Shown one piece after another: positions 1-64,000 of a stretch of DNA of 64,000 bases (within the stretch, counting starts at the first letter, position 1; each line of letters begins with the position of its first letter). The translations under genes and the position numbers were made by a program. This DNA is from an uncultured Chlorobiales bacterium. GTDB lineage: Bacteria > Bacteroidota > Chlorobiia > Chlorobiales > Chlorobiaceae. The stretch covers positions 62,001 to 126,000 of the forward strand of contig CAIYTH010000002.1 in assembly GCA_903929135.1 (NCBI GenBank), written 5' to 3'. The notes under the pieces were generated by a model. The model was not told the origin of the DNA. It searched no databases and worked only from the letters and a program-made list of their open reading frames with translations.

Positions 1-59
1 ACCCCCGTTTCGATTCCCCCGTTGTTGCCCCCGATAGCAGAAGATCAGACGCCCGGTGA

Positions 60-239
60 TCGTCTTTGCGTGAGCATGTATCAGCCTGTGTCCTTGCATG
101 CTTCCCCGGTGTCGTCGAGATCGTCAGTCCCGATGCCGTTGCCGACAGCTTTGCCGATGTCGATCGACTGCGGATGGACGCATGGCTGTATCGCCCGAAA
201 TCCCCTCAATGTTCTCCGACTCGTTCGAGACTCGAATAA
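60..239 (+). pseudogene. possible C-terminal remnant of a WYL-domain regulator
   Basis: An open stretch follows an in-frame TGA at 57 and ends at TAA 237-239. It has no convincing start codon. The translation contains FPGVVEIVSPDAVADSF, which has the shape of the C-terminal extension of WYL-domain transcription factors (a vector-like segment, then 'E-V-x-x-P-x-x-L/V'). The run ends in low-complexity sequence without family character. It ends 18 bases before the HEAT-repeat gene. It may be the tail of a gene that starts left of the window and is broken at 57, or chance. The identification rests on one short motif. Confidence 0.22.
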
Positions 240-257
240 CTTTGCCCGATACCTACG

Positions 258-1166
258 ATGAGTGTTGAAAAATCTTCAGGAGACGCGGGAACGCGTGAGC
301 CCGGCTGGACCGAGCGCAATTCTGCGTGGTCAGTTGTTCTGGCCAGTATCATCGTTGCGCTGGCGGGACTTTATGTCGGGTATGTGTTCAACCAGAATCA
401 GCTCGAGATCGCTCGAATCAACAACCAGAAGCAGCTTGAGTTGACGCAGTTCAGGGAGATGTCCGGCCTCCTGCCTAAGCTGGTTTCGGAAAATATCAAC
501 GAGCGGAGGTATACTGCTCTTGCCCTCGGGCTGTATGGCAAGGTTGCCATACGACCGCTGATCACGTTGCTGAACGATGACGATGCCAATGTGAGGGAAA
601 GCGCCTCGAAATCGTTGTCTGCCATAGGGGGCGATGCCGTTGAACCCCTGGTGAACACGTTCAGGGACAACCACAACAGCGACCAGGTTCGGGCCCAGTC
701 CCTGGAGACGCTCGATGAGATGCGGGCTCAGATTGTGCTTGTATTGTCGAGATCGGTGTTTGAAGCGCGTTCAACATCGGGTCTCCGCACCAGGGAGACC
801 GCCGCGCGTATTATCGGGAACATGAAGGATAAAGCCAGCGTGCAGCTGCTGTTGAACTACCTTAAAGCGCCCCACGACTTCACGCTGGAAGAGGAGAAGC
901 GTGTCGCAAGGGCTGTCCTGCATGCATTGGGGGGCATCGGTGACACACAGGCGATCGAGGACATTTTCACCTTCGTCATGAAAGTTCCGGACGAGGAGCT
1001 GCGGAAGAGTGCGGAAGAAGCCCTGGTGGGTTCCAGCGGTAATATCGTCTACAACAGGGACATCGTGACGGCAAAGATCAGGACGATCATGGAGGCTGAC
1101 AGCAGCGATACGGTGAGTAAAGCCGCATCGGAAGTTTTTGATTTGCAGCAGCAGCGGTATGAGTGA
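258..1166 (+). CDS. membrane-anchored HEAT-repeat protein
   Basis: A 302-residue protein of unknown role. Residues about 24-45 form one hydrophobic helix after a short polar N-terminus, so it is probably anchored in the inner membrane. A short coiled-coil-like Q/N/E-rich linker follows. From about residue 75 there are helical HEAT/PBS-lyase type repeats, for example the units around ALALGLYGKVAIRPLITLL and SLSAIGGDAVEPLV, and again around residues 175-250. HEAT arrays are protein-interaction scaffolds, so a docking role is inferred, with no partner visible. The gene stands alone at the left edge beside a possible regulator remnant. The 143 bases between its stop and comM hold nothing I recognise. 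Confidence 0.75.
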   Translation: MSVEKSSGDAGTREPGWTERNSAWSVVLASIIVALAGLYVGYVFNQNQLEIARINNQKQLELTQFREMSGLLPKLVSENINERRYTALALGLYGKVAIRPLITLLNDDDANVRESASKSLSAIGGDAVEPLVNTFRDNHNSDQVRAQSLETLDEMRAQIVLVLSRSVFEARSTSGLRTRETAARIIGNMKDKASVQLLLNYLKAPHDFTLEEEKRVARAVLHALGGIGDTQAIEDIFTFVMKVPDEELRKSAEEALVGSSGNIVYNRDIVTAKIRTIMEADSSDTVSKAASEVFDLQQQRYE

Positions 1167-1309
1167 CGGAGCCCACTGCCGGGGCTGCCATCATGGCACC
1201 GGCACCGTCGCCTCCATCGACCGGTTCCCTCCTCGCTGACCGGTCGACCCTTCCGCTCGTCTCCTTTCCGTGCCTTGCCCGGCGGCTATCATGCCGCAGT
1301 TCCGACCCT

Positions 1310-2866
1310 TCAGAAGTTCCAGAACTCCCGGTCCAGGTTCCGGTACTGGATGCCCTGCACCAGATGCTTCATCTCTATCCTTTCGGCTCCCTCGAGGTCG
1401 GCGATCGTCCGGCTGACCTTGAGGATGCGGTCGTGCGCCCTGGCCGACAGGTTCAGGCGGTTCATGGCCTCCATGAGGCGGTCGGAGCTTTGCCGGTCGA
1501 GCTCGCAGAACCGGCGGATCAGCTTCGAGTTCATCTGGGAGTTGGTGAATATCCTCGGGGAGGGAAGCGCCGCGAACCTCGCCTGCTGGATGCTGCGGGC
1601 CGCGATGACCCTCTTCCTGATGTCGCGAGAACATTCCGCGGTCGTGGATGAGAAGAGGTCGGCGTTCTCGACCCTGGGCACGTCGATGTGGATGTCGATC
1701 CTGTCGAGCAGCGGACCCGAGATTCTGGAAAGGTATCGCCGGATCTGCTCGGGAGAGGCGGTCGGCAGGCCGTCGCGATCCTTCAGCGCGCCAGCCGGGC
1801 TGGGGTTCATGGCTGCCACCAGCATGAACCCAGCCGGGTATCGGGTCGTCAGCGCGGCCCTCGACACGGTGACCTCGCGATCCTCCAGCGGTTGCCGGAG
1901 CACCTCGAGGGCGCTGCGCGTGAACTCCGGCAGTTCGTCGAGAAAGAGCACGCCGTTGTGCGAGAGGCTCACTTCGCCCGGCCTCGCCTGGGCCCCGCCC
2001 CCGATCAGGGCGATGTTGCTGGACGTGTGGTGGGGGTTTCGGAACGGCCTCGTGATCATGAGCGGGCGATCCCTGTCGAGCAGGTTCGCCACCGAATAGA
2101 TCTTGGTCGTCTCCAGCGACTCCTCGAACCCGAGCGGCGGGAGGATGCCCGGGATCGCCTTGGCCAGAAGGGTCTTGCCGCTGCCGGGAGGCCCGATCAT
2201 CAGGATGTTGTGCGCACCCGCCGCGGCGATCTCGAGGGCCTTCTTGGCGGCATGCTGCCCCTTGATTTCGGCGAAGTCGACCGGGTATTCCGGCTCACCG
2301 TCGAACAGCTTCGCCACGTCCACCTTTACCGGGGAGGCTTCCGAGGTGCCGTTGATCAGCGAAACGGCTTCCAGCAGAGACTCCACCCCGAACACCAGCG
2401 TGTCCGAGCCTGCCGCCGACACGGCGACCGCCGCCTCCAGCGCGTTGACCGTCGGCAGGATGATGCGCCCGATCTTCTCCTTTGCGGCCATGATGCCGAC
2501 CGGCAGGGCGCCGTTGATCCGCCTGACCGTGCCGTCGAGGGCCAGTTCGCCCATGACGAGGATATCCTCGACGCTGCCGTGGATCTCCGAGAGGGAGCCG
2601 AGCAAGCCGATGGCGATGCCGAGGTCGAACGCCGTGCCCTCCTTGCGCAGGTCTGCAGGGGCGAGGTTGACCGTGATCTTCCTGGACGGGAGTTCGAAGC
2701 CGGAGTTGCGGATGGCCGTCAGGATGCGTTCACGGCTCTCCTTGACGGCGTTGTCGGGCAGGCCGACGACGGTGAACGCGGGAAGTCCGCTGGAGACGTT
2801 GGCTTCGATTTCGACGCGAAGCGCGTCGATGCCGAGCAGGGAAGCTGCCGAGAGGGTGGTGAGCAT
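1310..2866 (-). CDS. comM: YifB/ComM-family Mg-chelatase-like AAA+ ATPase
   Basis: A 518-residue protein, full length for the family. The order is the N-terminal Lon-substrate-like ChlI domain (starting MLTTLSAASLLGIDA, with the LAPADLRKEG segment), the AAA+ core with Walker A GPPGSGKTLLAK near residue 224, Walker B VLFLDELPEF, and a C-terminal lid domain. In competent bacteria ComM is a hexameric helicase that extends heteroduplex during integration of incoming single-stranded DNA. Whether it serves transformation here cannot be told from the window. It is transcribed alone on the minus strand, 86 bases from the start codon to the end of ppc. Despite the Mg-chelatase annotation it is not the pigment-pathway BchI. 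Confidence 0.93.
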   Translation of the reverse strand: MLTTLSAASLLGIDALRVEIEANVSSGLPAFTVVGLPDNAVKESRERILTAIRNSGFELPSRKITVNLAPADLRKEGTAFDLGIAIGLLGSLSEIHGSVEDILVMGELALDGTVRRINGALPVGIMAAKEKIGRIILPTVNALEAAVAVSAAGSDTLVFGVESLLEAVSLINGTSEASPVKVDVAKLFDGEPEYPVDFAEIKGQHAAKKALEIAAAGAHNILMIGPPGSGKTLLAKAIPGILPPLGFEESLETTKIYSVANLLDRDRPLMITRPFRNPHHTSSNIALIGGGAQARPGEVSLSHNGVLFLDELPEFTRSALEVLRQPLEDREVTVSRAALTTRYPAGFMLVAAMNPSPAGALKDRDGLPTASPEQIRRYLSRISGPLLDRIDIHIDVPRVENADLFSSTTAECSRDIRKRVIAARSIQQARFAALPSPRIFTNSQMNSKLIRRFCELDRQSSDRLMEAMNRLNLSARAHDRILKVSRTIADLEGAERIEMKHLVQGIQYRNLDREFWNF

Positions 2867-2952
2867 GGTCGTGTGATTGGGGGTTGATCACTCGGGGACA
2901 TATTCACTCTAACAATAGCAAAAAAACCGGTGTTTCCAGCGCAGGCCGGCGC

Positions 2953-5718
2953 TCAGCCGGTCGTGCGGAGGCCTCCGGAGATGGCGTTGACCGTCAGCAG
3001 CAGTTCGGGCAGGAGGGCGTCGGCCTCCAGCGCGTTTCCTTCCGCCTTGAGCTTCCGCCAGCGTTTCAGGAGGTCGATCTGCAGGCCGTGCAGCATGCCG
3101 AGCCCCTCCTCCCTCATGCCGATGAAGCGGAACACGTTGACCAGCTTTTGTTCGAGCGGACCGTCGTAGAGCATTTCGAGCAGCCGCCTCGTCCGGAGGT
3201 ACTCGGCGTTGATCATGCCGAGCAGCTCCGCCCGGACGGCCTCGTCATGGACCAGCAGGGCGTATTGCTGCATGACCCAGGGATCGACCGTGGCGATGCT
3301 GGTGGCGACGTTGCTGACGATGTAACTGAACGGGGCCAGGAAAAAGTCACCACTCCGGACAATCTCGAAATCATCCGGGCGTTCAACCCGCAACGCCTCG
3401 AGCGCCGAGCCCGCGCCGTACCAGCCTGAAATGGCGAAGCGAGCCTGGTTCCAGCTGAACACCCAGGGAATGGCGCGCAGGTCCTCGAGACTCGGGTTGC
3501 CGGTGCGACGCGACGGGCGGGAGCCGATGCGGCTCGACTCGATGATGTCGATCGGAGTCGCCTGGCGGAAGAATTCGAGCATGCCGGGGGTTTCGATCAG
3601 CTTCCGGTATGCCAGGTTGCTTCGATCCGCGAGGAAATCCATGACACGTTCGAGAGGATGTGCCAGCTTGCCGTTATGCCGGTGTGTGAGACGCGCTTCG
3701 GCTGCTCCGGCCAGGAAGAGTTCGAGGTTGTAGACGGCGCTGATCCTGTTGGCATATTTCTGGGCGATGGTCTCTCCCTGCTCGGTGACCCGCAGGCCGG
3801 CATCGAGCGCCCCGTGCGGCTGGGCCTGGATGAAGCGGTGGGTGGGGCCTGCGCCGCGGCTGATGCTTCCGCCCCGGCCGTGGAAGAACAGGACGTCGAC
3901 ACCGTGCTCCTTTCCGGCCTCCATGAGCTGCTCTTCGGCCCGGTAGAGGTTCCACAGGCTTGCGACGATGCCGCCGTCCTTGTTGCTGTCGCTGTAGCCG
4001 ACCATGACCTGCTGGGCGGGGCGTTTCCTCTTCTGCCGCGCCTGACGGCAGGCGATGCTCCTCCTGGTTACGGGATGAGCGAGGAACTGCCGGAGGATGC
4101 CGGGGCTGTTCCTGAGGTCGTCGATGGTTTCGAAGAGCGGGACGACGGGAAGCAGGCAGGCGTCACCGTCGACGCAAGGCGCCATCAGCCCGACCTCCCG
4201 GGCAAAGAGGTAGACGACCAGCAGGTCCGACGCGCTCCTGGTCATGCTGACGATCAGGGAGCCGATGCCCTCGGTGCCGTACAGCCGGACATGGTCGAAC
4301 AGCACCCGGTAGCAGGAGAGCACGGCTTCAGCTTCCGCCCCGGCATGCATGTCGGGATGGGTGAACGGTCGGGGCGAGAGCAGCTCGCGGTTCAGGAACT
4401 CCAGCCGTTCGGGCTCGCCCCATTCAAGGAACGACTGGCCGTCCATGCCGGCCGCGGTCATGAGCTGCGAGAGTGCGAGGTCGTGGAACCGGCTGTTCTG
4501 CCTGATGTCGAGCCTTCCGAGATGAAACCCGAAGGTCTGGACGATCCGGTAGACCGGTGAGATTTCACCGTAGGCAACGTTGCCGGCATCGATCGCCAGA
4601 AGCGAACGTTTGATGAGTTCGAGGTCCGCAAGCAGTTCGGAGTGCCGACGGTAGACGAAGGTTTCGGGAGCTGGTTCCCCGGAGCCGCCTGCGTCCGAAT
4701 CAGGAGGGAGGGCGGCGATCATGAGATTGACATACTGGCGCCAGGGCTCATGGGCGTTCCGCCTTACCGCGGCGTCGCCTCGGGCTCCAAGGGCGAGGCG
4801 CATCGCTTCCAGGCGATCCGACATCTCCGTGCCCGGGGACTGGAAACGTCCCGAGAGGCTGAGCTGCGAGGCGAGCCGGTCGAGGTGGTGCCTGACGAGG
4901 TGCAGTGCGTGCCGTCGCATTTCCGCAAGGGTCTGCTGCGTGGTTTCGGCCGTCACCAGGGGATGCCCGTCCCTGTCGCCTCCTACCCAGCTGCCGAAGC
5001 TGAGGCGGGGCATGGAGCGGGGGTCGAGCGTCGATGAGGGATCGAAGCCGGCGGTCGCCCATGCCTGCGAGAGACGCTTGTCCAGCATGGGCAGCACCTC
5101 GGGGAATGTCGTGTGCATGTAGTGCAGCACGTTCTGGCGTTCCGTGCTCACGTCGGGTTTGTCGAACAGGATCTCTCCGGTGCGCCACAGCCGTTCGAGG
5201 GTGACCTTGATCTCCGACCGGATGGCCTCCTGCTCGGCCGGAGTCCACATCCGGTTTTCACGCTTGACCAGCAGCAGGTAAAGCTCACGGTGCTGTTCGA
5301 GCACGGTCCGGCGCTTGGCTTCGGTGGGGTGGGCAGTCAGGGTCGGCTCGATCTCGATCTCCGGGAGCTCGTGCGCGATCTCCTTTTCGGACACGCCAAG
5401 CTCCTTGAGGTGCAGGAACGTCTCTCCCCAGAGGCCGGGCAACGACTCGATCCCCTCCTTCGATTCGAGGGTTCTCCGGTACTGGGCGGCCGAGTTCTCC
5501 TCGGCCATGTTCAGCAGCTGGAAGGCGATTGACCATGCCTGTACGGCCCTTTCGACGTTTTCGATACCCGACACCGGGAGCTGTCCGCCTTGCAGCAGGT
5601 GGAGGGCGAGCTCGTCCTGGCCGAGGTCATGGAGCATCTCGATGAAGCAATCGAGCAGGAAACGGTAGTCGAGCGAAGCCTTCTCGAAGTCGACGACGCT
5701 GCTGGCGGAGGTGATCAT
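2953..5718 (-). CDS. ppc: phosphoenolpyruvate carboxylase
   Basis: It carboxylates PEP with bicarbonate to oxaloacetate, an anaplerotic entry to the reductive TCA cycle. The chosen ATG at 5718 gives 921 residues, the usual family length. The open frame extends 38 codons further upstream but that extension has no family similarity. Catalytic landmarks are visible: LTAHPTEAKRRT near residue 125 (catalytic His), MVGYSDSNKDGG, the FHGRGGSISRGAGP glycine loop near residue 615, and the C-terminal TVNAISGGLRTTG that matches the conserved end of PEPC. The gene is monocistronic on the minus strand and divergent from pscC, sharing the 234-base upstream region with it. Confidence 0.96.
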   Translation of the reverse strand: MITSASSVVDFEKASLDYRFLLDCFIEMLHDLGQDELALHLLQGGQLPVSGIENVERAVQAWSIAFQLLNMAEENSAAQYRRTLESKEGIESLPGLWGETFLHLKELGVSEKEIAHELPEIEIEPTLTAHPTEAKRRTVLEQHRELYLLLVKRENRMWTPAEQEAIRSEIKVTLERLWRTGEILFDKPDVSTERQNVLHYMHTTFPEVLPMLDKRLSQAWATAGFDPSSTLDPRSMPRLSFGSWVGGDRDGHPLVTAETTQQTLAEMRRHALHLVRHHLDRLASQLSLSGRFQSPGTEMSDRLEAMRLALGARGDAAVRRNAHEPWRQYVNLMIAALPPDSDAGGSGEPAPETFVYRRHSELLADLELIKRSLLAIDAGNVAYGEISPVYRIVQTFGFHLGRLDIRQNSRFHDLALSQLMTAAGMDGQSFLEWGEPERLEFLNRELLSPRPFTHPDMHAGAEAEAVLSCYRVLFDHVRLYGTEGIGSLIVSMTRSASDLLVVYLFAREVGLMAPCVDGDACLLPVVPLFETIDDLRNSPGILRQFLAHPVTRRSIACRQARQKRKRPAQQVMVGYSDSNKDGGIVASLWNLYRAEEQLMEAGKEHGVDVLFFHGRGGSISRGAGPTHRFIQAQPHGALDAGLRVTEQGETIAQKYANRISAVYNLELFLAGAAEARLTHRHNGKLAHPLERVMDFLADRSNLAYRKLIETPGMLEFFRQATPIDIIESSRIGSRPSRRTGNPSLEDLRAIPWVFSWNQARFAISGWYGAGSALEALRVERPDDFEIVRSGDFFLAPFSYIVSNVATSIATVDPWVMQQYALLVHDEAVRAELLGMINAEYLRTRRLLEMLYDGPLEQKLVNVFRFIGMREEGLGMLHGLQIDLLKRWRKLKAEGNALEADALLPELLLTVNAISGGLRTTG

Positions 5719-5884
5719 GGGGTCGGATTTCTTGATGAAATGGTCTGGTGCACCATGTGAACATAAACATGAGCTCCCGAGTTGCAAAGCAGGGCGGCCA
5801 ATTTTAGCTGATTTCCGAATAGTTCCCGACATTTGGGACGGACTTTCGCGGACGCACCTTTTTAAGCTTAATTGTTTGCCGGCT

Positions 5885-5913
5885 TTGTCAATAATGTTTA
5901 TCTTTCCTAATAA
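5885..5913 (+). promoter_or_regulatory. candidate promoter of pscC
   Basis: TTGTCA at 5885-5890, a 17-base spacer, then TAATAA at 5908-5913 make a reasonable sigma-70 type promoter 40 bases before the pscC start codon. It lies in AT-rich sequence between two GC-rich genes, which raises the chance of a random match. Confidence 0.35.
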
Positions 5914-5952
5914 TTTATGTCAAGCGGCTAACACCAAACTCAATTACCAGTC

Positions 5953-6576
5953 ATGGACAAACAGTCAAATGGTAAGCTTATTGCTCTGGCAATTGGCGGC
6001 GCTGTCTGTATGGGGGCTCTGTTCTTCGGTGTATCGTTCCTTACCGGCTACGCCTTGCCGGCCAAGAACATCTCTCCGATTCTCACTCCGCTCAGGTCCT
6101 TCTTGGGTTGGTTCCTGCTCATCTTCTGCGCGTCCCTGATCATCATGGGCATAGGGAAGATGTCATCCGCGATCAGCGACAAGTGGTTTCTCAGCTTTCC
6201 GCTGAGCATCTTCGTGATCGTCATGGTGATGTTCTTCAGCCTCAGGGTCTACTGGGAACAGGGCCGCACCACGACTCTTGACGGCAAGTCCATCAGGAGT
6301 GTCTCGCAGCTTAAGGAGTTCCTCAACAAGCCGGTCGGAACCAGCGACGTTCCTGCAGCTCCGGCAGGGTTCGATTTCGCAGGCGCCAAGACCCTTGTCG
6401 ACACCCGTTGCAACAAGTGCCATACGCTTGATTCCGTGCAGGACCTTCTCCGCACCAAATACAAGAAGACCGGCAAGGTCAACCTGATCGTCAAGCGCAT
6501 GCAGGGCTTCCCCGGCTCGGGAATCAGCGACGACGACGTCAAGACCATCGGGATCTGGCTCCACGAGAAGTTCTGA
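5953..6576 (+). CDS. pscC: photosynthetic reaction centre P840 cytochrome c-551/c-z
   Basis: A 207-residue membrane cytochrome of the green sulfur bacterial type I reaction centre. It carries electrons from menaquinol:cytochrome c oxidoreductase to P840+. Three hydrophobic helices lie in the N-terminal half (about residues 10-30, 46-68 and 76-98). The C-terminal half is a periplasmic mono-haem domain with CNKCH near residue 153 and a downstream Met in the segment VKRMQGFPGSG as probable axial ligand. Length and topology match PscC of Chlorobiaceae, a family confined to this group, so the gene is a good taxonomic marker. It is monocistronic, with its own terminator 30 bases after the stop. No strong ribosome binding site precedes the ATG. 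Confidence 0.96.
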   Translation: MDKQSNGKLIALAIGGAVCMGALFFGVSFLTGYALPAKNISPILTPLRSFLGWFLLIFCASLIIMGIGKMSSAISDKWFLSFPLSIFVIVMVMFFSLRVYWEQGRTTTLDGKSIRSVSQLKEFLNKPVGTSDVPAAPAGFDFAGAKTLVDTRCNKCHTLDSVQDLLRTKYKKTGKVNLIVKRMQGFPGSGISDDDVKTIGIWLHEKF

Positions 6577-6606
6577 TCTTCGTTACCGAACAACCAGCTT
6601 TTCATC

Positions 6607-6636
6607 ATGCCCCGGAGCTTCCCTCCGGGGCATTTT
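6607..6636 (+). terminator. rho-independent terminator of pscC
   Basis: A perfect 10-base stem (ATGCCCCGGA at 6607-6616 with TCCGGGGCAT at 6624-6633), a 7-base loop and a short T tail. It also lies at the 3' end of the convergent queF and may serve both. Confidence 0.85.
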
Positions 6637-6657
6637 GCATTCCGGGCGGGAAAGGGG

Positions 6658-7011
6658 TCAGCTTCCTGCAGACGAGTAGCTCGCCGTAACGGTTTCGGTG
6701 ATGCCACCCCTGGCGTTCCATTCGGCCTTCACGGTCATGCTTCTCGGCATGCATGCCCCCGCCAGGTCGTCGAGGATCCTGTTGGTGATGTTCTCGTAAA
6801 AAATGCCGGCGTTGCGGAACTCGAGGAAATAGTACTTCAGGGATTTGAGCTCGATGCAGCTTCTGTCAGGCATGTAGGTGACCGTGATGGTGCCGAAATC
6901 GGGCAGGCCGGTTTTCGGGCAGACCGAGGTGAACTCGGGATTGACGATCTCGATGGTGTAGTCCCGCCCGGGATAGGAGTTGTCGAAAACTTCGAGGATA
7001 TCTGTTTTCAT
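6658..7011 (-). CDS. queF: preQ1 synthase (7-cyano-7-deazaguanine reductase)
   Basis: An NADPH-dependent nitrile reductase that converts preQ0 to preQ1 in queuosine biosynthesis. At 117 residues it is the short, single-domain (YkvM-like) class. The active-site Cys is in [17 protein letters not shown]. The QueF signature [14 protein letters not shown] follows, with the Glu that holds the substrate base. The C-terminus is in [12 protein letters not shown]. It is monocistronic and convergent with pscC. The 134-base gap to the divergent methyltransferase gene must carry both promoters. No other queuosine gene is in the window. Confidence 0.95.
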
Positions 7012-7145
7012 GAGAGAGAGGTTGAGTTGTTGATGTGCTCCATGCTTTCATGCCGCAAAATAGAAAACGGAAGGGATTTTCATTAAATTCATGCAGATAT
7101 TTGCTTTCACCAGGGTGCCTCCATCTCCCTCAGCAAACCCTCATC

Positions 7146-7883
7146 ATGATCACATCCAGATACCGGGTGCCTGCGGCTGCTTCTGCGGACGATCCGGGCG
7201 CTGATACCGAACTCCTCCGGCTCCGCGAAGAGCTTGCAGCCGAATACGACCTCCAGGAGTCCCTCTACCATTTCGGCGACACCGATTTCAGCTTCCTCAG
7301 CGTTCGGGACAGCTACGCCCTTCTGGACCGGATATCGCCGGAGGAGTTCCTGAAGGATGAGCAGATGCCCTACTGGGCGGAGATCTGGCCGGCGGCGGTG
7401 ACGCTTTCGCATGTGATCATGGAGGATCTCGACATCGCCGGGAAATCGGTCGTCGAACTGGGTGCCGGGGTCGGCATGGCGAGCGTGGCCGCAGCGAAGA
7501 AGGGTGCCAGGGTACTGGTTACAGACTACTCGACCGAGGCGCTGAAATTCGCCCTCTACAACGCACTCCGAAACGGCGTCGTCCTTGAAACCGGCCGCCT
7601 CGACTGGAGGATGGTCCGATCAGACGAGAAATTCGACATCGTCATCGCGGCGGACGTGCTCTACGAACGGGTCAACCTGCTCCCCATCGTCACGGCCATC
7701 GAGACCCTGCTCAAACCGGGCGGCGCGGCCTACATCGCCGATCCGAGGAGGCGCCTGGCCGAGCAGTTCCTCGAACTCGTCAATGAGAACGGTTTCAGGG
7801 TTACGGCTTCGGATATGCATGATGCCACAGGGGATCGGACCATAGCGGTCACCGTCTACAGAATCGAACGGGTTGCAGGATGA
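7146..7883 (+). CDS. class I SAM-dependent methyltransferase (Nnt1/METTL21-like)
   Basis: With the ATG at 7146 the product has 245 residues. The frame is open upstream to 7035, but those codons look non-coding. The methyltransferase core is clear: PYWAEIWPAAVTLS, motif I VVELGAGVGMASVAAA, DYSTEALKFA and the FDIVIAADVLYE acceptor motif. This arrangement is typical of the lysine/protein N-methyltransferase group annotated as methyltransferase small or NNMT-like. The substrate is unknown. It starts a tight plus-strand run: its stop overlaps the next gene by four bases, and that gene overlaps the Xer recombinase by four, so the three are probably co-translated. Confidence 0.85.
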   Translation: MITSRYRVPAAASADDPGADTELLRLREELAAEYDLQESLYHFGDTDFSFLSVRDSYALLDRISPEEFLKDEQMPYWAEIWPAAVTLSHVIMEDLDIAGKSVVELGAGVGMASVAAAKKGARVLVTDYSTEALKFALYNALRNGVVLETGRLDWRMVRSDEKFDIVIAADVLYERVNLLPIVTAIETLLKPGGAAYIADPRRRLAEQFLELVNENGFRVTASDMHDATGDRTIAVTVYRIERVAG

Positions 7884-8719
7884 CGGAAAGCCGGAACGAA
7901 GCATCGTCGAAGCATGCCGATGTCAGGAGCTGGGTGTGGCATGCCGGCCGGGGCGCGGTGATCTGGCAGCTCATGTTTCCCGATGAGGGTATGGTTGCCG
8001 GCCTCAAACGGGCTCCTGCCACCCGGAAGGCCTCGCTTTTCTGCCTTGATGCGGCCTCAGGGCGGGTGGTCACCGACGATTTCGTGCCGATGATCGTCGA
8101 AGGATCCGACTCTCCCGTAGGCGAGGGGTGGATGATCGGCCTGGAGACGACCCACGCCGGCCTGCTCTACTGCCATGCCTTCCAGCCGGGAAGTCCGGAA
8201 CATCAGGGCATCTGGGCGCTCGACCTGCGCGCTCGAAGGGTGGTCTGGAGCCGGCCGGAAGCTGTGTTTGCAGCAAATCTCGGAACTTCGCTCCTTGTCT
8301 ACCGTACCCGTCTTTTCGCTGGCTTCCCCGAACGTGAGTATTGGCTCATCGATCCCATGACCGGGGAAGTGATCGAGGCTCTCGGTACCGGGCACGAACG
8401 TCCCAACCTTCTCCGTATGAAAGCTGTTGACGAGGTGACCCGCCAGGCCATCATGCTTCCGGAAGTCCGTCCATCGGATGACGGCCCGGTCGAGTTAATC
8501 GATGCCGCTCCGGTTACGGCAGAGGGGCTGCATGTTCTGTCGCTTCTCCCCGGTGCGTGGCGATCTGCGGTCAGGGTAAGGATCGACGGGCGGACGGTCT
8601 ACGAAGGAGACATGTCTTCAGCCTCACCGGGCCCCCTGCTCAACAATTTCCTGATCAGAGGCTCGACATTATATTACATTAAGGAAAACGAGGAACTTAT
8701 CGGCGTCGTGCTGTTATGA
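7880..8719 (+). CDS. conserved hypothetical protein, DUF4905-like
   Basis: A 279-residue protein without signal peptide or transmembrane helix. The sequence has repeated Trp-rich strands separated by turns (VWHAGRGAVIWQLMF, KASLFCLDAASGRVV, EGWMIGLETTH, GIWALDLRARRVVW), which suggests a beta-propeller-like or repeated sheet fold that reads out 'W-x-L-D' blades. I connect it to the DUF4905 family of Chlorobi/Bacteroidetes from memory of that pattern only. It lies between a methyltransferase and a Xer recombinase with ATGA overlaps on both sides. Function is unknown. Confidence 0.6.
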   Translation: MTESRNEASSKHADVRSWVWHAGRGAVIWQLMFPDEGMVAGLKRAPATRKASLFCLDAASGRVVTDDFVPMIVEGSDSPVGEGWMIGLETTHAGLLYCHAFQPGSPEHQGIWALDLRARRVVWSRPEAVFAANLGTSLLVYRTRLFAGFPEREYWLIDPMTGEVIEALGTGHERPNLLRMKAVDEVTRQAIMLPEVRPSDDGPVELIDAAPVTAEGLHVLSLLPGAWRSAVRVRIDGRTVYEGDMSSASPGPLLNNFLIRGSTLYYIKENEELIGVVLL

Positions 8720-9711
8720 CCAGACCCTCCTCTAAGACCAGAACCGATCCTGACGTGGCGATCCATCCGTGCATCGTTTCGTTCATGTCGTTCCTCGAAT
8801 CCGAAGGAAACGTCTCCCCCCGAACCCTTACCGCCTACAGGACAGACCTCATCCAGTACTTCTCTTTTCTCCGTGGGCACTGGATGCTTCCGGAAGGGGA
8901 GCCTGTCGATCCCGGCAGGGCTTCGGTCACCGATGTGCGCCTGTTCATGGGCAGCCTGCTTGACCGGGGCATCCAGCCCCGATCCATCGCAAGGAAGCTT
9001 GCGTCGGTCAAGAGCTGTTACCGCTACCTCCTGGAGTCAGGTGCGATCGGTCAGTCGTCGCTTTCACTGGTCATGACTCCCAGGCTCAGCCGGAAGGTTC
9101 CCGAATTCCTCAGCGAGAAGGAGGCGGACCTGCTGTTTGACCGTTTTCCCGAAGCTGCCGCAGGAGGCGGGAAGGATACCGGGGCAGGCAGGTTCGAGGC
9201 GTCAAGGGATCTGGCCGTGCTTGAAGTCCTCTATGGTTGCGGGCTTCGGTTATCCGAGGTGATCGGGCTTGAAACCGTCGATGTCGATCTTCAGCACGGG
9301 TTCCTGAAAATCCTGGGAAAGGGGCGCAAGCAGCGCATTGTTCCGCTTGGAAAGTCCGCTGCAGGGGCACTCAGAAATTATTTTGAAGTCAGGCGAAACT
9401 TCTTTAGAATACTTGAAGAGAGGGGTGGTGAATCGACCAGGGCATTCGTGACTTCAAGAGGCAGACAGTTGTATCCCATGCTTGTCCAGAGAATGACCAG
9501 ACGGTATCTCTCCTCGGTTACCGAGTCGGAAAGGAAAAACCCACACATTCTGCGGCACAGTTTTGCCACGCATCTCCTGAATGCCGGAGCTGACCTGAAA
9601 AGTGTCAGCGAAATGCTGGGCCACAGCAGCCTGACCACCACGGAGCTTTATACGCATGTCACCTTCAGCAGACTCAGGGAGGTATACCGGAAATCTCATC
9701 CACGAGCCTGA
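8716..9711 (+). CDS. xerC: tyrosine recombinase XerC/XerD
   Basis: A 331-residue site-specific recombinase, of the kind that resolves chromosome dimers at dif. The N-terminal SAM-like core-binding domain (FMSFLESEGNVSPRTLTAYRTDL) is followed by the catalytic domain with the full set of active-site residues: Arg in CGLRLSEVIGL, Lys in GKGRKQRIVPLG, HxxR in HILRHSFATH, His in LGHSSLTTTELYTHV and the nucleophilic Tyr in the same segment. Length and motif spacing are those of housekeeping Xer proteins rather than phage integrases, and no att site or mobile gene is adjacent. XerC versus XerD cannot be decided here. It overlaps the preceding gene by four bases. Confidence 0.88.
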   Translation: MTRPSSKTRTDPDVAIHPCIVSFMSFLESEGNVSPRTLTAYRTDLIQYFSFLRGHWMLPEGEPVDPGRASVTDVRLFMGSLLDRGIQPRSIARKLASVKSCYRYLLESGAIGQSSLSLVMTPRLSRKVPEFLSEKEADLLFDRFPEAAAGGGKDTGAGRFEASRDLAVLEVLYGCGLRLSEVIGLETVDVDLQHGFLKILGKGRKQRIVPLGKSAAGALRNYFEVRRNFFRILEERGGESTRAFVTSRGRQLYPMLVQRMTRRYLSSVTESERKNPHILRHSFATHLLNAGADLKSVSEMLGHSSLTTTELYTHVTFSRLREVYRKSHPRA

Positions 9712-9792
9712 TCCTTCATCACGTTTGTCATGGCCCGGGGGCTTTTCGGTCCCGTTCTTTCCCAGTATTCACTTATTTCAGAGGAGGTATGT

Positions 9793-10119
9793 ATGACAAA
9801 GTCCGTTACTGATGATGTGGTTGCCGTCAAGGTCACCCTTCGTCATTCCAGCAACCACAACACCATTGAGGGCTACGCCCAGGATGCCGCTTCGGGACTG
9901 ACCAGGTTTTACCCTGGGCCGATGAATTGTCATGTCATTCTCGACCATCAGAAGAACGATTTCGAGAACAACAAGCTTGCTGAAATAACCGTCCATGTGC
10001 CGCTGCGCGATTTTGTGGCCAGGGAGTCCGGACAGACCTATGAACAGGCGATCGACACGTGCGTCGATAACCTGACGAGACAGTTGAAGAAGTTCAAGGA
10101 GAAGCAACGGAACATCTGA
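9793..10119 (+). CDS. hpf: ribosome hibernation promoting factor (HPF/RaiA, short form)
   Basis: A 108-residue ribosome-associated inhibitor of the short HPF/YfiA class, which binds the 30S decoding centre in resting cells. The beta-alpha-beta-beta-beta-alpha pattern is visible (VAVKVTLRHSSNHNTIEGYAQ, CHVILDHQKNDFENNKLAEI, then the long C-terminal helix YEQAIDTCVDNLTRQLKKFKEK). The start is fixed at 9793 by AGGAGG at 9782-9787; the frame is open earlier but without a binding site. hprK follows after an 80-base gap containing a hairpin. The hpf-hprK pairing is common in bacteria that lack a full PTS. Confidence 0.88.
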   Translation: MTKSVTDDVVAVKVTLRHSSNHNTIEGYAQDAASGLTRFYPGPMNCHVILDHQKNDFENNKLAEITVHVPLRDFVARESGQTYEQAIDTCVDNLTRQLKKFKEKQRNI

Positions 10120-10128
10120 AAACCATTA

Positions 10129-10162
10129 CCGGAACAGGGTCAGCATGCTGGCCCTGTTCTGG
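10129..10162 (+). other. intergenic hairpin between hpf and hprK
   Basis: CCGGAACAGGG at 10129-10139 pairs, with one mismatch, with CCCTGTTCTGG at 10152-10162. There is no T run after it, so it is not a classical terminator. It may partly separate hpf from hprK expression or stabilise the hpf message. Confidence 0.45.
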
Positions 10163-10198
10163 TATTCTGCAGCGAGCAACCACCATCAACTCCCGAGC

Positions 10199-11224
10199 AT
10201 GAATTTTGACCAGAAGGGGTTAAAGAAGCGATCGATCACGGTCGCCTATTTTTTTGAGCATATAGGGGAGAAATTCGATTTCAAGCTTCGACGGCTCAAC
10301 AGCGTGGACGAGCAGAACCGAAGGATCTTCGAACGCGACCTCCATCGTCCCGGCCTTGCCATCGCGGGTTTCACCAACCTCTTCACGTACAAGCGGGTGC
10401 AGATTCTGGGCAACACCGAGACCAGGTTCCTGAACCACCTCGGGCACGATGTCCGCATGCAGGCATTCGCCAACTTCGTCAAGTTCAGGATGCCCTGCAT
10501 CATCCTGACCAGCAACAACAAACTCGATCAGGATCTGCTGGACCTCGCCACGGAAGCCGGCATACCGGTCTTCACCACGAGGCAGTCCTCGACCAAGGCA
10601 ATCTATTTCATTACCGAATTCCTCGACGAGCAGTTCTCGATGTACCAGCAGTACCACGGCTCGATGGTTGATGTCTACGGGGTCGGGGTGCTCATCACCG
10701 GCAAGAGCGGACTCGGCAAGTCGGAGATCGCGCTCGACCTGGTCGAACGCGGGCACGGACTTGTCGCCGACGACGTTGTCGTGCTCAAACGCAAGGGGGA
10801 GACCTCGACGATCGTCGCTTCGCGGAACAACATCATCGACCACTTCATGGAGATCCGTGGACTCGGCGTTGTGGATGTCCGTGCGAATTTCGGCATCAGG
10901 GCGATCCGCGACCGGAAGGTGGTGCAGGTGGTGGTCGAACTGCTCGAATGGAGCAAGGAGGCCGAATACGAGCGGCTCGGGCTCGATACCAAGAGCGTGA
11001 AGGTGCTCGGGGTCGATCTGCCGCTGGTGCAGCTGCCGATTTTTCCCGGCAAGAACATCACGGTCATCATCGAGGTGGTTGCCCTGAACGTCCTGCTGAA
11101 GCGATATTCGGGATATGTGGCGGCCGAAGCCCTCACCGAGAGGATTCGTACCGTGATCAACAAGGAGCGGGCGGTTTCGCCTGAACAATCAAATCCACTC
11201 TATCATGACGAAGAGATCGAATAG
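10199..11224 (+). CDS. hprK: HPr kinase/phosphorylase
   Basis: A bifunctional serine kinase/phosphorylase acting on HPr. The ATG at 10199 gives 341 residues; an earlier frame opening at 10145 lacks family similarity. The N-terminal MurF-like domain is followed by the C-terminal kinase domain, with the P-loop GKSGLGKSEIALDL near residue 165, the VADDVV strand, and the HprK signature MEIRGLGVVDVRANFG. In Chlorobi HprK occurs without a complete sugar PTS, and a regulatory rather than transport role is inferred. Its last 20 bases overlap the start of the next gene in another frame, so the two are translationally coupled. Confidence 0.95.
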   Translation: MNFDQKGLKKRSITVAYFFEHIGEKFDFKLRRLNSVDEQNRRIFERDLHRPGLAIAGFTNLFTYKRVQILGNTETRFLNHLGHDVRMQAFANFVKFRMPCIILTSNNKLDQDLLDLATEAGIPVFTTRQSSTKAIYFITEFLDEQFSMYQQYHGSMVDVYGVGVLITGKSGLGKSEIALDLVERGHGLVADDVVVLKRKGETSTIVASRNNIIDHFMEIRGLGVVDVRANFGIRAIRDRKVVQVVVELLEWSKEAEYERLGLDTKSVKVLGVDLPLVQLPIFPGKNITVIIEVVALNVLLKRYSGYVAAEALTERIRTVINKERAVSPEQSNPLYHDEEIE

Positions 11225-12986
11225 GGCCTCCGCGTTTTTCGGGCTTCTTCTCCTGCTTTCCGTGACGCTCCTCTCTTCGGCCTGTTCGAAACAGAAGGGA
11301 GGTACGCCGCTTTCGACCTCGGCGAGGGACAGCACGCTGGTGGTCGCCATGCTCGGGGATGCGGACTACCTCAATCCGGTGATCGGCGCCTCGGTGACCT
11401 CGGGCAACATCGCCGGCCTCATCTATCCCTCCCTCCTGCAGAGCGAGTTCGACACCTCGACCGGCCTGCTCAATTACCTGGCGATTGAAAAGAAGCTCCG
11501 TCCCTCCAGTCCGGGAGTTGCAAGCCGTTCACCGAAAGGGGCGCTTGCCAAAACCTGGATCATGGCTCCCGACAACCGTTCCATCACCTACATCCTGAGA
11601 AGCGACGCCCGCTGGGAAGACGGCAAGCCGATCGTATCCCGGGATTTCAAGTTCGCCTACCGCCTCTACGGCGACCCGGTCATCGCAAGTCCCCGTCAGC
11701 AGTATCTCGCCGAACTGGTCGGGGCGGACAAGGGGGCAGTCGACTTCGACCGTGCCATCGAGACGCCGAACGACACGACCCTGGTGTTCCATTTCCACAA
11801 GCCGGTGCCCGAGCATCTCGCCCTGTTCCACACCTCGCTCACCCCGTTGCCCGAGCACATCTGGAAAGATGTGAAGCCCCGGGAGTTCCGGGAGTCGAAG
11901 CTCAACATGAAACCGGTCGGATCGGGGCCATACCGCCTGGTCACCTGGAACAAGCAGCAGGATGTCACGCTCGCTTCGAACCCGTCGTGCGTGCTGCCAA
12001 AGCCTGGCAACATCAGGAAAATCATGTTCCGTGTCGTGCCGGATTATACGGTGCGCCTTACCCAGCTCCAGACCGGAGCGGTGGACGTGGTCGAAAACGT
12101 GAAGCCCGAGGACTTCGGCGCCCTCACGCGTGCCAATCCGGGCCTGGAGGTCAAGACGGTCGGCCTGAGGGTCTTCGATTATGTCGGCTGGTCGAACATC
12201 GACCACGACTATTTCCACAAGACCGGCAAGATCCGGCCACATCCGCTGTTCGGATCGCCGGCGGTACGCCTGGCCCTGACCCATGCGATCGACCGCGAGG
12301 CGATCATCGACGGCTATCTCGGCACCTACGGCACGATCTGCAACACCGACATCTCCCCCTCGCTGAAGTGGGCTTACGACGATACGATCAAGCCGCACGC
12401 CTGCGATCCGGCCCTTGCCGCGAAGCTGCTGGAAAAGGAGGGATGGCTGCCCGGACCTGACGGCATCAGGCAGAAGAACGGCCGGAAATTCGCCTTCACG
12501 CTCTACACGAACGCGGGTAACGACCGACGCAACTACGCCTGCGTCGTGATCCAGCAGAACCTGAAAGAGCTCGGCATCGACTGCAAGATCGAGATGCAGG
12601 AGTCGAATGTCTTTTTCGAGAACCTGCAGTCGAGGAACCTCGACGCCTGGATGGCCGGCTGGTCGATCGGCCTGGAGATCGATCCGCTCGACGTCTGGGG
12701 CTCCGACCTCGACAAGAGCCGATTCAACTTCACCGGTTACCAGAACCCGAGGATCGAGCAGCTCAGCCAGCTCGCCAAGGCGAAGATGCGTCCTGAAGAC
12801 GCCCGTCCTTTCTGGGTCGAGTACCAGCAGATCCTTCATCGCGACCAGCCGGTTACCTTCCTCTACTGGATCAGGGAGACGCACGGCTTCAGCAAACGCA
12901 TCATCGGCGAAGAACTCAACATTTCGGGGACCTTCTACAATATCGACGACTGGACCCTCAACCCATCAGCCAACGCTGTTCGATAG
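11205..12986 (+). CDS. peptide/nickel ABC transporter substrate-binding lipoprotein
   Basis: A 593-residue family 5 extracellular solute-binding protein (DppA/OppA type). The N-terminus is a lipoprotein signal with hydrophobic core LLLLLSVTL and lipobox LSSAC (Cys 27). The mature domain shows the usual segments: LNPVIG early, KTWIMAPDNRSITYILRSDARWEDGKPI, YVGWSNI and HAIDREAIIDGYL. It is encoded 6 bases before a cognate permease, giving a binding protein plus one permease. The second permease and the ATPases are not in the window. The ligand is not predictable; oligopeptides are the default for the family. It overlaps hprK by 20 bases. Confidence 0.9.
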   Translation: MTKRSNRASAFFGLLLLLSVTLLSSACSKQKGGTPLSTSARDSTLVVAMLGDADYLNPVIGASVTSGNIAGLIYPSLLQSEFDTSTGLLNYLAIEKKLRPSSPGVASRSPKGALAKTWIMAPDNRSITYILRSDARWEDGKPIVSRDFKFAYRLYGDPVIASPRQQYLAELVGADKGAVDFDRAIETPNDTTLVFHFHKPVPEHLALFHTSLTPLPEHIWKDVKPREFRESKLNMKPVGSGPYRLVTWNKQQDVTLASNPSCVLPKPGNIRKIMFRVVPDYTVRLTQLQTGAVDVVENVKPEDFGALTRANPGLEVKTVGLRVFDYVGWSNIDHDYFHKTGKIRPHPLFGSPAVRLALTHAIDREAIIDGYLGTYGTICNTDISPSLKWAYDDTIKPHACDPALAAKLLEKEGWLPGPDGIRQKNGRKFAFTLYTNAGNDRRNYACVVIQQNLKELGIDCKIEMQESNVFFENLQSRNLDAWMAGWSIGLEIDPLDVWGSDLDKSRFNFTGYQNPRIEQLSQLAKAKMRPEDARPFWVEYQQILHRDQPVTFLYWIRETHGFSKRIIGEELNISGTFYNIDDWTLNPSANAVR

Positions 12987-12992
12987 GACCTT

Positions 12993-13958
12993 ATGGCCTC
13001 ATACATCCTGAGACGGCTCCTCATCGCCGTACCGCTCGTGTTCGGGGTGCTGACCCTGACCTTCTTCATCATCAGGCTCGCGCCCGGTGACCCTGCGGCC
13101 TTTTTCATCCAGCCGGGCATCAGCCCCAACGTGGCCGAACAGATCCGCCAGCAGTATGGGCTGAACGATCCGCTTCCGGTCCAGTACATCAAGTGGCTTG
13201 GCAATGTCCTGCACGGTGATTTCGGCCGCAGCTTCAGCCGTGCCCAGCAGCCTGTGTTCGACGTGATCGCCGAGGCCCTGCCCGTGACCATGACCATCGC
13301 CGTCCTGACCCTGATTGCCAATTTTGCGTTCGGCATCATCATCGGCGTCATTTCGGCAGTCAGGCAGAACACCTTCCTTGACCGTTTCCTGACCGTTACG
13401 GCCCTCTTTTTCTATTCGATGCCCGAGTTCTGGTTCGCCCTGATGATGATCATCCTCTTCGCCCTGAAACTTCCGGTTTTCCCGGTCTCCGGCCTCAACG
13501 AAGTGGGTGCGGAAAGCTACGGGCCGGTCGGTTTCGTGCTCGACCGGATCTGGCATCTCGTCCTTCCGGTCACGGTGCTCAGCATCAACGGCGCTGCCGG
13601 CATCGCCAGGTATGTCAGGGGGAGCATGCTCGAGGTGATCCGGCAGGACTATGTACGAACGGCGCGGGCCAAGGGGCTTTCCGAGAGTGCGGTCATCCTG
13701 AAGCACGCCCTCCGGAATGCGCTGCTTCCGGTGGTCACGCTCATCGGAAGTTCGCTTCCGTTCATCTTCAGCGGGGCGTTGTTCATCGAAGTGATTTTCG
13801 CATTTCCCGGGATGGGGAGGGTGACCGTCGAGGCGATCTTCGCGCGCGACTATCCGCTGATCATTGCCGACACCTTCGTTTCCGGCACCCTGATCGTGCT
13901 GGGCAACCTCATGTCCGACGTGCTGTATGCGGTGGTAGATCCGAGGATCAAACTTTGA
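12993..13958 (+). CDS. peptide ABC transporter permease (DppB/OppB family)
   Basis: A 321-residue inner-membrane permease with six predicted helices. The N-terminus MASYILRRLLIAVPLVFGVL is typical of OppB/DppB. The large periplasmic segment contains the QQYGLNDPLPVQYIKWL block. The EAA loop that contacts the ATPase is VRTARAKGLSESAVILKHALRNALLP. It follows the binding protein by 6 bases, so the two form an operon. No second permease follows: the next gene is ruvB. The partner subunits must be elsewhere or absent. Confidence 0.92.
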   Translation: MASYILRRLLIAVPLVFGVLTLTFFIIRLAPGDPAAFFIQPGISPNVAEQIRQQYGLNDPLPVQYIKWLGNVLHGDFGRSFSRAQQPVFDVIAEALPVTMTIAVLTLIANFAFGIIIGVISAVRQNTFLDRFLTVTALFFYSMPEFWFALMMIILFALKLPVFPVSGLNEVGAESYGPVGFVLDRIWHLVLPVTVLSINGAAGIARYVRGSMLEVIRQDYVRTARAKGLSESAVILKHALRNALLPVVTLIGSSLPFIFSGALFIEVIFAFPGMGRVTVEAIFARDYPLIIADTFVSGTLIVLGNLMSDVLYAVVDPRIKL

Positions 13959-14049
13959 TGAGAGCCTCTATATATTTGTTCCGAAACCTGGTTTCTGAGT
14001 CGGGCGGTGCTCAAATGGGGTATGCTGAACCCGTTAACTTTTGTATTTC

Positions 14050-15093
14050 GTGAGGATTGAACTGTTGAATACCGCTTCCGACCCGACAGAAGTCCGGTTC
14101 GAGGAGCAGATACGACCCCAGAGCATGGGTGATTTCGCCGGCCAGAAAAAGCTGACGGACAACCTGAAAGTGTTCATCACCGCGGCAAGGAAGCGTGGCG
14201 ATGCGCTCGACCACGTGCTGCTCTCCGGGCCTCCGGGCCTCGGCAAGACCACCCTTGCCCATATCATCGCTGCGGAGATGGGCGGAGGCATCAAGATCAC
14301 TTCGGGTCCGCTGATAGACAAGGCAGGCAACCTTGCCGGTCTGCTGACGAGCCTGCAGAAGGGCGACATCCTGTTCATCGACGAAATCCATCGCCTCGCG
14401 CCTGCCGTCGAGGAGTATCTCTATTCGGCCATGGAGGATTTCCGGATCGACATTCTGCTTGACAGCGGACCGGCATCGCGAGCTGTCCAGCTCAAGCTCG
14501 AACCGTTCACGCTTGTCGGGGCAACCACCAGGGCCGGACTGCTCACCTCTCCGCTCAGGGCACGGTTCGGTATCAACAGCCGGTTGGACTACTACTCCCC
14601 GGAGTTGATACAGCATATCGTGGTCAGGTCTTCGACGATTCTGAACATCGGTATCGACGAGGATGCAGCCATGGAGATCGCCCGGCGTTCGAGGGGGACC
14701 CCCCGGATTGCGAACAGGCTGCTCCGGCGTGCCCGCGATTTCGCGCAGGTCGCCAACGAGCAGGAAATTACCCTTGAGACCGCCCGAAGGACCCTCGAAT
14801 CGCTCGAGATCGACGAAGGTGGCCTGGACGACATGGACAAGAAGATCCTTGACACGATCGTCAACAAGTTCGACGGCGGCCCGGTCGGCGTGGCTTCGCT
14901 CGCTGTTTCGGTCGGCGAGGAGCAGGATACCATCGAGGAGGTTTATGAACCCTACCTGATCCAGGTCGGGTATCTTGCCCGCACTCCCAGGGGAAGAGTA
15001 GCGACTCGACTCGCCATGGCCAGGTTCGCAACTCCGGGGCCCAATCCGGGGCAAGGCCCCCTGTTCGACGATGGTGGAGCATATGGGAAGTGA
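14050..15093 (+). CDS. ruvB: Holliday junction branch migration ATPase RuvB
   Basis: The hexameric DNA motor of the RuvAB complex. A GTG at 14050 (MRIELLNTASDP) gives 347 residues; a TTG three codons earlier is possible, and neither has a clear ribosome binding site. Walker A is SGPPGLGKTTLAH near residue 58, Walker B ILFIDEIHRL, sensor 1 VGATTRAG, then the winged-helix C-terminus ending in the region TPRGRVATRLA. All catalytic elements are present. ruvA and ruvC are not adjacent. It overlaps the TPR gene that follows. Confidence 0.95.
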   Translation: MRIELLNTASDPTEVRFEEQIRPQSMGDFAGQKKLTDNLKVFITAARKRGDALDHVLLSGPPGLGKTTLAHIIAAEMGGGIKITSGPLIDKAGNLAGLLTSLQKGDILFIDEIHRLAPAVEEYLYSAMEDFRIDILLDSGPASRAVQLKLEPFTLVGATTRAGLLTSPLRARFGINSRLDYYSPELIQHIVVRSSTILNIGIDEDAAMEIARRSRGTPRIANRLLRRARDFAQVANEQEITLETARRTLESLEIDEGGLDDMDKKILDTIVNKFDGGPVGVASLAVSVGEEQDTIEEVYEPYLIQVGYLARTPRGRVATRLAMARFATPGPNPGQGPLFDDGGAYGK

Positions 15094-16831
15094 TTCTCCG
15101 GTCCGGCGCGGCATGCGATTCCCGATCTGCCAGACGGGAAGGCTCTGCCTTCAGGTTTTTGCACTGCTCGCCTTCGCGGTGATGCAGACGGGTACGCTTT
15201 CAGGAAAGGAGATGCAGGGAGCCCGGGGCAACGCTTTCCATGCAGAGGTGCCGGATAGCTCGATGCGCGCATTCGCACATGGTTCTTTTCTGGTCATGAA
15301 GGGCGATTACTGGGGAGCCATCGAAGTGTTCCGGAAGATCGTTCCGCAGAGTCCCGAGGATGCCGCTGCGGTGCGCTACTCCATGTCGATGGCCTTTTCC
15401 GGCCTGTCGGTACCTGATTCGGCGAGGGTCCACGGGGAGGCTGCCGTCAGGCTGGATCCGCGAAATATGCATTATGCCAGGTATCTCGCCGTGATCGTCC
15501 ATGACATGCAGGATTACAAACGGGCGGCCGAGCTTTACGGGCAGGCGGCACTGATCGATCCGGACCGTCCGGACATGCTTTACGCACAGGCGCTCGAATA
15601 TGTGGCCGCTCAACAGCCTGTCGAGGCGCTCGAAGTCTTCGGGCGACTCCTGAAGCGTGATCCTCTCGACGAGAAGGTGCTGTCGCAATCCCTGTGGCTT
15701 CAGATCGCCCTCAAACGGTACACGGACGCCATCGTGACCCTCAGACAGCTGATCGGTGTCGTCGGGAGCAACCAGAAGCTCGAACTGACGCTCGGCGAGC
15801 TCTACGAGCAGACCGGTCAGCCGGAAAAGGCTCTCGAGACTATCAGGGCCATCATCGCAGCAGACCGGAACGCTGTTCCTCCATGGGTCGCGCTCCTCGA
15901 TCATTATATCAGGTCAGGCAACCGCGAGGCGCTCATCCGGGAGTACCGCGCCTTCGATAAACTGTCGTCCGAGGATGTCGGCTCCTCCATCGAATTGACA
16001 AGACTTTTCGCTGCCCGCACCGAATCCGATTCGCTCTATGTCGAACCGGTGTACAGCATGCTCGACGATCTGGCCGTGCATCACCCTCGGGAGAGCAGGA
16101 TCCATGTCCTGAAGGGGGTTTTCGAGATGACCCGCAACCAGAGTGCGCGTGCGGTCGAAAGTTTCAAAACGGCGCTCCTCCTTGACGCCAGGAACATCGA
16201 CGCATGGGAAAACCTCGTGATGGCGTATCTGGATCGCAAGGACAAACGCATGGCGTTCTCCTCCATTGCCAGGGCGAAGCTTGCGCTTCCCCGTGAGGTG
16301 CCGAGAATGAAGGTTCTCGAGGGGTACCTCTTGCTGCACACCGGTTCACCGGCCATGGCCGCAGGCGTCCTGGAATCGGTCGTCGGTACTCGACACAGGA
16401 TCAAGGATCACGACCTGCTGATCCGGGCCAACGTCACCCTTGCCATGGCCTATGACCAGCTTGGCAGGAGAAAACGCAGCGGTGAGGCATATGCCAGGGT
16501 GCTCGAACTCGATCCGCACAACTCGATGGCCATGAACAACCTCGCCTATCTGTATGCAGATGAGGGAATCCTGCTCCAGAAAGCGTTGCGGCTTTCCCGG
16601 AACGCCGTGATGCTTGATCCCGAAAACGGGGTGTTCCTCGATACGCTCGGCTGGGTGAACTACCGCCTCGGCAGTTATGCCGCCGCACGCGACTTCCTCG
16701 AAAAGGCCGTGGCCACAGGGATCGGCGAGCCTGAAATCTACAACCATCTCGGCACGGTCTACCAGAAGCTCGGCGAAGCGGATAAAGCCAAAGAGATGTT
16801 CGACAAGGTCAGGGAGTCGAAAAAGCGATAA
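15083..16831 (+). CDS. exported tetratricopeptide-repeat protein
   Basis: A TPR protein of about 582 residues. The ATG at 15083 is preceded by GGAG at 15075-15078. ATGs at 15071 and 15113 are also in frame, and the last gives the most compact signal peptide (MRFPICQTGRLCLQVFALLA). All candidate starts lead to an N-terminal export signal, so the protein is probably periplasmic or outer-membrane associated. At least ten TPR-like helical hairpins follow; the clearest are MAMNNLAYLYADEG and FLDTLGWVNYRLGSYAAARD near the C-terminus. The layout resembles large BamD/PelB-like TPR scaffolds, but no specific family is recognised. The start overlaps ruvB by 11 bases. A terminator shared with nifJ lies 20 bases past the stop. 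Confidence 0.82.
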   Translation: MGSDSPVRRGMRFPICQTGRLCLQVFALLAFAVMQTGTLSGKEMQGARGNAFHAEVPDSSMRAFAHGSFLVMKGDYWGAIEVFRKIVPQSPEDAAAVRYSMSMAFSGLSVPDSARVHGEAAVRLDPRNMHYARYLAVIVHDMQDYKRAAELYGQAALIDPDRPDMLYAQALEYVAAQQPVEALEVFGRLLKRDPLDEKVLSQSLWLQIALKRYTDAIVTLRQLIGVVGSNQKLELTLGELYEQTGQPEKALETIRAIIAADRNAVPPWVALLDHYIRSGNREALIREYRAFDKLSSEDVGSSIELTRLFAARTESDSLYVEPVYSMLDDLAVHHPRESRIHVLKGVFEMTRNQSARAVESFKTALLLDARNIDAWENLVMAYLDRKDKRMAFSSIARAKLALPREVPRMKVLEGYLLLHTGSPAMAAGVLESVVGTRHRIKDHDLLIRANVTLAMAYDQLGRRKRSGEAYARVLELDPHNSMAMNNLAYLYADEGILLQKALRLSRNAVMLDPENGVFLDTLGWVNYRLGSYAAARDFLEKAVATGIGEPEIYNHLGTVYQKLGEADKAKEMFDKVRESKKR

Positions 16832-16850
16832 ACCGGGAATGGGGTATCAA

Positions 16851-16882
16851 AGGAAAAGGCGGCCATTTGGCCGCCTTTTCCT
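16851..16882. terminator. bidirectional terminator between the TPR gene and nifJ
   Basis: A perfect 14-base stem (AGGAAAAGGCGGCC at 16851-16864 with its complement at 16869-16882) and a 4-base loop. A/T-rich flanks on each side let it act for both convergent genes. Confidence 0.9.
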
Positions 16883-16908
16883 TTGGTGCATCGATGTCGC
16901 CTGCCGCC

Positions 16909-20454
<3,546 letters not shown>

Positions 20455-20683
20455 ACGATCATTAACTGGATTATGATTTGATGGGACTTGTGTGATCCTC
20501 GACACGTAAACCACGAAGGAACGGGAAATGTTACAATCGCAGGTAAGAAAGCTTCGAGAGTGCTTTTTAAGATAGGAAAAAAACTGATATACTTCAATTC
20601 CGTTCACTTTTCTCCCGGCACTTCCGGACGACCACGGATAACCCCGGCAAGCACGAATCATGCACCTCTGGAGGAGGTTTTTA

Positions 20684-21457
20684 TTGGAATTCAATGGCAA
20701 CTCCGACGCTCCGCTCCAGGAGCACCCCGAACAGGTCGTCTATGGCCGCAACGCCGTGATCGAGCTTTTGCAGACCAAACCCGAGACCGTAGAGAAAATC
20801 TACCTGCAGTTCAACACCTCCCATCCCAAGCTCAAGGAGATCGTCATCACGGCCAGGCGGCTGAAAATCCCATGCGGCAAGGCCCGCATGGAGAAGCTCA
20901 CCCAGCTTGCCGGAACCGCCAAGAACCAGGGCGTCTGCGCCCTGATCAGCAGCATAAGCTTCTATGACCTCGAAGAGATTCTTGCTGCCCCGCGCAACAC
21001 CGCACCGCTGCTCGTGATCCTGCAGGGGCTCGAGGATCCCCATAACGTGGGGGCGATCGTCCGGACCGCCGAAGCGGTGGCCGCAGACGCCGTCATCCTG
21101 ATCGAGGGAAAGGGGGCTCCGGTCAACGCCACCGTGCACAAGGCATCTGCCGGCGCACTGTCGCACATGCGCATCTGCAAGGTCAGGAGCCTGGTCAAGT
21201 GTCTCGACCGGCTTCACGAACGCGGTTTCCGAATCGCCGCCGCCGACATGGACGCTGAAAAGAACCACACCGACGTCGATTGGCGCAGGCCCATGGCCCT
21301 TGTCATGGGGGCGGAGGGCAGCGGGCTCGGTTCCGAAGCGATGAAACGATGCGACGATATCGTACGCATCCCGATGGCCGGATGCGTCGAATCGCTGAAC
21401 GTCAGCGTCGCCACCGGAGTCCTGCTTTACGAGGCGATGCGCCAGAGATTGAGCTGA
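20684..21457 (+). CDS. rlmB: TrmH/RlmB-family rRNA 2'-O-ribose methyltransferase (TTG start)
   Basis: A SPOUT-class methyltransferase of about 257 residues. The N-terminal substrate-binding L30e-like domain begins EQVVYGRNAVIELLQ. The knotted catalytic domain carries the three TrmH motifs: LEDPHNVGAIVRTAEA, LVMGAEGSGL and IPMAGCVESLNVSVA. This fits the G2251 23S rRNA methyltransferase RlmB, though other TrmH paralogues are hard to exclude. The start is set by sequence: GGAGGAGG at 20670-20677 sits six bases before TTG at 20684, while the in-frame ATG at 20660 lies upstream of that site. It is divergent from nifJ; the 229 bases between them hold both promoters. Confidence 0.88.
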   Translation: MEFNGNSDAPLQEHPEQVVYGRNAVIELLQTKPETVEKIYLQFNTSHPKLKEIVITARRLKIPCGKARMEKLTQLAGTAKNQGVCALISSISFYDLEEILAAPRNTAPLLVILQGLEDPHNVGAIVRTAEAVAADAVILIEGKGAPVNATVHKASAGALSHMRICKVRSLVKCLDRLHERGFRIAAADMDAEKNHTDVDWRRPMALVMGAEGSGLGSEAMKRCDDIVRIPMAGCVESLNVSVATGVLLYEAMRQRLS

Positions 21458-21475
21458 GGACCCACAGTACCGGAA

Positions 21476-21520
21476 ATGGACGAGATGGACGTTGTGGACT
21501 GTATGGACGCAATGGACAAA
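21476..21520. repeat. 9-base intergenic repeat, five tandem units
   Basis: Five consecutive nonamers of the form RTGGACNNN follow the rlmB stop and precede gcvH. The same unit recurs at 41.4, 43.2-43.4 and 62.5 kb. Confidence 0.8.
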
Positions 21521-21635
21521 GATTATTTGCCGGCTCATCGAGGCTCCGCGCTCTTCCGTTTTTCCTGAAATTGAAAAAATAGTACCTTGCATTTCACCGA
21601 TCGTATCCACCATCAACACGTTAATCCGCTCTGCC

Positions 21636-22019
21636 ATGAACTTCCCTGACAATCTCCGCTATACGAAGGACCACGAATGGATCCAGCTCCTCGAAGACGG
21701 TTCGACCGCGCTGGTCGGAATCACCGATTTTGCTCAGTCCGAACTCGGCGACATCGTGTTCGTCGAAACCCGGTCTGTCGGTACGAAGGTCGGTGAGCAT
21801 GAGGTCTTCGGAACCGTTGAGGCCGTCAAGACGGTCGCAGACCTTTACGCTCCGGTTGCCGGAGAGATCGTCGCCGTCAACGAGGCGCTCGATGCCGCCG
21901 AGATCGTCAACAGCAGCCCCTACGTCGAAGGCTGGATCGTCAAGCTGAAGCTCGATAGTCCCGATGCGGTCGGTGCGCTGCTCTCTTCGGCTGATTACCG
22001 CGCGCTCATCGGCGAATAA
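21636..22019 (+). CDS. gcvH: glycine cleavage system H protein
   Basis: A 127-residue lipoyl carrier that shuttles the aminomethyl group between P, T and L proteins. The start MNFPDNLRYTKDHEWI is typical, and the frame opening upstream at 21492 is repeat-derived and not used. The lipoylated residue is Lys 65 in GTVEAVKTVADLY. It is followed after 38 bases by gcvPA in the same direction, so the two are probably an operon. gcvT and gcvPB are not in the window. Together with glyA at 52 kb this covers part of glycine-serine-C1 interconversion. Confidence 0.97.
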   Translation: MNFPDNLRYTKDHEWIQLLEDGSTALVGITDFAQSELGDIVFVETRSVGTKVGEHEVFGTVEAVKTVADLYAPVAGEIVAVNEALDAAEIVNSSPYVEGWIVKLKLDSPDAVGALLSSADYRALIGE

Positions 22020-22057
22020 CGACGCCCAGGTTTTAACAACAGTATCCAGTACTACCC

Positions 22058-23392
22058 ATGCCTTTCATTGTCAACACGGATGCCGAACGGGCTGAAATGC
22101 TCCGGCAGATCGGAGTCGATGGCTTCGATGACCTTGTCGGGGACATTCCCGCCGAAATACGCCTGAATAAGGCGCTCGATCTCTTCCCGGCAATGGGCGA
22201 ACCCGAGGTCAGGCGGCTGCTCGAAGAGCTGTCGGCTCGAAACGCAAGTACTGCCGACCATGTGAGCTTCCTCGGCGGAGGGGCTTACGACCACTTCATA
22301 CCGGCTGCCGTCAAGGCCATCTCTTCCCGCAGCGAGTTCTACACGGCATACACGCCTTACCAGGCCGAAGTGTCGCAGGGTACACTGCAGGCGATCTACG
22401 AATACCAGAGCATGGTTTGCCGCCTGTACGGCATGGACGTGGCCAACGCTTCCATGTACGATGGTGCGACAGCCCTCGCCGAAGCAGCGCTGATGGCCGT
22501 GAACATCACCGGCCGCAACGGCGTCGTCGTGGCCGGCAAGCTCAATCCCTACGGGTACCAGGTGCTTGAGACCTACCTTGAAGCCTCCTGCCAGAGGCCG
22601 CTCGTGCAGAACGCGCTCGAGGACGGTATCGGCAGCCTGGAGTCGCTCAGGGCCCTTGTCACGAACGAGACAGCAGCTGTCATCGTGCAGCAGCCGAACT
22701 TCTACGGTCGTCTCGAAGAGGTCGAAGCCATAGGGCAGATAGCCCGGGAGCACGGGGCGCTGTTCATTGTTTCTGCTGATCCGGTTTCGCTGGGACTCCT
22801 CGAGGCTCCCGGCAACTACGGCGCAGATATCGCGGTCGGCGAGGGCCAGGTACTGGGCAACTCCCAGAGCTTCGGCGGTCCCTACCTCGGCATCTTTACC
22901 GTCAGCCAGCAGTACGTGCGCAAGATTCCCGGCCGCCTCGTCGGCATGACGAAGGATCGCGACGGCAATGACGGGTTCATCCTGACGCTGCAGACCAGGG
23001 AGCAGCATATCCGCCGCGAGAAGGCGACCTCGAACATCTGCTCGAACCAGGCGCTCTGCGCGCTCCAGGCCGTGGTCTGGATGTCGTTGCTCGGAAAGGA
23101 GGGTATCAGGGACGTGGCCCTGCGTTCAGCGCAGAAGGCGCATTACCTGGCCGAAAGGATCGCCGCGCTTCCGGGCTACTCCCTGAAGCATCAGGGGCCT
23201 TTCTTCCGTGAATTCGTGATGGAGACGCCGGCAGCACCTGCGGCGATCGTCGAAGGGCTGCTCTCGAAGAAGCTCTTTGCGGGTATCGACCTTGCTCCTT
23301 TCGGAGAAAGCGGGCTGCTCGTCGCCGTCACTGAAAAACGGACTCGCGAAGAGCTCGACCTGTTCGTCAGGGAACTCGCCGCAATTGCCTGA
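22058..23392 (+). CDS. gcvPA: glycine dehydrogenase (decarboxylating) subunit 1
   Basis: The N-terminal half of a two-subunit P protein, 444 residues, with the characteristic start [19 protein letters not shown] and the segments [17 protein letters not shown] and [22 protein letters not shown]. The PLP lysine is on the other subunit (GcvPB), which is not encoded here. The pair decarboxylates glycine and loads GcvH. It ends 15 bases before a strong terminator shared with the convergent dapA. Confidence 0.96.
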
Positions 23393-23406
23393 AGCTCAGA
23401 GACAGG

Positions 23407-23446
23407 AAACAGGAAAGGCCGCCCGTTGAGGCGGCCTTTCCTGTTT
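23407..23446. terminator. terminator after gcvPA (possibly bidirectional)
   Basis: A perfect 17-base stem (23407-23423 with 23430-23446) and a 6-base loop. The right arm ends in TTT and the left arm begins with AAA, so it may also work for dapA. Confidence 0.9.
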
Positions 23447-23511
23447 CGTGACGCGCAACACGTGACGCGTAACACGTAACACGTAACGGGAAACCTGTCA
23501 CTCGTCACGCT
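23447..23511. repeat. 7-base-unit intergenic repeat next to dapA stop
   Basis: Alternating GTGACGC/GTAACAC-like heptads run from the gcvPA terminator up to the dapA stop codon. The last part is in inverted orientation (GTCACTCGTCACGC), so it can fold back on itself. Confidence 0.75.
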
Positions 23512-23515
23512 CTTA

Positions 23516-24406
23516 TCACACCAGTCCCAGTTTCTGCAGCTCCTGCCTGAGCGTCGCCTTGTTGGCGTCGGACATCGGAACGAGCGGCAGGCGGTACACC
23601 TCTTCCACCATTCCCATCTGCGAAAGCGCATACTTCACCGGCACGGGGTTGCTCTCGATGAAGTTCAGCTTGAAGAGCCTGCGGTAGGTCCGGTTGATCG
23701 CGCGGGCTTCGTCGAGGTTGCCGGCCTTCATGGCGTCCACCAGACCCTTGACGGCTTTCGGCACCTGGTTCGCCGCAACGGAGATCACCCCGTCGCCGCC
23801 GAGCGCCATGAACGGCAGGATCAGCATGTCCTCGCCGGTCAGCACCGAAAATCTTTCAGGCCTCCGATCGATGAGCTCCATGATCTGGTCCATGTTGTCC
23901 GAGGCCTCCTTGACGGCAAGGATATTGTCGAAATCGTTGGCCAGCCTGAGGATGGTCTCCGCGCTCACGTTGATGCCGGTCCGGCCGGGCACATTGTAGA
24001 TGATCACCGGGATCGAGACCGACTCGGCCACATGCCGGAAATGCTGGTAGAGACCCTCCTGGGACGGCTTGTTGTAGTATGGCGCCACGGAGAGGATGGC
24101 CTGGGCGCCGGCCCTTTCGGCGTTCCGTGAAAGGACGACCGCATGCGAGGTGTCGTTGGTGCCCGCTCCGGCAGCCACCATCATCGACTCGCCGGCCTCC
24201 TCACGCACGGTGCGGACGATCTCCGCCTGCTCGTCGATGGAGAGGGTCGGTGATTCTCCGGTCGTGCCGCAGGGAATGACGATATCGGTTCCGGCTTCCC
24301 GCTGGAAATGGACCAGCCGTCGCAGGGCGTCGGTGTCGATCGATCCGTCCTGCCGGAACGGAGTGACCAGGGCGACGGCGGAACCGGAAATAAGGCGATT
24401 GGACAT
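23516..24406 (-). CDS. dapA: 4-hydroxy-tetrahydrodipicolinate synthase
   Basis: It condenses pyruvate with aspartate semialdehyde, the first committed step of lysine and diaminopimelate synthesis. The ATG at 24406 ([17 protein letters not shown]) gives 296 residues, the family norm. The substrate loop is [13 protein letters not shown], the catalytic Tyr is in [12 protein letters not shown], and the Schiff-base Lys is in LAVKEASDN. The open frame upstream to 24778 only translates the tandem heptad repeat and is not coding. It is convergent with gcvPA. The 402 bases to the next gene hold the tandem array and, presumably, the dapA promoter. Confidence 0.96.
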
Positions 24407-24673
24407 AAAACTGTTTGTGTTTGTGATGTATATCGATATTGAGCAATAATAAGGCAAACTTCCTGATTTTCTAAACGGTATTTCCGGCCACGATGAGCTC
24501 TCCGGTGGCAGGGAGTGCTCTATGTCAGGGACGATGATCACTATCCCGAACTTTCCGTGTCGTCGGGTCGGGCCGTCCATCATGCGCTCGCTGCATACCG
24601 GACACGCGGTATTTTTATGGTGCCATGCAGGTTTATCCATTGATTGCGAAATGTATTCCGATATTATTACGTC

Positions 24674-24756
24674 GTAACCCGTAACCCGTAACCCGTAACC
24701 CGTAACCCGTAACCCGTAACCCGTAACCCGTAATCCGTAATCCGTGACCCGTGACC
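24674..24756. repeat. tandem heptanucleotide array, 12 units
   Basis: Eight exact GTAACCC units (24674-24729) are followed by two GTAATCC, one GTGACCC and a final GTGACC-type unit. Because 7 x 3 = 21, the array reads as a repeating heptapeptide in every frame, which explains a spurious open frame. It sits between the divergent dapA and flavin reductase genes. Confidence 0.95.
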
Positions 24757-24808
24757 GGGTGGAACACTTTTTGTTCACGACCGCACAACACTATCAAGAG
24801 ATCATCAC

Positions 24809-25381
24809 ATGAAGAGATCAATCGGAGCGAAGACGCTCCTGTTCCCGACTCCGGTCCTGATTGTCGGGACTTACGATGCCGCCGGCCGGCCGAACCTGAT
24901 GAACGCAGCGTGGGGCGGCATCTGCAGCTCGGAACCGCCATGCGTCGCCGTGTCCGTGCGCAAGGCCAGGTACACCTACGAGAATATCGTTCAGCGCAAG
25001 GCTTTCACGATCGGGATTCCCGGTGAAGGACACGTCGCCGAAGCGGATTATGTCGGCATCGTTTCGGGCCGCGACACCGACAAGTTTGCCGCAACCGGGT
25101 TGACACCGGTAAAAAGCGAGCTTGTCGATGCACCGTATGCAGCGGAATTTCCGGTGGTGCTCGAGTGCCGCCTGTTCAGGACGGTCGAAATCGGTATTCA
25201 TACCCAGTTCATCGGCGAGATTATCGACGTGAAGGGTGACGAACAACTGTTCGATGACGACGGACTTCTCGACATCCTGAAAATCAGGCCGCTTCTGTTT
25301 GACACCTCTCATCGCGGCTACTATGGAGTCGGGCCGTTCGTCGCACAGGCATTTTCGATCGGCAGGTCAATATCGTCGTGA
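24809..25381 (+). CDS. flavin reductase-like FMN-binding protein
   Basis: A 190-residue split-barrel protein of the flavin reductase/flavoredoxin family (DIM6/NTAB-like). Family traits are the opening strand [19 protein letters not shown], the segment [18 protein letters not shown] for flavin binding, [22 protein letters not shown], and the late strand [18 protein letters not shown]. It probably binds FMN in the cytoplasm and passes electrons to an unknown partner. Start and length fit the family. An antibiotic-biosynthesis-type monooxygenase follows after 48 bases. That pairing suggests a small quinone or aromatic redox function, which is only inference. Confidence 0.87.
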
Positions 25382-25429
25382 GCCGGGCAGGGGAATCGAT
25401 CAGGCAACAGTACATCAAAACCACAGGTT

Positions 25430-25720
25430 ATGTCACAATTGGTCGTGATCGCAACAGTCGTTGCGAAAAATGAGTCCGCAGAACAGCTCAGGGGCGAACT
25501 GCTGAAGCTCGTTGCTTCTACCAGGCAGGAGGATGGATGCATCAACTACACCCTGCACCAGGACAACGAAAATCCAGCCGTGTTCATGTTTCATGAAACG
25601 TGGGAGAGTCCCGCACACCTGGCCAGTCACATCGCGAGCGGGCATTACCGGGCCTATGCCGCTGCGGCAGAAAGTCTGGTGGCAGGGAGGTCCGTGAACA
25701 GGTTGACCCGTATCGGATAA
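25430..25720 (+). CDS. antibiotic biosynthesis monooxygenase (ABM/YgiN-like)
   Basis: A 96-residue dimeric alpha-beta barrel protein. The signature is complete: MSQLVVIATVVAKNESAEQL strand-helix, EDGCINYTLHQD, FMFHETWESPAHLASHI and the C-terminal helix-strand. Relatives such as YgiN oxidise quinols without cofactor. It is a stand-alone short gene after the flavin reductase and ends 27 bases before the convergent recN. Confidence 0.9.
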   Translation: MSQLVVIATVVAKNESAEQLRGELLKLVASTRQEDGCINYTLHQDNENPAVFMFHETWESPAHLASHIASGHYRAYAAAAESLVAGRSVNRLTRIG

Positions 25721-25747
25721 CCGTCCCGAAAGGCTGCCGTCAACCTG

Positions 25748-27454
25748 CTAGATTGAACTGCCGGCCTCGATGAGCTCTCCGGCGAGCTGTAGTGAAGTTG
25801 GGGAGATGGTATGGCCGCTGATCAGGCGCGCGACCTCTTCCACACGTCCGGAGCCCTCGAGCGGCATGACTCCGGTGACGGTCCGTTCACCTTCGACCCG
25901 CTTGGCGACAGAGAGGTGCCGATCGGCCATTGCCGCAATCTGCGGAAGGTGGGTGATGGCGATGATCTGGTGCAGGCGGGAGAGCTGTTTCAGGCTGAAG
26001 CCGACCGCCTGGGCAGCTTTGCCGCTGATGCCGGAGTCGATCTCGTCGAACACGAGGATCGGTAGCTGGGTCGCCTGGGCCAGGGCGCTTTTCATGGCCA
26101 GCATGACCCTTGAGATTTCGCCTCCCGACGCCACCTTCACCAGCGGTTTCGGAACTTCTCCGATGTTGGTCGAAATCATGAACTCGATGCGGTCGAATCC
26201 GTTTTCGAAGGCCCTGTAGACTCTTCCGTCGTGGGTGATCTCCCCGTCCGGAGCCTCCTCCATGGAGGCGTCGACCCTGAAGGCACCGTGGGGGATGCTG
26301 AGCTTTTTCAGCTCCTCCGAGATCTCCTTTTCCAGCAGACGGGAGGAGATCTGCCGTTTCCGGGAGAGGTCGAGGGCTGCCGCGGAGATCTCCTTGCGGG
26401 CCGTCTCGATCTCCGCCCTGAGCAGGGCCGCATCGGCCTCGACATTCTCTTCAAGCGAGAGCTCTTCGCCGAGCTGGTCCCGAAGACCTATCAGTTCGGC
26501 GATGCTTTTGCCGTGTTTCTTCGACAGCCGCTGCAGGAGCATCTGCCGTTCGCGAAGCTCATCGAGACGCTCCCGGCTGAACTCGATGCCGGAGGTGTAG
26601 CGCCTGGCGAACCGGTGGGCCTCTTCGACCGACGCCAGGGCACCCCGCAACTCATCAAGGGTGGTTTCGAACCGTCTGTCGATGGCGGCTAGCTTTTCGA
26701 GCAGGTGGAGTGCCGAGGAGAGCGATGTGTAGGCCGATCGGTCGGCGTCGTACAGGGTCTCGCCGAGCTCCCCGCTGAGGCTGAAGAGGGTTTCGGCATT
26801 TTCCAGCAGGTTGATCTCCTCCTCGAGCGCGGCCTCCTCGCCTGTTTCGAGGCCGGCCGACTCAAGCTCTCGGAACTGGTACTCGATGAAATCCCGTTTA
26901 TCCCGCAGGTCTGCAGCCCGCTGCGTCAGTGTGTCGAGTGAACGCTGCAGCTCGCGGCATCGCAGGAGCAGGCACCTGTACCCGGCCTTTTCCACCTGCA
27001 GCCGGCCGAAGGAGTCGAGCATTCCGGCATGCGTTTCGGCATGCAGCAGCAACTGGTGGTCGTGCTGTCCATGCAGGTCCACCAGTTCCCGACCCACCTG
27101 CTTCAGCAGCGATAGCGGGCAGGGCGTGTCGTTGATGAAGCACCTTGACTGGCCGCTGGCGGCGATCTCACGCCGGAGGATGAGCTCATGGCCGCTTTCG
27201 ATCTCCGCCTCGTCGAGAAGCAGGGTGACGGCTTCGTAACTGGTTTCGGAGAATGTAGCCTCGATGACCGCCTTTGCGGCGCCGCTTCTGACAAAATCGG
27301 CGCTGGCTCGCTCACCGAGCACCAGGTTCAGGGCTCCCATGAGGATCGATTTGCCCGCTCCGGTTTCGCCGGTGATGATGGTCAGGCCGGGGTCGAAGCT
27401 CACGGAAAGCTCGTCGATGAGTGCGAAATCCCTGACGTAGAGGGTGTTGAGCAT
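25748..27454 (-). CDS. recN: DNA repair protein RecN
   Basis: An SMC-like ATPase for double-strand break repair, 568 residues. The N-terminal half-domain has Walker A ITGETGAGKSILMGAL. Long heptad-patterned coiled-coil segments fill residues about 150-370. The C-terminal half has the signature VASGGEISRVMLAMK and Walker B LPILVFDEIDSGISG. A Q-loop and D-loop are in place, so it should be active. It is transcribed alone on the minus strand, 92 bases from the lamin-tail gene upstream. Confidence 0.97.
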   Translation of the reverse strand: MLNTLYVRDFALIDELSVSFDPGLTIITGETGAGKSILMGALNLVLGERASADFVRSGAAKAVIEATFSETSYEAVTLLLDEAEIESGHELILRREIAASGQSRCFINDTPCPLSLLKQVGRELVDLHGQHDHQLLLHAETHAGMLDSFGRLQVEKAGYRCLLLRCRELQRSLDTLTQRAADLRDKRDFIEYQFRELESAGLETGEEAALEEEINLLENAETLFSLSGELGETLYDADRSAYTSLSSALHLLEKLAAIDRRFETTLDELRGALASVEEAHRFARRYTSGIEFSRERLDELRERQMLLQRLSKKHGKSIAELIGLRDQLGEELSLEENVEADAALLRAEIETARKEISAAALDLSRKRQISSRLLEKEISEELKKLSIPHGAFRVDASMEEAPDGEITHDGRVYRAFENGFDRIEFMISTNIGEVPKPLVKVASGGEISRVMLAMKSALAQATQLPILVFDEIDSGISGKAAQAVGFSLKQLSRLHQIIAITHLPQIAAMADRHLSVAKRVEGERTVTGVMPLEGSGRVEEVARLISGHTISPTSLQLAGELIEAGSSI

Positions 27455-27546
27455 GGCCTCAGGTATGGTTTCGGGTGCCTGAAGAAGGTTTTCTGAAGAT
27501 ACTGCGAAAACCGCGGCTTTGAAACATGCGGTCGTCTCTCCCGGAC

Positions 27547-28551
27547 TTATCGGGCGAGCACGACCGTTTCCGCAGCGCTGAACCTCGCGCCCGTATATCC
27601 TGCGGCGTTCATGGTGATCCGGTAGGTCCCGGCAGGAAGGGGCTTGCCGCCGTCATCTGCCCCATCCCACTGGAGCACGGCGACAGGTCCTGCCGGGGTG
27701 CCGTTCGCAAGGTTCCTGACCGTTCCGCCGAGGGTATCGTACACCGTGACGGCAAGCTGGTATGAGCCCGCAGGGAGGCTGATCGTGATTTTCAGGAGGT
27801 CGTTCCTCAGGTCACCGTTGGGGGAGAACGGGTTCGGGGAGAGGCGGAACATCTCCCCGCTTCTGGATGGCGGCACGTAGATCGAATTGACCTTGCCCGG
27901 AGTTCCGCCGTAACAGGCATCGGTCGACGAGCTCCAGCTCATGGGGGAGTCGGACGGCATGAGCGGATTGAATTTTTCGAGCGAGATGCGCTTGGTCGAT
28001 GTGTTTGCCTGGTTGTGCCAGCCTGGAGCGTAGCTGACCGAATCGACGACGGCTCCTCTGCTGTCGAGCAGGCGAACGCAGTCGCCGTCATTGTTCAAGT
28101 CAAAAACCTTGTGGCTCCTGTCGAGGAAGATTTTCGCGTCCGGCAACTCCATGAGGTAGAGGTAAAACTGAACAAGGCGGGAGGTGGCGACCATGCCGCC
28201 CGATTCGGGAGCGATCACACCGTACTGTCCGGGCCCGAGCGTGTTGCTGCTTCCCTTGAGCGCGAAATAGTAGCGGTTGAATTTCCCTGTTTTCGCATTG
28301 GGCCTGTCGGCGATGCTCCAACCGGTCAGGTCTACGGGCTTGGTAGCCGGATTGTAGAGCTCGACGAAGTCGGGCTGGTCGGGAAGGTTGTCCTTCGAGT
28401 CCTGGAGCGGATCGAAGAGGATCTCATTGATGACGGGCCTGGCAAGGCCGTCCTGAAGGGAGAGGGTCTCGGAAAAACGTTCCTCTTCGTGGTTGTTCAC
28501 GCAACCGGCGATCGACAGCATGAACACGACCGAAAGATGGTGGGGGCGCAT
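27547..28551 (-). CDS. lamin-tail-domain lipoprotein with FlgD-like C-terminal domain
   Basis: A 334-residue exported protein. The N-terminus has a lipoprotein signal with lipobox SIAGC (Cys 17). Residues about 35-170 form a lamin tail domain: INEILFDPLQDSKDN, DQPDFVELYNPATKPVDLTGW and NNDGDCVRLLDSRGAVVDSV. The last ~90 residues contain FSPNGDLRNDLLKITISLP and QWDGADDGGKPLPAGTYRI, the FlgD Ig-like/T9SS-adjacent module often placed at the C-terminus of secreted proteins in Bacteroidetes and Chlorobi. Role is unknown; cell-surface binding is plausible. It stands alone between recN and tatA. Confidence 0.85.
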   Translation of the reverse strand: MRPHHLSVVFMLSIAGCVNNHEEERFSETLSLQDGLARPVINEILFDPLQDSKDNLPDQPDFVELYNPATKPVDLTGWSIADRPNAKTGKFNRYYFALKGSSNTLGPGQYGVIAPESGGMVATSRLVQFYLYLMELPDAKIFLDRSHKVFDLNNDGDCVRLLDSRGAVVDSVSYAPGWHNQANTSTKRISLEKFNPLMPSDSPMSWSSSTDACYGGTPGKVNSIYVPPSRSGEMFRLSPNPFSPNGDLRNDLLKITISLPAGSYQLAVTVYDTLGGTVRNLANGTPAGPVAVLQWDGADDGGKPLPAGTYRITMNAAGYTGARFSAAETVVLAR

Positions 28552-28717
28552 CTTTTGTCTTGTTGAAGCGTTTCGATAGGTACGACGGTACTATGGCTCC
28601 GGGCAGCGATCGGCGTTTTGCAGGCGGGGGATGCCGGGCAATGCCTCGGGATACAGCTCTCCGCAGGGCGTCAAGTCGCCGGCGGGATGCTTGATTCAGT
28701 TTGAAAACGCCCGCATT

Positions 28718-28912
28718 TCAGGCGTTCTTCTCCTTTTTCGGCTCTTCATCCACAGCCTTTTCGATCTCATCCTGCAGGTTGCTCTGGGCTTTCTTGAATT
28801 CCTGGATGCCCTTTCCGAGGCCACGGGCGAGTTCGGGGATCTTTTTGGGGCCGAACAGAACCAGAACGATCAGCAGTATGAGGAAGATTTCCTGGCCACC
28901 TAATCCAAACAT
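28718..28912 (-). CDS. tatA: twin-arginine translocase subunit TatA/E
   Basis: A 64-residue pore-forming subunit of the Tat export system. [24 protein letters not shown] shows the short N-terminal membrane helix, the FGPKKIPEL hinge, the amphipathic helix [15 protein letters not shown] and a charged tail. The ATG at 28912 is used; an in-frame upstream ATG adds 12 residues that do not fit. A hairpin overlapping the stop (AACGCC / GGCGTT) may end transcription. No tatC is in the window. Confidence 0.93.
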
Positions 28913-29007
28913 GAGTCTTTCTCCGGAAAATGGATGATTCGAAGGCACGTTGTGCCTGAAAGGAATATATACTCAACTCGGCATGTTGCCAAATCAGGCG
29001 TTCCCGC

Positions 29008-29658
29008 TCATGAACGGCTGCCTCTCGCAATGACGGTCTCTCCGGCCACGGTTTTCGATCCTGTCCCGATGCAGACCTGGATGGAGGAGGGGAGGACGAT
29101 GTCGACCCTCGAACCGAACTTGATCATGCCGAACCGCTTGCCGGCCGTGACCGCATCGTCCTGCTCGAGCCTGCAGACGATCCGCCGGGCAAGGAACCCC
29201 GATACCTGGCAGAACCATATCGGGCCGATGCCGCTGTCGATGCCGATCTCCATGCGTTCGTTGTCGGTCATGCTCCGGTGGTCGAATGCCATGAGGTATT
29301 TCCCGGGGCAGTAGCGCAGGTGGGTGACCCTGCCGCTTGCGGGAATCCGGTTGACGTGCACGTTGAATGGCGACATGAAGATGCTGACGAGCGTTGCCGG
29401 CTGGCCGGTCTGGGGGTGGTCGACTCTCCTGATCAGCAGTACCTTGCCGTCGGCAGGGGCAAGGATTGCCTCCTGGTCGCCGGGGGCCGTTCGTTCAGGG
29501 TCCCGGTAAAAATAGAGGGTGAATGCGAGGTAGATGATTGCGGCTGCACAAAGTGCGGCGCCCCCTGCAGAATTGAGGAGCGCTCCTGCCGCGAAGATAC
29601 CCGAGCAGACGACGGCTGTATTGATGACGCTGCGTGAACCGTATGAGGATATGCGCAT
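29008..29658 (-). CDS. psd: phosphatidylserine decarboxylase (short, PSD-B/archaeal type)
   Basis: A pyruvoyl-dependent decarboxylase that makes phosphatidylethanolamine, 216 residues. One or two hydrophobic helices lie near residues 10-50, followed by FYRDPERTAP, ILAPADGKVL, FMSPFNVHVNRIPASG, and the self-cleavage site in IKFGSRVDIVLP, where Ser becomes the pyruvoyl group. The length matches the short class found in Chlorobi and Bacteroidetes. The partner gene pssA is not adjacent. It runs on the minus strand behind the divergent tilS; the region between them is 183 bases. Confidence 0.94.
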   Translation of the reverse strand: MRISSYGSRSVINTAVVCSGIFAAGALLNSAGGAALCAAAIIYLAFTLYFYRDPERTAPGDQEAILAPADGKVLLIRRVDHPQTGQPATLVSIFMSPFNVHVNRIPASGRVTHLRYCPGKYLMAFDHRSMTDNERMEIGIDSGIGPIWFCQVSGFLARRIVCRLEQDDAVTAGKRFGMIKFGSRVDIVLPSSIQVCIGTGSKTVAGETVIARGSRS

Positions 29659-29841
29659 GGTTGCTGGTCCTGGAGTCCGTTTCCTTTAAAGGGGGAATGA
29701 TAGCTATTTTAAGCCGGAATTCATGAGCAAACCGCATCCGGATGCCGCCGATCGAGTCCGGTGTTGCAGAAACCCTCCGGGCGGTGCTATCTTGACGGCA
29801 GTCGGGCAACCTTCGCATTCCTGAACCAACGACTCTCAAGC

Positions 29842-30819
29842 GTGAACCGTACCGAGAAAATGTTTCTTGAAAACGTCAGACGGCTGCACCTTGCCGGTGA
29901 TGGCGACGCCGTGCTCATCGCGGTTTCAGGAGGGCCCGACTCGATGGCGCTGTTGCATCTTTTCATGGCGGCCAGGCCGGTGCTCGCGTGCAGCCTTGCC
30001 GTCGCGCATGCCAACTTCGGCCTCAGGGGAGCGGAGAGCGACGGCGATGAACGCTTCGTGAAGGATGCCTGCCTGGCGCTGGGGATCGAGTGCCATGTGC
30101 GCAGGTTTGAAACCCGAGCCGTCGCCGCAGCCTGGAAAAAATCGCTCGAAGAGACGGCCAGGATCCAGCGATACGATTTTTTCGAAGAGGTTTGCCGGGA
30201 TTCGGGATACACGCGCATTGCGACGGGACACCATGTCGGCGACAACGCCGAAACAATGCTTTTCAACCTGTTCCGCGGCACATCGACGGGTGGTGCCAGG
30301 GGCATCAGGGCCGCGAACGGCCGCCTCGTCAGGCCGCTTCTGCCGTTCGGAAGGGAGGAACTCCTCGCTTATCTCGAAGGGAAATCCATTCCCTGGCGCA
30401 CCGACAGCTCCAACCTCGATACGGTCCATGACCGGAATTTCATCAGGCACCGGGTGATTCCCCTGGTCGAGGAGCGCTTCAGCGGCAAGTTCATGCCCGC
30501 CCTGCAGCGTCTGTCGGAACATGCGGGAGAGCTCGACGAGTTCGTCGAGCGCCATGTCGCCGGTCTGGTCGCCAGCTGTCCGGGGCTTGATCTGAAGGGA
30601 GGGAAGCTGCATGTCGTGACCCTCCTGAAGCTCACCCCGTTCGAAAGGAAGGAGTTGCTGAAGCGGGCGCTCCAGGCGCAGGGTGCTTCAGTCGACAGCC
30701 GCGTGCTGCAAAGGCTCGCCGATCTGCTCGTCCGGCAGCCGGGCCGGAGCGTGCCGGTCGGGCGCGGCATGACGGTGGTCAGGAAGGATGGCTTTCTCGT
30801 TTTTTCGCGTGACTCGTGA
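29842..30819 (+). CDS. tilS: tRNA(Ile)-lysidine synthetase
   Basis: It modifies the wobble C of the tRNA-Ile that reads AUA. The PP-loop IAVSGGPDSMALLHLF is near the N-terminus, with ATGHHVGDNAETML, RPLLPFGREELLAYL and DRNFIRHRVIPLVEE downstream. GTG at 29842 gives 325 residues; ATG at 29860 is the alternative. The frame is open to 29761, but that lead is unlikely to be translated. The C-terminal domain is short. The last codons and the TGA stop lie inside a copy of the 7-base repeat, so the natural C-terminus may have been altered by the repeat. Confidence 0.92.
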   Translation: MNRTEKMFLENVRRLHLAGDGDAVLIAVSGGPDSMALLHLFMAARPVLACSLAVAHANFGLRGAESDGDERFVKDACLALGIECHVRRFETRAVAAAWKKSLEETARIQRYDFFEEVCRDSGYTRIATGHHVGDNAETMLFNLFRGTSTGGARGIRAANGRLVRPLLPFGREELLAYLEGKSIPWRTDSSNLDTVHDRNFIRHRVIPLVEERFSGKFMPALQRLSEHAGELDEFVERHVAGLVASCPGLDLKGGKLHVVTLLKLTPFERKELLKRALQAQGASVDSRVLQRLADLLVRQPGRSVPVGRGMTVVRKDGFLVFSRDS

Positions 30820-30869
30820 CACGTAACACGGAAATCCGACTTGTCACGAGTCACGAGTTACGTGTTACG
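30807..30869. repeat. 7-base-unit repeat forming a hairpin between convergent genes
   Basis: The left part has heptads GTGACTC/GTGACAC/GTAACAC and the right part their complements (GTCACGAGTCACGAGTTACGTGTTACG). The arms can pair over most of their length around the centre GGAAATCCGA. The repeat supplies the stop codons of both flanking genes. Confidence 0.8.
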
Positions 30870-31902
30870 GCTTTTCGCCCTGCTTCCTGAAGGCCGAGAG
30901 CGGCAGGTCGGCCGTGATGATGACCGACTCGAGGTTCTGGTGTACGGCAAAATGCTTCAGGAGCGCCCTTGCGGCATCGCTGGTTCTCGTGCCGGGATTG
31001 CTGGTGAGTGTGATGGTTCCCCACAGGAACGAAGAGGCGAAAAATGCTGCGCGTTTATCCTGGTAAACCCATTCCGACTGTCCTTTCAGTCCATCTCCGA
31101 ACTTGACCGACATGGCCAGCCGCTGCAGGCTGCTCACGTTGCCGACCGACTTGACGTCCCTGTTTTTCGAGGTGAGGCTCTGGAGGGCGCCGGCCGTCCA
31201 TTGCGGGGATGAGAGGGTAAACCAGAGATGCGACTTGTACGCCGCCTTCCCGATCATCGCCGCCGTTACGGAATCCCGTTCGAACAGATGCCCGGAAGGG
31301 CGGAAAAAGCCTTCGAGCATATCGCTGCTGCTGGCGATCGCCATGCTGCGCGGCCCCATCGGGCATACCCACAGCGTGCTGTCGAGGGCGAAGGCGCGCC
31401 TGCCGCCTACCTCTGCTGTTTTCAGGCTTGCGGCTTCAAGCGCTTTTGCCGTTGCCTTGCCGGTGAAATCGCCCCAGGCGACACCGATGAAGTTCTGCTG
31501 TTTCCTTCCGGAGCGCTGGAAGCTGATGAGCAGGGTGTCGAGGTCCCGGGAAAGGTCGATACCCCACTGCTGCATCAGCCCGTCGACCCGTTTTCCTGCG
31601 CTGAACGGTATGCTCCTTTTCAGCGAGTCGGGCAGCGCCTCGTTCCAGAACCTGCTCTGCCGGATATCCTTCAGTCCGACGTAGAGCATGGCGTCGGAGG
31701 TTCCCGGCATATCCTGGACGATCGAGGTGAGCTCCTTGCTGAGCGGTTCGGGTTGCTGGCGGGGCTTTGACCAGTTGATCCAGATCAGAATGGCGAAAAA
31801 TCCGGTCATGCCGATCACGAAGACGGTGGCCAGGACTATCGGCCCTTTCTTTTTGGGGGCCTGCAATGCGGGAATCTCAGGCTGCTGCTCAGTGCCGCTC
31901 AT
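30865..31902 (-). CDS. membrane-anchored hypothetical protein
   Basis: A 345-residue protein I do not recognise. A Pro/Lys-rich cytoplasmic lead of about 20 residues is followed by one membrane helix (VLATVFVIGMTGFFAILIWI, about residues 23-42) and a large domain, presumably periplasmic. That domain has alternating strands and the segments LYVGLKDIRQSRFWNEALP, GIDLSRDLDTLLISFQ and STLWVCPMGPRSMAIASSSDMLEG. These recall DUF3352-type proteins, but I would not assign it. The stop comes from the adjacent repeat. It lies 13 bases downstream of rnhA, so the two are probably co-transcribed. Confidence 0.65.
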   Translation of the reverse strand: MSGTEQQPEIPALQAPKKKGPIVLATVFVIGMTGFFAILIWINWSKPRQQPEPLSKELTSIVQDMPGTSDAMLYVGLKDIRQSRFWNEALPDSLKRSIPFSAGKRVDGLMQQWGIDLSRDLDTLLISFQRSGRKQQNFIGVAWGDFTGKATAKALEAASLKTAEVGGRRAFALDSTLWVCPMGPRSMAIASSSDMLEGFFRPSGHLFERDSVTAAMIGKAAYKSHLWFTLSSPQWTAGALQSLTSKNRDVKSVGNVSSLQRLAMSVKFGDGLKGQSEWVYQDKRAAFFASSFLWGTITLTSNPGTRTSDAARALLKHFAVHQNLESVIITADLPLSAFRKQGEKP

Positions 31903-31915
31903 ACGTTCGGAAGGG

Positions 31916-32356
31916 TTAGGAGTTGTCCTTTATGGCCATTCGTGCCAGCTCGTCGCAACGGTTGTTGTACGGGTTGTCGCTGTGGCCCTTGACCTTGTGA
32001 AAGGTGACGCGGTGTAATCTAATCAACTTCAGGATATCCTGCCAGAGGTCGATGTTCTCCACCGGCTTTTTCGCTGCGGTTTTCCAGCCGTTCTTCACCC
32101 ACCGGTTCAGCCAGCCTTCGTTGACGGCGTTGACCAGGTAGGCCGAATCGCTGTAGATCTCGGCGCGGCAGGGCTCCTTCAGGGCTTCAAGCCCCCTGAT
32201 GGCCGCCATGAGCTCCATCCGGTTGTTCGTGGTGGCCGGATCGAAACCGGAAATCTCTTTCTTCGACTCTCCGTACATGAGGAGCGTTCCCCAGCCACCC
32301 TTCCCGGGATTACCGCTGCAGGCGCCGTCCGTGTAGATGATGATCTTCTTTTCCAT
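31916..32356 (-). CDS. rnhA: ribonuclease HI
   Basis: It cleaves RNA in RNA-DNA hybrids. At 146 residues it is typical bacterial size. The four catalytic acids are present: Asp in IYTDGACSGNPGKGGW, Glu in NNRMELMAAI, Asp in YSDSAYLVNA and Asp in NNRCDELARMA, with the flexible-loop His in VKGHSDNPYN. It starts a two-gene unit with the hypothetical membrane protein and is cut off from rpmB upstream by a terminator. Confidence 0.97.
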   Translation of the reverse strand: MEKKIIIYTDGACSGNPGKGGWGTLLMYGESKKEISGFDPATTNNRMELMAAIRGLEALKEPCRAEIYSDSAYLVNAVNEGWLNRWVKNGWKTAAKKPVENIDLWQDILKLIRLHRVTFHKVKGHSDNPYNNRCDELARMAIKDNS

Positions 32357-32367
32357 TGTGCTTGGAC

Positions 32368-32401
32368 AAAAAAAAGGCTCAACCTGTTGCGGATGAGCCT
32401 T
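32368..32401 (-). terminator. rho-independent terminator of rpmB
   Basis: Read on the minus strand: AAGGCTCA, a 12-base loop, TGAGCCTT, then a run of T (A run at 32368-32375 on the plus strand). It separates rpmB from rnhA. Confidence 0.88.
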
Positions 32402-32437
32402 GTGATTCCTGGTGCAGGGAGTCCGGTCGTGCCGGTG

Positions 32438-32656
32438 TCACTTCAAGAGCTTTGCCAGTTCGGCGGTGCCGGTCTTGGACATGATCTTCATCGCCTTGGC
32501 GGAGATGCGGACCTTCACCCAGCGCTTCTCCTCTTCGATCCAGATCCTCTTGGTGTGAAGATTCGGCTCCCAGCGGGTGCGGGTGTGGTTGTTGGCATGA
32601 GAAACGTTATTGCCGTATTTGGGGCTTTTTCCGGTCAGCAGGCAGACTTTGGACAT
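32438..32656 (-). CDS. rpmB: 50S ribosomal protein L28
   Basis: A 72-residue ribosomal protein. The start [20 protein letters not shown] and the [19 protein letters not shown] core are diagnostic. It is a single-gene unit here, without rpmG beside it, and is closed by its own terminator. A Cys is kept in the N-terminal strand, but the zinc-ribbon pattern is absent. Confidence 0.97.
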
Positions 32657-32793
32657 GATAGGCTCTCAGTTGTCGTTAAAAAATGAAACGGAATATACAC
32701 ATTCGATCTGAAAACGGAAAGTAAAAGCATTTCGCTTTTAGCTTAACTGCTCATCAGCCACCCGCCCCTCTTCCATTATCAATTATCCATTGA

Positions 32794-33786
32794 CTAAGGT
32801 CTTATCCCCACGGCACACACCATCATCGACAGCACATACAGCAGCGTGCCGAACGCGTTGTACCAGATGGCCTTTTCGGCCGGCCTGGCGATCAGGATCT
32901 TCTGCATGGGCAGCTGCAGCACGAGCAGCGTCGATGCGATGACGGCCGAGGTGATCGAACCTTTGGCCACGAGGATGGAGATGGCCGCGACCTGGGCGGC
33001 ATCCATGACGACCGATGCCAGTATGGCCGCCTTCTTCTCCCCGAGTTGCACCGGGATGGACGCGACCTTGCGGATGTTGTCGCCGACGATCGACTTGAAG
33101 TCGTTCAGGGTCATGATGCCGTGGGCGCCAAGTGAAAAGATGATGGCAAGCGCGATCGATTCGGTCGAAGGAATTCCCTGCGTGATCGAAAAGCTTCCGG
33201 TCAGCCATGCGACCCCTTCATAGGCGAGGCCGACGATCAGGTTGCCGAACCAGCCGTTCCTTTTTGCCCTGATGGGCGGGCCTGAGTATGCATGCGACAT
33301 CAGAACGCCGACGAATGCGATGACCACGACGTAAGGATGGATCGACAGTGCGACGAGGAATCCGGTGATGATGAGGCCGAACGTGATCAGCCAGCTCGCC
33401 TGCTTGGAGATCTTGCCGGCCGGGATCGGGCGTTCGGGTTCGTTGATGGCATCGACTTCCCGGTCGAAGTAGTCGTTCATGGTCTGGGACATGGCGCACA
33501 TCAGCGGACCGGCGAGGATGACGCCCCTCAGCAGGATGGAGAAGTTATCCGTGACGTTCTGTCCGGTGGAGACAACGCCACAGGCAAAAGCCCACATCGG
33601 AGGGAACCAGGTCACCGGCTTCATGAGCGGCACGATGGCGGAAGGCTCGATCCGGAACCCGGGCCGGTTGACATTTTCCAGAGCCTGCTGGATAAGCCGC
33701 TGCCTTGACGGGCTGACGCCTGACAGGTGCAGTTTTTCAGTGAGGTTCTGTTGCAACTCGGGATGTACCGTATCGCTTCCGTTCAT
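32794..33786 (-). CDS. bchG: (bacterio)chlorophyll synthase, BchG/ChlG family
   Basis: A membrane UbiA-type prenyltransferase that esterifies a (bacterio)chlorophyllide with geranylgeranyl or phytyl pyrophosphate. The ATG at 33786 gives 330 residues with eight or nine helices. The chlorophyll-synthase start KPVTWFPPMWAFACG and the Asp-rich site NDYFDREVDAINEPERPIP are clear, and the second site is NDFKSIVGDN. Green sulfur bacteria have three paralogues: BchG (BChl a), BchK (BChl c/d/e) and ChlG (Chl a). The NEPERPIPAG motif and the neighbouring trpD favour BchG, but this is inference. It lies 77 bases downstream of trpD, with a hairpin between. Confidence 0.85.
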   Translation of the reverse strand: MNGSDTVHPELQQNLTEKLHLSGVSPSRQRLIQQALENVNRPGFRIEPSAIVPLMKPVTWFPPMWAFACGVVSTGQNVTDNFSILLRGVILAGPLMCAMSQTMNDYFDREVDAINEPERPIPAGKISKQASWLITFGLIITGFLVALSIHPYVVVIAFVGVLMSHAYSGPPIRAKRNGWFGNLIVGLAYEGVAWLTGSFSITQGIPSTESIALAIIFSLGAHGIMTLNDFKSIVGDNIRKVASIPVQLGEKKAAILASVVMDAAQVAAISILVAKGSITSAVIASTLLVLQLPMQKILIARPAEKAIWYNAFGTLLYVLSMMVCAVGIRP

Positions 33787-33842
33787 GATGTACTTATCTC
33801 GCTTCGGCTGGAAATAAAACACTCATTATACATGTTTTTCCA

Positions 33843-33874
33843 AAGAAATATAAGCCCTTAGTTTCAGGGCTTAT
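33843..33874 (-). terminator. hairpin overlapping the trpD stop
   Basis: Minus strand ATAAGCCC (33867-33874) pairs with GGGCTTAT (33850-33857) around the TGA stop of trpD, followed by ATTTCTTT. The T tail is imperfect, so read-through into bchG is possible. Confidence 0.6.
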
Positions 33875-34913
33875 GGAACGCCGATGCCAGGCGCTGGTTG
33901 CATTCGATGATCGTCGCCAGCTTCCTGGATGCGTGCCCCCCCTCAAGGCTCTCCTTTGCCCTGCTCAATCCGTCGTCGATGCAGGACGCCATGCCGGATA
34001 CGTAGCAGGTGATGGCTGCGGCATACAGTGCGGCGTCGATTTTGGCCTGGGTCGCAGAACCGTCCAGGATCTGCAGAATGATCCGGGCGTTGATCTCGCT
34101 GTCGCCGCCTTCAAGTTCTTCGAGCGTCCATCTGCCGAGCCCGAAATCTTCGGGGTTGGCCGTATGGCGGCTCAGTACGCCGTTCTGCAGCTCGACGATC
34201 GAAGTGGGGCCGCAGACGCTCGGTTCATCGAGCCCCATACCGGTGCCGGTTGATCCGTGAACGATCATGGCATGGTCGCAACCGGCGTGCATCAGCACCT
34301 CGGCATAGGTTTCCATGATTCCCGGATCAAACACGCCGATCAGCTGCCGCCTCACCTTTGCGGGATTGATCAGCGGTCCGAGCATGTTGAACACAGTGCG
34401 GATGCCCAGCTCTTTCCGGATGGCGGCAACCGCTTTCATCGACGGGTGGTAGAGCGGGGCGAACAGGAATGCGAACCCCGTTTCGTTGAACTGCTCCTCG
34501 GTGGCTTCGGGAGAGAGGTCGACCCTGTAGCCGAGAACCTCCATCACATCGGCGCTCCCGCATTTGCTCGTGACCGAACGGTTGCCATGTTTCGCGATCG
34601 GAACGCCGGCGCCGCAGGCGATGAATGCGGCCGCCGTCGATATGTTGAAGGTTCCCGTGTGGTCCCCGCCGGTGCCGCAGGTGTCTACGGCGTTCGGGTC
34701 GACGGAAAGCGGCGTGGCCTTGTCCATGATGCCCTCCCAGGCGCCGATGGCTTCCCTGGAAGTGATCCCCCGTTTCTGCAGCAGGGCGAGGATTGCCCCG
34801 ATGCCGGCAGGGGTATATCGGCCATCGATGATCGAATTCATGCAGATTTCCATATCCTGCTCGGAAAGGGTTTTCCCTGCGAGCAGTTTCTGAAGAAGTT
34901 CCTGTTGGAGCAT
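33864..34913 (-). CDS. trpD: anthranilate phosphoribosyltransferase
   Basis: The second step of tryptophan synthesis from chorismate. The ATG at 34913 ([20 protein letters not shown]) gives 349 residues; an in-frame ATG 11 codons upstream does not fit the family start. PRPP and anthranilate sites are intact: [18 protein letters not shown] and [23 protein letters not shown]. No other trp gene is beside it. It is divergent from the Xaa-Pro peptidase. Confidence 0.96.
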
Positions 34914-35022
34914 GTTGCGGCTTGAGGTCGAATGAAAAAAATCCACGAATTTGAATTATACTAAAATCTGCCCTATTACCAATTTCCGAAAGGGATAGCA
35001 CTATTTTTGAGGTATCGTTTTC

Positions 35023-36114
35023 ATGGTTCAGCACTACCTTCAGTCACACCGGGCATCCCTGCTCGGGCAGATCTACAGGAAAATGGCCGGGGAGTCCATC
35101 GACTCCCTCCTGGTGACCGATCTGGCCGCCATTCGCTGGCTTACCGGGTTCAGCGGTTCGAACGCGCGCCTGCTGCTTGCCGGCGGCGCGGCAGTCCTCT
35201 TCACCGACTTCCGGTACCAGGAACAGGTGCGTCGGGAGACCTCCGGCATCGCCACCGTGATCCTCAGGGAGAACCTCGCAAGGGAGCTTTCATCGGGCCC
35301 GTGGCGGCTCGGCGAACGCATGGCCCTGCAGGTCGACCATATCAGCTGGCATGAGATGCAGTATCTTTCCGAGCAGCTCAATGGCCGCCAGTTCCATCCT
35401 GTCCGCTCCTTTTTCGACGAGTTCCGGCAGCTCAAGCACATCGCGGAACTCCAGAAGATTCGCCAGGCGGTCGCCTGCAGCGAAACGGTGCTTCAGGAGG
35501 TCATCAGCATGATCTCCCCCGACGTTACCGAAATCGACATCGCCGCCGAGATCACTTACCGCCACAGGAAACTCGGCGCCGAAAAGGATTCGTTCGATCC
35601 GATCGTCGCTGGAGGTATCCGTTCGGCCATGCCCCACGCAAAGCCGACGACGGCGAAGTTCGAGCCCGGTTCACTGATCGTGATCGATATGGGTTGCATG
35701 GTCGAAGGTTATGCCTCCGACCAGACCCGCACGGTGGCGCTCGGCAAGGTTCCGGAAGAGACGAGGAGGGTCTACCGGATCGTCCAGCGTGCCCAGCAGC
35801 TCGGTATCGACGCGGCAAGGGCCGGCATCGGGGCTCGCGACCTTGATGCGGAGGTACGTGCCTTTATCGCCGCTGAAGGCTTTGGCGAAGCGTTCGGCCA
35901 CGGACTTGGGCATGGCGTCGGGGTCGAGGTGCACGAGGCGCCCCGGGTAGGCACTGCCGGCACCGAGACTCTCCGGGAGGGCATGGTCTTCACGATCGAA
36001 CCGGGCATCTATCTCGAAGGTCGTTTCGGCGTCCGCATCGAGGATATGGTCCTGCTGGGTCCGGATGGAGCCGAGCCGCTGCAGGGATTCACAAAAGATC
36101 TTATCGAGCTTTAG
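35023..36114 (+). CDS. M24 family Xaa-Pro peptidase
   Basis: A 363-residue metallopeptidase of the aminopeptidase P/prolidase group. The N-terminal creatinase-like domain contains LTGFSGSNARLLL. The C-terminal pita-bread domain carries the dinuclear metal ligands: Asp pair in IDMGCMVEGYASDQTRTV, His in GHGLGHGVGVEVHEAPRV, Glu in FTIEPGIYLEG and Glu in GVRIEDMVLL. It should remove N-terminal residues preceding proline, or split Xaa-Pro dipeptides. cutA follows after 19 bases in the same direction. Confidence 0.93.
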   Translation: MVQHYLQSHRASLLGQIYRKMAGESIDSLLVTDLAAIRWLTGFSGSNARLLLAGGAAVLFTDFRYQEQVRRETSGIATVILRENLARELSSGPWRLGERMALQVDHISWHEMQYLSEQLNGRQFHPVRSFFDEFRQLKHIAELQKIRQAVACSETVLQEVISMISPDVTEIDIAAEITYRHRKLGAEKDSFDPIVAGGIRSAMPHAKPTTAKFEPGSLIVIDMGCMVEGYASDQTRTVALGKVPEETRRVYRIVQRAQQLGIDAARAGIGARDLDAEVRAFIAAEGFGEAFGHGLGHGVGVEVHEAPRVGTAGTETLREGMVFTIEPGIYLEGRFGVRIEDMVLLGPDGAEPLQGFTKDLIEL

Positions 36115-36133
36115 ATTGAAGGAGACTCCGCCT

Positions 36134-36454
36134 GTGAACGCTCAATACTGCATGGTCATCACGACGGCCCCCGACAGGGAGGAGGCCGAAAGCCTCGCCG
36201 AAGGCATCATCGTCAACCGGCTGGCGGCCTGTGTCCAGATGTCGGACATCCGCAGTTTTTTCCTGTGGGAGGGTGCGTTGCAGCGTGAAGAGGAGGTCGT
36301 GCTCACCATCAAGACCACCGAAAAACGCTATGCGGAGCTCGAAGCCTATATCCGCGAGTACCATCCTTACGACGTTCCGGAAGTCATCAAACTTCCCGTG
36401 ACCGGAGGCCTCCCGGGTTACCTCGGCTGGCTGGACTCCACGACAGGAGGGTGA
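36134..36454 (+). CDS. cutA: CutA divalent-ion tolerance protein (GTG start)
   Basis: A 106-residue trimeric ferredoxin-like-fold protein. The family pattern is complete: VITTAPDREEAESLAEGII, NRLAACVQMSDIRSFFLWEG, EEEVVLTIKTTEKRY and YHPYDVPEVIKLPVTGGLPGYLGWL. The start is GTG at 36134 with AAGGAG nine bases upstream; the frame opening at 36065 lies inside the peptidase gene. The exact role in metal tolerance is not settled for the family. Its TGA stop abuts a 7-base-unit repeat. Confidence 0.95.
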   Translation: MNAQYCMVITTAPDREEAESLAEGIIVNRLAACVQMSDIRSFFLWEGALQREEEVVLTIKTTEKRYAELEAYIREYHPYDVPEVIKLPVTGGLPGYLGWLDSTTGG

Positions 36455-36485
36455 TACGTGACGCGTAACACGTGACGAGTTACGC
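36451..36485. repeat. 7-base-unit repeat between cutA and holB
   Basis: Heptads GTGATAC, GTGACGC, GTAACAC, GTGACGA fill the 25-base gap between the convergent genes. They provide the TGA of cutA and the TAA of holB. Confidence 0.75.
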
Positions 36486-37658
36486 TCTTCCCCCCAGAAT
36501 CCTCTTCAGTTCCGTAGTCAGCCCGGCCATTATCAGAAGCACATTTGCGTTTCGCTCGATGGAGCGCATCGCCTCTTCGATGACGGATGAGGCGCGGAGC
36601 AGATCGCGCGACGGAAAGCCTCTGACGAACCGGTCGACCGACAGGGCGATGTCCGGGTTGTTCAGCTCCTGGCAGGCGGGTGAGACGCCTCGTCGTGAAA
36701 CGTCCTGGAAGAAGAGCAGCAGGGATCCGAGGAACAGGATCTGTTCCGGACGCGAGAGGTTTTTCGACACCTCCTCGCAGGTGGCGATGGCTTCGTGGAA
36801 ACGGGCCGGCGTCAGGAGGTTCCTGAGGTAGTCGATCGCCTGGTCGCGCAGGCGAACCAGTGCCGGAACAGCCTCATTGCCGTTCCTTCCTTCAAGCAGG
36901 TCGGCAGCACTCCTGAGGTTTCCTCGGCAGAGGCTGACGATGAAGCGCCGTTCGGTTTCGTCGATGTCAGGTGCGCTTCGTGTGATCCAGGCATCTAGTT
37001 CGACGGGCTTGACCCTGGAGAACAGGATCGTCTGGCAGCGTGATCGGATGGTCGGGAGTACGGATTCGGGCCTTGACGAGACGAGGATGAAGACGACATG
37101 GGCCGGCGGTTCCTCGAGGAGTTTGAGCAGCTTGTTGGCCGCCGAGGGATGGAGCCGCTCAGCCTGGGAGATGATGAACACTTTCTTCCCCCCGTCCCTG
37201 GGTGCGAGCGAGGCCTTCTGCTGCAGCATGACCACCTGCTCGGTCAGGATGCCCATCGAGCGTTCCATGGCCGGCGTGAAGAACGGGTTGCGCTTTTTCT
37301 CCTCGAGCAGGGCTTCGTATCGCTCTTTCGCCTCCGTAAGCTTTTTGTTCTCCTTTTTCGACGGATCGGAAGGATCCAGCAGCACGGCTTCGACCGGAAA
37401 GAGGTACTCGATGTTGGGATGCATGAACCGGTCTGCCTGGCGGCAGCTTTCGCACTGGCCGCAGGCTCCGTTGCTGTCGATGTGCTCCGCGCCGGCATGC
37501 CGGCAATTGAGGATCTTCGCGACCTCGAACGCGACGCTCTCCTTGCCCGATCCTTCGGGACCGGCAAAGAGGTAGGCATGAGCCAGACGGTCAGACCCGA
37601 GCGCTGTTTTCAGCACCCGGATCTGGTGTTCGTGGCCGACGATGGAGTCCCAGCTCAT
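36480..37658 (-). CDS. holB: DNA polymerase III delta-prime subunit
   Basis: A clamp-loader subunit, 392 residues. A P-loop-like GPEGSGKESVAFEVA is followed by the zinc-binding segment in which CRHAGAEHID leads to GACGQCESCRQADRF. Then come KVFIISQAERLHPSAANKLLKLLEEPPA and the SRC motif TIRSRCQTILFSR that supplies the arginine finger to the neighbouring subunit. A charged insertion around residues 85-125 (KKENKKLTEAKERYEALLEEKK) is long compared with E. coli and looks like a coiled-coil hairpin. It ends inside the repeat. It begins 22 bases after ilvE ends, on the same strand and upstream of nothing else. Confidence 0.93.
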   Translation of the reverse strand: MSWDSIVGHEHQIRVLKTALGSDRLAHAYLFAGPEGSGKESVAFEVAKILNCRHAGAEHIDSNGACGQCESCRQADRFMHPNIEYLFPVEAVLLDPSDPSKKENKKLTEAKERYEALLEEKKRNPFFTPAMERSMGILTEQVVMLQQKASLAPRDGGKKVFIISQAERLHPSAANKLLKLLEEPPAHVVFILVSSRPESVLPTIRSRCQTILFSRVKPVELDAWITRSAPDIDETERRFIVSLCRGNLRSAADLLEGRNGNEAVPALVRLRDQAIDYLRNLLTPARFHEAIATCEEVSKNLSRPEQILFLGSLLLFFQDVSRRGVSPACQELNNPDIALSVDRFVRGFPSRDLLRASSVIEEAMRSIERNANVLLIMAGLTTELKRILGGRA

Positions 37659-37680
37659 GAGTGCCTCACCGCCTCTCCGC

Positions 37681-38592
37681 TCAGATGAAGGTCAGCCAGT
37701 TGTAGGGATCCTCGCCGGTCTGCACGATCTTGAGGTAGTTGTGCTGCAGGGCCTCGGTGATCGGACCCCGCCTCTCGTTGCCGATCGGGTACTTGTCGAC
37801 GCTCCTGACCGGCGTGATTTCAGCGGCCGTGCCGGTGAGGAAGATCTCGTCGGCAACATAAAGTGCTTCCCGGGGGATGAGCGTTTCGCGAACTTCGTAA
37901 CCGAGATCCTTCGCAATCTGCATGACGGCGTAACGGGTGAATCCGGGCAGGATGGACTGGGCCGACATCGGGGTATAGATGACGTTGTCCCTGATGACGA
38001 AGATATTTTCGCCGCTGCCTTCCGAAACATAGCCGTTCACGTCGAGCGCGAGACCTTCGGCATAGTTGTCGGCAAGCGCCTCCATCTTGATGAGCTGTGA
38101 GTTCAGGTAGTTGCCGCCGGCCTTGGCCCACGAGGGCAGGGTGTTCGGCGCCATGCGGTTCCAGGAGGAGACCCTGACGTCGACGCCGGTTTCGAGCACA
38201 TCCTCGCCGAGGTAGGTGCCCCATTCCCAGGTGGCGATGGCGACCTCGATGGCCGCGCGGTGCGGGTTGACCCCGAACGCGCCAAGGCTGCGATAGACCA
38301 GCGGCCTGATGTAGCAGGCCTTGTGGCCGTTCGCCCTGATGGTGGCGATGGTGGCCTCTTTCAGTTCGGTTTCCGAATAGGGGATCTCGATACGGTAGAT
38401 TTTCGAGGAGTCGCCTAGGCGCCTGATGTGTTCATCGAGGAACAGGATCGCCGACCCCTTGGTTGTTTCGTAGCATCTGATGCCTTCAAAGGTCGACGAA
38501 CCGTAATGAACGACATGGGACATGATATGGATCTTGGCATCATTCCAGTCGATCAGCTCGCCGTTCATCCATATTTTTGCAGACTTGTTCAT
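37681..38592 (-). CDS. ilvE: branched-chain amino acid aminotransferase
   Basis: A fold-type IV PLP transaminase for leucine, isoleucine and valine, 303 residues from the ATG at 38592 (MNKSAKIWMNGELIDWNDAKIH). Landmarks are SSTFEGIRCYETTKGSAI, the catalytic lysine in KAGGNYLNSQLIKMEA, GSGENIFVIRD and FLTGTAAEITPV. All are canonical. It lies between the pfk terminator and holB on the minus strand and has its own promoter space (163 bases). Confidence 0.96.
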   Translation of the reverse strand: MNKSAKIWMNGELIDWNDAKIHIMSHVVHYGSSTFEGIRCYETTKGSAILFLDEHIRRLGDSSKIYRIEIPYSETELKEATIATIRANGHKACYIRPLVYRSLGAFGVNPHRAAIEVAIATWEWGTYLGEDVLETGVDVRVSSWNRMAPNTLPSWAKAGGNYLNSQLIKMEALADNYAEGLALDVNGYVSEGSGENIFVIRDNVIYTPMSAQSILPGFTRYAVMQIAKDLGYEVRETLIPREALYVADEIFLTGTAAEITPVRSVDKYPIGNERRGPITEALQHNYLKIVQTGEDPYNWLTFI

Positions 38593-38694
38593 GACGATGG
38601 CATTGGGTTGGAAAACTGTCCGGTATGAACTTCTAAGATAGTCCGTTTTGGCTTTTTTGAAAGAGAGGCTCCCGGCCATTTTCAGCATGGACTC

Positions 38695-38725
38695 AAAAAA
38701 AAAGCCCTGCAGAAAACTGCAGGGC
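38695..38725 (-). terminator. rho-independent terminator of the phosphofructokinase gene
   Basis: Minus strand: GCCCTGCAG, loop TTTT, CTGCAGGGC, then nine T (38695-38703 on the plus strand are A). Confidence 0.93.
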
Positions 38726-38755
38726 GCTCCTGATGCCGGGGGGAGGAAACCGGCG

Positions 38756-39961
38756 TCAGTATATACGTTCGTAGACCCCTTCCACTTCGCGGAGGATCGG
38801 GTCGTAGGCTGCGATGTTCCTGCCGAAGCAGGTGCCGAGTGATTCGTAAAGGGCTACCTGGTCGAGGTCGACGAACCGCTGGGCGATCGCCTTCGCAGAT
38901 TCGATGTACTCGATCTTGCGCCCCTTGACCTTGGAAACGGTGACTCCGGTCTTTCCGTCGAGCAGCAGAAGCACGGCGGCGGCTCCCGCCTCGAAGCCGA
39001 AGTTGATGTCATAAGCCGAAGAGTTGCCTGCGCGCACGAGGTGTCCAGGATGGATCTCCCGCACCTCGGGAATTTCGTAGATCCCTTCGACGAACATGCC
39101 TGTCTCCTTCATGAACAGCGGCATGCGAGGATCTGCCTTGAAACGCTTCTGGATCTGCTGGCAGACATATTTACCGGCGCCGGCCAGCTTCTTGTGGCCG
39201 AATGCGTCGACACCGGCCGATTCGTCCACGATGTCCGTGCCGTCGGCATTCTTCATGCCCTCGGCCACGACGATCGTGTAGGTGCCGCTGTGCACGTCGC
39301 TCTGTCGGATCCTTCTGGTGAAGCGCTCGACGACGTGCTCGTAAACTACATCCCAGTCGACCGGTACCTCCGGGATCAGGATGCAGTCGGCTTCTGCAGC
39401 CACGCCGCTGCGGAATGCCGTGTGGCCGGCATAACGGCCGAACACTTCGGTCACCAGCACGCGGTTGTGCGTGCGGCCGGTCGTCTTGAGGTCTTCGACG
39501 AACTGCGCGATGCGGTTGATGGTCGAGTCTCCTCCGACCGAGTAGGTCTGGAGGTCGAGGTCCATCGTTTTCGGTGCGTGGATGCACTGGATGCCGTTCT
39601 GGTTCAGGTCGATCATGACGCTGCCCGAATCGTCGCCGCCGCTGATGATCAGCCCGTCGAGTTCGAATTTCTTCATGCCGGTCTTGATGCGGTTGTACTT
39701 GTCAGGGTTGCTGATCGCCTTGATCTTGACTCGTGAATGACCGGCTTCGGAGCCGGCGAAGTTGGCATCGAACTGGTCGAGGCGGACCTGGTCGAACCGG
39801 ACGAGGTGCTCCTGGTTCAGGAGGTTGTACAGCCCGGCGTAACCATTCGGTATGACGTACAGTTCCAGACCTTTGTTCAGGGCCATGAGCGCGGCGCCCT
39901 TGATGACGGCGTTCAATCCGCCACAGTCGCCTCCGCTGGTTAAAATGCCTATTTTTTTCAC
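38756..39961 (-). CDS. pfkA: 6-phosphofructokinase with pyrophosphate-type active site
   Basis: A 401-residue group A PFK. The nucleotide/PPi loop starts IGILTSGGDCGGLNAVI. The two residues that separate donors read as PPi type: the GGD motif continues with Asp (ISGGDDSGS, where ATP enzymes have GGDGS), and the catalytic loop is PKTMDLDL with Lys before Thr (ATP enzymes have Gly). Catalytic Asp residues of that loop are kept, although the usual T-I-D-N-D has become T-M-D-L-D. GGDSTINRI and VFGRYAGHTAF complete the site. A PPi-linked, reversible enzyme would suit a cell that makes sugars from C3 units and stores glycogen. The donor is inferred. Confidence 0.9.
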   Translation of the reverse strand: MKKIGILTSGGDCGGLNAVIKGAALMALNKGLELYVIPNGYAGLYNLLNQEHLVRFDQVRLDQFDANFAGSEAGHSRVKIKAISNPDKYNRIKTGMKKFELDGLIISGGDDSGSVMIDLNQNGIQCIHAPKTMDLDLQTYSVGGDSTINRIAQFVEDLKTTGRTHNRVLVTEVFGRYAGHTAFRSGVAAEADCILIPEVPVDWDVVYEHVVERFTRRIRQSDVHSGTYTIVVAEGMKNADGTDIVDESAGVDAFGHKKLAGAGKYVCQQIQKRFKADPRMPLFMKETGMFVEGIYEIPEVREIHPGHLVRAGNSSAYDINFGFEAGAAAVLLLLDGKTGVTVSKVKGRKIEYIESAKAIAQRFVDLDQVALYESLGTCFGRNIAAYDPILREVEGVYERIY

Positions 39962-40126
39962 GATCGTCTCTCCTCGTTGCTCGGTTTGGTTTTTGACGGC
40001 TTAATTTGATAATTACACCATTGGATCAATGGTGCTTCGTTGAGGACCAAGATAGGGCATTTACACGATATTTCATTGCCGCATGCTGAAATGCCGGCAC
40101 GGCCAATTTCCGGATCCGCCTTGCTC

Positions 40127-41398
40127 ATGACCTTTATAGACCATCTCCGGATTGCCTGGGTCCACCTCAGGGAACGGAAGCGCCAGACCGTGCTGACGGC
40201 GCTCGGCGTCGCCGTCGGTTCAGCCATGATGATCACCACCATCGCGGTGGCTCGCGGGATGTCGCAGAACATTTTCAGCAAGATCATCGACATCGCCCCC
40301 CACATCATCATCGGGGCCGATCGGGTCGTGCCTCTCGTGCCCGACAACGTGATCGGCTTTCAGCCCGGCAGGTTTTCGATGATCGAGAAGCATGTGACGA
40401 CCGACAGGAAGGAGTCCATCAAGAACTATTCGGAGGTGCTGCGCACCATCGGACAGGTCAGGGAGATCGTGGACGTCTCACCGTTCGTATCGAGCAAGCT
40501 GCTGGCGCGCAAAAAGACCCGGTTTGCCCCCTGTATCGCCAAGGGAGTGGTGCCTTCGCGGGAGGTCGACATGGCCAACCTGAAAAAGACCCTGCTCGAG
40601 CCGAACGGCCTCTCGGAACTCGCATGGACCCCGAACGGCATCCTGCTCGGCGACATGCTGGCCGACAAGCTCAGGACGGGCTACCGTGACCGGATCGTGC
40701 TGGTCAGCAAGACGGGGGAGGAGTATCCGGTGACGGTCGTGGGGCGTTTCAGGAGCGGGTTCAATGCCAAGGACCAGCGGGAAGCCTACATCAACCTCGC
40801 CCTCGCCCAGCGCATGGAGGCCCTGCCTGCGAACGCCGTGACCGGTATCGGCATCCGGATCGCCGACATCGCCGTCGCCGATAAGGTGGCGGCCCGCATC
40901 GAGCGCCTGACCGGATACAACACCGAAAGCTGGAGCGAGACCAACAAAAACATCATCGAATTCTACAACCGAAACGGCACCATCACCCTCGTACTCGTCG
41001 GATTCGTCTTCGTCGTGGCAGGACTCGGCGTGGCGTCGGTCATGACCACCATCGTGCTGCAGAAGGTCAAGGATATCGCCATCATGCGCTCCATGGGCGT
41101 GCAGCGCCGGAGCATCACCCGCATCTTCATGCTCGAAGGGTTCATGATCGGCATCATGGGCGTGCTTCTCGGAAGCCCGGTGGGCCACCTGACCTGCCAG
41201 TTCGTCGGATCGATCAGGTTCGAGGCGAGCAGCGCAGGGGTGATCAAGAACGACCGCATCAGCATGGTCGAAACACCGGACTCCCACGTGCTCGTTCTCG
41301 TCTTCGGCATCGTCATCGCCGTTGTCTCGTCGGTTGGGCCGGCTCGCCGGGCCACAGGTTACCTTCCGGTGAAGGTTCTGCGTGGAGAGGTGGGATAA
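40127..41398 (+). CDS. ABC transporter permease, MacB/LolC (FtsX) family
   Basis: A 423-residue permease from the ATG at 40127. One helix lies near the N-terminus (TVLTALGVAVGSAMMITTIAV), followed by a ~230-residue extracytoplasmic domain and three C-terminal helices with the FtsX signature LVGFVFVVAGLGVASVMTTIVLQKVKDIAIMRSMGVQRRSI. These proteins use mechanotransmission to move lipoproteins, lipids or drugs, or to activate hydrolases. No ATPase or periplasmic adaptor gene is beside it: pfk is divergent and ispF convergent. The partner must be encoded elsewhere. Confidence 0.87.
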   Translation: MTFIDHLRIAWVHLRERKRQTVLTALGVAVGSAMMITTIAVARGMSQNIFSKIIDIAPHIIIGADRVVPLVPDNVIGFQPGRFSMIEKHVTTDRKESIKNYSEVLRTIGQVREIVDVSPFVSSKLLARKKTRFAPCIAKGVVPSREVDMANLKKTLLEPNGLSELAWTPNGILLGDMLADKLRTGYRDRIVLVSKTGEEYPVTVVGRFRSGFNAKDQREAYINLALAQRMEALPANAVTGIGIRIADIAVADKVAARIERLTGYNTESWSETNKNIIEFYNRNGTITLVLVGFVFVVAGLGVASVMTTIVLQKVKDIAIMRSMGVQRRSITRIFMLEGFMIGIMGVLLGSPVGHLTCQFVGSIRFEASSAGVIKNDRISMVETPDSHVLVLVFGIVIAVVSSVGPARRATGYLPVKVLRGEVG

Positions 41399-41411
41399 AA
41401 AGGTTCGACAG

Positions 41412-41442
41412 AGGGACGTGATGGACGTCCATGTCGTCCATT
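41412..41442. repeat. short copy of the 9-base repeat with a palindrome
   Basis: Units GGGACGTG-ATGGAC run into the perfect 12-base palindrome ATGGACGTCCAT (41421-41432), then inverted units (GTCGTCCAT). It lies between the convergent permease gene and ispF. Confidence 0.65.
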
Positions 41443-41447
41443 CTCCC

Positions 41448-41915
41448 TTACTCGATGATGCACACCGCGTGGGCGCAGGCGCCCTCTTCGCGGCCGACGT
41501 CGCCCAGTTTCTCGTTGGTGGTTGCCTTGACCGAAACGGCGCTGATGTCGAGATCCAGGCAGCGGGCGATGTTGCGACGCATCTCGGTGATGTACGGGGC
41601 GATTTTCGGGTTTTCGAGCAGCAGCATGGCGTCGACGTTCACCGGGGTGAAGCCCTCCCGGTCGAGCAGGCGGCGGACATGCTTCAGCAGGATCATGCTG
41701 TCGATGTCCTTGAACTCCTGGCTGGTGTTCGGAAAGTGCAGGCCGATGTCGCCGAGCGCCGCCGCTCCGAGGAGCGCGTCGCTTACGGCGTGAAGCAGGA
41801 CGTCGGCATCGCTGTGGCCTTCGAGGCCGGTCGGTGAAGGGATTTCGACGCCGCCGATGACCAGTTTGCGGCCTTCGGCGAACGGGTGGACGTCTATACC
41901 TATTCCTATGCGCAT
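41448..41915 (-). CDS. ispF: 2-C-methyl-D-erythritol 2,4-cyclodiphosphate synthase
   Basis: The fifth step of the MEP isoprenoid pathway, which feeds carotenoid, quinone and chlorophyll-tail synthesis. The ATG at 41915 ([15 protein letters not shown]) gives 155 residues. The zinc ligands are in GIDVHPF and in [18 protein letters not shown], and the [13 protein letters not shown] segment is the substrate loop. The frame opens 34 codons earlier without similarity. It is a single-gene unit. Confidence 0.97.
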
Positions 41916-42106
41916 GCTGTAGATGGATTTTCTTGGTGAGATTGCGTGGCTGGAAAGATAGAACAATTCGCGCGAAAACAGAATTCCGTCATGTGTTCGT
42001 TGGCGGTGTCGACGCAAGGAAATTGGTGGTTACCTGATGGGGACGTAAATTGCGATTGCGCAGTACCGGCATTTTCGCCACACTGAAATGATACGGCACG
42101 ATACCC

Positions 42107-43210
42107 ATGAACCTCGATCGACTGCAGCGCTTTTTCTGGTTCTGTGCCGGTACTCCGGCAGAGATCATCGAAAAATATTCAACCGAGCACTCCAAATACC
42201 TCGGCATCGGTGCGACCATTTTCTTCACGGCGCTCTTCGCCGGCCTTTCCGGTGGTTACGCACTCTACTTCGTCTTTTCCGGATCCCCTGCGGCATATGT
42301 CGCGGCGCTCCTGTTCGGCCTCCTCTGGGGGCTGGCCATCTTCAATATCGACCGATACATCGTTTCGAGCATCAAGAAGACCTCGAAAGGTCTGAAGCAG
42401 CTCTATCAGGCCTCGCCGAGGCTCGTGCTGGCCGTCCTCATCGCCATTGTCATCGCCCGTCCCCTTGAACTGAAGATCTTCGACAAGGAGATCCACGACA
42501 AGCTGACGGAACGGTATCTGTCAGATCAGAAAGCCCAGATCGTGAAGGTGCGGGAGTCGTTCAACGAAAAATATGCGCTCGAACTCGCACAGGTGTCAAA
42601 GTACCAAGCGGAGTACGATGCGCTCAGCAGTGAGACGGGCAAACTTCGCGAGGAGCTGAAATCCGAGGTGTTCGGCACGAAGACCGGCACGACATCGGGA
42701 ATCACCGGTTATGGCCCCTATGCGAAGAACAAGGAGGCCGTGGTTCAGGGCAAGGACGTCCGCCTGCAATACCTGTCAAGGGAGCTGGCGACGCTCGAGG
42801 AGTTCCTGAGCCGGCAGAAGGCTGCCGAAGGGATCAACAACCAGATGATGCTGACCGAATCGGTGCTTGACGCCAAGGCGGCGCGGGCCGGCTTCGCCGA
42901 CAGGAACTGGGCGCTCGGGGCGCTTACCCAGGCCACCAGCGATGTCAGCCGCTCTTCGGCGAACGCCGTGTCCTTCATCACCCTGCTTTTTATCGCGTTC
43001 GAATGCGCTCCCCTGATCGTCAAGCTGCTCTCCGATGCAGGTCCTTCGGACGTCGAGCTGTATGAGACGGAGTCGAGGATCATCGCCCAGCTGACCAACA
43101 CCACGTTCCTCAACAGGAACCGCATGATCCGCCAGTACCGGGCACTCGGATTCGGGGCCGGAAGCAAAGGCCGCAAACGCACGCTCGGCTACCGGAGAGG
43201 GGGACGGTAG
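42107..43210 (+). CDS. DUF4407 membrane protein
   Basis: A 367-residue protein. The DUF4407 pattern is clear: FFWFCAGTPAEIIEKYSTEHSKYLGIG, two close helices, GLLWGLAIFNIDRYIVSSIKK, a third helix ending IVIARPLELKIFDKEI, a long charged coiled-coil central region, and a fourth helix FITLLFIAFECAPLIVKLLSDAGP. A basic C-terminus follows. The family is widespread in Bacteroidetes and Chlorobi and its function is unknown. It is monocistronic and convergent with pyrD. Confidence 0.85.
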   Translation: MNLDRLQRFFWFCAGTPAEIIEKYSTEHSKYLGIGATIFFTALFAGLSGGYALYFVFSGSPAAYVAALLFGLLWGLAIFNIDRYIVSSIKKTSKGLKQLYQASPRLVLAVLIAIVIARPLELKIFDKEIHDKLTERYLSDQKAQIVKVRESFNEKYALELAQVSKYQAEYDALSSETGKLREELKSEVFGTKTGTTSGITGYGPYAKNKEAVVQGKDVRLQYLSRELATLEEFLSRQKAAEGINNQMMLTESVLDAKAARAGFADRNWALGALTQATSDVSRSSANAVSFITLLFIAFECAPLIVKLLSDAGPSDVELYETESRIIAQLTNTTFLNRNRMIRQYRALGFGAGSKGRKRTLGYRRGGR

Positions 43211-43231
43211 TGGCGAGTGACGAGGAAGATG

Positions 43232-43356
43232 ATGGACGAAGTGGACGGGGAAATCATGGACAGCATGGACGAAATGGACGATGCAGCAAGGGAGGATCAG
43301 CTGGATTTCCCATAGTCCATAAAGTCCAGCAGGTCCACAACGTCCACTTCGTCCAT
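43232..43356. repeat. 9-base repeat as a long inverted repeat
   Basis: The left arm has RTGGACNNN units at 43232-43247 and three more at about 43256-43282. The right arm at 43312-43356 is five complete units in inverted orientation. The outer 16 bases (43232-43247 and 43341-43356) are perfectly complementary. The structure fills the gap between the convergent DUF4407 and pyrD genes and could form a large hairpin. Confidence 0.85.
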
Positions 43357-43373
43357 GCGCTTTTGTTCACGCA

Positions 43374-44321
43374 TCATTCAACTATCAGACTTCCCACATA
43401 CTCACTGAACGCGGGTGCGCCAGGTTGCGAGAAGTAATTGTCGATTGCTTTTGCGATCTTTTCACCGATGTCAGGGTACACGAAGTTCATGGTGCCGATC
43501 TGCACGGCGCTGGCCCCTACGAGCAGGAACTCCATCGCGTCCTCGAAGCTTGCGATACCGCCCATGCCGACTACCGGGATCTTCACTGCCCGGGAGACTT
43601 CCCACACCTTTGCCAGGGCGATCGGCTTGATCGCCGGTCCCGAGAGGCCTCCGGTGACGTTTTTGAGCAGCGGCTTGCGGGAGCGGTAGTCCACCGCCAT
43701 GCCTACGACGGTGTTGATCAGGGACACCGAGTCGGCTCCGGCCTCTTCGGCCGCAAGGGCGATCGTGCTGATCGACGTGACGTTCGGGGTGAGCTTGACC
43801 ATCAGGTGGCGGCCGGTGATGGCCCGGATCGTGGAGACGATCTCCCTGGTGGCGTCAGGGCTGACCCCCATGATCATGCATTCGCCTTTCACGTTCGGGC
43901 AGGAGAGGTTCAGTTCATAGGCGGCGATCCCTTCGATGCCGTCGAGCCTTTCGACCACCTGGCGATAGTCGTCGATCGATTTGCCGGCGATGTTGACGAT
44001 CACCCTGGTGTCGAGCTGCTGCAGGAACGGGACCTTGTCGGTGACGAAGCGGTCCAGGCCGACATTGGCCAGGCCGATGGCGTTGATCATGCCGCAGGCC
44101 GTCTCGGCGATCCGCTGGGGCTTGTTTCCCGTTCTGGGTTCGGGCGAGATGGCCTTGGTGACCAGTCCGCCGATCTTCCCGAGGTCGCAGAGCCCGGAAA
44201 GCTCCTCCCCGTAGGAGACGGTGCCGGAGGCGAGCATGACCGGCGACCGGAGGTCGAGCCCCCTGCCCAGGCTTACGGAGGCAGGGGAGCTCGATGCTGA
44301 CGATGTTGATGAGGTCATCAT
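43374..44321 (-). CDS. pyrD: dihydroorotate dehydrogenase, class 1B catalytic subunit
   Basis: It oxidises dihydroorotate to orotate in pyrimidine synthesis, 315 residues. A Ser/Thr/Ala-rich lead of about 15 residues precedes the core. FMN-barrel features are VMLASGTVSYGEE, the catalytic Cys in ELNLSCPNVKGE (Cys marks class 1), MVKLTPNVTSI, and VVGMGGIASFEDAMEFLLVGASAVQIGT. Class 1B enzymes pair with the PyrK iron-sulfur flavoprotein, which is not adjacent. It is 16 bases downstream of the glucan phosphorylase, so probably co-transcribed. Confidence 0.94.
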   Translation of the reverse strand: MMTSSTSSASSSPASVSLGRGLDLRSPVMLASGTVSYGEELSGLCDLGKIGGLVTKAISPEPRTGNKPQRIAETACGMINAIGLANVGLDRFVTDKVPFLQQLDTRVIVNIAGKSIDDYRQVVERLDGIEGIAAYELNLSCPNVKGECMIMGVSPDATREIVSTIRAITGRHLMVKLTPNVTSISTIALAAEEAGADSVSLINTVVGMAVDYRSRKPLLKNVTGGLSGPAIKPIALAKVWEVSRAVKIPVVGMGGIASFEDAMEFLLVGASAVQIGTMNFVYPDIGEKIAKAIDNYFSQPGAPAFSEYVGSLIVE

Positions 44322-44337
44322 GCTGCTTCGGTTGGGC

Positions 44338-46458
44338 TCAGACGCGGGGTTCCTTGAGGTAGTAGCGCATCGTGTACTCCTTGACCATGCGGTCGGTGCT
44401 GTAGACCGGTGCGATGCTGGCGATGGCGTTGCGCACGTTCTTCAGCCATTTTACCGGGACGTTGTGTTCGTTGCGCTCGTAGAATGTCGGTATGATCTGG
44501 TTCTCCATAACTTCGTAGAGCCTGCCGGCATCCTGCACATACTGCTCATCGTAGTTGTCGCTCTCCTCTCCGTTGCCGATCGACCAGCCGTTGGTGCCGT
44601 TGTAGGCTTCGCACCACCAGCCGTCCATGATGCTGAGGTTCAGGCCGCCGTGCAGCACGGTCTTCTGTCCCGAGGTGCCGCTGGCCTCCATCGGCCTCAC
44701 CGGGTTGTTCAGCCAGACGTCGACGCCCGATACCAGGCGCTTTGCCACGCCGAGGTTGTAGTTCTCGAGGAAGATGACCTTGCCGAGGAACTGCGGTCGC
44801 CGTGATAATTCGACGATCTGACGGATGTACTCCTTGCCGGCGTCATCGTGCGGGTGCGCCTTGCCAGCAAAGATGAGCTGGACCGGCATGACCGGGTTGT
44901 TGATGATTGCGTTCAGGCGGTCGAGGTCCTGGAAGATCAGGGGCGCACGCTTGTAGGTCGCGAAACGTCGGGCGAAGCCGATGGTCAGGACGTCCGGAGA
45001 GAGCGAGCTCTTGGCCGACCTGGAGGAGTCCGCCGGCTTGTAGGGGGTGAACTGGTGCTGGTGGTAGAGCTGGTTCGACAGGTAACGGGAGATGAAGTCG
45101 ATCAGGTTGCGTTTCAGACGGTAGCGCAGGCACCAGAGGTCGACGTCGGAGACTTTGGCAAGTGCTGCTTCTGCCGACGCTCTTGAGGAAAAGAGGTTTT
45201 CGATGTTCTCGGCATGGTTTCTCCAGAACCGTTCGGTGAAGCCGCTGCTCCAGCTTTTGGTATGGATGCCGTTGGTGATGTGGCCGATCGGCACCTGTGC
45301 GGTGTCGGTGGTGCCGTAGAGGTGCTTCCACATCTCCCTCGAAACCTCGCCGTGCAGCTTCGAGACGCCGTTGGCGCATCTGGAGAGCCTCAGCGAAAGC
45401 ACGGTCATGGTGAAGAGCCCGTAGGTGTTCTGAGGGTCTTCGGAACCGAGTCGCATGACATCTTCGAAATCGATACCGCAATTCGTCAGGTATTTGTCGA
45501 AGGTGTAGTGCATCATGTCACGCGAAAAGCGGTCATGGCCGGCCGGAACCGGGGTGTGTGTGGTGAAGACGCACTGTTCCTTGACTTTTCCGATGGCTTC
45601 CTCGAACTTCACGCCCTCTTCGATCTGCTTGGCAAGAAGCTCCAGCGTCAGGAATGCCGAGTGCCCCTCGTTCATATGGTAGACCGCCGGAGAGAGGTGC
45701 AGGGCTTCGAGCAGCTTGACGCCGCCGATGCCGAGCAGGATCTCCTGGTTGATTCTCATGTTCTGGTCGCCACCGTAAACACGCGAGCAGATTTCGCGGT
45801 AATGGGATTCGTTGGCCGGGATGTTGGTGTCGAGCAGGTAGAGCGTGGCGCGACCGACCTTGAGGCTCCATGCCTGCGCATACACGGTGCTCTGGGCGAT
45901 GGTAACTTCGATGATCAGGTCCTTGCCGTCCTTGGTGGTGACCTTCTCGACCGGCAGGCTCTCCGGATACTGCAGGGGATAGTCCTCGATCTGCCAGCCG
46001 TCATGGTTCAGGTACTGGCGGAAATAGCCCTCTTTGTAAAACAGGGTGATGCCGACGAAGTTGAGGCCGAGGTCGCTGGCCGACTTGATGTGGTCGCCGG
46101 AGAGGATGCCGAGGCCGCCGGAGTAGATGCGGAGGCTCTCATGGATACCGAATTCGGCGCTGAAGTAGGCTACGGGATTGGCGACGAGTTCGGGAGCGTG
46201 TTCTGCGGCCCAGGTTTTGGTGTCAGCCATGTAGTCGTCGAAGCGCTGCTTGACGTGGGCGATACGGCTGCCGAATTCGCATTCGCAGCGGGCTTCGAGC
46301 TCGTCGGTCGAAATGTGCCTGAGCAGTTCGACAGGGTTATGGTTGACCCGTTCCCACAGGAGCGGCGAAAGGTTCTTGAAAAGATCTTTTGCCTCGGTGT
46401 CCCATGACCACCACAGGTTGCGTGATATTTTTTTTACGGCGCTGGTATTTTTCGACAT
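44338..46458 (-). CDS. glgP: alpha-glucan (glycogen) phosphorylase
   Basis: It releases glucose-1-phosphate from glycogen or maltodextrin, 706 residues, the short bacterial/archaeal class. The N-terminal DUF3417 segment begins KISRNLWWSWDTEAKDLF. YFSAEFGIHESLRIYSGGLG and GDHIKSASDLGLNFVGITL follow. The PLP-binding site is MEASGTSGQKTVLHGGLNLS, where the Lys after GQ carries the cofactor. It fits the glycogen reserve of green sulfur bacteria and the PPi-type PFK at 39 kb. pyrD lies 16 bases downstream. Confidence 0.95.
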   Translation of the reverse strand: MSKNTSAVKKISRNLWWSWDTEAKDLFKNLSPLLWERVNHNPVELLRHISTDELEARCECEFGSRIAHVKQRFDDYMADTKTWAAEHAPELVANPVAYFSAEFGIHESLRIYSGGLGILSGDHIKSASDLGLNFVGITLFYKEGYFRQYLNHDGWQIEDYPLQYPESLPVEKVTTKDGKDLIIEVTIAQSTVYAQAWSLKVGRATLYLLDTNIPANESHYREICSRVYGGDQNMRINQEILLGIGGVKLLEALHLSPAVYHMNEGHSAFLTLELLAKQIEEGVKFEEAIGKVKEQCVFTTHTPVPAGHDRFSRDMMHYTFDKYLTNCGIDFEDVMRLGSEDPQNTYGLFTMTVLSLRLSRCANGVSKLHGEVSREMWKHLYGTTDTAQVPIGHITNGIHTKSWSSGFTERFWRNHAENIENLFSSRASAEAALAKVSDVDLWCLRYRLKRNLIDFISRYLSNQLYHQHQFTPYKPADSSRSAKSSLSPDVLTIGFARRFATYKRAPLIFQDLDRLNAIINNPVMPVQLIFAGKAHPHDDAGKEYIRQIVELSRRPQFLGKVIFLENYNLGVAKRLVSGVDVWLNNPVRPMEASGTSGQKTVLHGGLNLSIMDGWWCEAYNGTNGWSIGNGEESDNYDEQYVQDAGRLYEVMENQIIPTFYERNEHNVPVKWLKNVRNAIASIAPVYSTDRMVKEYTMRYYLKEPRV

Positions 46459-46654
46459 TGTGGCTTTATAGATGTTGCTGTGCGCCTTTGATGGCGCAGG
46501 TTCAGAAAAGGCTGTATCTTGTGGTCGGCGGGAATCCCGAAATGGGCGCCGGTAATTAACTACGAGGGGGCGGTGACGTCCGCGTTTTTTCTTTACCCCG
46601 GTTCATGAATCAGGCTAATTTAAGGCATTAAAGCATTAAAACCTCACTAAGCAA

Positions 46655-47524
46655 GTGTCTGTTGACCAGAAAGTGACTGTGGCGCATCTTTCCGACCTGC
46701 ATATCGTCGGAAAAAACGACCGCCGGCAGCTCGATCGCCTTGACCGGATGCTGGATGAAATCGTCCGGAAAGGGTACGACCATCTCGTCATGACCGGTGA
46801 CCTGATCGACACCGCCAGCCCCGACGACTGGCTCGTCGTCAGGGACGCCCTCTCGAAACACGGCCTGTTCGAGCTTGGCCGGACGACCGTGCTTCCCGGA
46901 AACCATGACCTGATCCACCTGGAAGAGGAGCTGCGTTTTTATCATGCCCTGAATCCGGACGACAGCGGCCGGAAACGCCGGGTGACGGAGCGCCTGCAGA
47001 AGTTCTGCACCGTTTTCAGGCCGTTGATCACCGATGACGGCGATGCGGACGCAGGATTTCCGCTCGTCAAGGTGCTTCGCTTCGGGGAGATAAAACTCGC
47101 CTTCGTGGCCATCAGTTCCGTGCTCCCGTGGTCGGGTTCCGACAATCCCCTCGGTGCGAGGGGTTACGCCTCGCCTGGCGCCCTGCGTGCGCTCGTCGCC
47201 AGTCCCGTCGTCGATGCGCTTGCCGGCAGCTTCGTGATCGGCCTCTGCCACCATGCCTACAGGGTCTACGGCACCGATGCCCTCGTTGACCAGGCGTTTG
47301 ACTGGACCATGCAGTTCAAGAATCGTGAAGAGTTCATCGGGGCCATGAAGATTCTCAGGGCCAGGCTGGTCATGCACGGGCATTTCCACCGGTTCCAGGC
47401 CTACCAGGCCGACGGCCTCAACTTCATCAACGGCGGCAGCTTCCGCTACGGTCCGGAGCGCTACGGCGAGGTTTCGATCGGCTCCGACGGCACCTGGGAG
47501 CACCAGTTCCTGACCCTGCAATGA
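46655..47524 (+). CDS. calcineurin-like metallophosphoesterase (GTG start)
   Basis: A 289-residue dinuclear phosphoesterase. All metal-binding motifs are seen: HLSDLHIVG, VMTGDLIDTASPDDW, VLPGNHDLIHL, LCHHAYRVYG and MHGHFHRFQAY. It resembles the 3',5'-cAMP phosphodiesterase/LpxH-like broad family, but the substrate cannot be chosen. The start is GTG at 46655. It is divergent from glgP and convergent with the ferritin-like gene, 7 bases away. Confidence 0.88.
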   Translation: MSVDQKVTVAHLSDLHIVGKNDRRQLDRLDRMLDEIVRKGYDHLVMTGDLIDTASPDDWLVVRDALSKHGLFELGRTTVLPGNHDLIHLEEELRFYHALNPDDSGRKRRVTERLQKFCTVFRPLITDDGDADAGFPLVKVLRFGEIKLAFVAISSVLPWSGSDNPLGARGYASPGALRALVASPVVDALAGSFVIGLCHHAYRVYGTDALVDQAFDWTMQFKNREEFIGAMKILRARLVMHGHFHRFQAYQADGLNFINGGSFRYGPERYGEVSIGSDGTWEHQFLTLQ

Positions 47525-47531
47525 ACAGGGC

Positions 47532-48023
47532 TCAGAGCGTCGTCGCAATCCTGATGCCGTTCTCCTTCATGTAGTCGCGGATCCTGTGGGCGTGGTTCTG
47601 GTCTTCGCTGGCGAGCTGCTTGAAAAGTTCGGCCGTCAGGGAACCGGTCTCGCTCTCCATGAACTCCTGGAAATGGGATTCTCCGGCCGACATCTCGATC
47701 TTCAGGGCCAGGTTCAGCGCATCTTCCCTGGATCCGGGGTTTGATGCGAATCGCTCGATCTCCGTCAGGATGACGCCGTTGTTCGCCTTGAGGGCTTCGA
47801 TGTCCCTGGAGAGCAGGTTCTCCGGGAAAAACGCGAGCGGCTGTGGCTGCTTTTTTTCCTGCTGGAGCAGTACCGCGTGGCTCCGCTCCTCCATGGAAAG
47901 CTGCCACCAGAAATCCTCGTCCTCAGCAAAGCGGTCATTGAAGAGCGTGTAGAGCTTCGCAAGGTTCAGTTCGAGCTGGATCGATTCGTCGAGAAGAGAT
48001 GCAACGGTTGGTGACATGGCCAT
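47532..48023 (-). CDS. ferritin-like/rubrerythrin-type protein
   Basis: A four-helix-bundle protein of 163 residues from the ATG at 48023; ATG 48017 is equally possible. The helices carry the di-iron-type pattern: Glu in DESIQLELNLAKLYTLF, ExxH in MEERSHAVLL, Glu in the third helix IEMSAGESHFQEFME, and ExxH-like SEDQNHAHRI in the fourth. It lacks the rubredoxin domain of rubrerythrins. A role in peroxide or iron handling is likely from the family, not shown. The frame extends to 48101 over the next, divergent gene and that part is not coding. Confidence 0.82.
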   Translation of the reverse strand: MAMSPTVASLLDESIQLELNLAKLYTLFNDRFAEDEDFWWQLSMEERSHAVLLQQEKKQPQPLAFFPENLLSRDIEALKANNGVILTEIERFASNPGSREDALNLALKIEMSAGESHFQEFMESETGSLTAELFKQLASEDQNHAHRIRDYMKENGIRIATTL

Positions 48024-48542
48024 GAGCGGATGAAGTGGTTGAAACGAGTTCCAAGATAACGAACGGCCGGGTAATTTCCCGTCCGTCCAATTCGGTCGCA
48101 ATGCTCAAATCGATCATATCGGGGGGGCAGACCGGGGTCGATCGCGGTGCCCTCGACGCAGCGCTCGCCTCAGGGATCGACCATGGCGGGTGGTGTCCTC
48201 ACGGTCGACGCTCGGAAGACGGAGGGATTCCGTCACGCTACCGGCTCGTCGAGACGCCTGCAGATAACTATGCGGTAAGGACTGCCTTGAATGTAAGGGA
48301 TTCGGACGGCACCCTTGTCCTGACGCGGGGAGGTGAGCCTGCCGGGGGCACGAAGCTGACGCTCGAGTGTGCAAGACGTTACGGACGGCCGTGCCTGACG
48401 GTTGTGCTCGACGGCACCGGGGAGGCCGGCATGGTCGCCGACTGGATCGATGCCTGGAAGATATCGGTGCTGAATGTCGCGGGTCCGAGGGAGAGCTCCT
48501 GCCAGGGCATCTGGGGTGATGCCCGGCGCTTCGTGGAGATGG

Positions 48543-50399
<1,857 letters not shown>

Positions 50400-50600
50400 G
50401 CAGTGTCGTATTGGTAAAAAACTTGTGAAGTCGACCGTACTGAAATTTAACAATTAACCGACGTTCAGAAAATCCGTCAAGTATAAAAAAATGTCGCCCC
50501 AAGTCAAAGCTCCAAAAGGGGGCGGTGAGTTTCCGCCGCATGGATCGCAGAATGAATGCAGCGGATGGCGATGCGGGGATTTCGCGCGCGGTCCGGCGAA

Positions 50601-50647
50601 GTCCGGAAGTTTTTTTAGATTACATGGATTTCATGTAATTTCCGGAC
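50601..50647 (+). promoter_or_regulatory. two-stage hairpin in the ribBA leader
   Basis: The outer stem is GTCCGGAA (50601-50608) with TTCCGGAC (50640-50647). The inner stem is ATTACATG (50619-50626) with CATGTAAT (50632-50639). A 10-base T-rich bulge lies on the 5' side. All 16 pairs are perfect. It lies 73 bases before the ribBA start codon and could be an operator or an RNA control element. The rest of the 321-base gap between carB and ribBA shows nothing else I can name. Confidence 0.5.
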
Positions 50648-50720
50648 CTGAAACACATCGCTCCCGCTGACCTCAGCGGAAATGCCATTTCAAGCGCCAT
50701 TCAAGCATCTAACCCACGAG

Positions 50721-52001
50721 ATGAACAAACACAGTTTCGATACGATCGAGTCAGCCATTGAGGACATCAGGAACGGCAAGCTGGTTATCGTCGTGGACGA
50801 CGAGGACCGCGAGGACGAGGGCGATTTTATCGCCGCCGCCGAGCACGCAACTTCCGAAATGGTGAACTTCATCACCAAGGAGGCCAGGGGACTGCTCTGC
50901 GTAGCCGTCACCATGCAGCGCGCAAGGGAACTGCAGCTCGAACCTATGGTCCAGCGCAACACCTCCCAGCACGAGACCAATTTCACCGTATCCATCGACG
51001 CCATCGCCGAAGGGGTTACGACCGGCATTTCTGCCTATGACCGCTACATGACGCTCAAGATGATCGCGGACCCGTCATGCACGGCCGACGACTTCTCACG
51101 TCCCGGGCACATCTTCCCGCTCAGGTCCATGGACGGAGGCGTACTCAGGAGGGTCGGCCACACCGAGGCCGCCGTCGACCTTGCCAGGCTCGCCGGATGC
51201 CAGCCAGCAGGACTTCTCTGCGAGATCCTGCACGACGACGGCAGCATGGCGCGGTTGCCCGAACTGTTCAAGCTGAAGGAAAAGCTCGGCCTCAAGCTGA
51301 TAACCATCAAGGACCTGGTGGCGTACCGCATGCAGCAGAGCAAGCTGGTGCACCGTGCAGTTGAGTCGAAGCTGCCCACGGCTTACGGCGAGTTCCGTCT
51401 GATCGCCTACGAATCGTTCATCGACCAGCAGAACCACATGGCGTTCGTCAAGGGCGACGTCGACGACGGCGAGCCGGTGCTGGTCAGGGTGCATTCGCAG
51501 TGCGCCACCGGCGACACCTTCGGATCGCTGCGCTGCGACTGCGGCAACCAGCTCGCCACGGCCCTCGGCATGATCGAAAAGGAGGGGCGCGGCGTGCTCG
51601 TCTACCTGATGCAGGAAGGACGCGGCATCGGCCTCATCAACAAGCTCAAGGCATACAACCTCCAGGACGAAGGGTTCGACACCGTCGAAGCCAACGAAAA
51701 GCTCGGCTTCAAGGCCGACCTCCGGGACTACGGCATCGGCGCCCAGATCCTGCAGGACCTCGGAGTCAGGAAGATGCGGCTCCTTACCAACAACCCAAAG
51801 AAGGTGGTCGGGCTCGAGGGCTACGGCCTCGAAATCGTCGAGCGCATGCCTCTGGAAATCGCGCCGAACGAGGTGAACCGCCAGTACCTGCAGACCAAGC
51901 GCGACAAGCTCGGCCACATCATCGAATCGGTCACCGGCAACGATCGCCTCCTGTTCGAGCAGCTTGCCGAAGAGCAGTTGAAACAGTCTAAAAAACCGTA
52001 A
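50721..52001 (+). CDS. ribBA: bifunctional 3,4-dihydroxy-2-butanone 4-phosphate synthase / GTP cyclohydrolase II
   Basis: The two entry reactions of riboflavin synthesis on one chain of 426 residues. The start is ATG 50721 ([19 protein letters not shown]). The RibB half has [16 protein letters not shown] and [15 protein letters not shown]. The RibA half has the zinc cysteines in [33 protein letters not shown] and [16 protein letters not shown]. Both halves look catalytically complete. glyA follows 23 bases later, in the same direction, with GGGAGAAGGA before its ATG, so the two are likely co-transcribed. Confidence 0.97.
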
Positions 52002-52024
52002 AACCTCCCTCGGGAGAAGGAACC

Positions 52025-53350
52025 ATGATGAAGCACGATATTCTGAAAATGCAGGACCGCGAGGTCTTCGACTCGATTGCCGGCGAAGTCAGGCGCCAGA
52101 CCGAGACCCTCGAGCTGATCGCTTCGGAAAACTTCACCAGCAGGGCCGTCATGGAAGCCTGCGGCTCGGTGATGACCAACAAGTACGCCGAGGGCTATCC
52201 CGGCAAGCGGTATTACGGCGGCTGCGAGTACGTCGACGTGGCCGAGAACCTCGCCCGCGACCGCGCAAAAAAGCTTTTCGGCTGCGAGTATGTCAACGTC
52301 CAGCCGCATTCGGGCTCCAGCGCCAATATGGCCGTGCTCTTCGCCGTGCTCAAGCCGGGCGACACCATCATGGGCCTCGACCTCTCACACGGAGGCCATC
52401 TCACCCACGGCAGCTCGGTCAACTTCTCCGGACAGATGTTCGACGCCCACTCCTACGGTGTTGACCGCGAAACGGGCATCATCGACATGAACAAGGTCGA
52501 GGAGCTGGCCCTGCAGGTCCGTCCGAAACTGATCATCGCCGGCGCCAGCGCATACTCCCAGGGCTTCGACCTGAAGGCCTTCAGGCAGATCGCCGACAAG
52601 GTCGGCGCGCTCCTCATGGCCGACGTCGCACATCCGGCGGGCCTCATGGCCGCAGGCGTCCTGCCGAACCCCATGGAGCACTGCCACTTCGTGACCACCA
52701 CCACGCACAAGACCCTTCGCGGTCCCCGCGGCGGCATGATCATGATGGGCAAGGACTTCGAGAACCCGATGGGCATCACGCTCAAGACCAAGACCGGATC
52801 ACGCGTGAAGATGATGTCCGAGGTGCTCGACGCCGAGGTCATGCCCGGCATCCAGGGCGGTCCGCTCATGCACATCATCGCCGGCAAGGCGGTCGCCTTC
52901 GGCGAAGCGTTGCAGCCCTCGTTCAAGGTCTACGCCCAGCAGGTCAAGGACAACGCCGCAGCAATGGCAGCCAAATTCATCGAACTGGACTACCACATCG
53001 TCAGCGGCGGCACGAAGAACCACCTCATGCTGCTCGACCTCCGAAACAAGGATGTCAACGGCAAGATCGCCGAGAACCTGCTGCACGATGCAGGCATCAC
53101 GGTGAACAAGAACATGGTGCCGTTCGACGACAAGTCGCCCTTCGTGACCAGCGGTATCCGCGTCGGTACCCCGGCCATGACCACCAGGGGCATGAAGGTC
53201 GCCGAGAGCGAGCAGGTCGCCGTCTTCATCGACCGCGTCATCTCCGCCGCCAACGATGCCAACGTCGCCGATGTCTGCAGGCAGGTCAGGGCAGAGGTCC
53301 GCGAGCTCTGCCTGAGCTTCCCGCTGGACGGTTACGGCCCGCTCATCTGA
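52025..53350 (+). CDS. glyA: serine hydroxymethyltransferase
   Basis: A PLP enzyme that interconverts serine and glycine with tetrahydrofolate, 441 residues from the ATG at 52025. Key parts are [39 protein letters not shown], and the cofactor lysine in [16 protein letters not shown] near residue 229. The C-terminus [17 protein letters not shown] is family-like. It is followed by a strong terminator shared with the giant-protein operon arriving from the right. A decayed copy of this gene's last third is found at 62.0-62.4 kb. Confidence 0.98.
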
Positions 53351-53372
53351 GGCCATCCGAAATACGTACAGC

Positions 53373-53408
53373 AAAAAGGCCGGTCCCCGAAAGGTGACCG
53401 GCCTTTTT
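53373..53408. terminator. bidirectional terminator between glyA and the giant-protein operon
   Basis: A perfect 13-base stem (AAAAAGGCCGGTC at 53373-53385 with GACCGGCCTTTTT at 53396-53408) and a 10-base loop. It has a T tail in both directions. Confidence 0.92.
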
Positions 53409-53419
53409 CGTTCACACGT

Positions 53420-56400
53420 TCAGGAGTCGGACGGGGGATCGAGCTCCACGACGTCGGAATAGACCATTCGCGGCCATACGGCGGTTTTGCCCACTCCGAC
53501 CACCGCCCTGAGCGAGGTGGCCGAGTTGTTGTCGAGGCCCCGGCCGGGATCGGCGTTCAGGAACTCATACTCCTCGACGACCAGGCGGTAGCGCTGGGCG
53601 TTTCTCACCTGCGGCAGCAGGAGGTAGCCGCTCCAGACCGTGACCGTTTTGGAGACCTGCATCTCGGCAAGCGGTACCCAGGGCTCATCGACGGGCACCC
53701 AGACAGTCGGATCGGTACCCGGCATGCTGACCTCGATACGCACGATGACGCGGTTGGGGCAGACGACGTTGAAGCAGGCCCGCGGCGCCAGGCCGGAGAG
53801 CGAGACCTTCACCCCGAAGGGGTTGGCTGGATCGGGGCTTGTCCACAGGAGCCTGTCGGGCGTTGTCTGGACGCAATCGGCCGTGAAGACGCGGGAGAGC
53901 TCCATGCCTGCGACGGAACACGGCTGGAACCGGGCGAGGGCCAGGCGGACGAACGGGAAGTAGGAGGGGCCCGCGTCGATGGCGATGTCGCTGTACCAGA
54001 GCTTCCTTTCAGCGTCGTAAGCCACCGGATGGCCCGCAGCAGCGACACCCCAGCGCGGTTCACCGGACGGGATGGGCGGATTTTCGTCGAGGAGAAGGTC
54101 GGTGGAACGCGCCACGGCAGCCGGGAAATGGTGTAACGTCGGTGTCTGGTGCACCAGTCCCGAGAGCCATATCGGATCGATGCCCCATCGGGTGACATAA
54201 TTCTGGAGCTTTTCAGGGGGCACCGGCGCGGCAGGGGAAACGAGCGCCTTGCCCTCGCCGGCGTTGTATCCATCGGCCGTGACGATCTGCGGGCCGTGTG
54301 CCACCAGCACGCCGAGCAGTTCCCCTTCGCCTGACGAGAACCACTCTCCGCTCATGTAGACCCTGAGGCATCCGCCTCCCCTGCGGCGGGAAAGGCCATC
54401 CACCCGACGATCCTCCTCCCAGTCGAACGTGGGGATGATATACTCGACCTTCGGGGCGAGCGGGCGCGCCGAGCTGGGCACGTCGAGCACGAAGTCGGCC
54501 GGGCGTTCGAGCGCCTGCGGCGTGGTGAAGCTCATCGCGGGGCTCGAATCGGTCTCGAAGTATTCGCGGAACCTGGATGTGGCCGTTGCCAGGTAGGAGA
54601 TTCGCCGGTGCCTGGTGTCGCCGAGTTCGTGCCGCTCCGACAGGGTGGCGTATTCTGTGTCAAGGTCGGTGACCTCGAACCGGCACGCATCCGCGGAACG
54701 TTGCACGAGGGTAAACCCTTCGTCGGAATCCGGAGCCGGCAACACGTCGTTCCAAGATGCCCTGAAGTCAACCTTGTCGGTGCTCCTGCCGTGGACGTGG
54801 AGGATTCCCGCCAGGGTAAAGAAGGTTTCGGCGGCATTCCGCAGCGGCGAAGGCCCATGCACATACGGGGCGAAAATCGGATGCTGGACCGCATGGATGA
54901 AGGTCAGTTCGCGATAGGGCGTCATCATCCAGTGGCGGCCTTCGACGGCTACCTTCGCGAGCTTGTCAAGCCACGCCGCAGGAGCCGATTCCCGGATCCA
55001 TTGCCAGATGCCCAGCTGGTCGAGCATCCCGGCGCCCGGGAGGCATGAGCTCATAAGCACGGTTATCCGACCGGCCTTCGGCAACCTGACGAGCAGCTTC
55101 CGTTCGGTTTCGAGCCACTCGTACCCGGCATCGCCCTCCTGCAGCTCGACACTGAAGGTGCCCGAATGGGGCCAGGGCCCGGCGCCATCGAATCCGGCGC
55201 GGAAGACGAGCGGGACGTCGGTTCCCGGCAGCCCTACAAACGCAGCGCCACTGGCTGCGGGATCAGGCAGGTAGGGCGCTTCGTCCATCGTTTCGCCGGC
55301 CTTGAGGGTGTCGGGGAGCTGCGCCTTGTCGCGCTTCGCCAGTTCCGTATACCATGACGAAGCTCCGTCCGGTGCAGGGCCGTCGATCATGCCGTGCAGT
55401 TCGGCGAGCTGGACGGTCGCCCGCGGCGCGATGACGACCCGGCTGGTGGTCTCGTCCGTCGGAGTCGTTTCGTTTTCTGCCCAGCTCCGGATGACCAGCC
55501 GGTCGACCGACTCTCCCGGTCGAAGCTCCGTACTGCTCGCCAGGGCCGGCGAAGCAACCGGTTCGAATCGCAGGTAAGGGGCTGGCGAGGTGGCGCCGCT
55601 GTCGTCAATGTCTTCTTTGATGTCGCGGCTGTTGCCGGCGATGTCGACCAGGCGGGCCCGTATCCGGTAATTGCTGCCGTACCGCAGCTTGGGCAGGGAA
55701 CCCCCGGCCACCTTGAAACTGGTGGTCAGGCCGAGGGCATTGGCCACATCGGTCGGTTCGTAGCCGACCGCATCCACCGCACCTGTCGTCGGCTTTTCGA
55801 TGGTCTTCCCGGGGTGAGGCAGCACCATGCTCCAGCCGTCCCAGTGGAAGAGCGCTTCGTGCAGGTAGAGGTCGCTGCCGGCAGCAGGGTCGGTGCTCGA
55901 TACGCCGGCGACGGTGACCGTTCCCTCTTCGGGGTGATCTTTTTCGAAGATGGTGACCGAGGGGTCCGGAGCATAGGTGTAAGTGCCGGTCCGCATGCAG
56001 AGCGAGAACCACTGTTTTTTCGTCTCGTCGTACACGTCGACCCGGTATCCCCGGACGAGGTCCTCGGCGCTGAACCTGATTCCCGGGCTGAATTTGACCT
56101 CGCCACGGAGGTCGAGCGTCGAGAGCTGGCTCTCGTAGCCGCTTCCGTTCTTCAGCTTCTGCACGAACCCGGAGGCGCGGTCGTCCATCAGCACCGACAT
56201 CCCACCGGAGCGAAGCGCGGGCAGTCCGGCGGTCTTCGGCGTGCCGAGCACCGGCGGCTTGTGGATGCCGAGGTCGCCGAGGGTCTGGGTGAAGTTGATC
56301 GCCTTGATGGCCGAGCCGTCGATATCGACCTGGGCCACCGAAAAATCCTTTCCGGACATGTCGAGATGTCCCTTGACGACCAGGCCGCCCGAGGAGTGTG

Positions 56401-57361
56401 CCGAGAAAACCCCTCCCGCAAGGTCGATGTCGTATCCCGTGCCCAGCGCCACTTTAGAATCCGGACCGCCGGAGAGCGGGTTTTCCGGCCACACCCAGAC
56501 GACTTTGTCGGCGACGCCGGCAAGTCCGGGAGGAACCGGTACTTCGAGATCGAAAATCAGCCCGAGCAACCGCTGCAAATCGGGGTAGTCGCCGAGCATG
56601 GCGATGATCTGGTGGAAATCGAGGTCCGGCTTCGCCGGTCGGTTCAGGTAAAACGCTTCGAGCTCGTCGGGGTCCTTGGTCCTGATCTTGGGGGCATGGA
56701 AATACTCGGCCTGCCAGAAGTCCAGGCGGGTCGCTTCCGAATCGCTGATCGATGCAGGATAGTTGCGGGGCACGACCCCGCCTTTGATGAGGGAGTGGAT
56801 CGTTTTTTCACAGCTTGCCCTGGCGCCGAAGTGGCTCAGGTCGAGCGCAGAGAAGTCGGCGATCTTCGCGATGCCCTCCTGGGTGGCAACCATGCTTCCC
56901 CGGCCGTAGAGATTGCCTGGCACCGGGAGTTCCGTCGGCGAGGCGATGGCGACCGCACTATACTGGCGCTTGATGAAATCGAGGATCCTCGAGGCCGGGA
57001 ATGAGCGGACAACCGGGTTGGAGAGATCCTTTACGGTTCGATTCCTCACGACGACCGTCTCCGCTCCCTGGAAAAACTTCTTCCAGAGGTCGGGACGCAG
57101 CAGCTCCTTGGGTGGTTTCAGGTGCGTCACGGTCGGCGTGGCCGTGACGCCCGGAGGATAATTCCCGAAAAGCACGGAGAACGACCAGGGCTTGCCCGCC
57201 CAGTCGACGAAATCGCTGAAGCTGCCGATCGGGGCGCTTCCGCTGTCGGGTGTCAGTCGCGGGGTCGCCCGGACAGAGAGCCTGAGCACCGGGGTGGTAC
57301 CGTCGACGGAAGATTTGCCGATGCCGTTGGGAAGGGCGGTCCAGGTTATGATCTGTTGCAT
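53420..57361 (-). CDS. giant protein of unknown function, downstream gene of a two-gene operon
   Basis: 1,313 residues from the ATG at 57361 (MQQIITWTALPNGIGKSSVD), preceded by GGAG nine bases before. There is no signal peptide or membrane helix, so it is presumably made in the cytoplasm. I recognise no family. It is rich in predicted short strands, Pro, Gly and Trp. Landmarks are GNYPPGVTATPTVTHLKPP early, SNYRIRARLVDIAGNSRDIKED mid-chain (an Ig- or fibronectin-like strand run), LTFIHAVQHPIFAPYV (residues ~830), and repeated Trp/Tyr strands such as VVEYEF-like segments at the end. It ends 12 bases from the terminator shared with glyA. It begins 13 bases after the upstream giant gene ends. 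Confidence 0.85.
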   Translation of the reverse strand: MQQIITWTALPNGIGKSSVDGTTPVLRLSVRATPRLTPDSGSAPIGSFSDFVDWAGKPWSFSVLFGNYPPGVTATPTVTHLKPPKELLRPDLWKKFFQGAETVVVRNRTVKDLSNPVVRSFPASRILDFIKRQYSAVAIASPTELPVPGNLYGRGSMVATQEGIAKIADFSALDLSHFGARASCEKTIHSLIKGGVVPRNYPASISDSEATRLDFWQAEYFHAPKIRTKDPDELEAFYLNRPAKPDLDFHQIIAMLGDYPDLQRLLGLIFDLEVPVPPGLAGVADKVVWVWPENPLSGGPDSKVALGTGYDIDLAGGVFSAHSSGGLVVKGHLDMSGKDFSVAQVDIDGSAIKAINFTQTLGDLGIHKPPVLGTPKTAGLPALRSGGMSVLMDDRASGFVQKLKNGSGYESQLSTLDLRGEVKFSPGIRFSAEDLVRGYRVDVYDETKKQWFSLCMRTGTYTYAPDPSVTIFEKDHPEEGTVTVAGVSSTDPAAGSDLYLHEALFHWDGWSMVLPHPGKTIEKPTTGAVDAVGYEPTDVANALGLTTSFKVAGGSLPKLRYGSNYRIRARLVDIAGNSRDIKEDIDDSGATSPAPYLRFEPVASPALASSTELRPGESVDRLVIRSWAENETTPTDETTSRVVIAPRATVQLAELHGMIDGPAPDGASSWYTELAKRDKAQLPDTLKAGETMDEAPYLPDPAASGAAFVGLPGTDVPLVFRAGFDGAGPWPHSGTFSVELQEGDAGYEWLETERKLLVRLPKAGRITVLMSSCLPGAGMLDQLGIWQWIRESAPAAWLDKLAKVAVEGRHWMMTPYRELTFIHAVQHPIFAPYVHGPSPLRNAAETFFTLAGILHVHGRSTDKVDFRASWNDVLPAPDSDEGFTLVQRSADACRFEVTDLDTEYATLSERHELGDTRHRRISYLATATSRFREYFETDSSPAMSFTTPQALERPADFVLDVPSSARPLAPKVEYIIPTFDWEEDRRVDGLSRRRGGGCLRVYMSGEWFSSGEGELLGVLVAHGPQIVTADGYNAGEGKALVSPAAPVPPEKLQNYVTRWGIDPIWLSGLVHQTPTLHHFPAAVARSTDLLLDENPPIPSGEPRWGVAAAGHPVAYDAERKLWYSDIAIDAGPSYFPFVRLALARFQPCSVAGMELSRVFTADCVQTTPDRLLWTSPDPANPFGVKVSLSGLAPRACFNVVCPNRVIVRIEVSMPGTDPTVWVPVDEPWVPLAEMQVSKTVTVWSGYLLLPQVRNAQRYRLVVEEYEFLNADPGRGLDNNSATSLRAVVGVGKTAVWPRMVYSDVVELDPPSDS

Positions 57362-57374
57362 GGTATGGTTCTCC

Positions 57375-60300
57375 TTATGAGGCAAAGGCTGCTTGGTAGG
57401 TATCCCACTCTTCGAGATTGAAGGCGTCGCCGAGCGTCGGGTCTGACGAGGCGCCCGCGAACTCCCTCCGGACGGTGAGGGTCACGTCGGCGCTGAAGAA
57501 GAGGATTTCGATCTCGACGGTCATGCTCGCCTCGCCCCATGCCTTGTCGTGCTTGAAGTCGTAGGTGAGGCCGAGGTAGAACTCCACGCTCACCGTGATC
57601 AGGCCGAGCACGCAGAGCGATCCGCCGGCACGCACATAACCGGTAAGGTCCGATGCATTGGCGGACATCTTGATGTAGATGCCTGCCATAACGTGGACTC
57701 CGCCGCTTGCCACACCGATGTCGAGAGAGAAATTGCCGCCGAACTCGATCGAGAGTTCGAGCATCTCCACGCCGTCGAGGCCGACGCCGATGGCGAAGAA
57801 ACCGCCGCCGGTGAATAAGGAGACGGAGACCATGAACGGGTTCTGGCGCTCGGAAAGCGCGAAGCGCGCCCTGAAAGGATCGCCGATGAAGGGCAGCGTG
57901 GCCGAAGCGTTCAGCGCGAGGTTCTGCAGGGGCGAAGACGCCTACCTGGATCGACGGGAGCTGGATCCCGTAACCGATCGACAGCCCCTCGGCGGAAATG
58001 TCGATGCTCGGCGGATCGACGAAGCGGTCGAGTCCGAGGTAATCCTCGATGACCGACACGAACGCGAGCGCCCCGACGAATTTTATCTTCCCGATATCGA
58101 CGTTCACCTCGGGCTTGCGGCCCGCTTCCATGCTCATGGAAAACACATTGAAGGGAATCTCGATGACCTTTGCAAGGGTGATGGTGAAATCGACCAGACT
58201 GGCGGTCACGGTTGCGTTGGCGCCCGAAGCGGCGCCGACCGTCACTTCGCAGGTGATTTCTATCCCCCTGCTCGCACCCGATGCGAACGATCCCGCATCA
58301 GCCTTGAGCTGGTCGCTCTTCCAGGTGAAACGTCTTTTCAACTCCCCCTTGTCGGTGACGTCGCTGACCCACTGGGGAATCTTGATGTCGCCGCCGGAAG
58401 CGAACCCGGTAATCTCCTCGAGGATCGAGGCGAGGCTGATTCCGCCGAGTATCTTCGGGGCGTCGCCGCTGAAGAACGCCAGCGGGTTGAAGGTGCCCTT
58501 TCCGAACTCGGCCAGGTCCGTATCGATGCTGCCGTTGTTGCCGCTTCCCACGATGCCGTGGGCGCGAGAGATGCCTCCGGCGAGCATGCTCGGCGTGATC
58601 ATGCCGCCGACCTTGTCGGTCCTGTTGCCTCCGCCGTAGTCGATCGTGACGCCGTCGGTGAACCTGGCGTAGACTTCGCCCTGGCTGTTCGTGCCGCCGA
58701 ACCCGTTGTCGAGGTACCCATTGAAATAGCTGATGCTGCTGGCCTTGTCGGTACCGGCGAACTGCCTCATGGCTGGCGCCACCACGTCCGCAGTGGTCAT
58801 CCTCGGATAAAACGGACGAGCCCATGACTCGCCGCTCTTCTTCAGCCTGAAGAAGCCCACGAAACCGATGGAGCTGGCTTCGAGCGCCTCATCCTTTCCT
58901 CCCTTCGTATCGGCGAAAAAGATACTCTGGCCACCGAACTGGTACTTCCGCCTGCCATCGGGTTTGCCCGGGTCGGCCTGGTCGATGATGACACGATCGA
59001 CGTTCCCGCTGGTGAATGTGATATCGTTGCGCACGAATGCCAGCGGCGCGGAAAACTCGACTACCTTGCCCGCCCTGTCGGTCGCGTTGAGGGAGAACAG
59101 GTAATCCTTATGGTTGACGGTCGGCCAGAATGCCGCCTCGATTTCGGCAGGTGGAATCGGTATCGCTCCGGGATAGGTCTGGTCCAGGAGGGGGGTGACT
59201 TTGGTCAGCACCCGGACGCTCCGGAACGGGATCTCCCGGCCCTGGTGCTCGAAAACGCCGTGTCCGGCCTGGTCAGAAATGTAATCACGCTCGTACTCCT
59301 TGACGACGATGAACGCTCGTTTGCGCAGCCATGCGCCCATGCGCCCGGGCGGGTTCTGGCCGAATTTCCTTTCGGTGATCTCGATGAGCACCGCCTTGTG
59401 CCCGAACGGGTAGAGGTATCCCCGCTTGACCACCTGGACGAACTGGTCGCGCCCCATGGTCGAGCGGTGCAGCCACCGCTCCAGCGTCACCTTCATCTCG
59501 TCGAGCTGCGTCCAGTTGCCGTCGAGGTTCATCCAGGCCCCGAGCGAGGTGAGCATCAGGCGGTTGGCGTCGACCGATTTGAGGGCGCTGTTGGAGACGA
59601 TGAACGCCCTGTCATCCGGTTTCAGCGACTCCGTCCTGGTCAAGTCCGTCTGGACCGGAGGCACGAACGGATCGGGTGAAACCCCCGCAGAGTTGTCGAT
59701 CGACCAGATGGCCCGGACCTGAGGCACATCGGCTGCCGGAGGCGGGCCGGCCAGCCTGGCATGCCAGAGGACTGCCCGTGGTCCCGAAGCCATCACTGTC
59801 GAGACGGCCGTATCCCAGTACCCGTACTGGTCCGGCGAGATCAGCAGGCGGTAAGGCGCCTCGATTGCGGTCGTATCGAGGTCCGGCGCGAAATTGAAGA
59901 CGGCCCCGGTATGCTGGAACGACGGGATGAGCCAGCCATCGGCAAGCCGCGCTTTCTTCAATCCGGCACGGTATGGCTTCACGACCGGCTTCACGGGTTT
60001 GACGGGCATGGGGGTTATGGCGCGGCCGTCGAGGCGCGGCTTCAGAAGGGTGCCCTTCCAGTCGAGCAGCACATCGGCCGCGTAGGGGATGCTCTCCGCT
60101 CCGTCGGGCAGGTCGAAGGCCAGGCGGGAGAGCCCTGCGCTGCGGTAGTTGATGACGCCTGGCGGCACCGAATCCGAGGTTGTCGTCAGGTCTTCGATGA
60201 ACGCCTGCTCCCCGATGCTCTGCGGCGGGAAATAGACCACGATGCGCGGCACGTCGTCCGTCATTCTTGCGAGTTTGCCGGGCCCGGCGCCCCTGAACTC

Positions 60301-61749
60301 GGGTCGCAGTCCCAGGAACTGGAGCCCCAGCACCATCAGGTCACGGGGCCGGACGACCTGCGTGAGGATCCAGTCAGGCAGCACGACATGTGCTTCAGGA
60401 GCATCGCCCGAGACATCGACGACTCCCTCCACGGCCTTGAGCGTGCGACCGACCGGCGCGATGGTGAGGAACATGGTGCTTGCGGCGAGAGGCGGCATGG
60501 GGTCGACCACGAAGTCGCCGAGGCGAGGGGCCGTGGCCAGGAGGGTGAACGGAAGTCCTTGCTGCAGGGGGGTGTTTCCCGAAGGGATCGGACCGAGATA
60601 GAGCAACCCTGGGTTCCCGTCGGCAGGGGGGATGTCGAGCAGCATGAAGCCGGGCTTGCGCGGCACAGGCCCGAGGGCGAGGCTGCATCCGGGCGCGTGC
60701 GCCGTGAGCGGCACAGCGGTCCTCAATGCGACGAGGGTTGCGCCCAGCCGGGTGCCGTCGCCGCGATAGACGGCCAGGTAGACCGGTTTCTGCAGGGGAA
60801 CCGAAAAAGGCAGCATGTAGTCGTTCAGGAGATCCGCTCCCGGCTGGAAAAAGAGTCCCGTCGTCGTGGAACCGACAGCGGTCACTGCGCGCCTGATGCT
60901 GCCGTCGAGCTGCTCGTCGGCTTCGATTGAAAGCCTGAGGAACGCCGGCGCCTGGTGGAAAAATCGCCATCCGGCTGTCTTTTCGGGCCAGAGCGGCACA
61001 TCGAAAGCCTCCTTTTCCGGGATGAAGAGCATCGAGCGGCGGTTGGCCGGATTGGGCAGGAGGCTCGGTATGCCTGGACCGAGCAGTGCCAATGCAAGCA
61101 CCTTCGAGCTGATGGTATCACCCTGCGTGGTGAGGTCGACGAAAGCCTGGCCGCCTCCGAAACTGAAGATCCATGATGGAAAGAATACTGCCCATGTCGC
61201 GCCGGCAAGCCGGAGGTGCATCCCCTCGGTCACGCGGCAGATTTCGTCGTCGAAAAAGACCGGAGCCACCGCCATGGCCTTGCCGTCGAGCCAGTCCGCG
61301 AGATCGACCGCAGCCGCGAATCCGCAGCAGTCGAACTGCAGGTAGAGCTTCGCCTTTCCGCCTGCAATCGTGATCCGCGCGGTGAGGACGGCCGGGATGT
61401 CGAACCCCGGGAAGCGCGCCTCCTTCAGGGTGATCGTCACGTCGTCACCATTCGGGCTGACCTTCACCTCCAGCTTTGAGTTCCCTGCGAATCGGCCGGC
61501 GTTGACACCCCACTGCCCTCCGGCGGCGCTCTTCATGGTTACCCAGCCCGGAGCGTACTCGACGGTAACGCCGCCGATGACAAGCGTCCTGACGAGCGTG
61601 TGCTTGCCTATGGTCCCGATCCTGCCGGCCAGGAACCGCCAGTCAGGTTTGGCCGTGCCGGCTTCCGTGACGAGGGCGCTTCCCGACTGGTCGACCTTGA
61701 GGAAGTCGTTGGACTTCAGAACCGAAAGATTGAAAGGTAAAGGATTCAT
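57375..61749 (-). CDS. giant protein of unknown function, upstream gene, frameshifted near its 3' end
   Basis: About 1,457 residues if one frameshift is corrected. Reading from 61749 (MNPLPFNLSVLKSNDFLKVD) the protein is coherent to IQVGVFA at about 57930. It then turns into Arg-rich noise that runs to 57346. In the other frame the sequence continues sensibly as LQNLALNASATLPFIGDPF and on to TAA at 57375. The switch is one extra G in the run 57929-57932. There is no signal peptide. Near the C-terminus are amphipathic strands such as GFFAIGVGLDGVEMLELSI and SVEFYLGLTYDFKHDKAWG, which alternate as in large beta-sheet proteins. No family is recognised. It could be a pseudogene, a base-call error or recoding. 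Confidence 0.8.
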
Positions 61750-61999
61750 GGCGGTATCCTGATTGGGCTCTGGCCTGACGCCTGCTTGCAGTCGCGCACC
61801 TGCCGTTTCCGGCAGGGAGGCTGGTGGCTGGCATGGCTGAATTCCGTTCGTATTCCGTGGTTAGAGAAACCGTGATGTACAGGGAAACCAGATCAAAGAG
61901 AACGGTGATGAGTCAGAAAGCAAGTGTGCTTTCAAAGGTTCCGGAGAAGCGAAGGGATCGCCGGAGAGATCACGAAGGAGAGAAAGTTATGACATCCTA

Positions 62000-62028
62000 T
62001 AGATAGCAGAAATACTCTACACTTTCAA
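62000..62028 (-). promoter_or_regulatory. candidate promoter of the giant-protein operon
   Basis: On the minus strand TTGAAA (62023-62028), a 17-base spacer, then TATCTA (62000-62005). This is a fair sigma-70 match. It would leave a leader of about 245 bases before the start at 61749, and I see no gene or RNA motif in that leader. Confidence 0.35.
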
Positions 62029-62029
62029 G

Positions 62030-62407
62030 GTGAGTAAGGAATAATTCCAGTCGGGGAACATGAATTGTCAATAGCGGTACACTGGTGGATCGACACGTTT
62101 CCCCGGTGATCCGATAAAAGGTAAATCCCCTCATTGAAGACAGCACAACAGGTTTTCGATGAAGCGGGTTCCGCGTTGGTACCCTTGCCATTCCTAGGGG
62201 AATGAAGGTCGTTGTGAGCAAGAAGATCGTCGTCATCATCGTCCGCGTCATCTCTGCAACCAACAATGCAAATGTCTGCAAGCATGGCAAGACACATATC
62301 TGCGAGCTGTGCCTCGGCTTTCCGCTCGACGGCTATGCGCTCGTCTGAGCCACTCGACATACAAAGCAAAAGACCAGCACTCCCAAGGTGACCGGCCTTT
62401 TGCTTTT
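62030..62407 (+). pseudogene. decayed copy of the 3' end of glyA with its terminator
   Basis: From ATG 62202 to TGA 62346 the translation reads MKVVVSKKIVVIIVRVIS, then ATNNANVC, and ends ICELCLGFPLDGYALV. The true glyA end reads [29 protein letters not shown] and [16 protein letters not shown]. The match continues upstream to about 62030 on the nucleotide level with small indels and stops. It continues downstream into a degraded copy of the glyA terminator (AGCAAAAGACC ... GGTGACCGGCCTTTTGC). The copy has the same orientation as glyA, so the giant-protein operon lies between two direct glyA 3' ends. Confidence 0.9.
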
Positions 62408-62485
62408 TCACCTATTCGTTTTTGCCGCCGGCGCCCATAACTCCCAAGCAACACACATCACACCCTCATTGCTTACCTCATTTGC

Positions 62486-62548
62486 TTCATCCGTCTCATC
62501 CACGTTGTCCATCTCGTCCATTGAGTCTACTTCGTCTATCAAGTCCAT
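62486..62548. repeat. 9-base repeat, seven degenerate units
   Basis: On the minus strand the units read ATGGACTTG, ATAGACGAA, GTAGACTCA, ATGGACGAG, ATGGACAAC, GTGGATGAG, ACGGATGAA. This is the same family as at 21.5, 41.4 and 43.2 kb, but more decayed. Confidence 0.75.
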
Positions 62549-62581
62549 AAAAACATCCGCTCTCTCGTTCTTCCCGACCCC

Positions 62582-62734
62582 GCTGACACGTTGCTGGAGC
62601 AGGATGGTAACGAGTACCTTGATGGCGGCACAGTCGATGATAGGCTGTTCGGGTATGTCGGCAACGAGTCGTTGACAGGGAGAGATTTGATTATCGTGGC
62701 AAGTCAGACGGTCAGGTCGCGGGTAGCGGCATAA
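62582..62734 (+). pseudogene. remnant of an RTX (Ca-binding nonapeptide) repeat protein
   Basis: A 50-codon open stretch ending in TAA at 62732. Residues 9-35 read GNEYLDGGTVDDRLFGY followed by VGNESLTGRD. This keeps the nine-residue register and most Gly, Asn and Asp positions of RTX repeats (consensus GGxGxDxLx). There is no start codon and no upstream RTX sequence, so only the end of a former gene is left. RTX proteins are usually exported by type I secretion. Confidence 0.6.
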
Positions 62735-62820
62735 GGTGTATATGTGAAAGTATATGCAAAATACTGCTCAAGGCAGCCGAAATATACTTGTGGCGTGTAC
62801 TCATGTATGATAATAGCACA

Positions 62821-62839
62821 AAAAATGATAATTATTATT
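62821..62839. promoter_or_regulatory. Fur-box-like sequence in an AT-rich gap
   Basis: The 19-mer at 62821-62839 agrees with the classical Fur consensus GATAATGATAATCATTATC at 15 of 19 positions. A further GATAAT lies just upstream at 62809-62814. The nearest gene start is 270 bases away and the surroundings are very AT-rich, so chance is a serious alternative. The rest of the gap from 62735 to 63108 shows no gene, repeat or RNA I can identify. Confidence 0.2.
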
Positions 62840-63108
62840 GTTGGAGTTGATATTTATCATTAACTATTGGTTGTGTGATTTCGGAGTTCGATAGAATCAG
62901 CATCGACCCGAAACACTTACCCCCACATTCAATTCACGGCGTACCTTATAGAGCAGTAACAAACCCGATGGCTTTTGCAGTTAAAGCGTAAGAATGCAGT
63001 GCCGTTCCACTCTGTTACCCGATTTACGTTGCCGTAACGTCCTGTTGGTTATTACCTGTCGTCAGTTACCGAGCATTCCCCACTGAACCCCCATTCAGAT
63101 TCTCGGAC

Positions 63109-63423
63109 ATGTCGAACGCATCGCATATTCAGGTTATTTCGCCTGAGACTCTTCATTCAACCAAGTCCCTCACCGGACTCCCGAATTTCTTGTGCCCTGT
63201 CTGCAGGCACACATTGATGGAGGATGAAGCCCAGCCTTTGCTCTTCTCTTTACTTTGCCATATACCATGGATGCCTCATTGTATAGTGGATACGCTGCCG
63301 CTACTTGATCAATTAGAGATTATCTATAATGAATTGCCAATGACACGGTCTTTATATCGAAAAAAGCATTCAATCACCGGATGTTTTGCTGTGTCTATTA
63401 ATGTCAGCACTGAAAATCCATAA
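63109..63423 (+). CDS. small hypothetical protein with a CxxC pair
   Basis: 104 residues. NFLCPVCRHTLMEDEA places one CxxC near residue 29, and two more Cys occur around residues 50-59. There is no signal peptide and no recognised domain. There is no good ribosome binding site before the ATG at 63109. Codon use is more AT-rich than in the core genes, like the two genes that follow, so it may belong to the same imported segment. It could also be an unused open frame. Confidence 0.4.
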   Translation: MSNASHIQVISPETLHSTKSLTGLPNFLCPVCRHTLMEDEAQPLLFSLLCHIPWMPHCIVDTLPLLDQLEIIYNELPMTRSLYRKKHSITGCFAVSINVSTENP

Positions 63424-63444
63424 TCGCAATTCTGGAGAAGTAAT

Positions 63445-63794
63445 ATGATGTTAAATATGAGATTATCTCATATACGAGGTCTATTCAACAGATTGTTTTT
63501 TTTGCGTTGATTTTATACATGCATGTTATTGTATCGCAAGGTATTGGTAAGTGTTCTGAAAAAAACAAAGAATTTATAAATGATGATAGGGTTATCGCGT
63601 TGGTTGTTGAGGGTGAGCAATTTAAACATGATGCCGCTAAAATGCCGGAAGATACTAGATTCGTATTTCTTCCAGGATCGGTAACTATCCTGAAAAAAGA
63701 TGGTCGTTATAGCGTAAGGGTACGCGTAAATATCGATGAGGGTGGTTATTTCGTTTTTTATAAAGAATATTTTATTCAGAATATAGAAAAATAA
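63445..63794 (+). pseudogene. small secreted-type protein, signal peptide out of frame at a T8 run (candidate immunity protein)
   Basis: GGAG at 63434-63437 stands seven bases before ATG 63445 (a second ATG is at 63448). Reading from there gives MMLNMRLSHIRGLFNRLFF and then a stop at 63508-63510. In the frame one base over, ALILYMHVIVSQGIGKCSE continues to a 90-residue domain ending at 63794. If the T8 run (63496-63503) had nine T, the two would join into a textbook signal peptide plus mature domain. Without it, the longer frame only has a TTG at 63507 and no binding site. The mature part (VIALVVEGEQF, FVFLPGSVTILKKDGRYSVRV) is unrecognised. A hydrolase gene follows 13 bases later. Confidence 0.6.
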
Positions 63795-63807
63795 ACGGAG
63801 GTGGTTT

Positions 63808-64000
63808 ATGAGTAATAAGATAGATTTTATTTTGAGTATATATGATGCAGCAAAAAAAGTATCTGCTCAAACCGGAATGTCGGTTGATTTAATTCTTGCA
63901 CAGGCTGCGCAAGAAACGGGTTGGGGAGAAAAAGTGTTGCCCGGCACAAACAATTTATTCAATATAAATGCAGACGCTTCTTGGGCCGGACAGGTTAAGT
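63808..64000 (+). CDS. peptidoglycan hydrolase, GH73/FlgJ-like glucosaminidase (5' part)
   Basis: Cut by the window end after 64 codons. GGAGGTG at 63797-63803 precedes the ATG. The segment VDLILAQAAQETGWGEKVLPGTNNLFNI is the GH73 (mannosyl-glycoprotein endo-beta-N-acetylglucosaminidase) signature, with the probable catalytic Glu in QETGWG and the N-N-L-F-N-I block after it. There is no signal peptide at the N-terminus (MSNKIDFILSIYDAAKKVSA), which is unusual for a housekeeping autolysin and common for injected effectors or phage lysins. It follows the small secreted-type gene by 13 bases. Confidence 0.85.
   Translation, partial: MSNKIDFILSIYDAAKKVSAQTGMSVDLILAQAAQETGWGEKVLPGTNNLFNINADASWAGQVK

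Follow-up and report, generated by a model that had tools for sequence, protein, structure and literature searches.

A co-inherited pair of giant, β-rich bacterial proteins with Tat signals on one partner in part of the family

Two giant proteins encoded side by side raise the question of what they build and where they act. Their genes, here called A and B, lie on the minus strand of the window, the whole 64,000-nucleotide stretch of DNA that was analysed. The original prediction, made from the letters of the window, described them as an undescribed, strand-rich pair with no recognisable family and no signal peptide, and took their size to suggest a large assembly, such as a particle, a filament, or an injected complex.

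The pair is indeed undescribed and unnamed, and it is missing from every family library searched. Neither protein of the window matched Pfam, PHROGs, or NCBIfam, and no Pfam family is shared by 32 diverse relatives of each. Scattered weak family matches in relatives consist mostly of coiled-coil noise in A, together with a transthyretin-like addition in one A N terminus. The Pfam families listed for the 32 A members include no AsmA, TamB, or DUF748-type profile, and the 32 B members have no Pfam match to an A2M domain or thioester profile; no toxin family common to the members was matched. A sequence search of the PDB found no solved relative; with A it returned coiled-coil noise alone, and with B, odorant-binding matches that are due to chance. 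PADLOC matches were likewise coiled-coil noise, the one exception being a weak HEC-01B stretch at the N terminus of window A (E 8e-4, one member). There is no homology between A and B. A metalloenzyme built on conserved His residues of A was considered and dropped, as two of the positions (LWH and W-x-H) are missing in one or other of the distant plasmid-borne relatives A' described below; A has no conserved catalytic cluster, with the candidate histidines not all retained in A'. A literature search by accession and keyword found no description of the pair. That a pair so large and conserved, spread over many phyla, has no entry in any family library searched points to an unnamed biological function.

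Reading frames and insertion site of the operon

Gene B has an intact frame of 1,313 residues that runs on the minus strand from the ATG at 57361 to the stop at 53420. Its AAGGAG ribosome-binding site (57371–57376, minus strand) overlaps the stop codon of A, located at 57375, 13 bases ahead of the start of B; the coordinates thus bear out the predicted layout of two neighbouring minus-strand genes separated by 13 bases. The predicted lengths, about 1,457 and 1,313 residues, are correct for B, but A is not one continuous frame, and a break near 57,930 had been overlooked. The N-terminal part of A (57930–61749, minus strand, about 1,270 residues), delineated by ORF calls and relatives, occupies the first frame and contains the conserved core, which begins at about residue 465. 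The conserved C-terminal part (57375–57930, minus strand; GGGFFAIGVG...VASGG...MAGIY...), aligned with 17 relatives, lies in a different frame, which is open over 57375–57833 and upstream. The span of A from 61749 to 57375 measures 4,375 nt, which is not divisible by three, and the 1,467-residue frame given by the ORF caller ends out of frame. In a profile search, the A C terminus matches the window as two pieces that meet at about 57,929–57,931 (minus strand), where the frame changes in the present assembly. Since A is uninterrupted at this position in G008, G027, and almost all other relatives, the copy in the window carries either a recent lesion or an assembly or sequencing indel. Intact relatives were used in place of the interrupted copy for the analyses of A. 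Rhizobium ruizarguesonis TP23 likewise has a split A (L011 13361–17684), and in Agrobacterium vitis CG957 the plasmid-borne relative of B, B', is split (L144 13350–18888), so broken copies recur.

Both genes of the window are under strong purifying selection, with dN/dS of 0.10–0.24 against two relatives. The expected richness in Pro, Gly, and Trp is found in B, which contains 2.3% Trp, 8.4% Pro, and 8.2% Gly. A search for promoter and terminator signals gave nothing above chance.

On one flank of the insert lies an intact glyA gene for serine hydroxymethyltransferase (52025–53350, plus strand), and on the other the 3' end of glyA recurs with its terminator in decayed form (62163–62411, plus strand), about 77% identical to the intact copy of the same segment at 53186–53417. 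The operon thus sits between true and decayed glyA 3' ends, as had been proposed, and its accessory nature is supported. In the related genome G007, EF-hand/RTX-like sequence resembling that to the right of the decayed copy directly follows glyA. This, together with the duplicated glyA 3' end and terminator around the operon, suggests that the operon was inserted at the glyA 3' end. No integrase was seen, and in G008 and G027 the operon is located elsewhere than at glyA. The region to the right of the operon encodes an RTX/EF-hand-like protein as well as a glucosaminidase that contains an EF-hand-like repeat (window 63809–64000; L023 15809–19318). A gene for the FMO antenna protein elsewhere in the source genome (PF02327, E 3e-222) identifies the organism as a green sulfur bacterium.

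Occurrence of the pair across phyla and on plasmids

A single-sequence scan of genome contigs with B found nothing, and homologues across bacterial genomes were recovered with a profile of the A C terminus at 146 places, 80 of which were fetched. These 80 belong to Pseudomonadota, Bacteroidota, Chlorobiota, Actinomycetota, Bacillota, Armatimonadota, Acidobacteriota, Nitrospirota, Chloroflexota, Krumholzibacteriota, and others. Occurrence is sporadic, with homologues present in 3 of 21 genomes of the genus and 12 of 296 of the phylum. The pairing itself is obligate: every one of the 98 loci examined has A immediately ahead of B, with both on one strand, and the two proteins are not scattered singly. 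Neither observation that would have counted against the original prediction, a match of both proteins to a known family or homologues occurring on their own, was made. In keeping with the suggestion that two co-encoded large proteins form a large assembly, the two very probably belong to one assembly.

Pairwise distances of A and B are correlated with r of 0.97, the largest value among 999 permutations being 0.32, while the tree of B (FastTree, 53 rows) mixes phyla, placing Oscillospiraceae within alphaproteobacteria, Caballeronia with Nitrospira, and Symbiobacteriaceae with Kapaibacterium. Judged by these sequence comparisons, the pair moves between phyla as one co-inherited mobile unit. In Nitrospira and Caballeronia, two related genes encoding about 200 and 640 residues lie divergently upstream of the pair (L113 4249–6833; L100 4392–6908) and are possible extra subunits.

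Plasmid records contain B in ten cases and A-like sequence in fifteen. Distant, still larger relatives are carried by plasmids of Sinorhizobium, Agrobacterium, Rhizobium, and Ruegeria (L143–L148), five of the six being of conjugative type. In these, A' comprises 2,277–3,311 residues and is directly followed by B' of 1,560–1,899 residues, with similarity to the A profile at E 1e-102 to 1e-138 and to B at E 1e-21 to 1e-60; the sixth locus, L147, is arranged differently. Among the genes neighbouring them are DpdE/DpdF in L144 and, in L145, one for a Zn-dependent phospholipase C. A still more distant A-like protein of 2,115 residues is found at a contig end of G246 (L150 3–6347).

No homologue was found in phage records or in 2.9 million viral contigs. 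Two large, β-rich, structural-looking proteins might be expected of a virus-like or phage-tail-derived particle, but the pair has no PHROGs match and no tail, sheath, or baseplate neighbours, and a search of a viral fold library returned nothing coherent. Such a particle is largely refuted already and retains only a marginal probability. The proposed particle, filament, or injected complex is not supported: the surroundings contain no tail, tube, or sheath genes, viral relatives were not found, and the fold matches are only generic.

Tat signals and predicted folds

The predicted lack of a signal peptide holds for Chlorobiaceae but fails for the family, in which the chief hint at function comes from Tat signals on A. 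Under a strict test that demands an N-terminal twin arginine (S/T-R-R-x-F/L-L) followed by an uncharged hydrophobic stretch, the signal is present on A in 16 of 98 loci, or 15 of 74 sequence clusters. The same test picks out 17 of 967 neighbouring ORFs, 2 of the 980 windows taken from inside A, and no B protein (0 of 98). Inspection by eye gives about 24 signals on A in total, about eight of them beyond the strict set, and in three loci (L087, L088, L104) the signal seen by eye is accompanied by a lipobox-like Cys. Among the plasmid relatives, all five full-length A' proteins start with a Tat signal. The sequence of B is what a hitchhiking partner would present, being always adjacent to A and never signalled. 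In three distant loci, the pair is accompanied by a gene that Pfam assigns to TatA (PF02416, E 2e-9 to 6e-20), located 13 nt after B in a member of Symbiobacteriaceae (L109), 50 nt after B' in S. meliloti LMB1 (L143), where it is annotated as tatA, and about 230 nt upstream of A in an unclassified bacterium (L091); a scan of all loci found no further tatA beside the pair.

A secreted RCC1-repeat protein, an unmatched barrel-like secreted protein, or both are linked to the pair in ten clusters, all ten of which are Tat-positive, with no such linkage outside the Tat-bearing clusters (Fisher p 1e-8, uncorrected for ancestry). The RCC1-repeat protein has a conserved 'PPPNQL..DLWR' N-terminal domain, and its partner, with 620–690 residues and no family match, ends in an aromatic residue. 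Both are encoded upstream or downstream of the pair in L024, L026, L028, L029, L030, L033, and L103, where A is always Tat-signalled.

The signal is absent from A in the window, in G008, and in G027, as it is from every Chlorobiaceae member, and within the main group almost no proteobacterial member has it. While the source genome encodes TatC, window A is not classed as a Tat substrate, as neither it nor its Chlorobiaceae relatives carry the motif. On the tree of B, the Tat state of A switches at least four times. These switches, and the many signal-less members, would fit a pair, enzyme or scaffold, that is confined to the cytoplasm and gained Tat signals secondarily in some lineages. Such a pair would scarcely account for the dedicated tatA in three lineages or for Tat signals on the most divergent relatives, and the lack of a conserved catalytic cluster speaks against an enzyme; we regard this explanation as unlikely.

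The predicted structures, obtained with AlphaFold for single chains, are mostly β for both proteins, in agreement with the anticipated strand-rich character. For A, the model covers a core of 937 residues from the Embleya relative (pLDDT 79), and for B, residues 114–1313 (pLDDT 81). A fold search with these models yielded only generic resemblances to Ig arrays and β-sheets. The model of B looks like a string of Ig/Fn3 or macroglobulin-like domains, with TM-scores of about 0.1 for the best Foldseek matches and no homology implied. In the model of the A core, the last 330 residues form long antiparallel strands, which are amphipathic family-wide, with values of +1.6 to +2.8 for the hydrophobic face and -0.3 to -2.0 for the polar face. 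Porins, ushers, and LptD make up nearly all fold matches of A, none of which exceeds a TM-score of 0.28; a few lipid-handling sheets (such as microsomal triglyceride transfer protein, TamAB, and the TULIP-like P47) are also among them. The modelled sheet was not seen to close, and it could also be a plain soluble β-domain.

Lipid contact is the leading rival emphasis for what the proteins would do after export. If the pair handles lipids or other hydrophobic molecules, the C-terminal sheet of A would be an open groove or taco carrying lipid, B would be a scaffold, and export would lead to one of several sites of action. The amphipathic strands and the few lipid-handling folds among the matches are consistent with such a role, as are single neighbours encoding the phospholipase C mentioned above (L145), a patatin (L011), and a polyketide-cyclase/lipid-transport fold (L024). 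The matches are, however, mostly generic barrels at low TM-scores, the phospholipase neighbours are single cases, and an AsmA/TamB profile match is absent, making lipid handling as the main function rather doubtful. The same strands, a large Ig-array partner, and the sporadic, partly plasmid-borne occurrence would also suit a two-component factor that is secreted and forms pores or acts as an antagonist, with B binding the target and the sheet of A inserting. This is improbable, as no recurrent immunity-like gene lies beside the pair, no toxin family is common to its members, and conservation is strong over the full length, with no evident variable receptor-binding module in B.

A possible exported complex and its comparison with known systems

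On balance, we think it probable that A and B are the subunits of a single giant complex, folded in the cytoplasm, which in the lineages with a Tat signal is exported on the signal of A with B riding along, to serve in the envelope or at the surface. Both subunits would be made from the two-gene operon, A first, and folded together in the cytoplasm. In many lineages, the twin-arginine signal of A would then send the folded complex through the Tat pathway, carrying out the signal-less B as a hitchhiker, and some loci would supply their own TatA. Outside, B may act as a scaffold or binding array of Ig/Fn3-like domains, while the large amphipathic antiparallel sheet at the end of A probably contacts lipid, another hydrophobic partner, or B. 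In Chlorobiaceae, where the pair is kept without a Tat signal, it would remain inside or exit by another route. Against export by Tat stand the signal-less A proteins of the window, its Chlorobiaceae relatives, and almost every proteobacterial member of the main group, as well as size. At an assumed 110 Da per residue, A and B together would amount to about 300 kDa, and A' and B' to about 520 kDa; a folded complex of 300–500 kDa would exceed the usual Tat cargo, and we know of no Tat passenger complexes of the size of A and B.

A more far-reaching version, in which the pair is a horizontally mobile two-subunit envelope machine exported folded by Tat as a cargo of 300–500 kDa, with dedicated TatA in some lineages widening or specialising the translocase, is tentative, and we stop short of calling it probable. 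If export by Tat is correct, the pair would give access to naturally occurring giant cargoes that bring along a TatA of their own, making the Tat size limit and cargo-specific TatA directly testable.

Comparison with known systems reveals partial likenesses. Unlike phage tails and extracellular contractile injection systems, the A/B loci have no sheath, tube, or baseplate neighbours and no viral homologues. The predicted chain of β-sandwich domains in B is reminiscent of alpha-2-macroglobulin/complement proteins and of Fn3-Ig arrays, which gave its best Foldseek matches; B differs from alpha-2-macroglobulin by a TM-score of only about 0.1, by the lack of a thioester or A2M profile, and by being part of a bacterial two-gene unit. 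The C terminus of A shares long antiparallel amphipathic strands with AsmA/TamB, MTP, and other β-groove lipid carriers, as well as with LptD, ushers, and porins, but it has no profile match to them, its TM-scores do not exceed 0.28, and A is either Tat-signalled or unsignalled, whereas outer-membrane barrels use Sec. A further analogy is offered by the Tat hitchhikers. Compared with these, A and B do not belong to a cofactor-enzyme family, are several times larger, have their own tatA in some loci, and show no sequence relation. Export of a signal-less partner together with a signalled subunit is an established Tat mechanism, and in PaoABC, hydrogenase-2, and Tat-exported heterodimers, one subunit carries the signal, its signal-less partner is encoded next to it, and the complex is exported pre-folded (PMC4273604, PMC10924467), an arrangement that A and B would, by analogy, follow.

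Follow-up and report, generated by a model that had tools for sequence, protein, structure and literature searches.

Behind the housekeeping gene glyA of an uncultured member of the Chlorobiales, a two-gene operon for giant proteins lies between the intact gene and a decayed second copy of its 3' end. The stretch analyzed, referred to here as the window, comprises 64,000 nucleotides of a draft genome of 2.14 Mb (G000). The same arrangement, with gene-end homology on one side of a cargo and a truncated tail in the same orientation on the other, is present at glyA in this genome and in G012, at rpoD in G012 and its sister G007, and at a formiminotransferase-cyclodeaminase gene in G009. We consider it probable, at roughly 0.7, that the window records a homology-anchored insertion of incoming DNA that carried a gene 3' end together with its cargo, the relic being the original 3' end of glyA. 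The features concerned, in window coordinates, are as follows.

50682-52001, plus strand: ribBA-like gene, the conserved left neighbor of glyA (open reading frame; alignment of relatives)
52025-53350, plus strand: glyA, intact, 441 aa, its 3' end being the intact repeat copy (open reading frame; in 84 of 86 family genomes)
53150-53407, plus strand: intact repeat copy, comprising the last 200 bp of glyA, stop codon and terminator (alignment, HMM, hairpin of -25.8 kcal/mol)
53420-57385, minus strand: downstream giant gene, 1321 aa, of no known family, with its stop codon ~10 bp past the glyA terminator (open reading frame)
57375-61749, minus strand: upstream giant gene, ~1470 aa in relatives, frameshifted near 57929-57931 (open reading frame, comparison with relatives)
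61750-62162, no strand: spacer of 413 bp separating the relic from the operon's first gene, presumably the operon promoter region, with no glyA homology (alignment, HMM)
62163-62409, plus strand: relic, a decayed glyA 3' end with stop codon and ruined terminator (BLASTN, HMM, decay count, hairpin energy)
62505-62551, no strand: dispersed repeat of GTCCA/TGGAC type (GTGGAC/GTCCA; sequence comparison)
62577-62687, plus strand: RTX repeat fragment, the start of an RTX/secretion block reaching contig ~144.5 kb (62582-62667 has 80% identity to contig 133,699-133,784)
63808-64000, plus strand: first part of a glucosaminidase protein belonging to the RTX block, running off the window (Pfam PF01832)

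The preliminary description had placed the operon between one intact and one decayed glyA 3' end, and both alignment and profile search bear this out. BLASTN of 61801-63000 against the window aligned 62163-62401 with 53150-53407 at 72.9% identity over 258 columns (E 5e-35), and the local alignment score of the two copies, 174, lies far outside those of 300 dinucleotide shuffles (mean 22, maximum 28). An HMM built from the glyA 3' ends and terminators of 20 genomes, searched against 119 kb, matched the intact copy with 515 bits and 62163-62409 with 136 bits (E 5e-41), the remaining matches being weak ones and an antisense match to the terminator itself. The homology takes in the final 200 bp of glyA with its stop codon and, as had been described, the terminator; the relic also has the orientation of glyA, again as described. 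The extent had to be revised: the repeat had been given as about 340 bases from 62030, and since 62020-62162 holds no glyA homology detectable by local alignment or HMM, it begins at 62163 and spans about 250 bp. Discounting RTX repeats, a pair of exbD paralogues and short repeats, the glyA pair is the sole such direct repeat in 139 kb of the contig.

The second copy is decayed in both its coding and its noncoding parts. Several small deletions break its reading frame, and over 197 columns conserved in near relatives it carries 32 changes, 24 of which replace G/C with A/T. Its terminator hairpin reaches -7.8 kcal/mol (z -0.3), compared with -25.8 kcal/mol (z -5.4) for that of the intact copy.

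The left flank of the intact glyA is ancestral, with an unbroken alignment from 50.0 to 53.4 kb to the five closest relatives, at ~85% DNA identity, up to the glyA terminator, and the relic adjoins right-hand content common to relatives. The order here is glyA, giant operon, relic, RTX/type I secretion block, a small 23S-intervening-sequence-like gene and dnaG, which is reached only after 29 kb. G008, G001, G020 and G005 have the small 23S-intervening-sequence-like gene immediately after the glyA terminator, and in three of the four dnaG comes next. An empty site had been anticipated in which glyA would run directly into the sequence at 62.4 kb. Such a site does exist in several relatives, and it joins glyA to sequence ~20 kb beyond the relic (here the small gene lies at contig 144.6 kb) because the RTX/secretion block, on the right of the relic, varies as well. 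Four other relatives have a different gene between glyA and dnaG, two an outer-membrane FadL-type gene, and the interval, with at least four different contents, houses variable cassettes between two conserved genes. The RTX/secretion block is also found beside dnaG in G012, as are its secretion genes in G007. In G011 an RTX fragment lies ~100 bp behind the glyA terminator, and this is the only genome in which glyA is followed directly by RTX-like sequence. No relative among the 86 family genomes has an intact second glyA, in keeping with the earlier reading of the second copy as a remnant.

The cargo is unusual in its content and distribution. The downstream giant gene occurs in 6 of the 86 family genomes and beside glyA in this genome alone, and no known donor has glyA adjoining the giant operon. 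Searches of Pfam, NCBIfam and PDB returned no match for the giant proteins. Homologues of the downstream protein, at ~30% identity, are carried on Streptomyces, Diaphorobacter and Rhizobium plasmids, and phages and viral contigs yielded no match to it. In the two plasmid cases inspected (Streptomyces, Diaphorobacter) a second large gene annotated "hypothetical protein" stands beside the homologue, and the pair is present in a Geobacter MAG as well; the two giant genes are a conserved pair. AlphaFold gave no usable model for the C-terminal part of the downstream protein (pLDDT 28.5). The apparent frameshift at 57929-57931 in the upstream gene, seen against G009, marks either a pseudogene or an assembly error.

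The arrangement recurs in relatives. Outside the window genome and G012, no convincing second glyA 3' end was found in the 86 family genomes. The weak glyA-end matches of G014 and G026 were set aside because they resemble other coding genes, and a weak 17-bit match to the glyA 3' end lies in reverse orientation at 1511-1430 of L119 (G018 contig C257). In G012, glyA is followed by a fadL-like gene and then by a second, decayed glyA end, whose coding part by itself reaches a score of 36, compared with at most 22.5 for shuffles. This relic carries letters peculiar to G012's own glyA and is therefore best read as independent of the case in the window.

A second anchor gene came to light in a control scan of 400 kb of G012, where rpoD is followed by a small gene for an apparently secreted product, then by a radical-SAM/SPASM gene, and finally by an rpoD-end relic with 90.7% identity over 108 bp. 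The small gene (L131:1751-3381, with its neighbor) encodes a lysine-rich, probably secreted peptide, and together with the adjacent radical-SAM/SPASM enzyme, found in 6 of the 86 family genomes, it possibly forms a modified-peptide pair. The rpoD relic of G012 is present in G007 too, where a second one is stacked with it and an autotransporter cargo stands between rpoD and the older cargo. The inner relic matches the present rpoD 3' flank of G012 over 181 bp, and the intact rpoD of G007 has a new terminator, unrelated to the old one that the inner relic retains. This supports the conclusion that two diverged alleles met in G007.

The third anchor is the formiminotransferase-cyclodeaminase gene of G009, behind which lie an AlbA/ParA-type pair and then a relic of the last ~310 bp of the gene. 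Of the coding differences between relic and intact gene, 18 of 19 fall at third codon positions (p 9e-8), and the changed codons comprise 16 synonymous and 2 nonsynonymous ones. With such a bias both copies must have diverged while functional, and two diverged alleles therefore met here also. On another G009 contig (C100; L178, reverse complement 2431-2488) a short rpoD coding fragment of ~45 bp sits directly behind an ntrC-like gene and before a small peptide/radical-SAM cargo, and it may be another case.

These two genomes bear on a simple alternative account of the window, a tandem duplication of the glyA 3' end and the operon with loss of one operon copy and decay. That account needs no second transfer and is compatible with the window taken by itself. 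There is, however, no trace of a second operon copy in the 600 bp to the right of the relic, and duplication leaves unexplained the G009 tails, which diverged as functional alleles, and the different terminators in G007; we regard it as very improbable.

As a control, a scan of 1.6 Mb recorded where, and on which strand, isolated copies of gene ends lie. Repeat arrays and paralogues were found upstream as well as downstream, and the five tails left after inspection were all downstream and on the same strand, a count that is not a rate, as paralogues were removed by inspection and the scanned set includes loci picked for rpoD or glyA. No relic case appeared in 400 kb of a genome taken to be C. 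tepidum, nor in a further 250 kb sampled from the window's genome. Pairs that proved ordinary were repeats within UvrA, RTX repeats, outer-membrane paralogues in tandem and, in C. tepidum, a tRNA-like pair; a trpC pair in G012, mostly in noncoding DNA, was left uncounted.

The relics differ in where they begin, their 5' boundaries lying 18, 47, about 75, about 200 and about 310 nt before the stop, and the inner relic of G007 and the relic of G009 have nothing clear in common with the intact gene behind the stop. Both observations bear on the possibility that a site-specific integrative element with a tyrosine integrase entered at the glyA 3' end, restored the gene and later lost its integrase. 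The model for such an element is e14 at icd in E. coli, which is integrase-dependent and duplicates an attachment site with a fixed core. As there, an intact core gene is restored and a displaced 3' end lies at the far side, so that the geometry of intact gene, cargo and displaced gene end is the same, and a patchily distributed module such as the giant operon would suit an element of this kind. In contrast to e14, the relics lack a constant core, their homology to the intact gene beginning between 18 and ~310 nt before the stop, and the sequence behind the stop in G007 and G009 departs from that of the intact gene. Because the 5' limits of the tails vary, the cargoes behind the three anchor genes and the anchors themselves differ, and Pfam assigned none of the cargo proteins tested (the searched open reading frames of the island and of the other cargoes) to an integrase or transposase family, we consider a site-specific element quite unlikely, though an integrase may have been lost. 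The preliminary description had offered an element inserting at a gene 3' end and restoring it, or a duplication with decay; what survives of this is the restoring insertion, which fits better than duplication alone. That tails end at terminators also gave rise to the idea of a retro-copied host mRNA, an idea rejected on account of the G007 and G009 tails, which differ from the intact gene behind the stop.

Under homology-anchored insertion, our preferred explanation, DNA from another strain carrying a glyA 3' end, its terminator and the giant operon would recombine with the resident glyA through homology at the coding end. The far end would be joined illegitimately into the resident 3' end, or a circularized fragment would integrate by a single crossover. 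Either route would yield an intact glyA, with a resident 5' part and an incoming 3' part, then the cargo, and then a 5'-truncated resident tail on the old downstream DNA, which, being functionless, would decay. The survivors would be only those events that restore the gene, and this would explain why the scars lie behind conserved genes. Uptake of free DNA is a plausible source, as Chlorobaculum tepidum is naturally transformable (PMC3842273).

Laboratory work in E. coli offers both a precedent and a difficulty. Most clones expected there as products of homology-facilitated illegitimate recombination (HFIR) were gene-end duplications, of 109-950 bp in those sequenced, and were attributed to a single crossover of circularized DNA (PMC3240628). 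The likeness to our cases is that one homologous end suffices and that a gene end of 109-950 bp is duplicated; the differences are that these were laboratory constructs and that the usual outcome of HFIR itself is loss of resident DNA, not its duplication (PMC3240628), which counts against our preferred explanation. So do the absence of a known donor with glyA beside the giant operon and the lack of relic cases in the 400 kb taken to be C. tepidum and the further 250 kb of this genome.

Which of the two copies in the window is resident is a separate question. The preliminary description took the divergence to mean that the second copy came from another strain or is old. In a tree of ~260 columns the relic is placed best beside G017 and not beside its own glyA, yet placement as sister to its own glyA is not rejected (p-AU 0.40). 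Separate trees of the 5' and 3' parts of glyA gave no sign of a foreign 3' end, and a search within glyA and rpoD for a crossover, visible as a jump in mismatches, found none. The codon-position bias of the relic is not significant (p 0.15), which decay may explain. Linkage and the analogous cases suggest that the relic would be the resident tail and that the incoming DNA would comprise the 3' end of the intact gene and the operon.

A converse order of events has the RTX/secretion block bring in the relic: a donor segment reaching from the donor's own glyA 3' end to dnaG would have recombined on the dnaG side and been joined behind an operon already present, making the relic the foreign copy. 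The physical linkage of the relic to RTX sequence, the best tree, and the RTX-like sequence behind glyA in G011 all speak for this. Against it, the trees do not reject a position of the relic beside its own glyA, relic and RTX block in G012 lie ~9 kb apart with other genes between them, and the stacked rpoD relics of G007 put the newer cargo next to the intact gene. We think this order of events unlikely.

The process works like homology-anchored displacement, which is known for toxin loci; it differs in that the anchors are intact housekeeping genes and that the tails are dead. A similar homology-anchored logic has been proposed for stacked immunity genes in V. cholerae (PMC5361080), where homology to the resident locus anchors an incoming module, its far end is proposed to join illegitimately, and displaced 3' remnants are pushed downstream, with successive insertions stacked and the newest nearest the anchor. 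There, however, the resident effector gene is replaced and the immunity gene kept, whereas here core metabolic or sigma-factor genes serve as anchors and stay intact, with unrelated cargo and dead tails. Rhs C-terminal displacement, as cited in PMC5361080, likewise leaves strings of orphaned 3' ends downstream of an intact gene; in that account Rhs is a polymorphic toxin gene with variable 3' ends rather than a conserved housekeeping gene. The minimal mobile elements of Neisseria (Saunders and Snyder, via PMC3082526) resemble the glyA-dnaG interval in being whole-gene cassettes between conserved genes of a transformable genus. As related in that source, they enter by homologous recombination, and gene-end relics fall outside their definition.

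For bacteria in which no mobile elements are visible, the gain of whole new genes is commonly put down to "homologous or illegitimate recombination" and left at that. The displaced tails of housekeeping genes record individual insertion events directly. Resident and incoming allele, order of insertion and frequency of the process can be read from them in genomes, and they suggest that survivorship, by requiring restoration of the anchor gene, shapes the places in which new genes come to lie. A single relic is a modest observation; its recurrence over genes and species makes the process testable. A bolder and still tentative possibility is that many accessory genes of green sulfur bacteria are acquired in this way, inserted again and again in an ordered manner directly behind conserved housekeeping genes, with a dead tail left by each event, a stacking akin to that of integrons that dispenses with an integrase. 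If this is true, the order and the source of gene gains can be read genome-wide from fossil tails.

The RTX block to the right of the relic looks like a stepwise displacement of its own. Its contents (62577-64000 and L050) are fragments and repeated copies of one RTX-associated region, the glucosaminidase and a type I secretion set, and it also encodes an RTX protein of 2756 aa that weakly matches a lipase. A dispersed repeat similar to that at 62505-62551 is found at contig 144,503-144,550, the right end of the island and RTX block, and others lie behind the glyA terminators of several relatives. Beyond the 3' end of dnaG in L109 (G010 contig C28) there is a CRISPR-like repeat array whose reading frames contain VSIHAPTRGAT.
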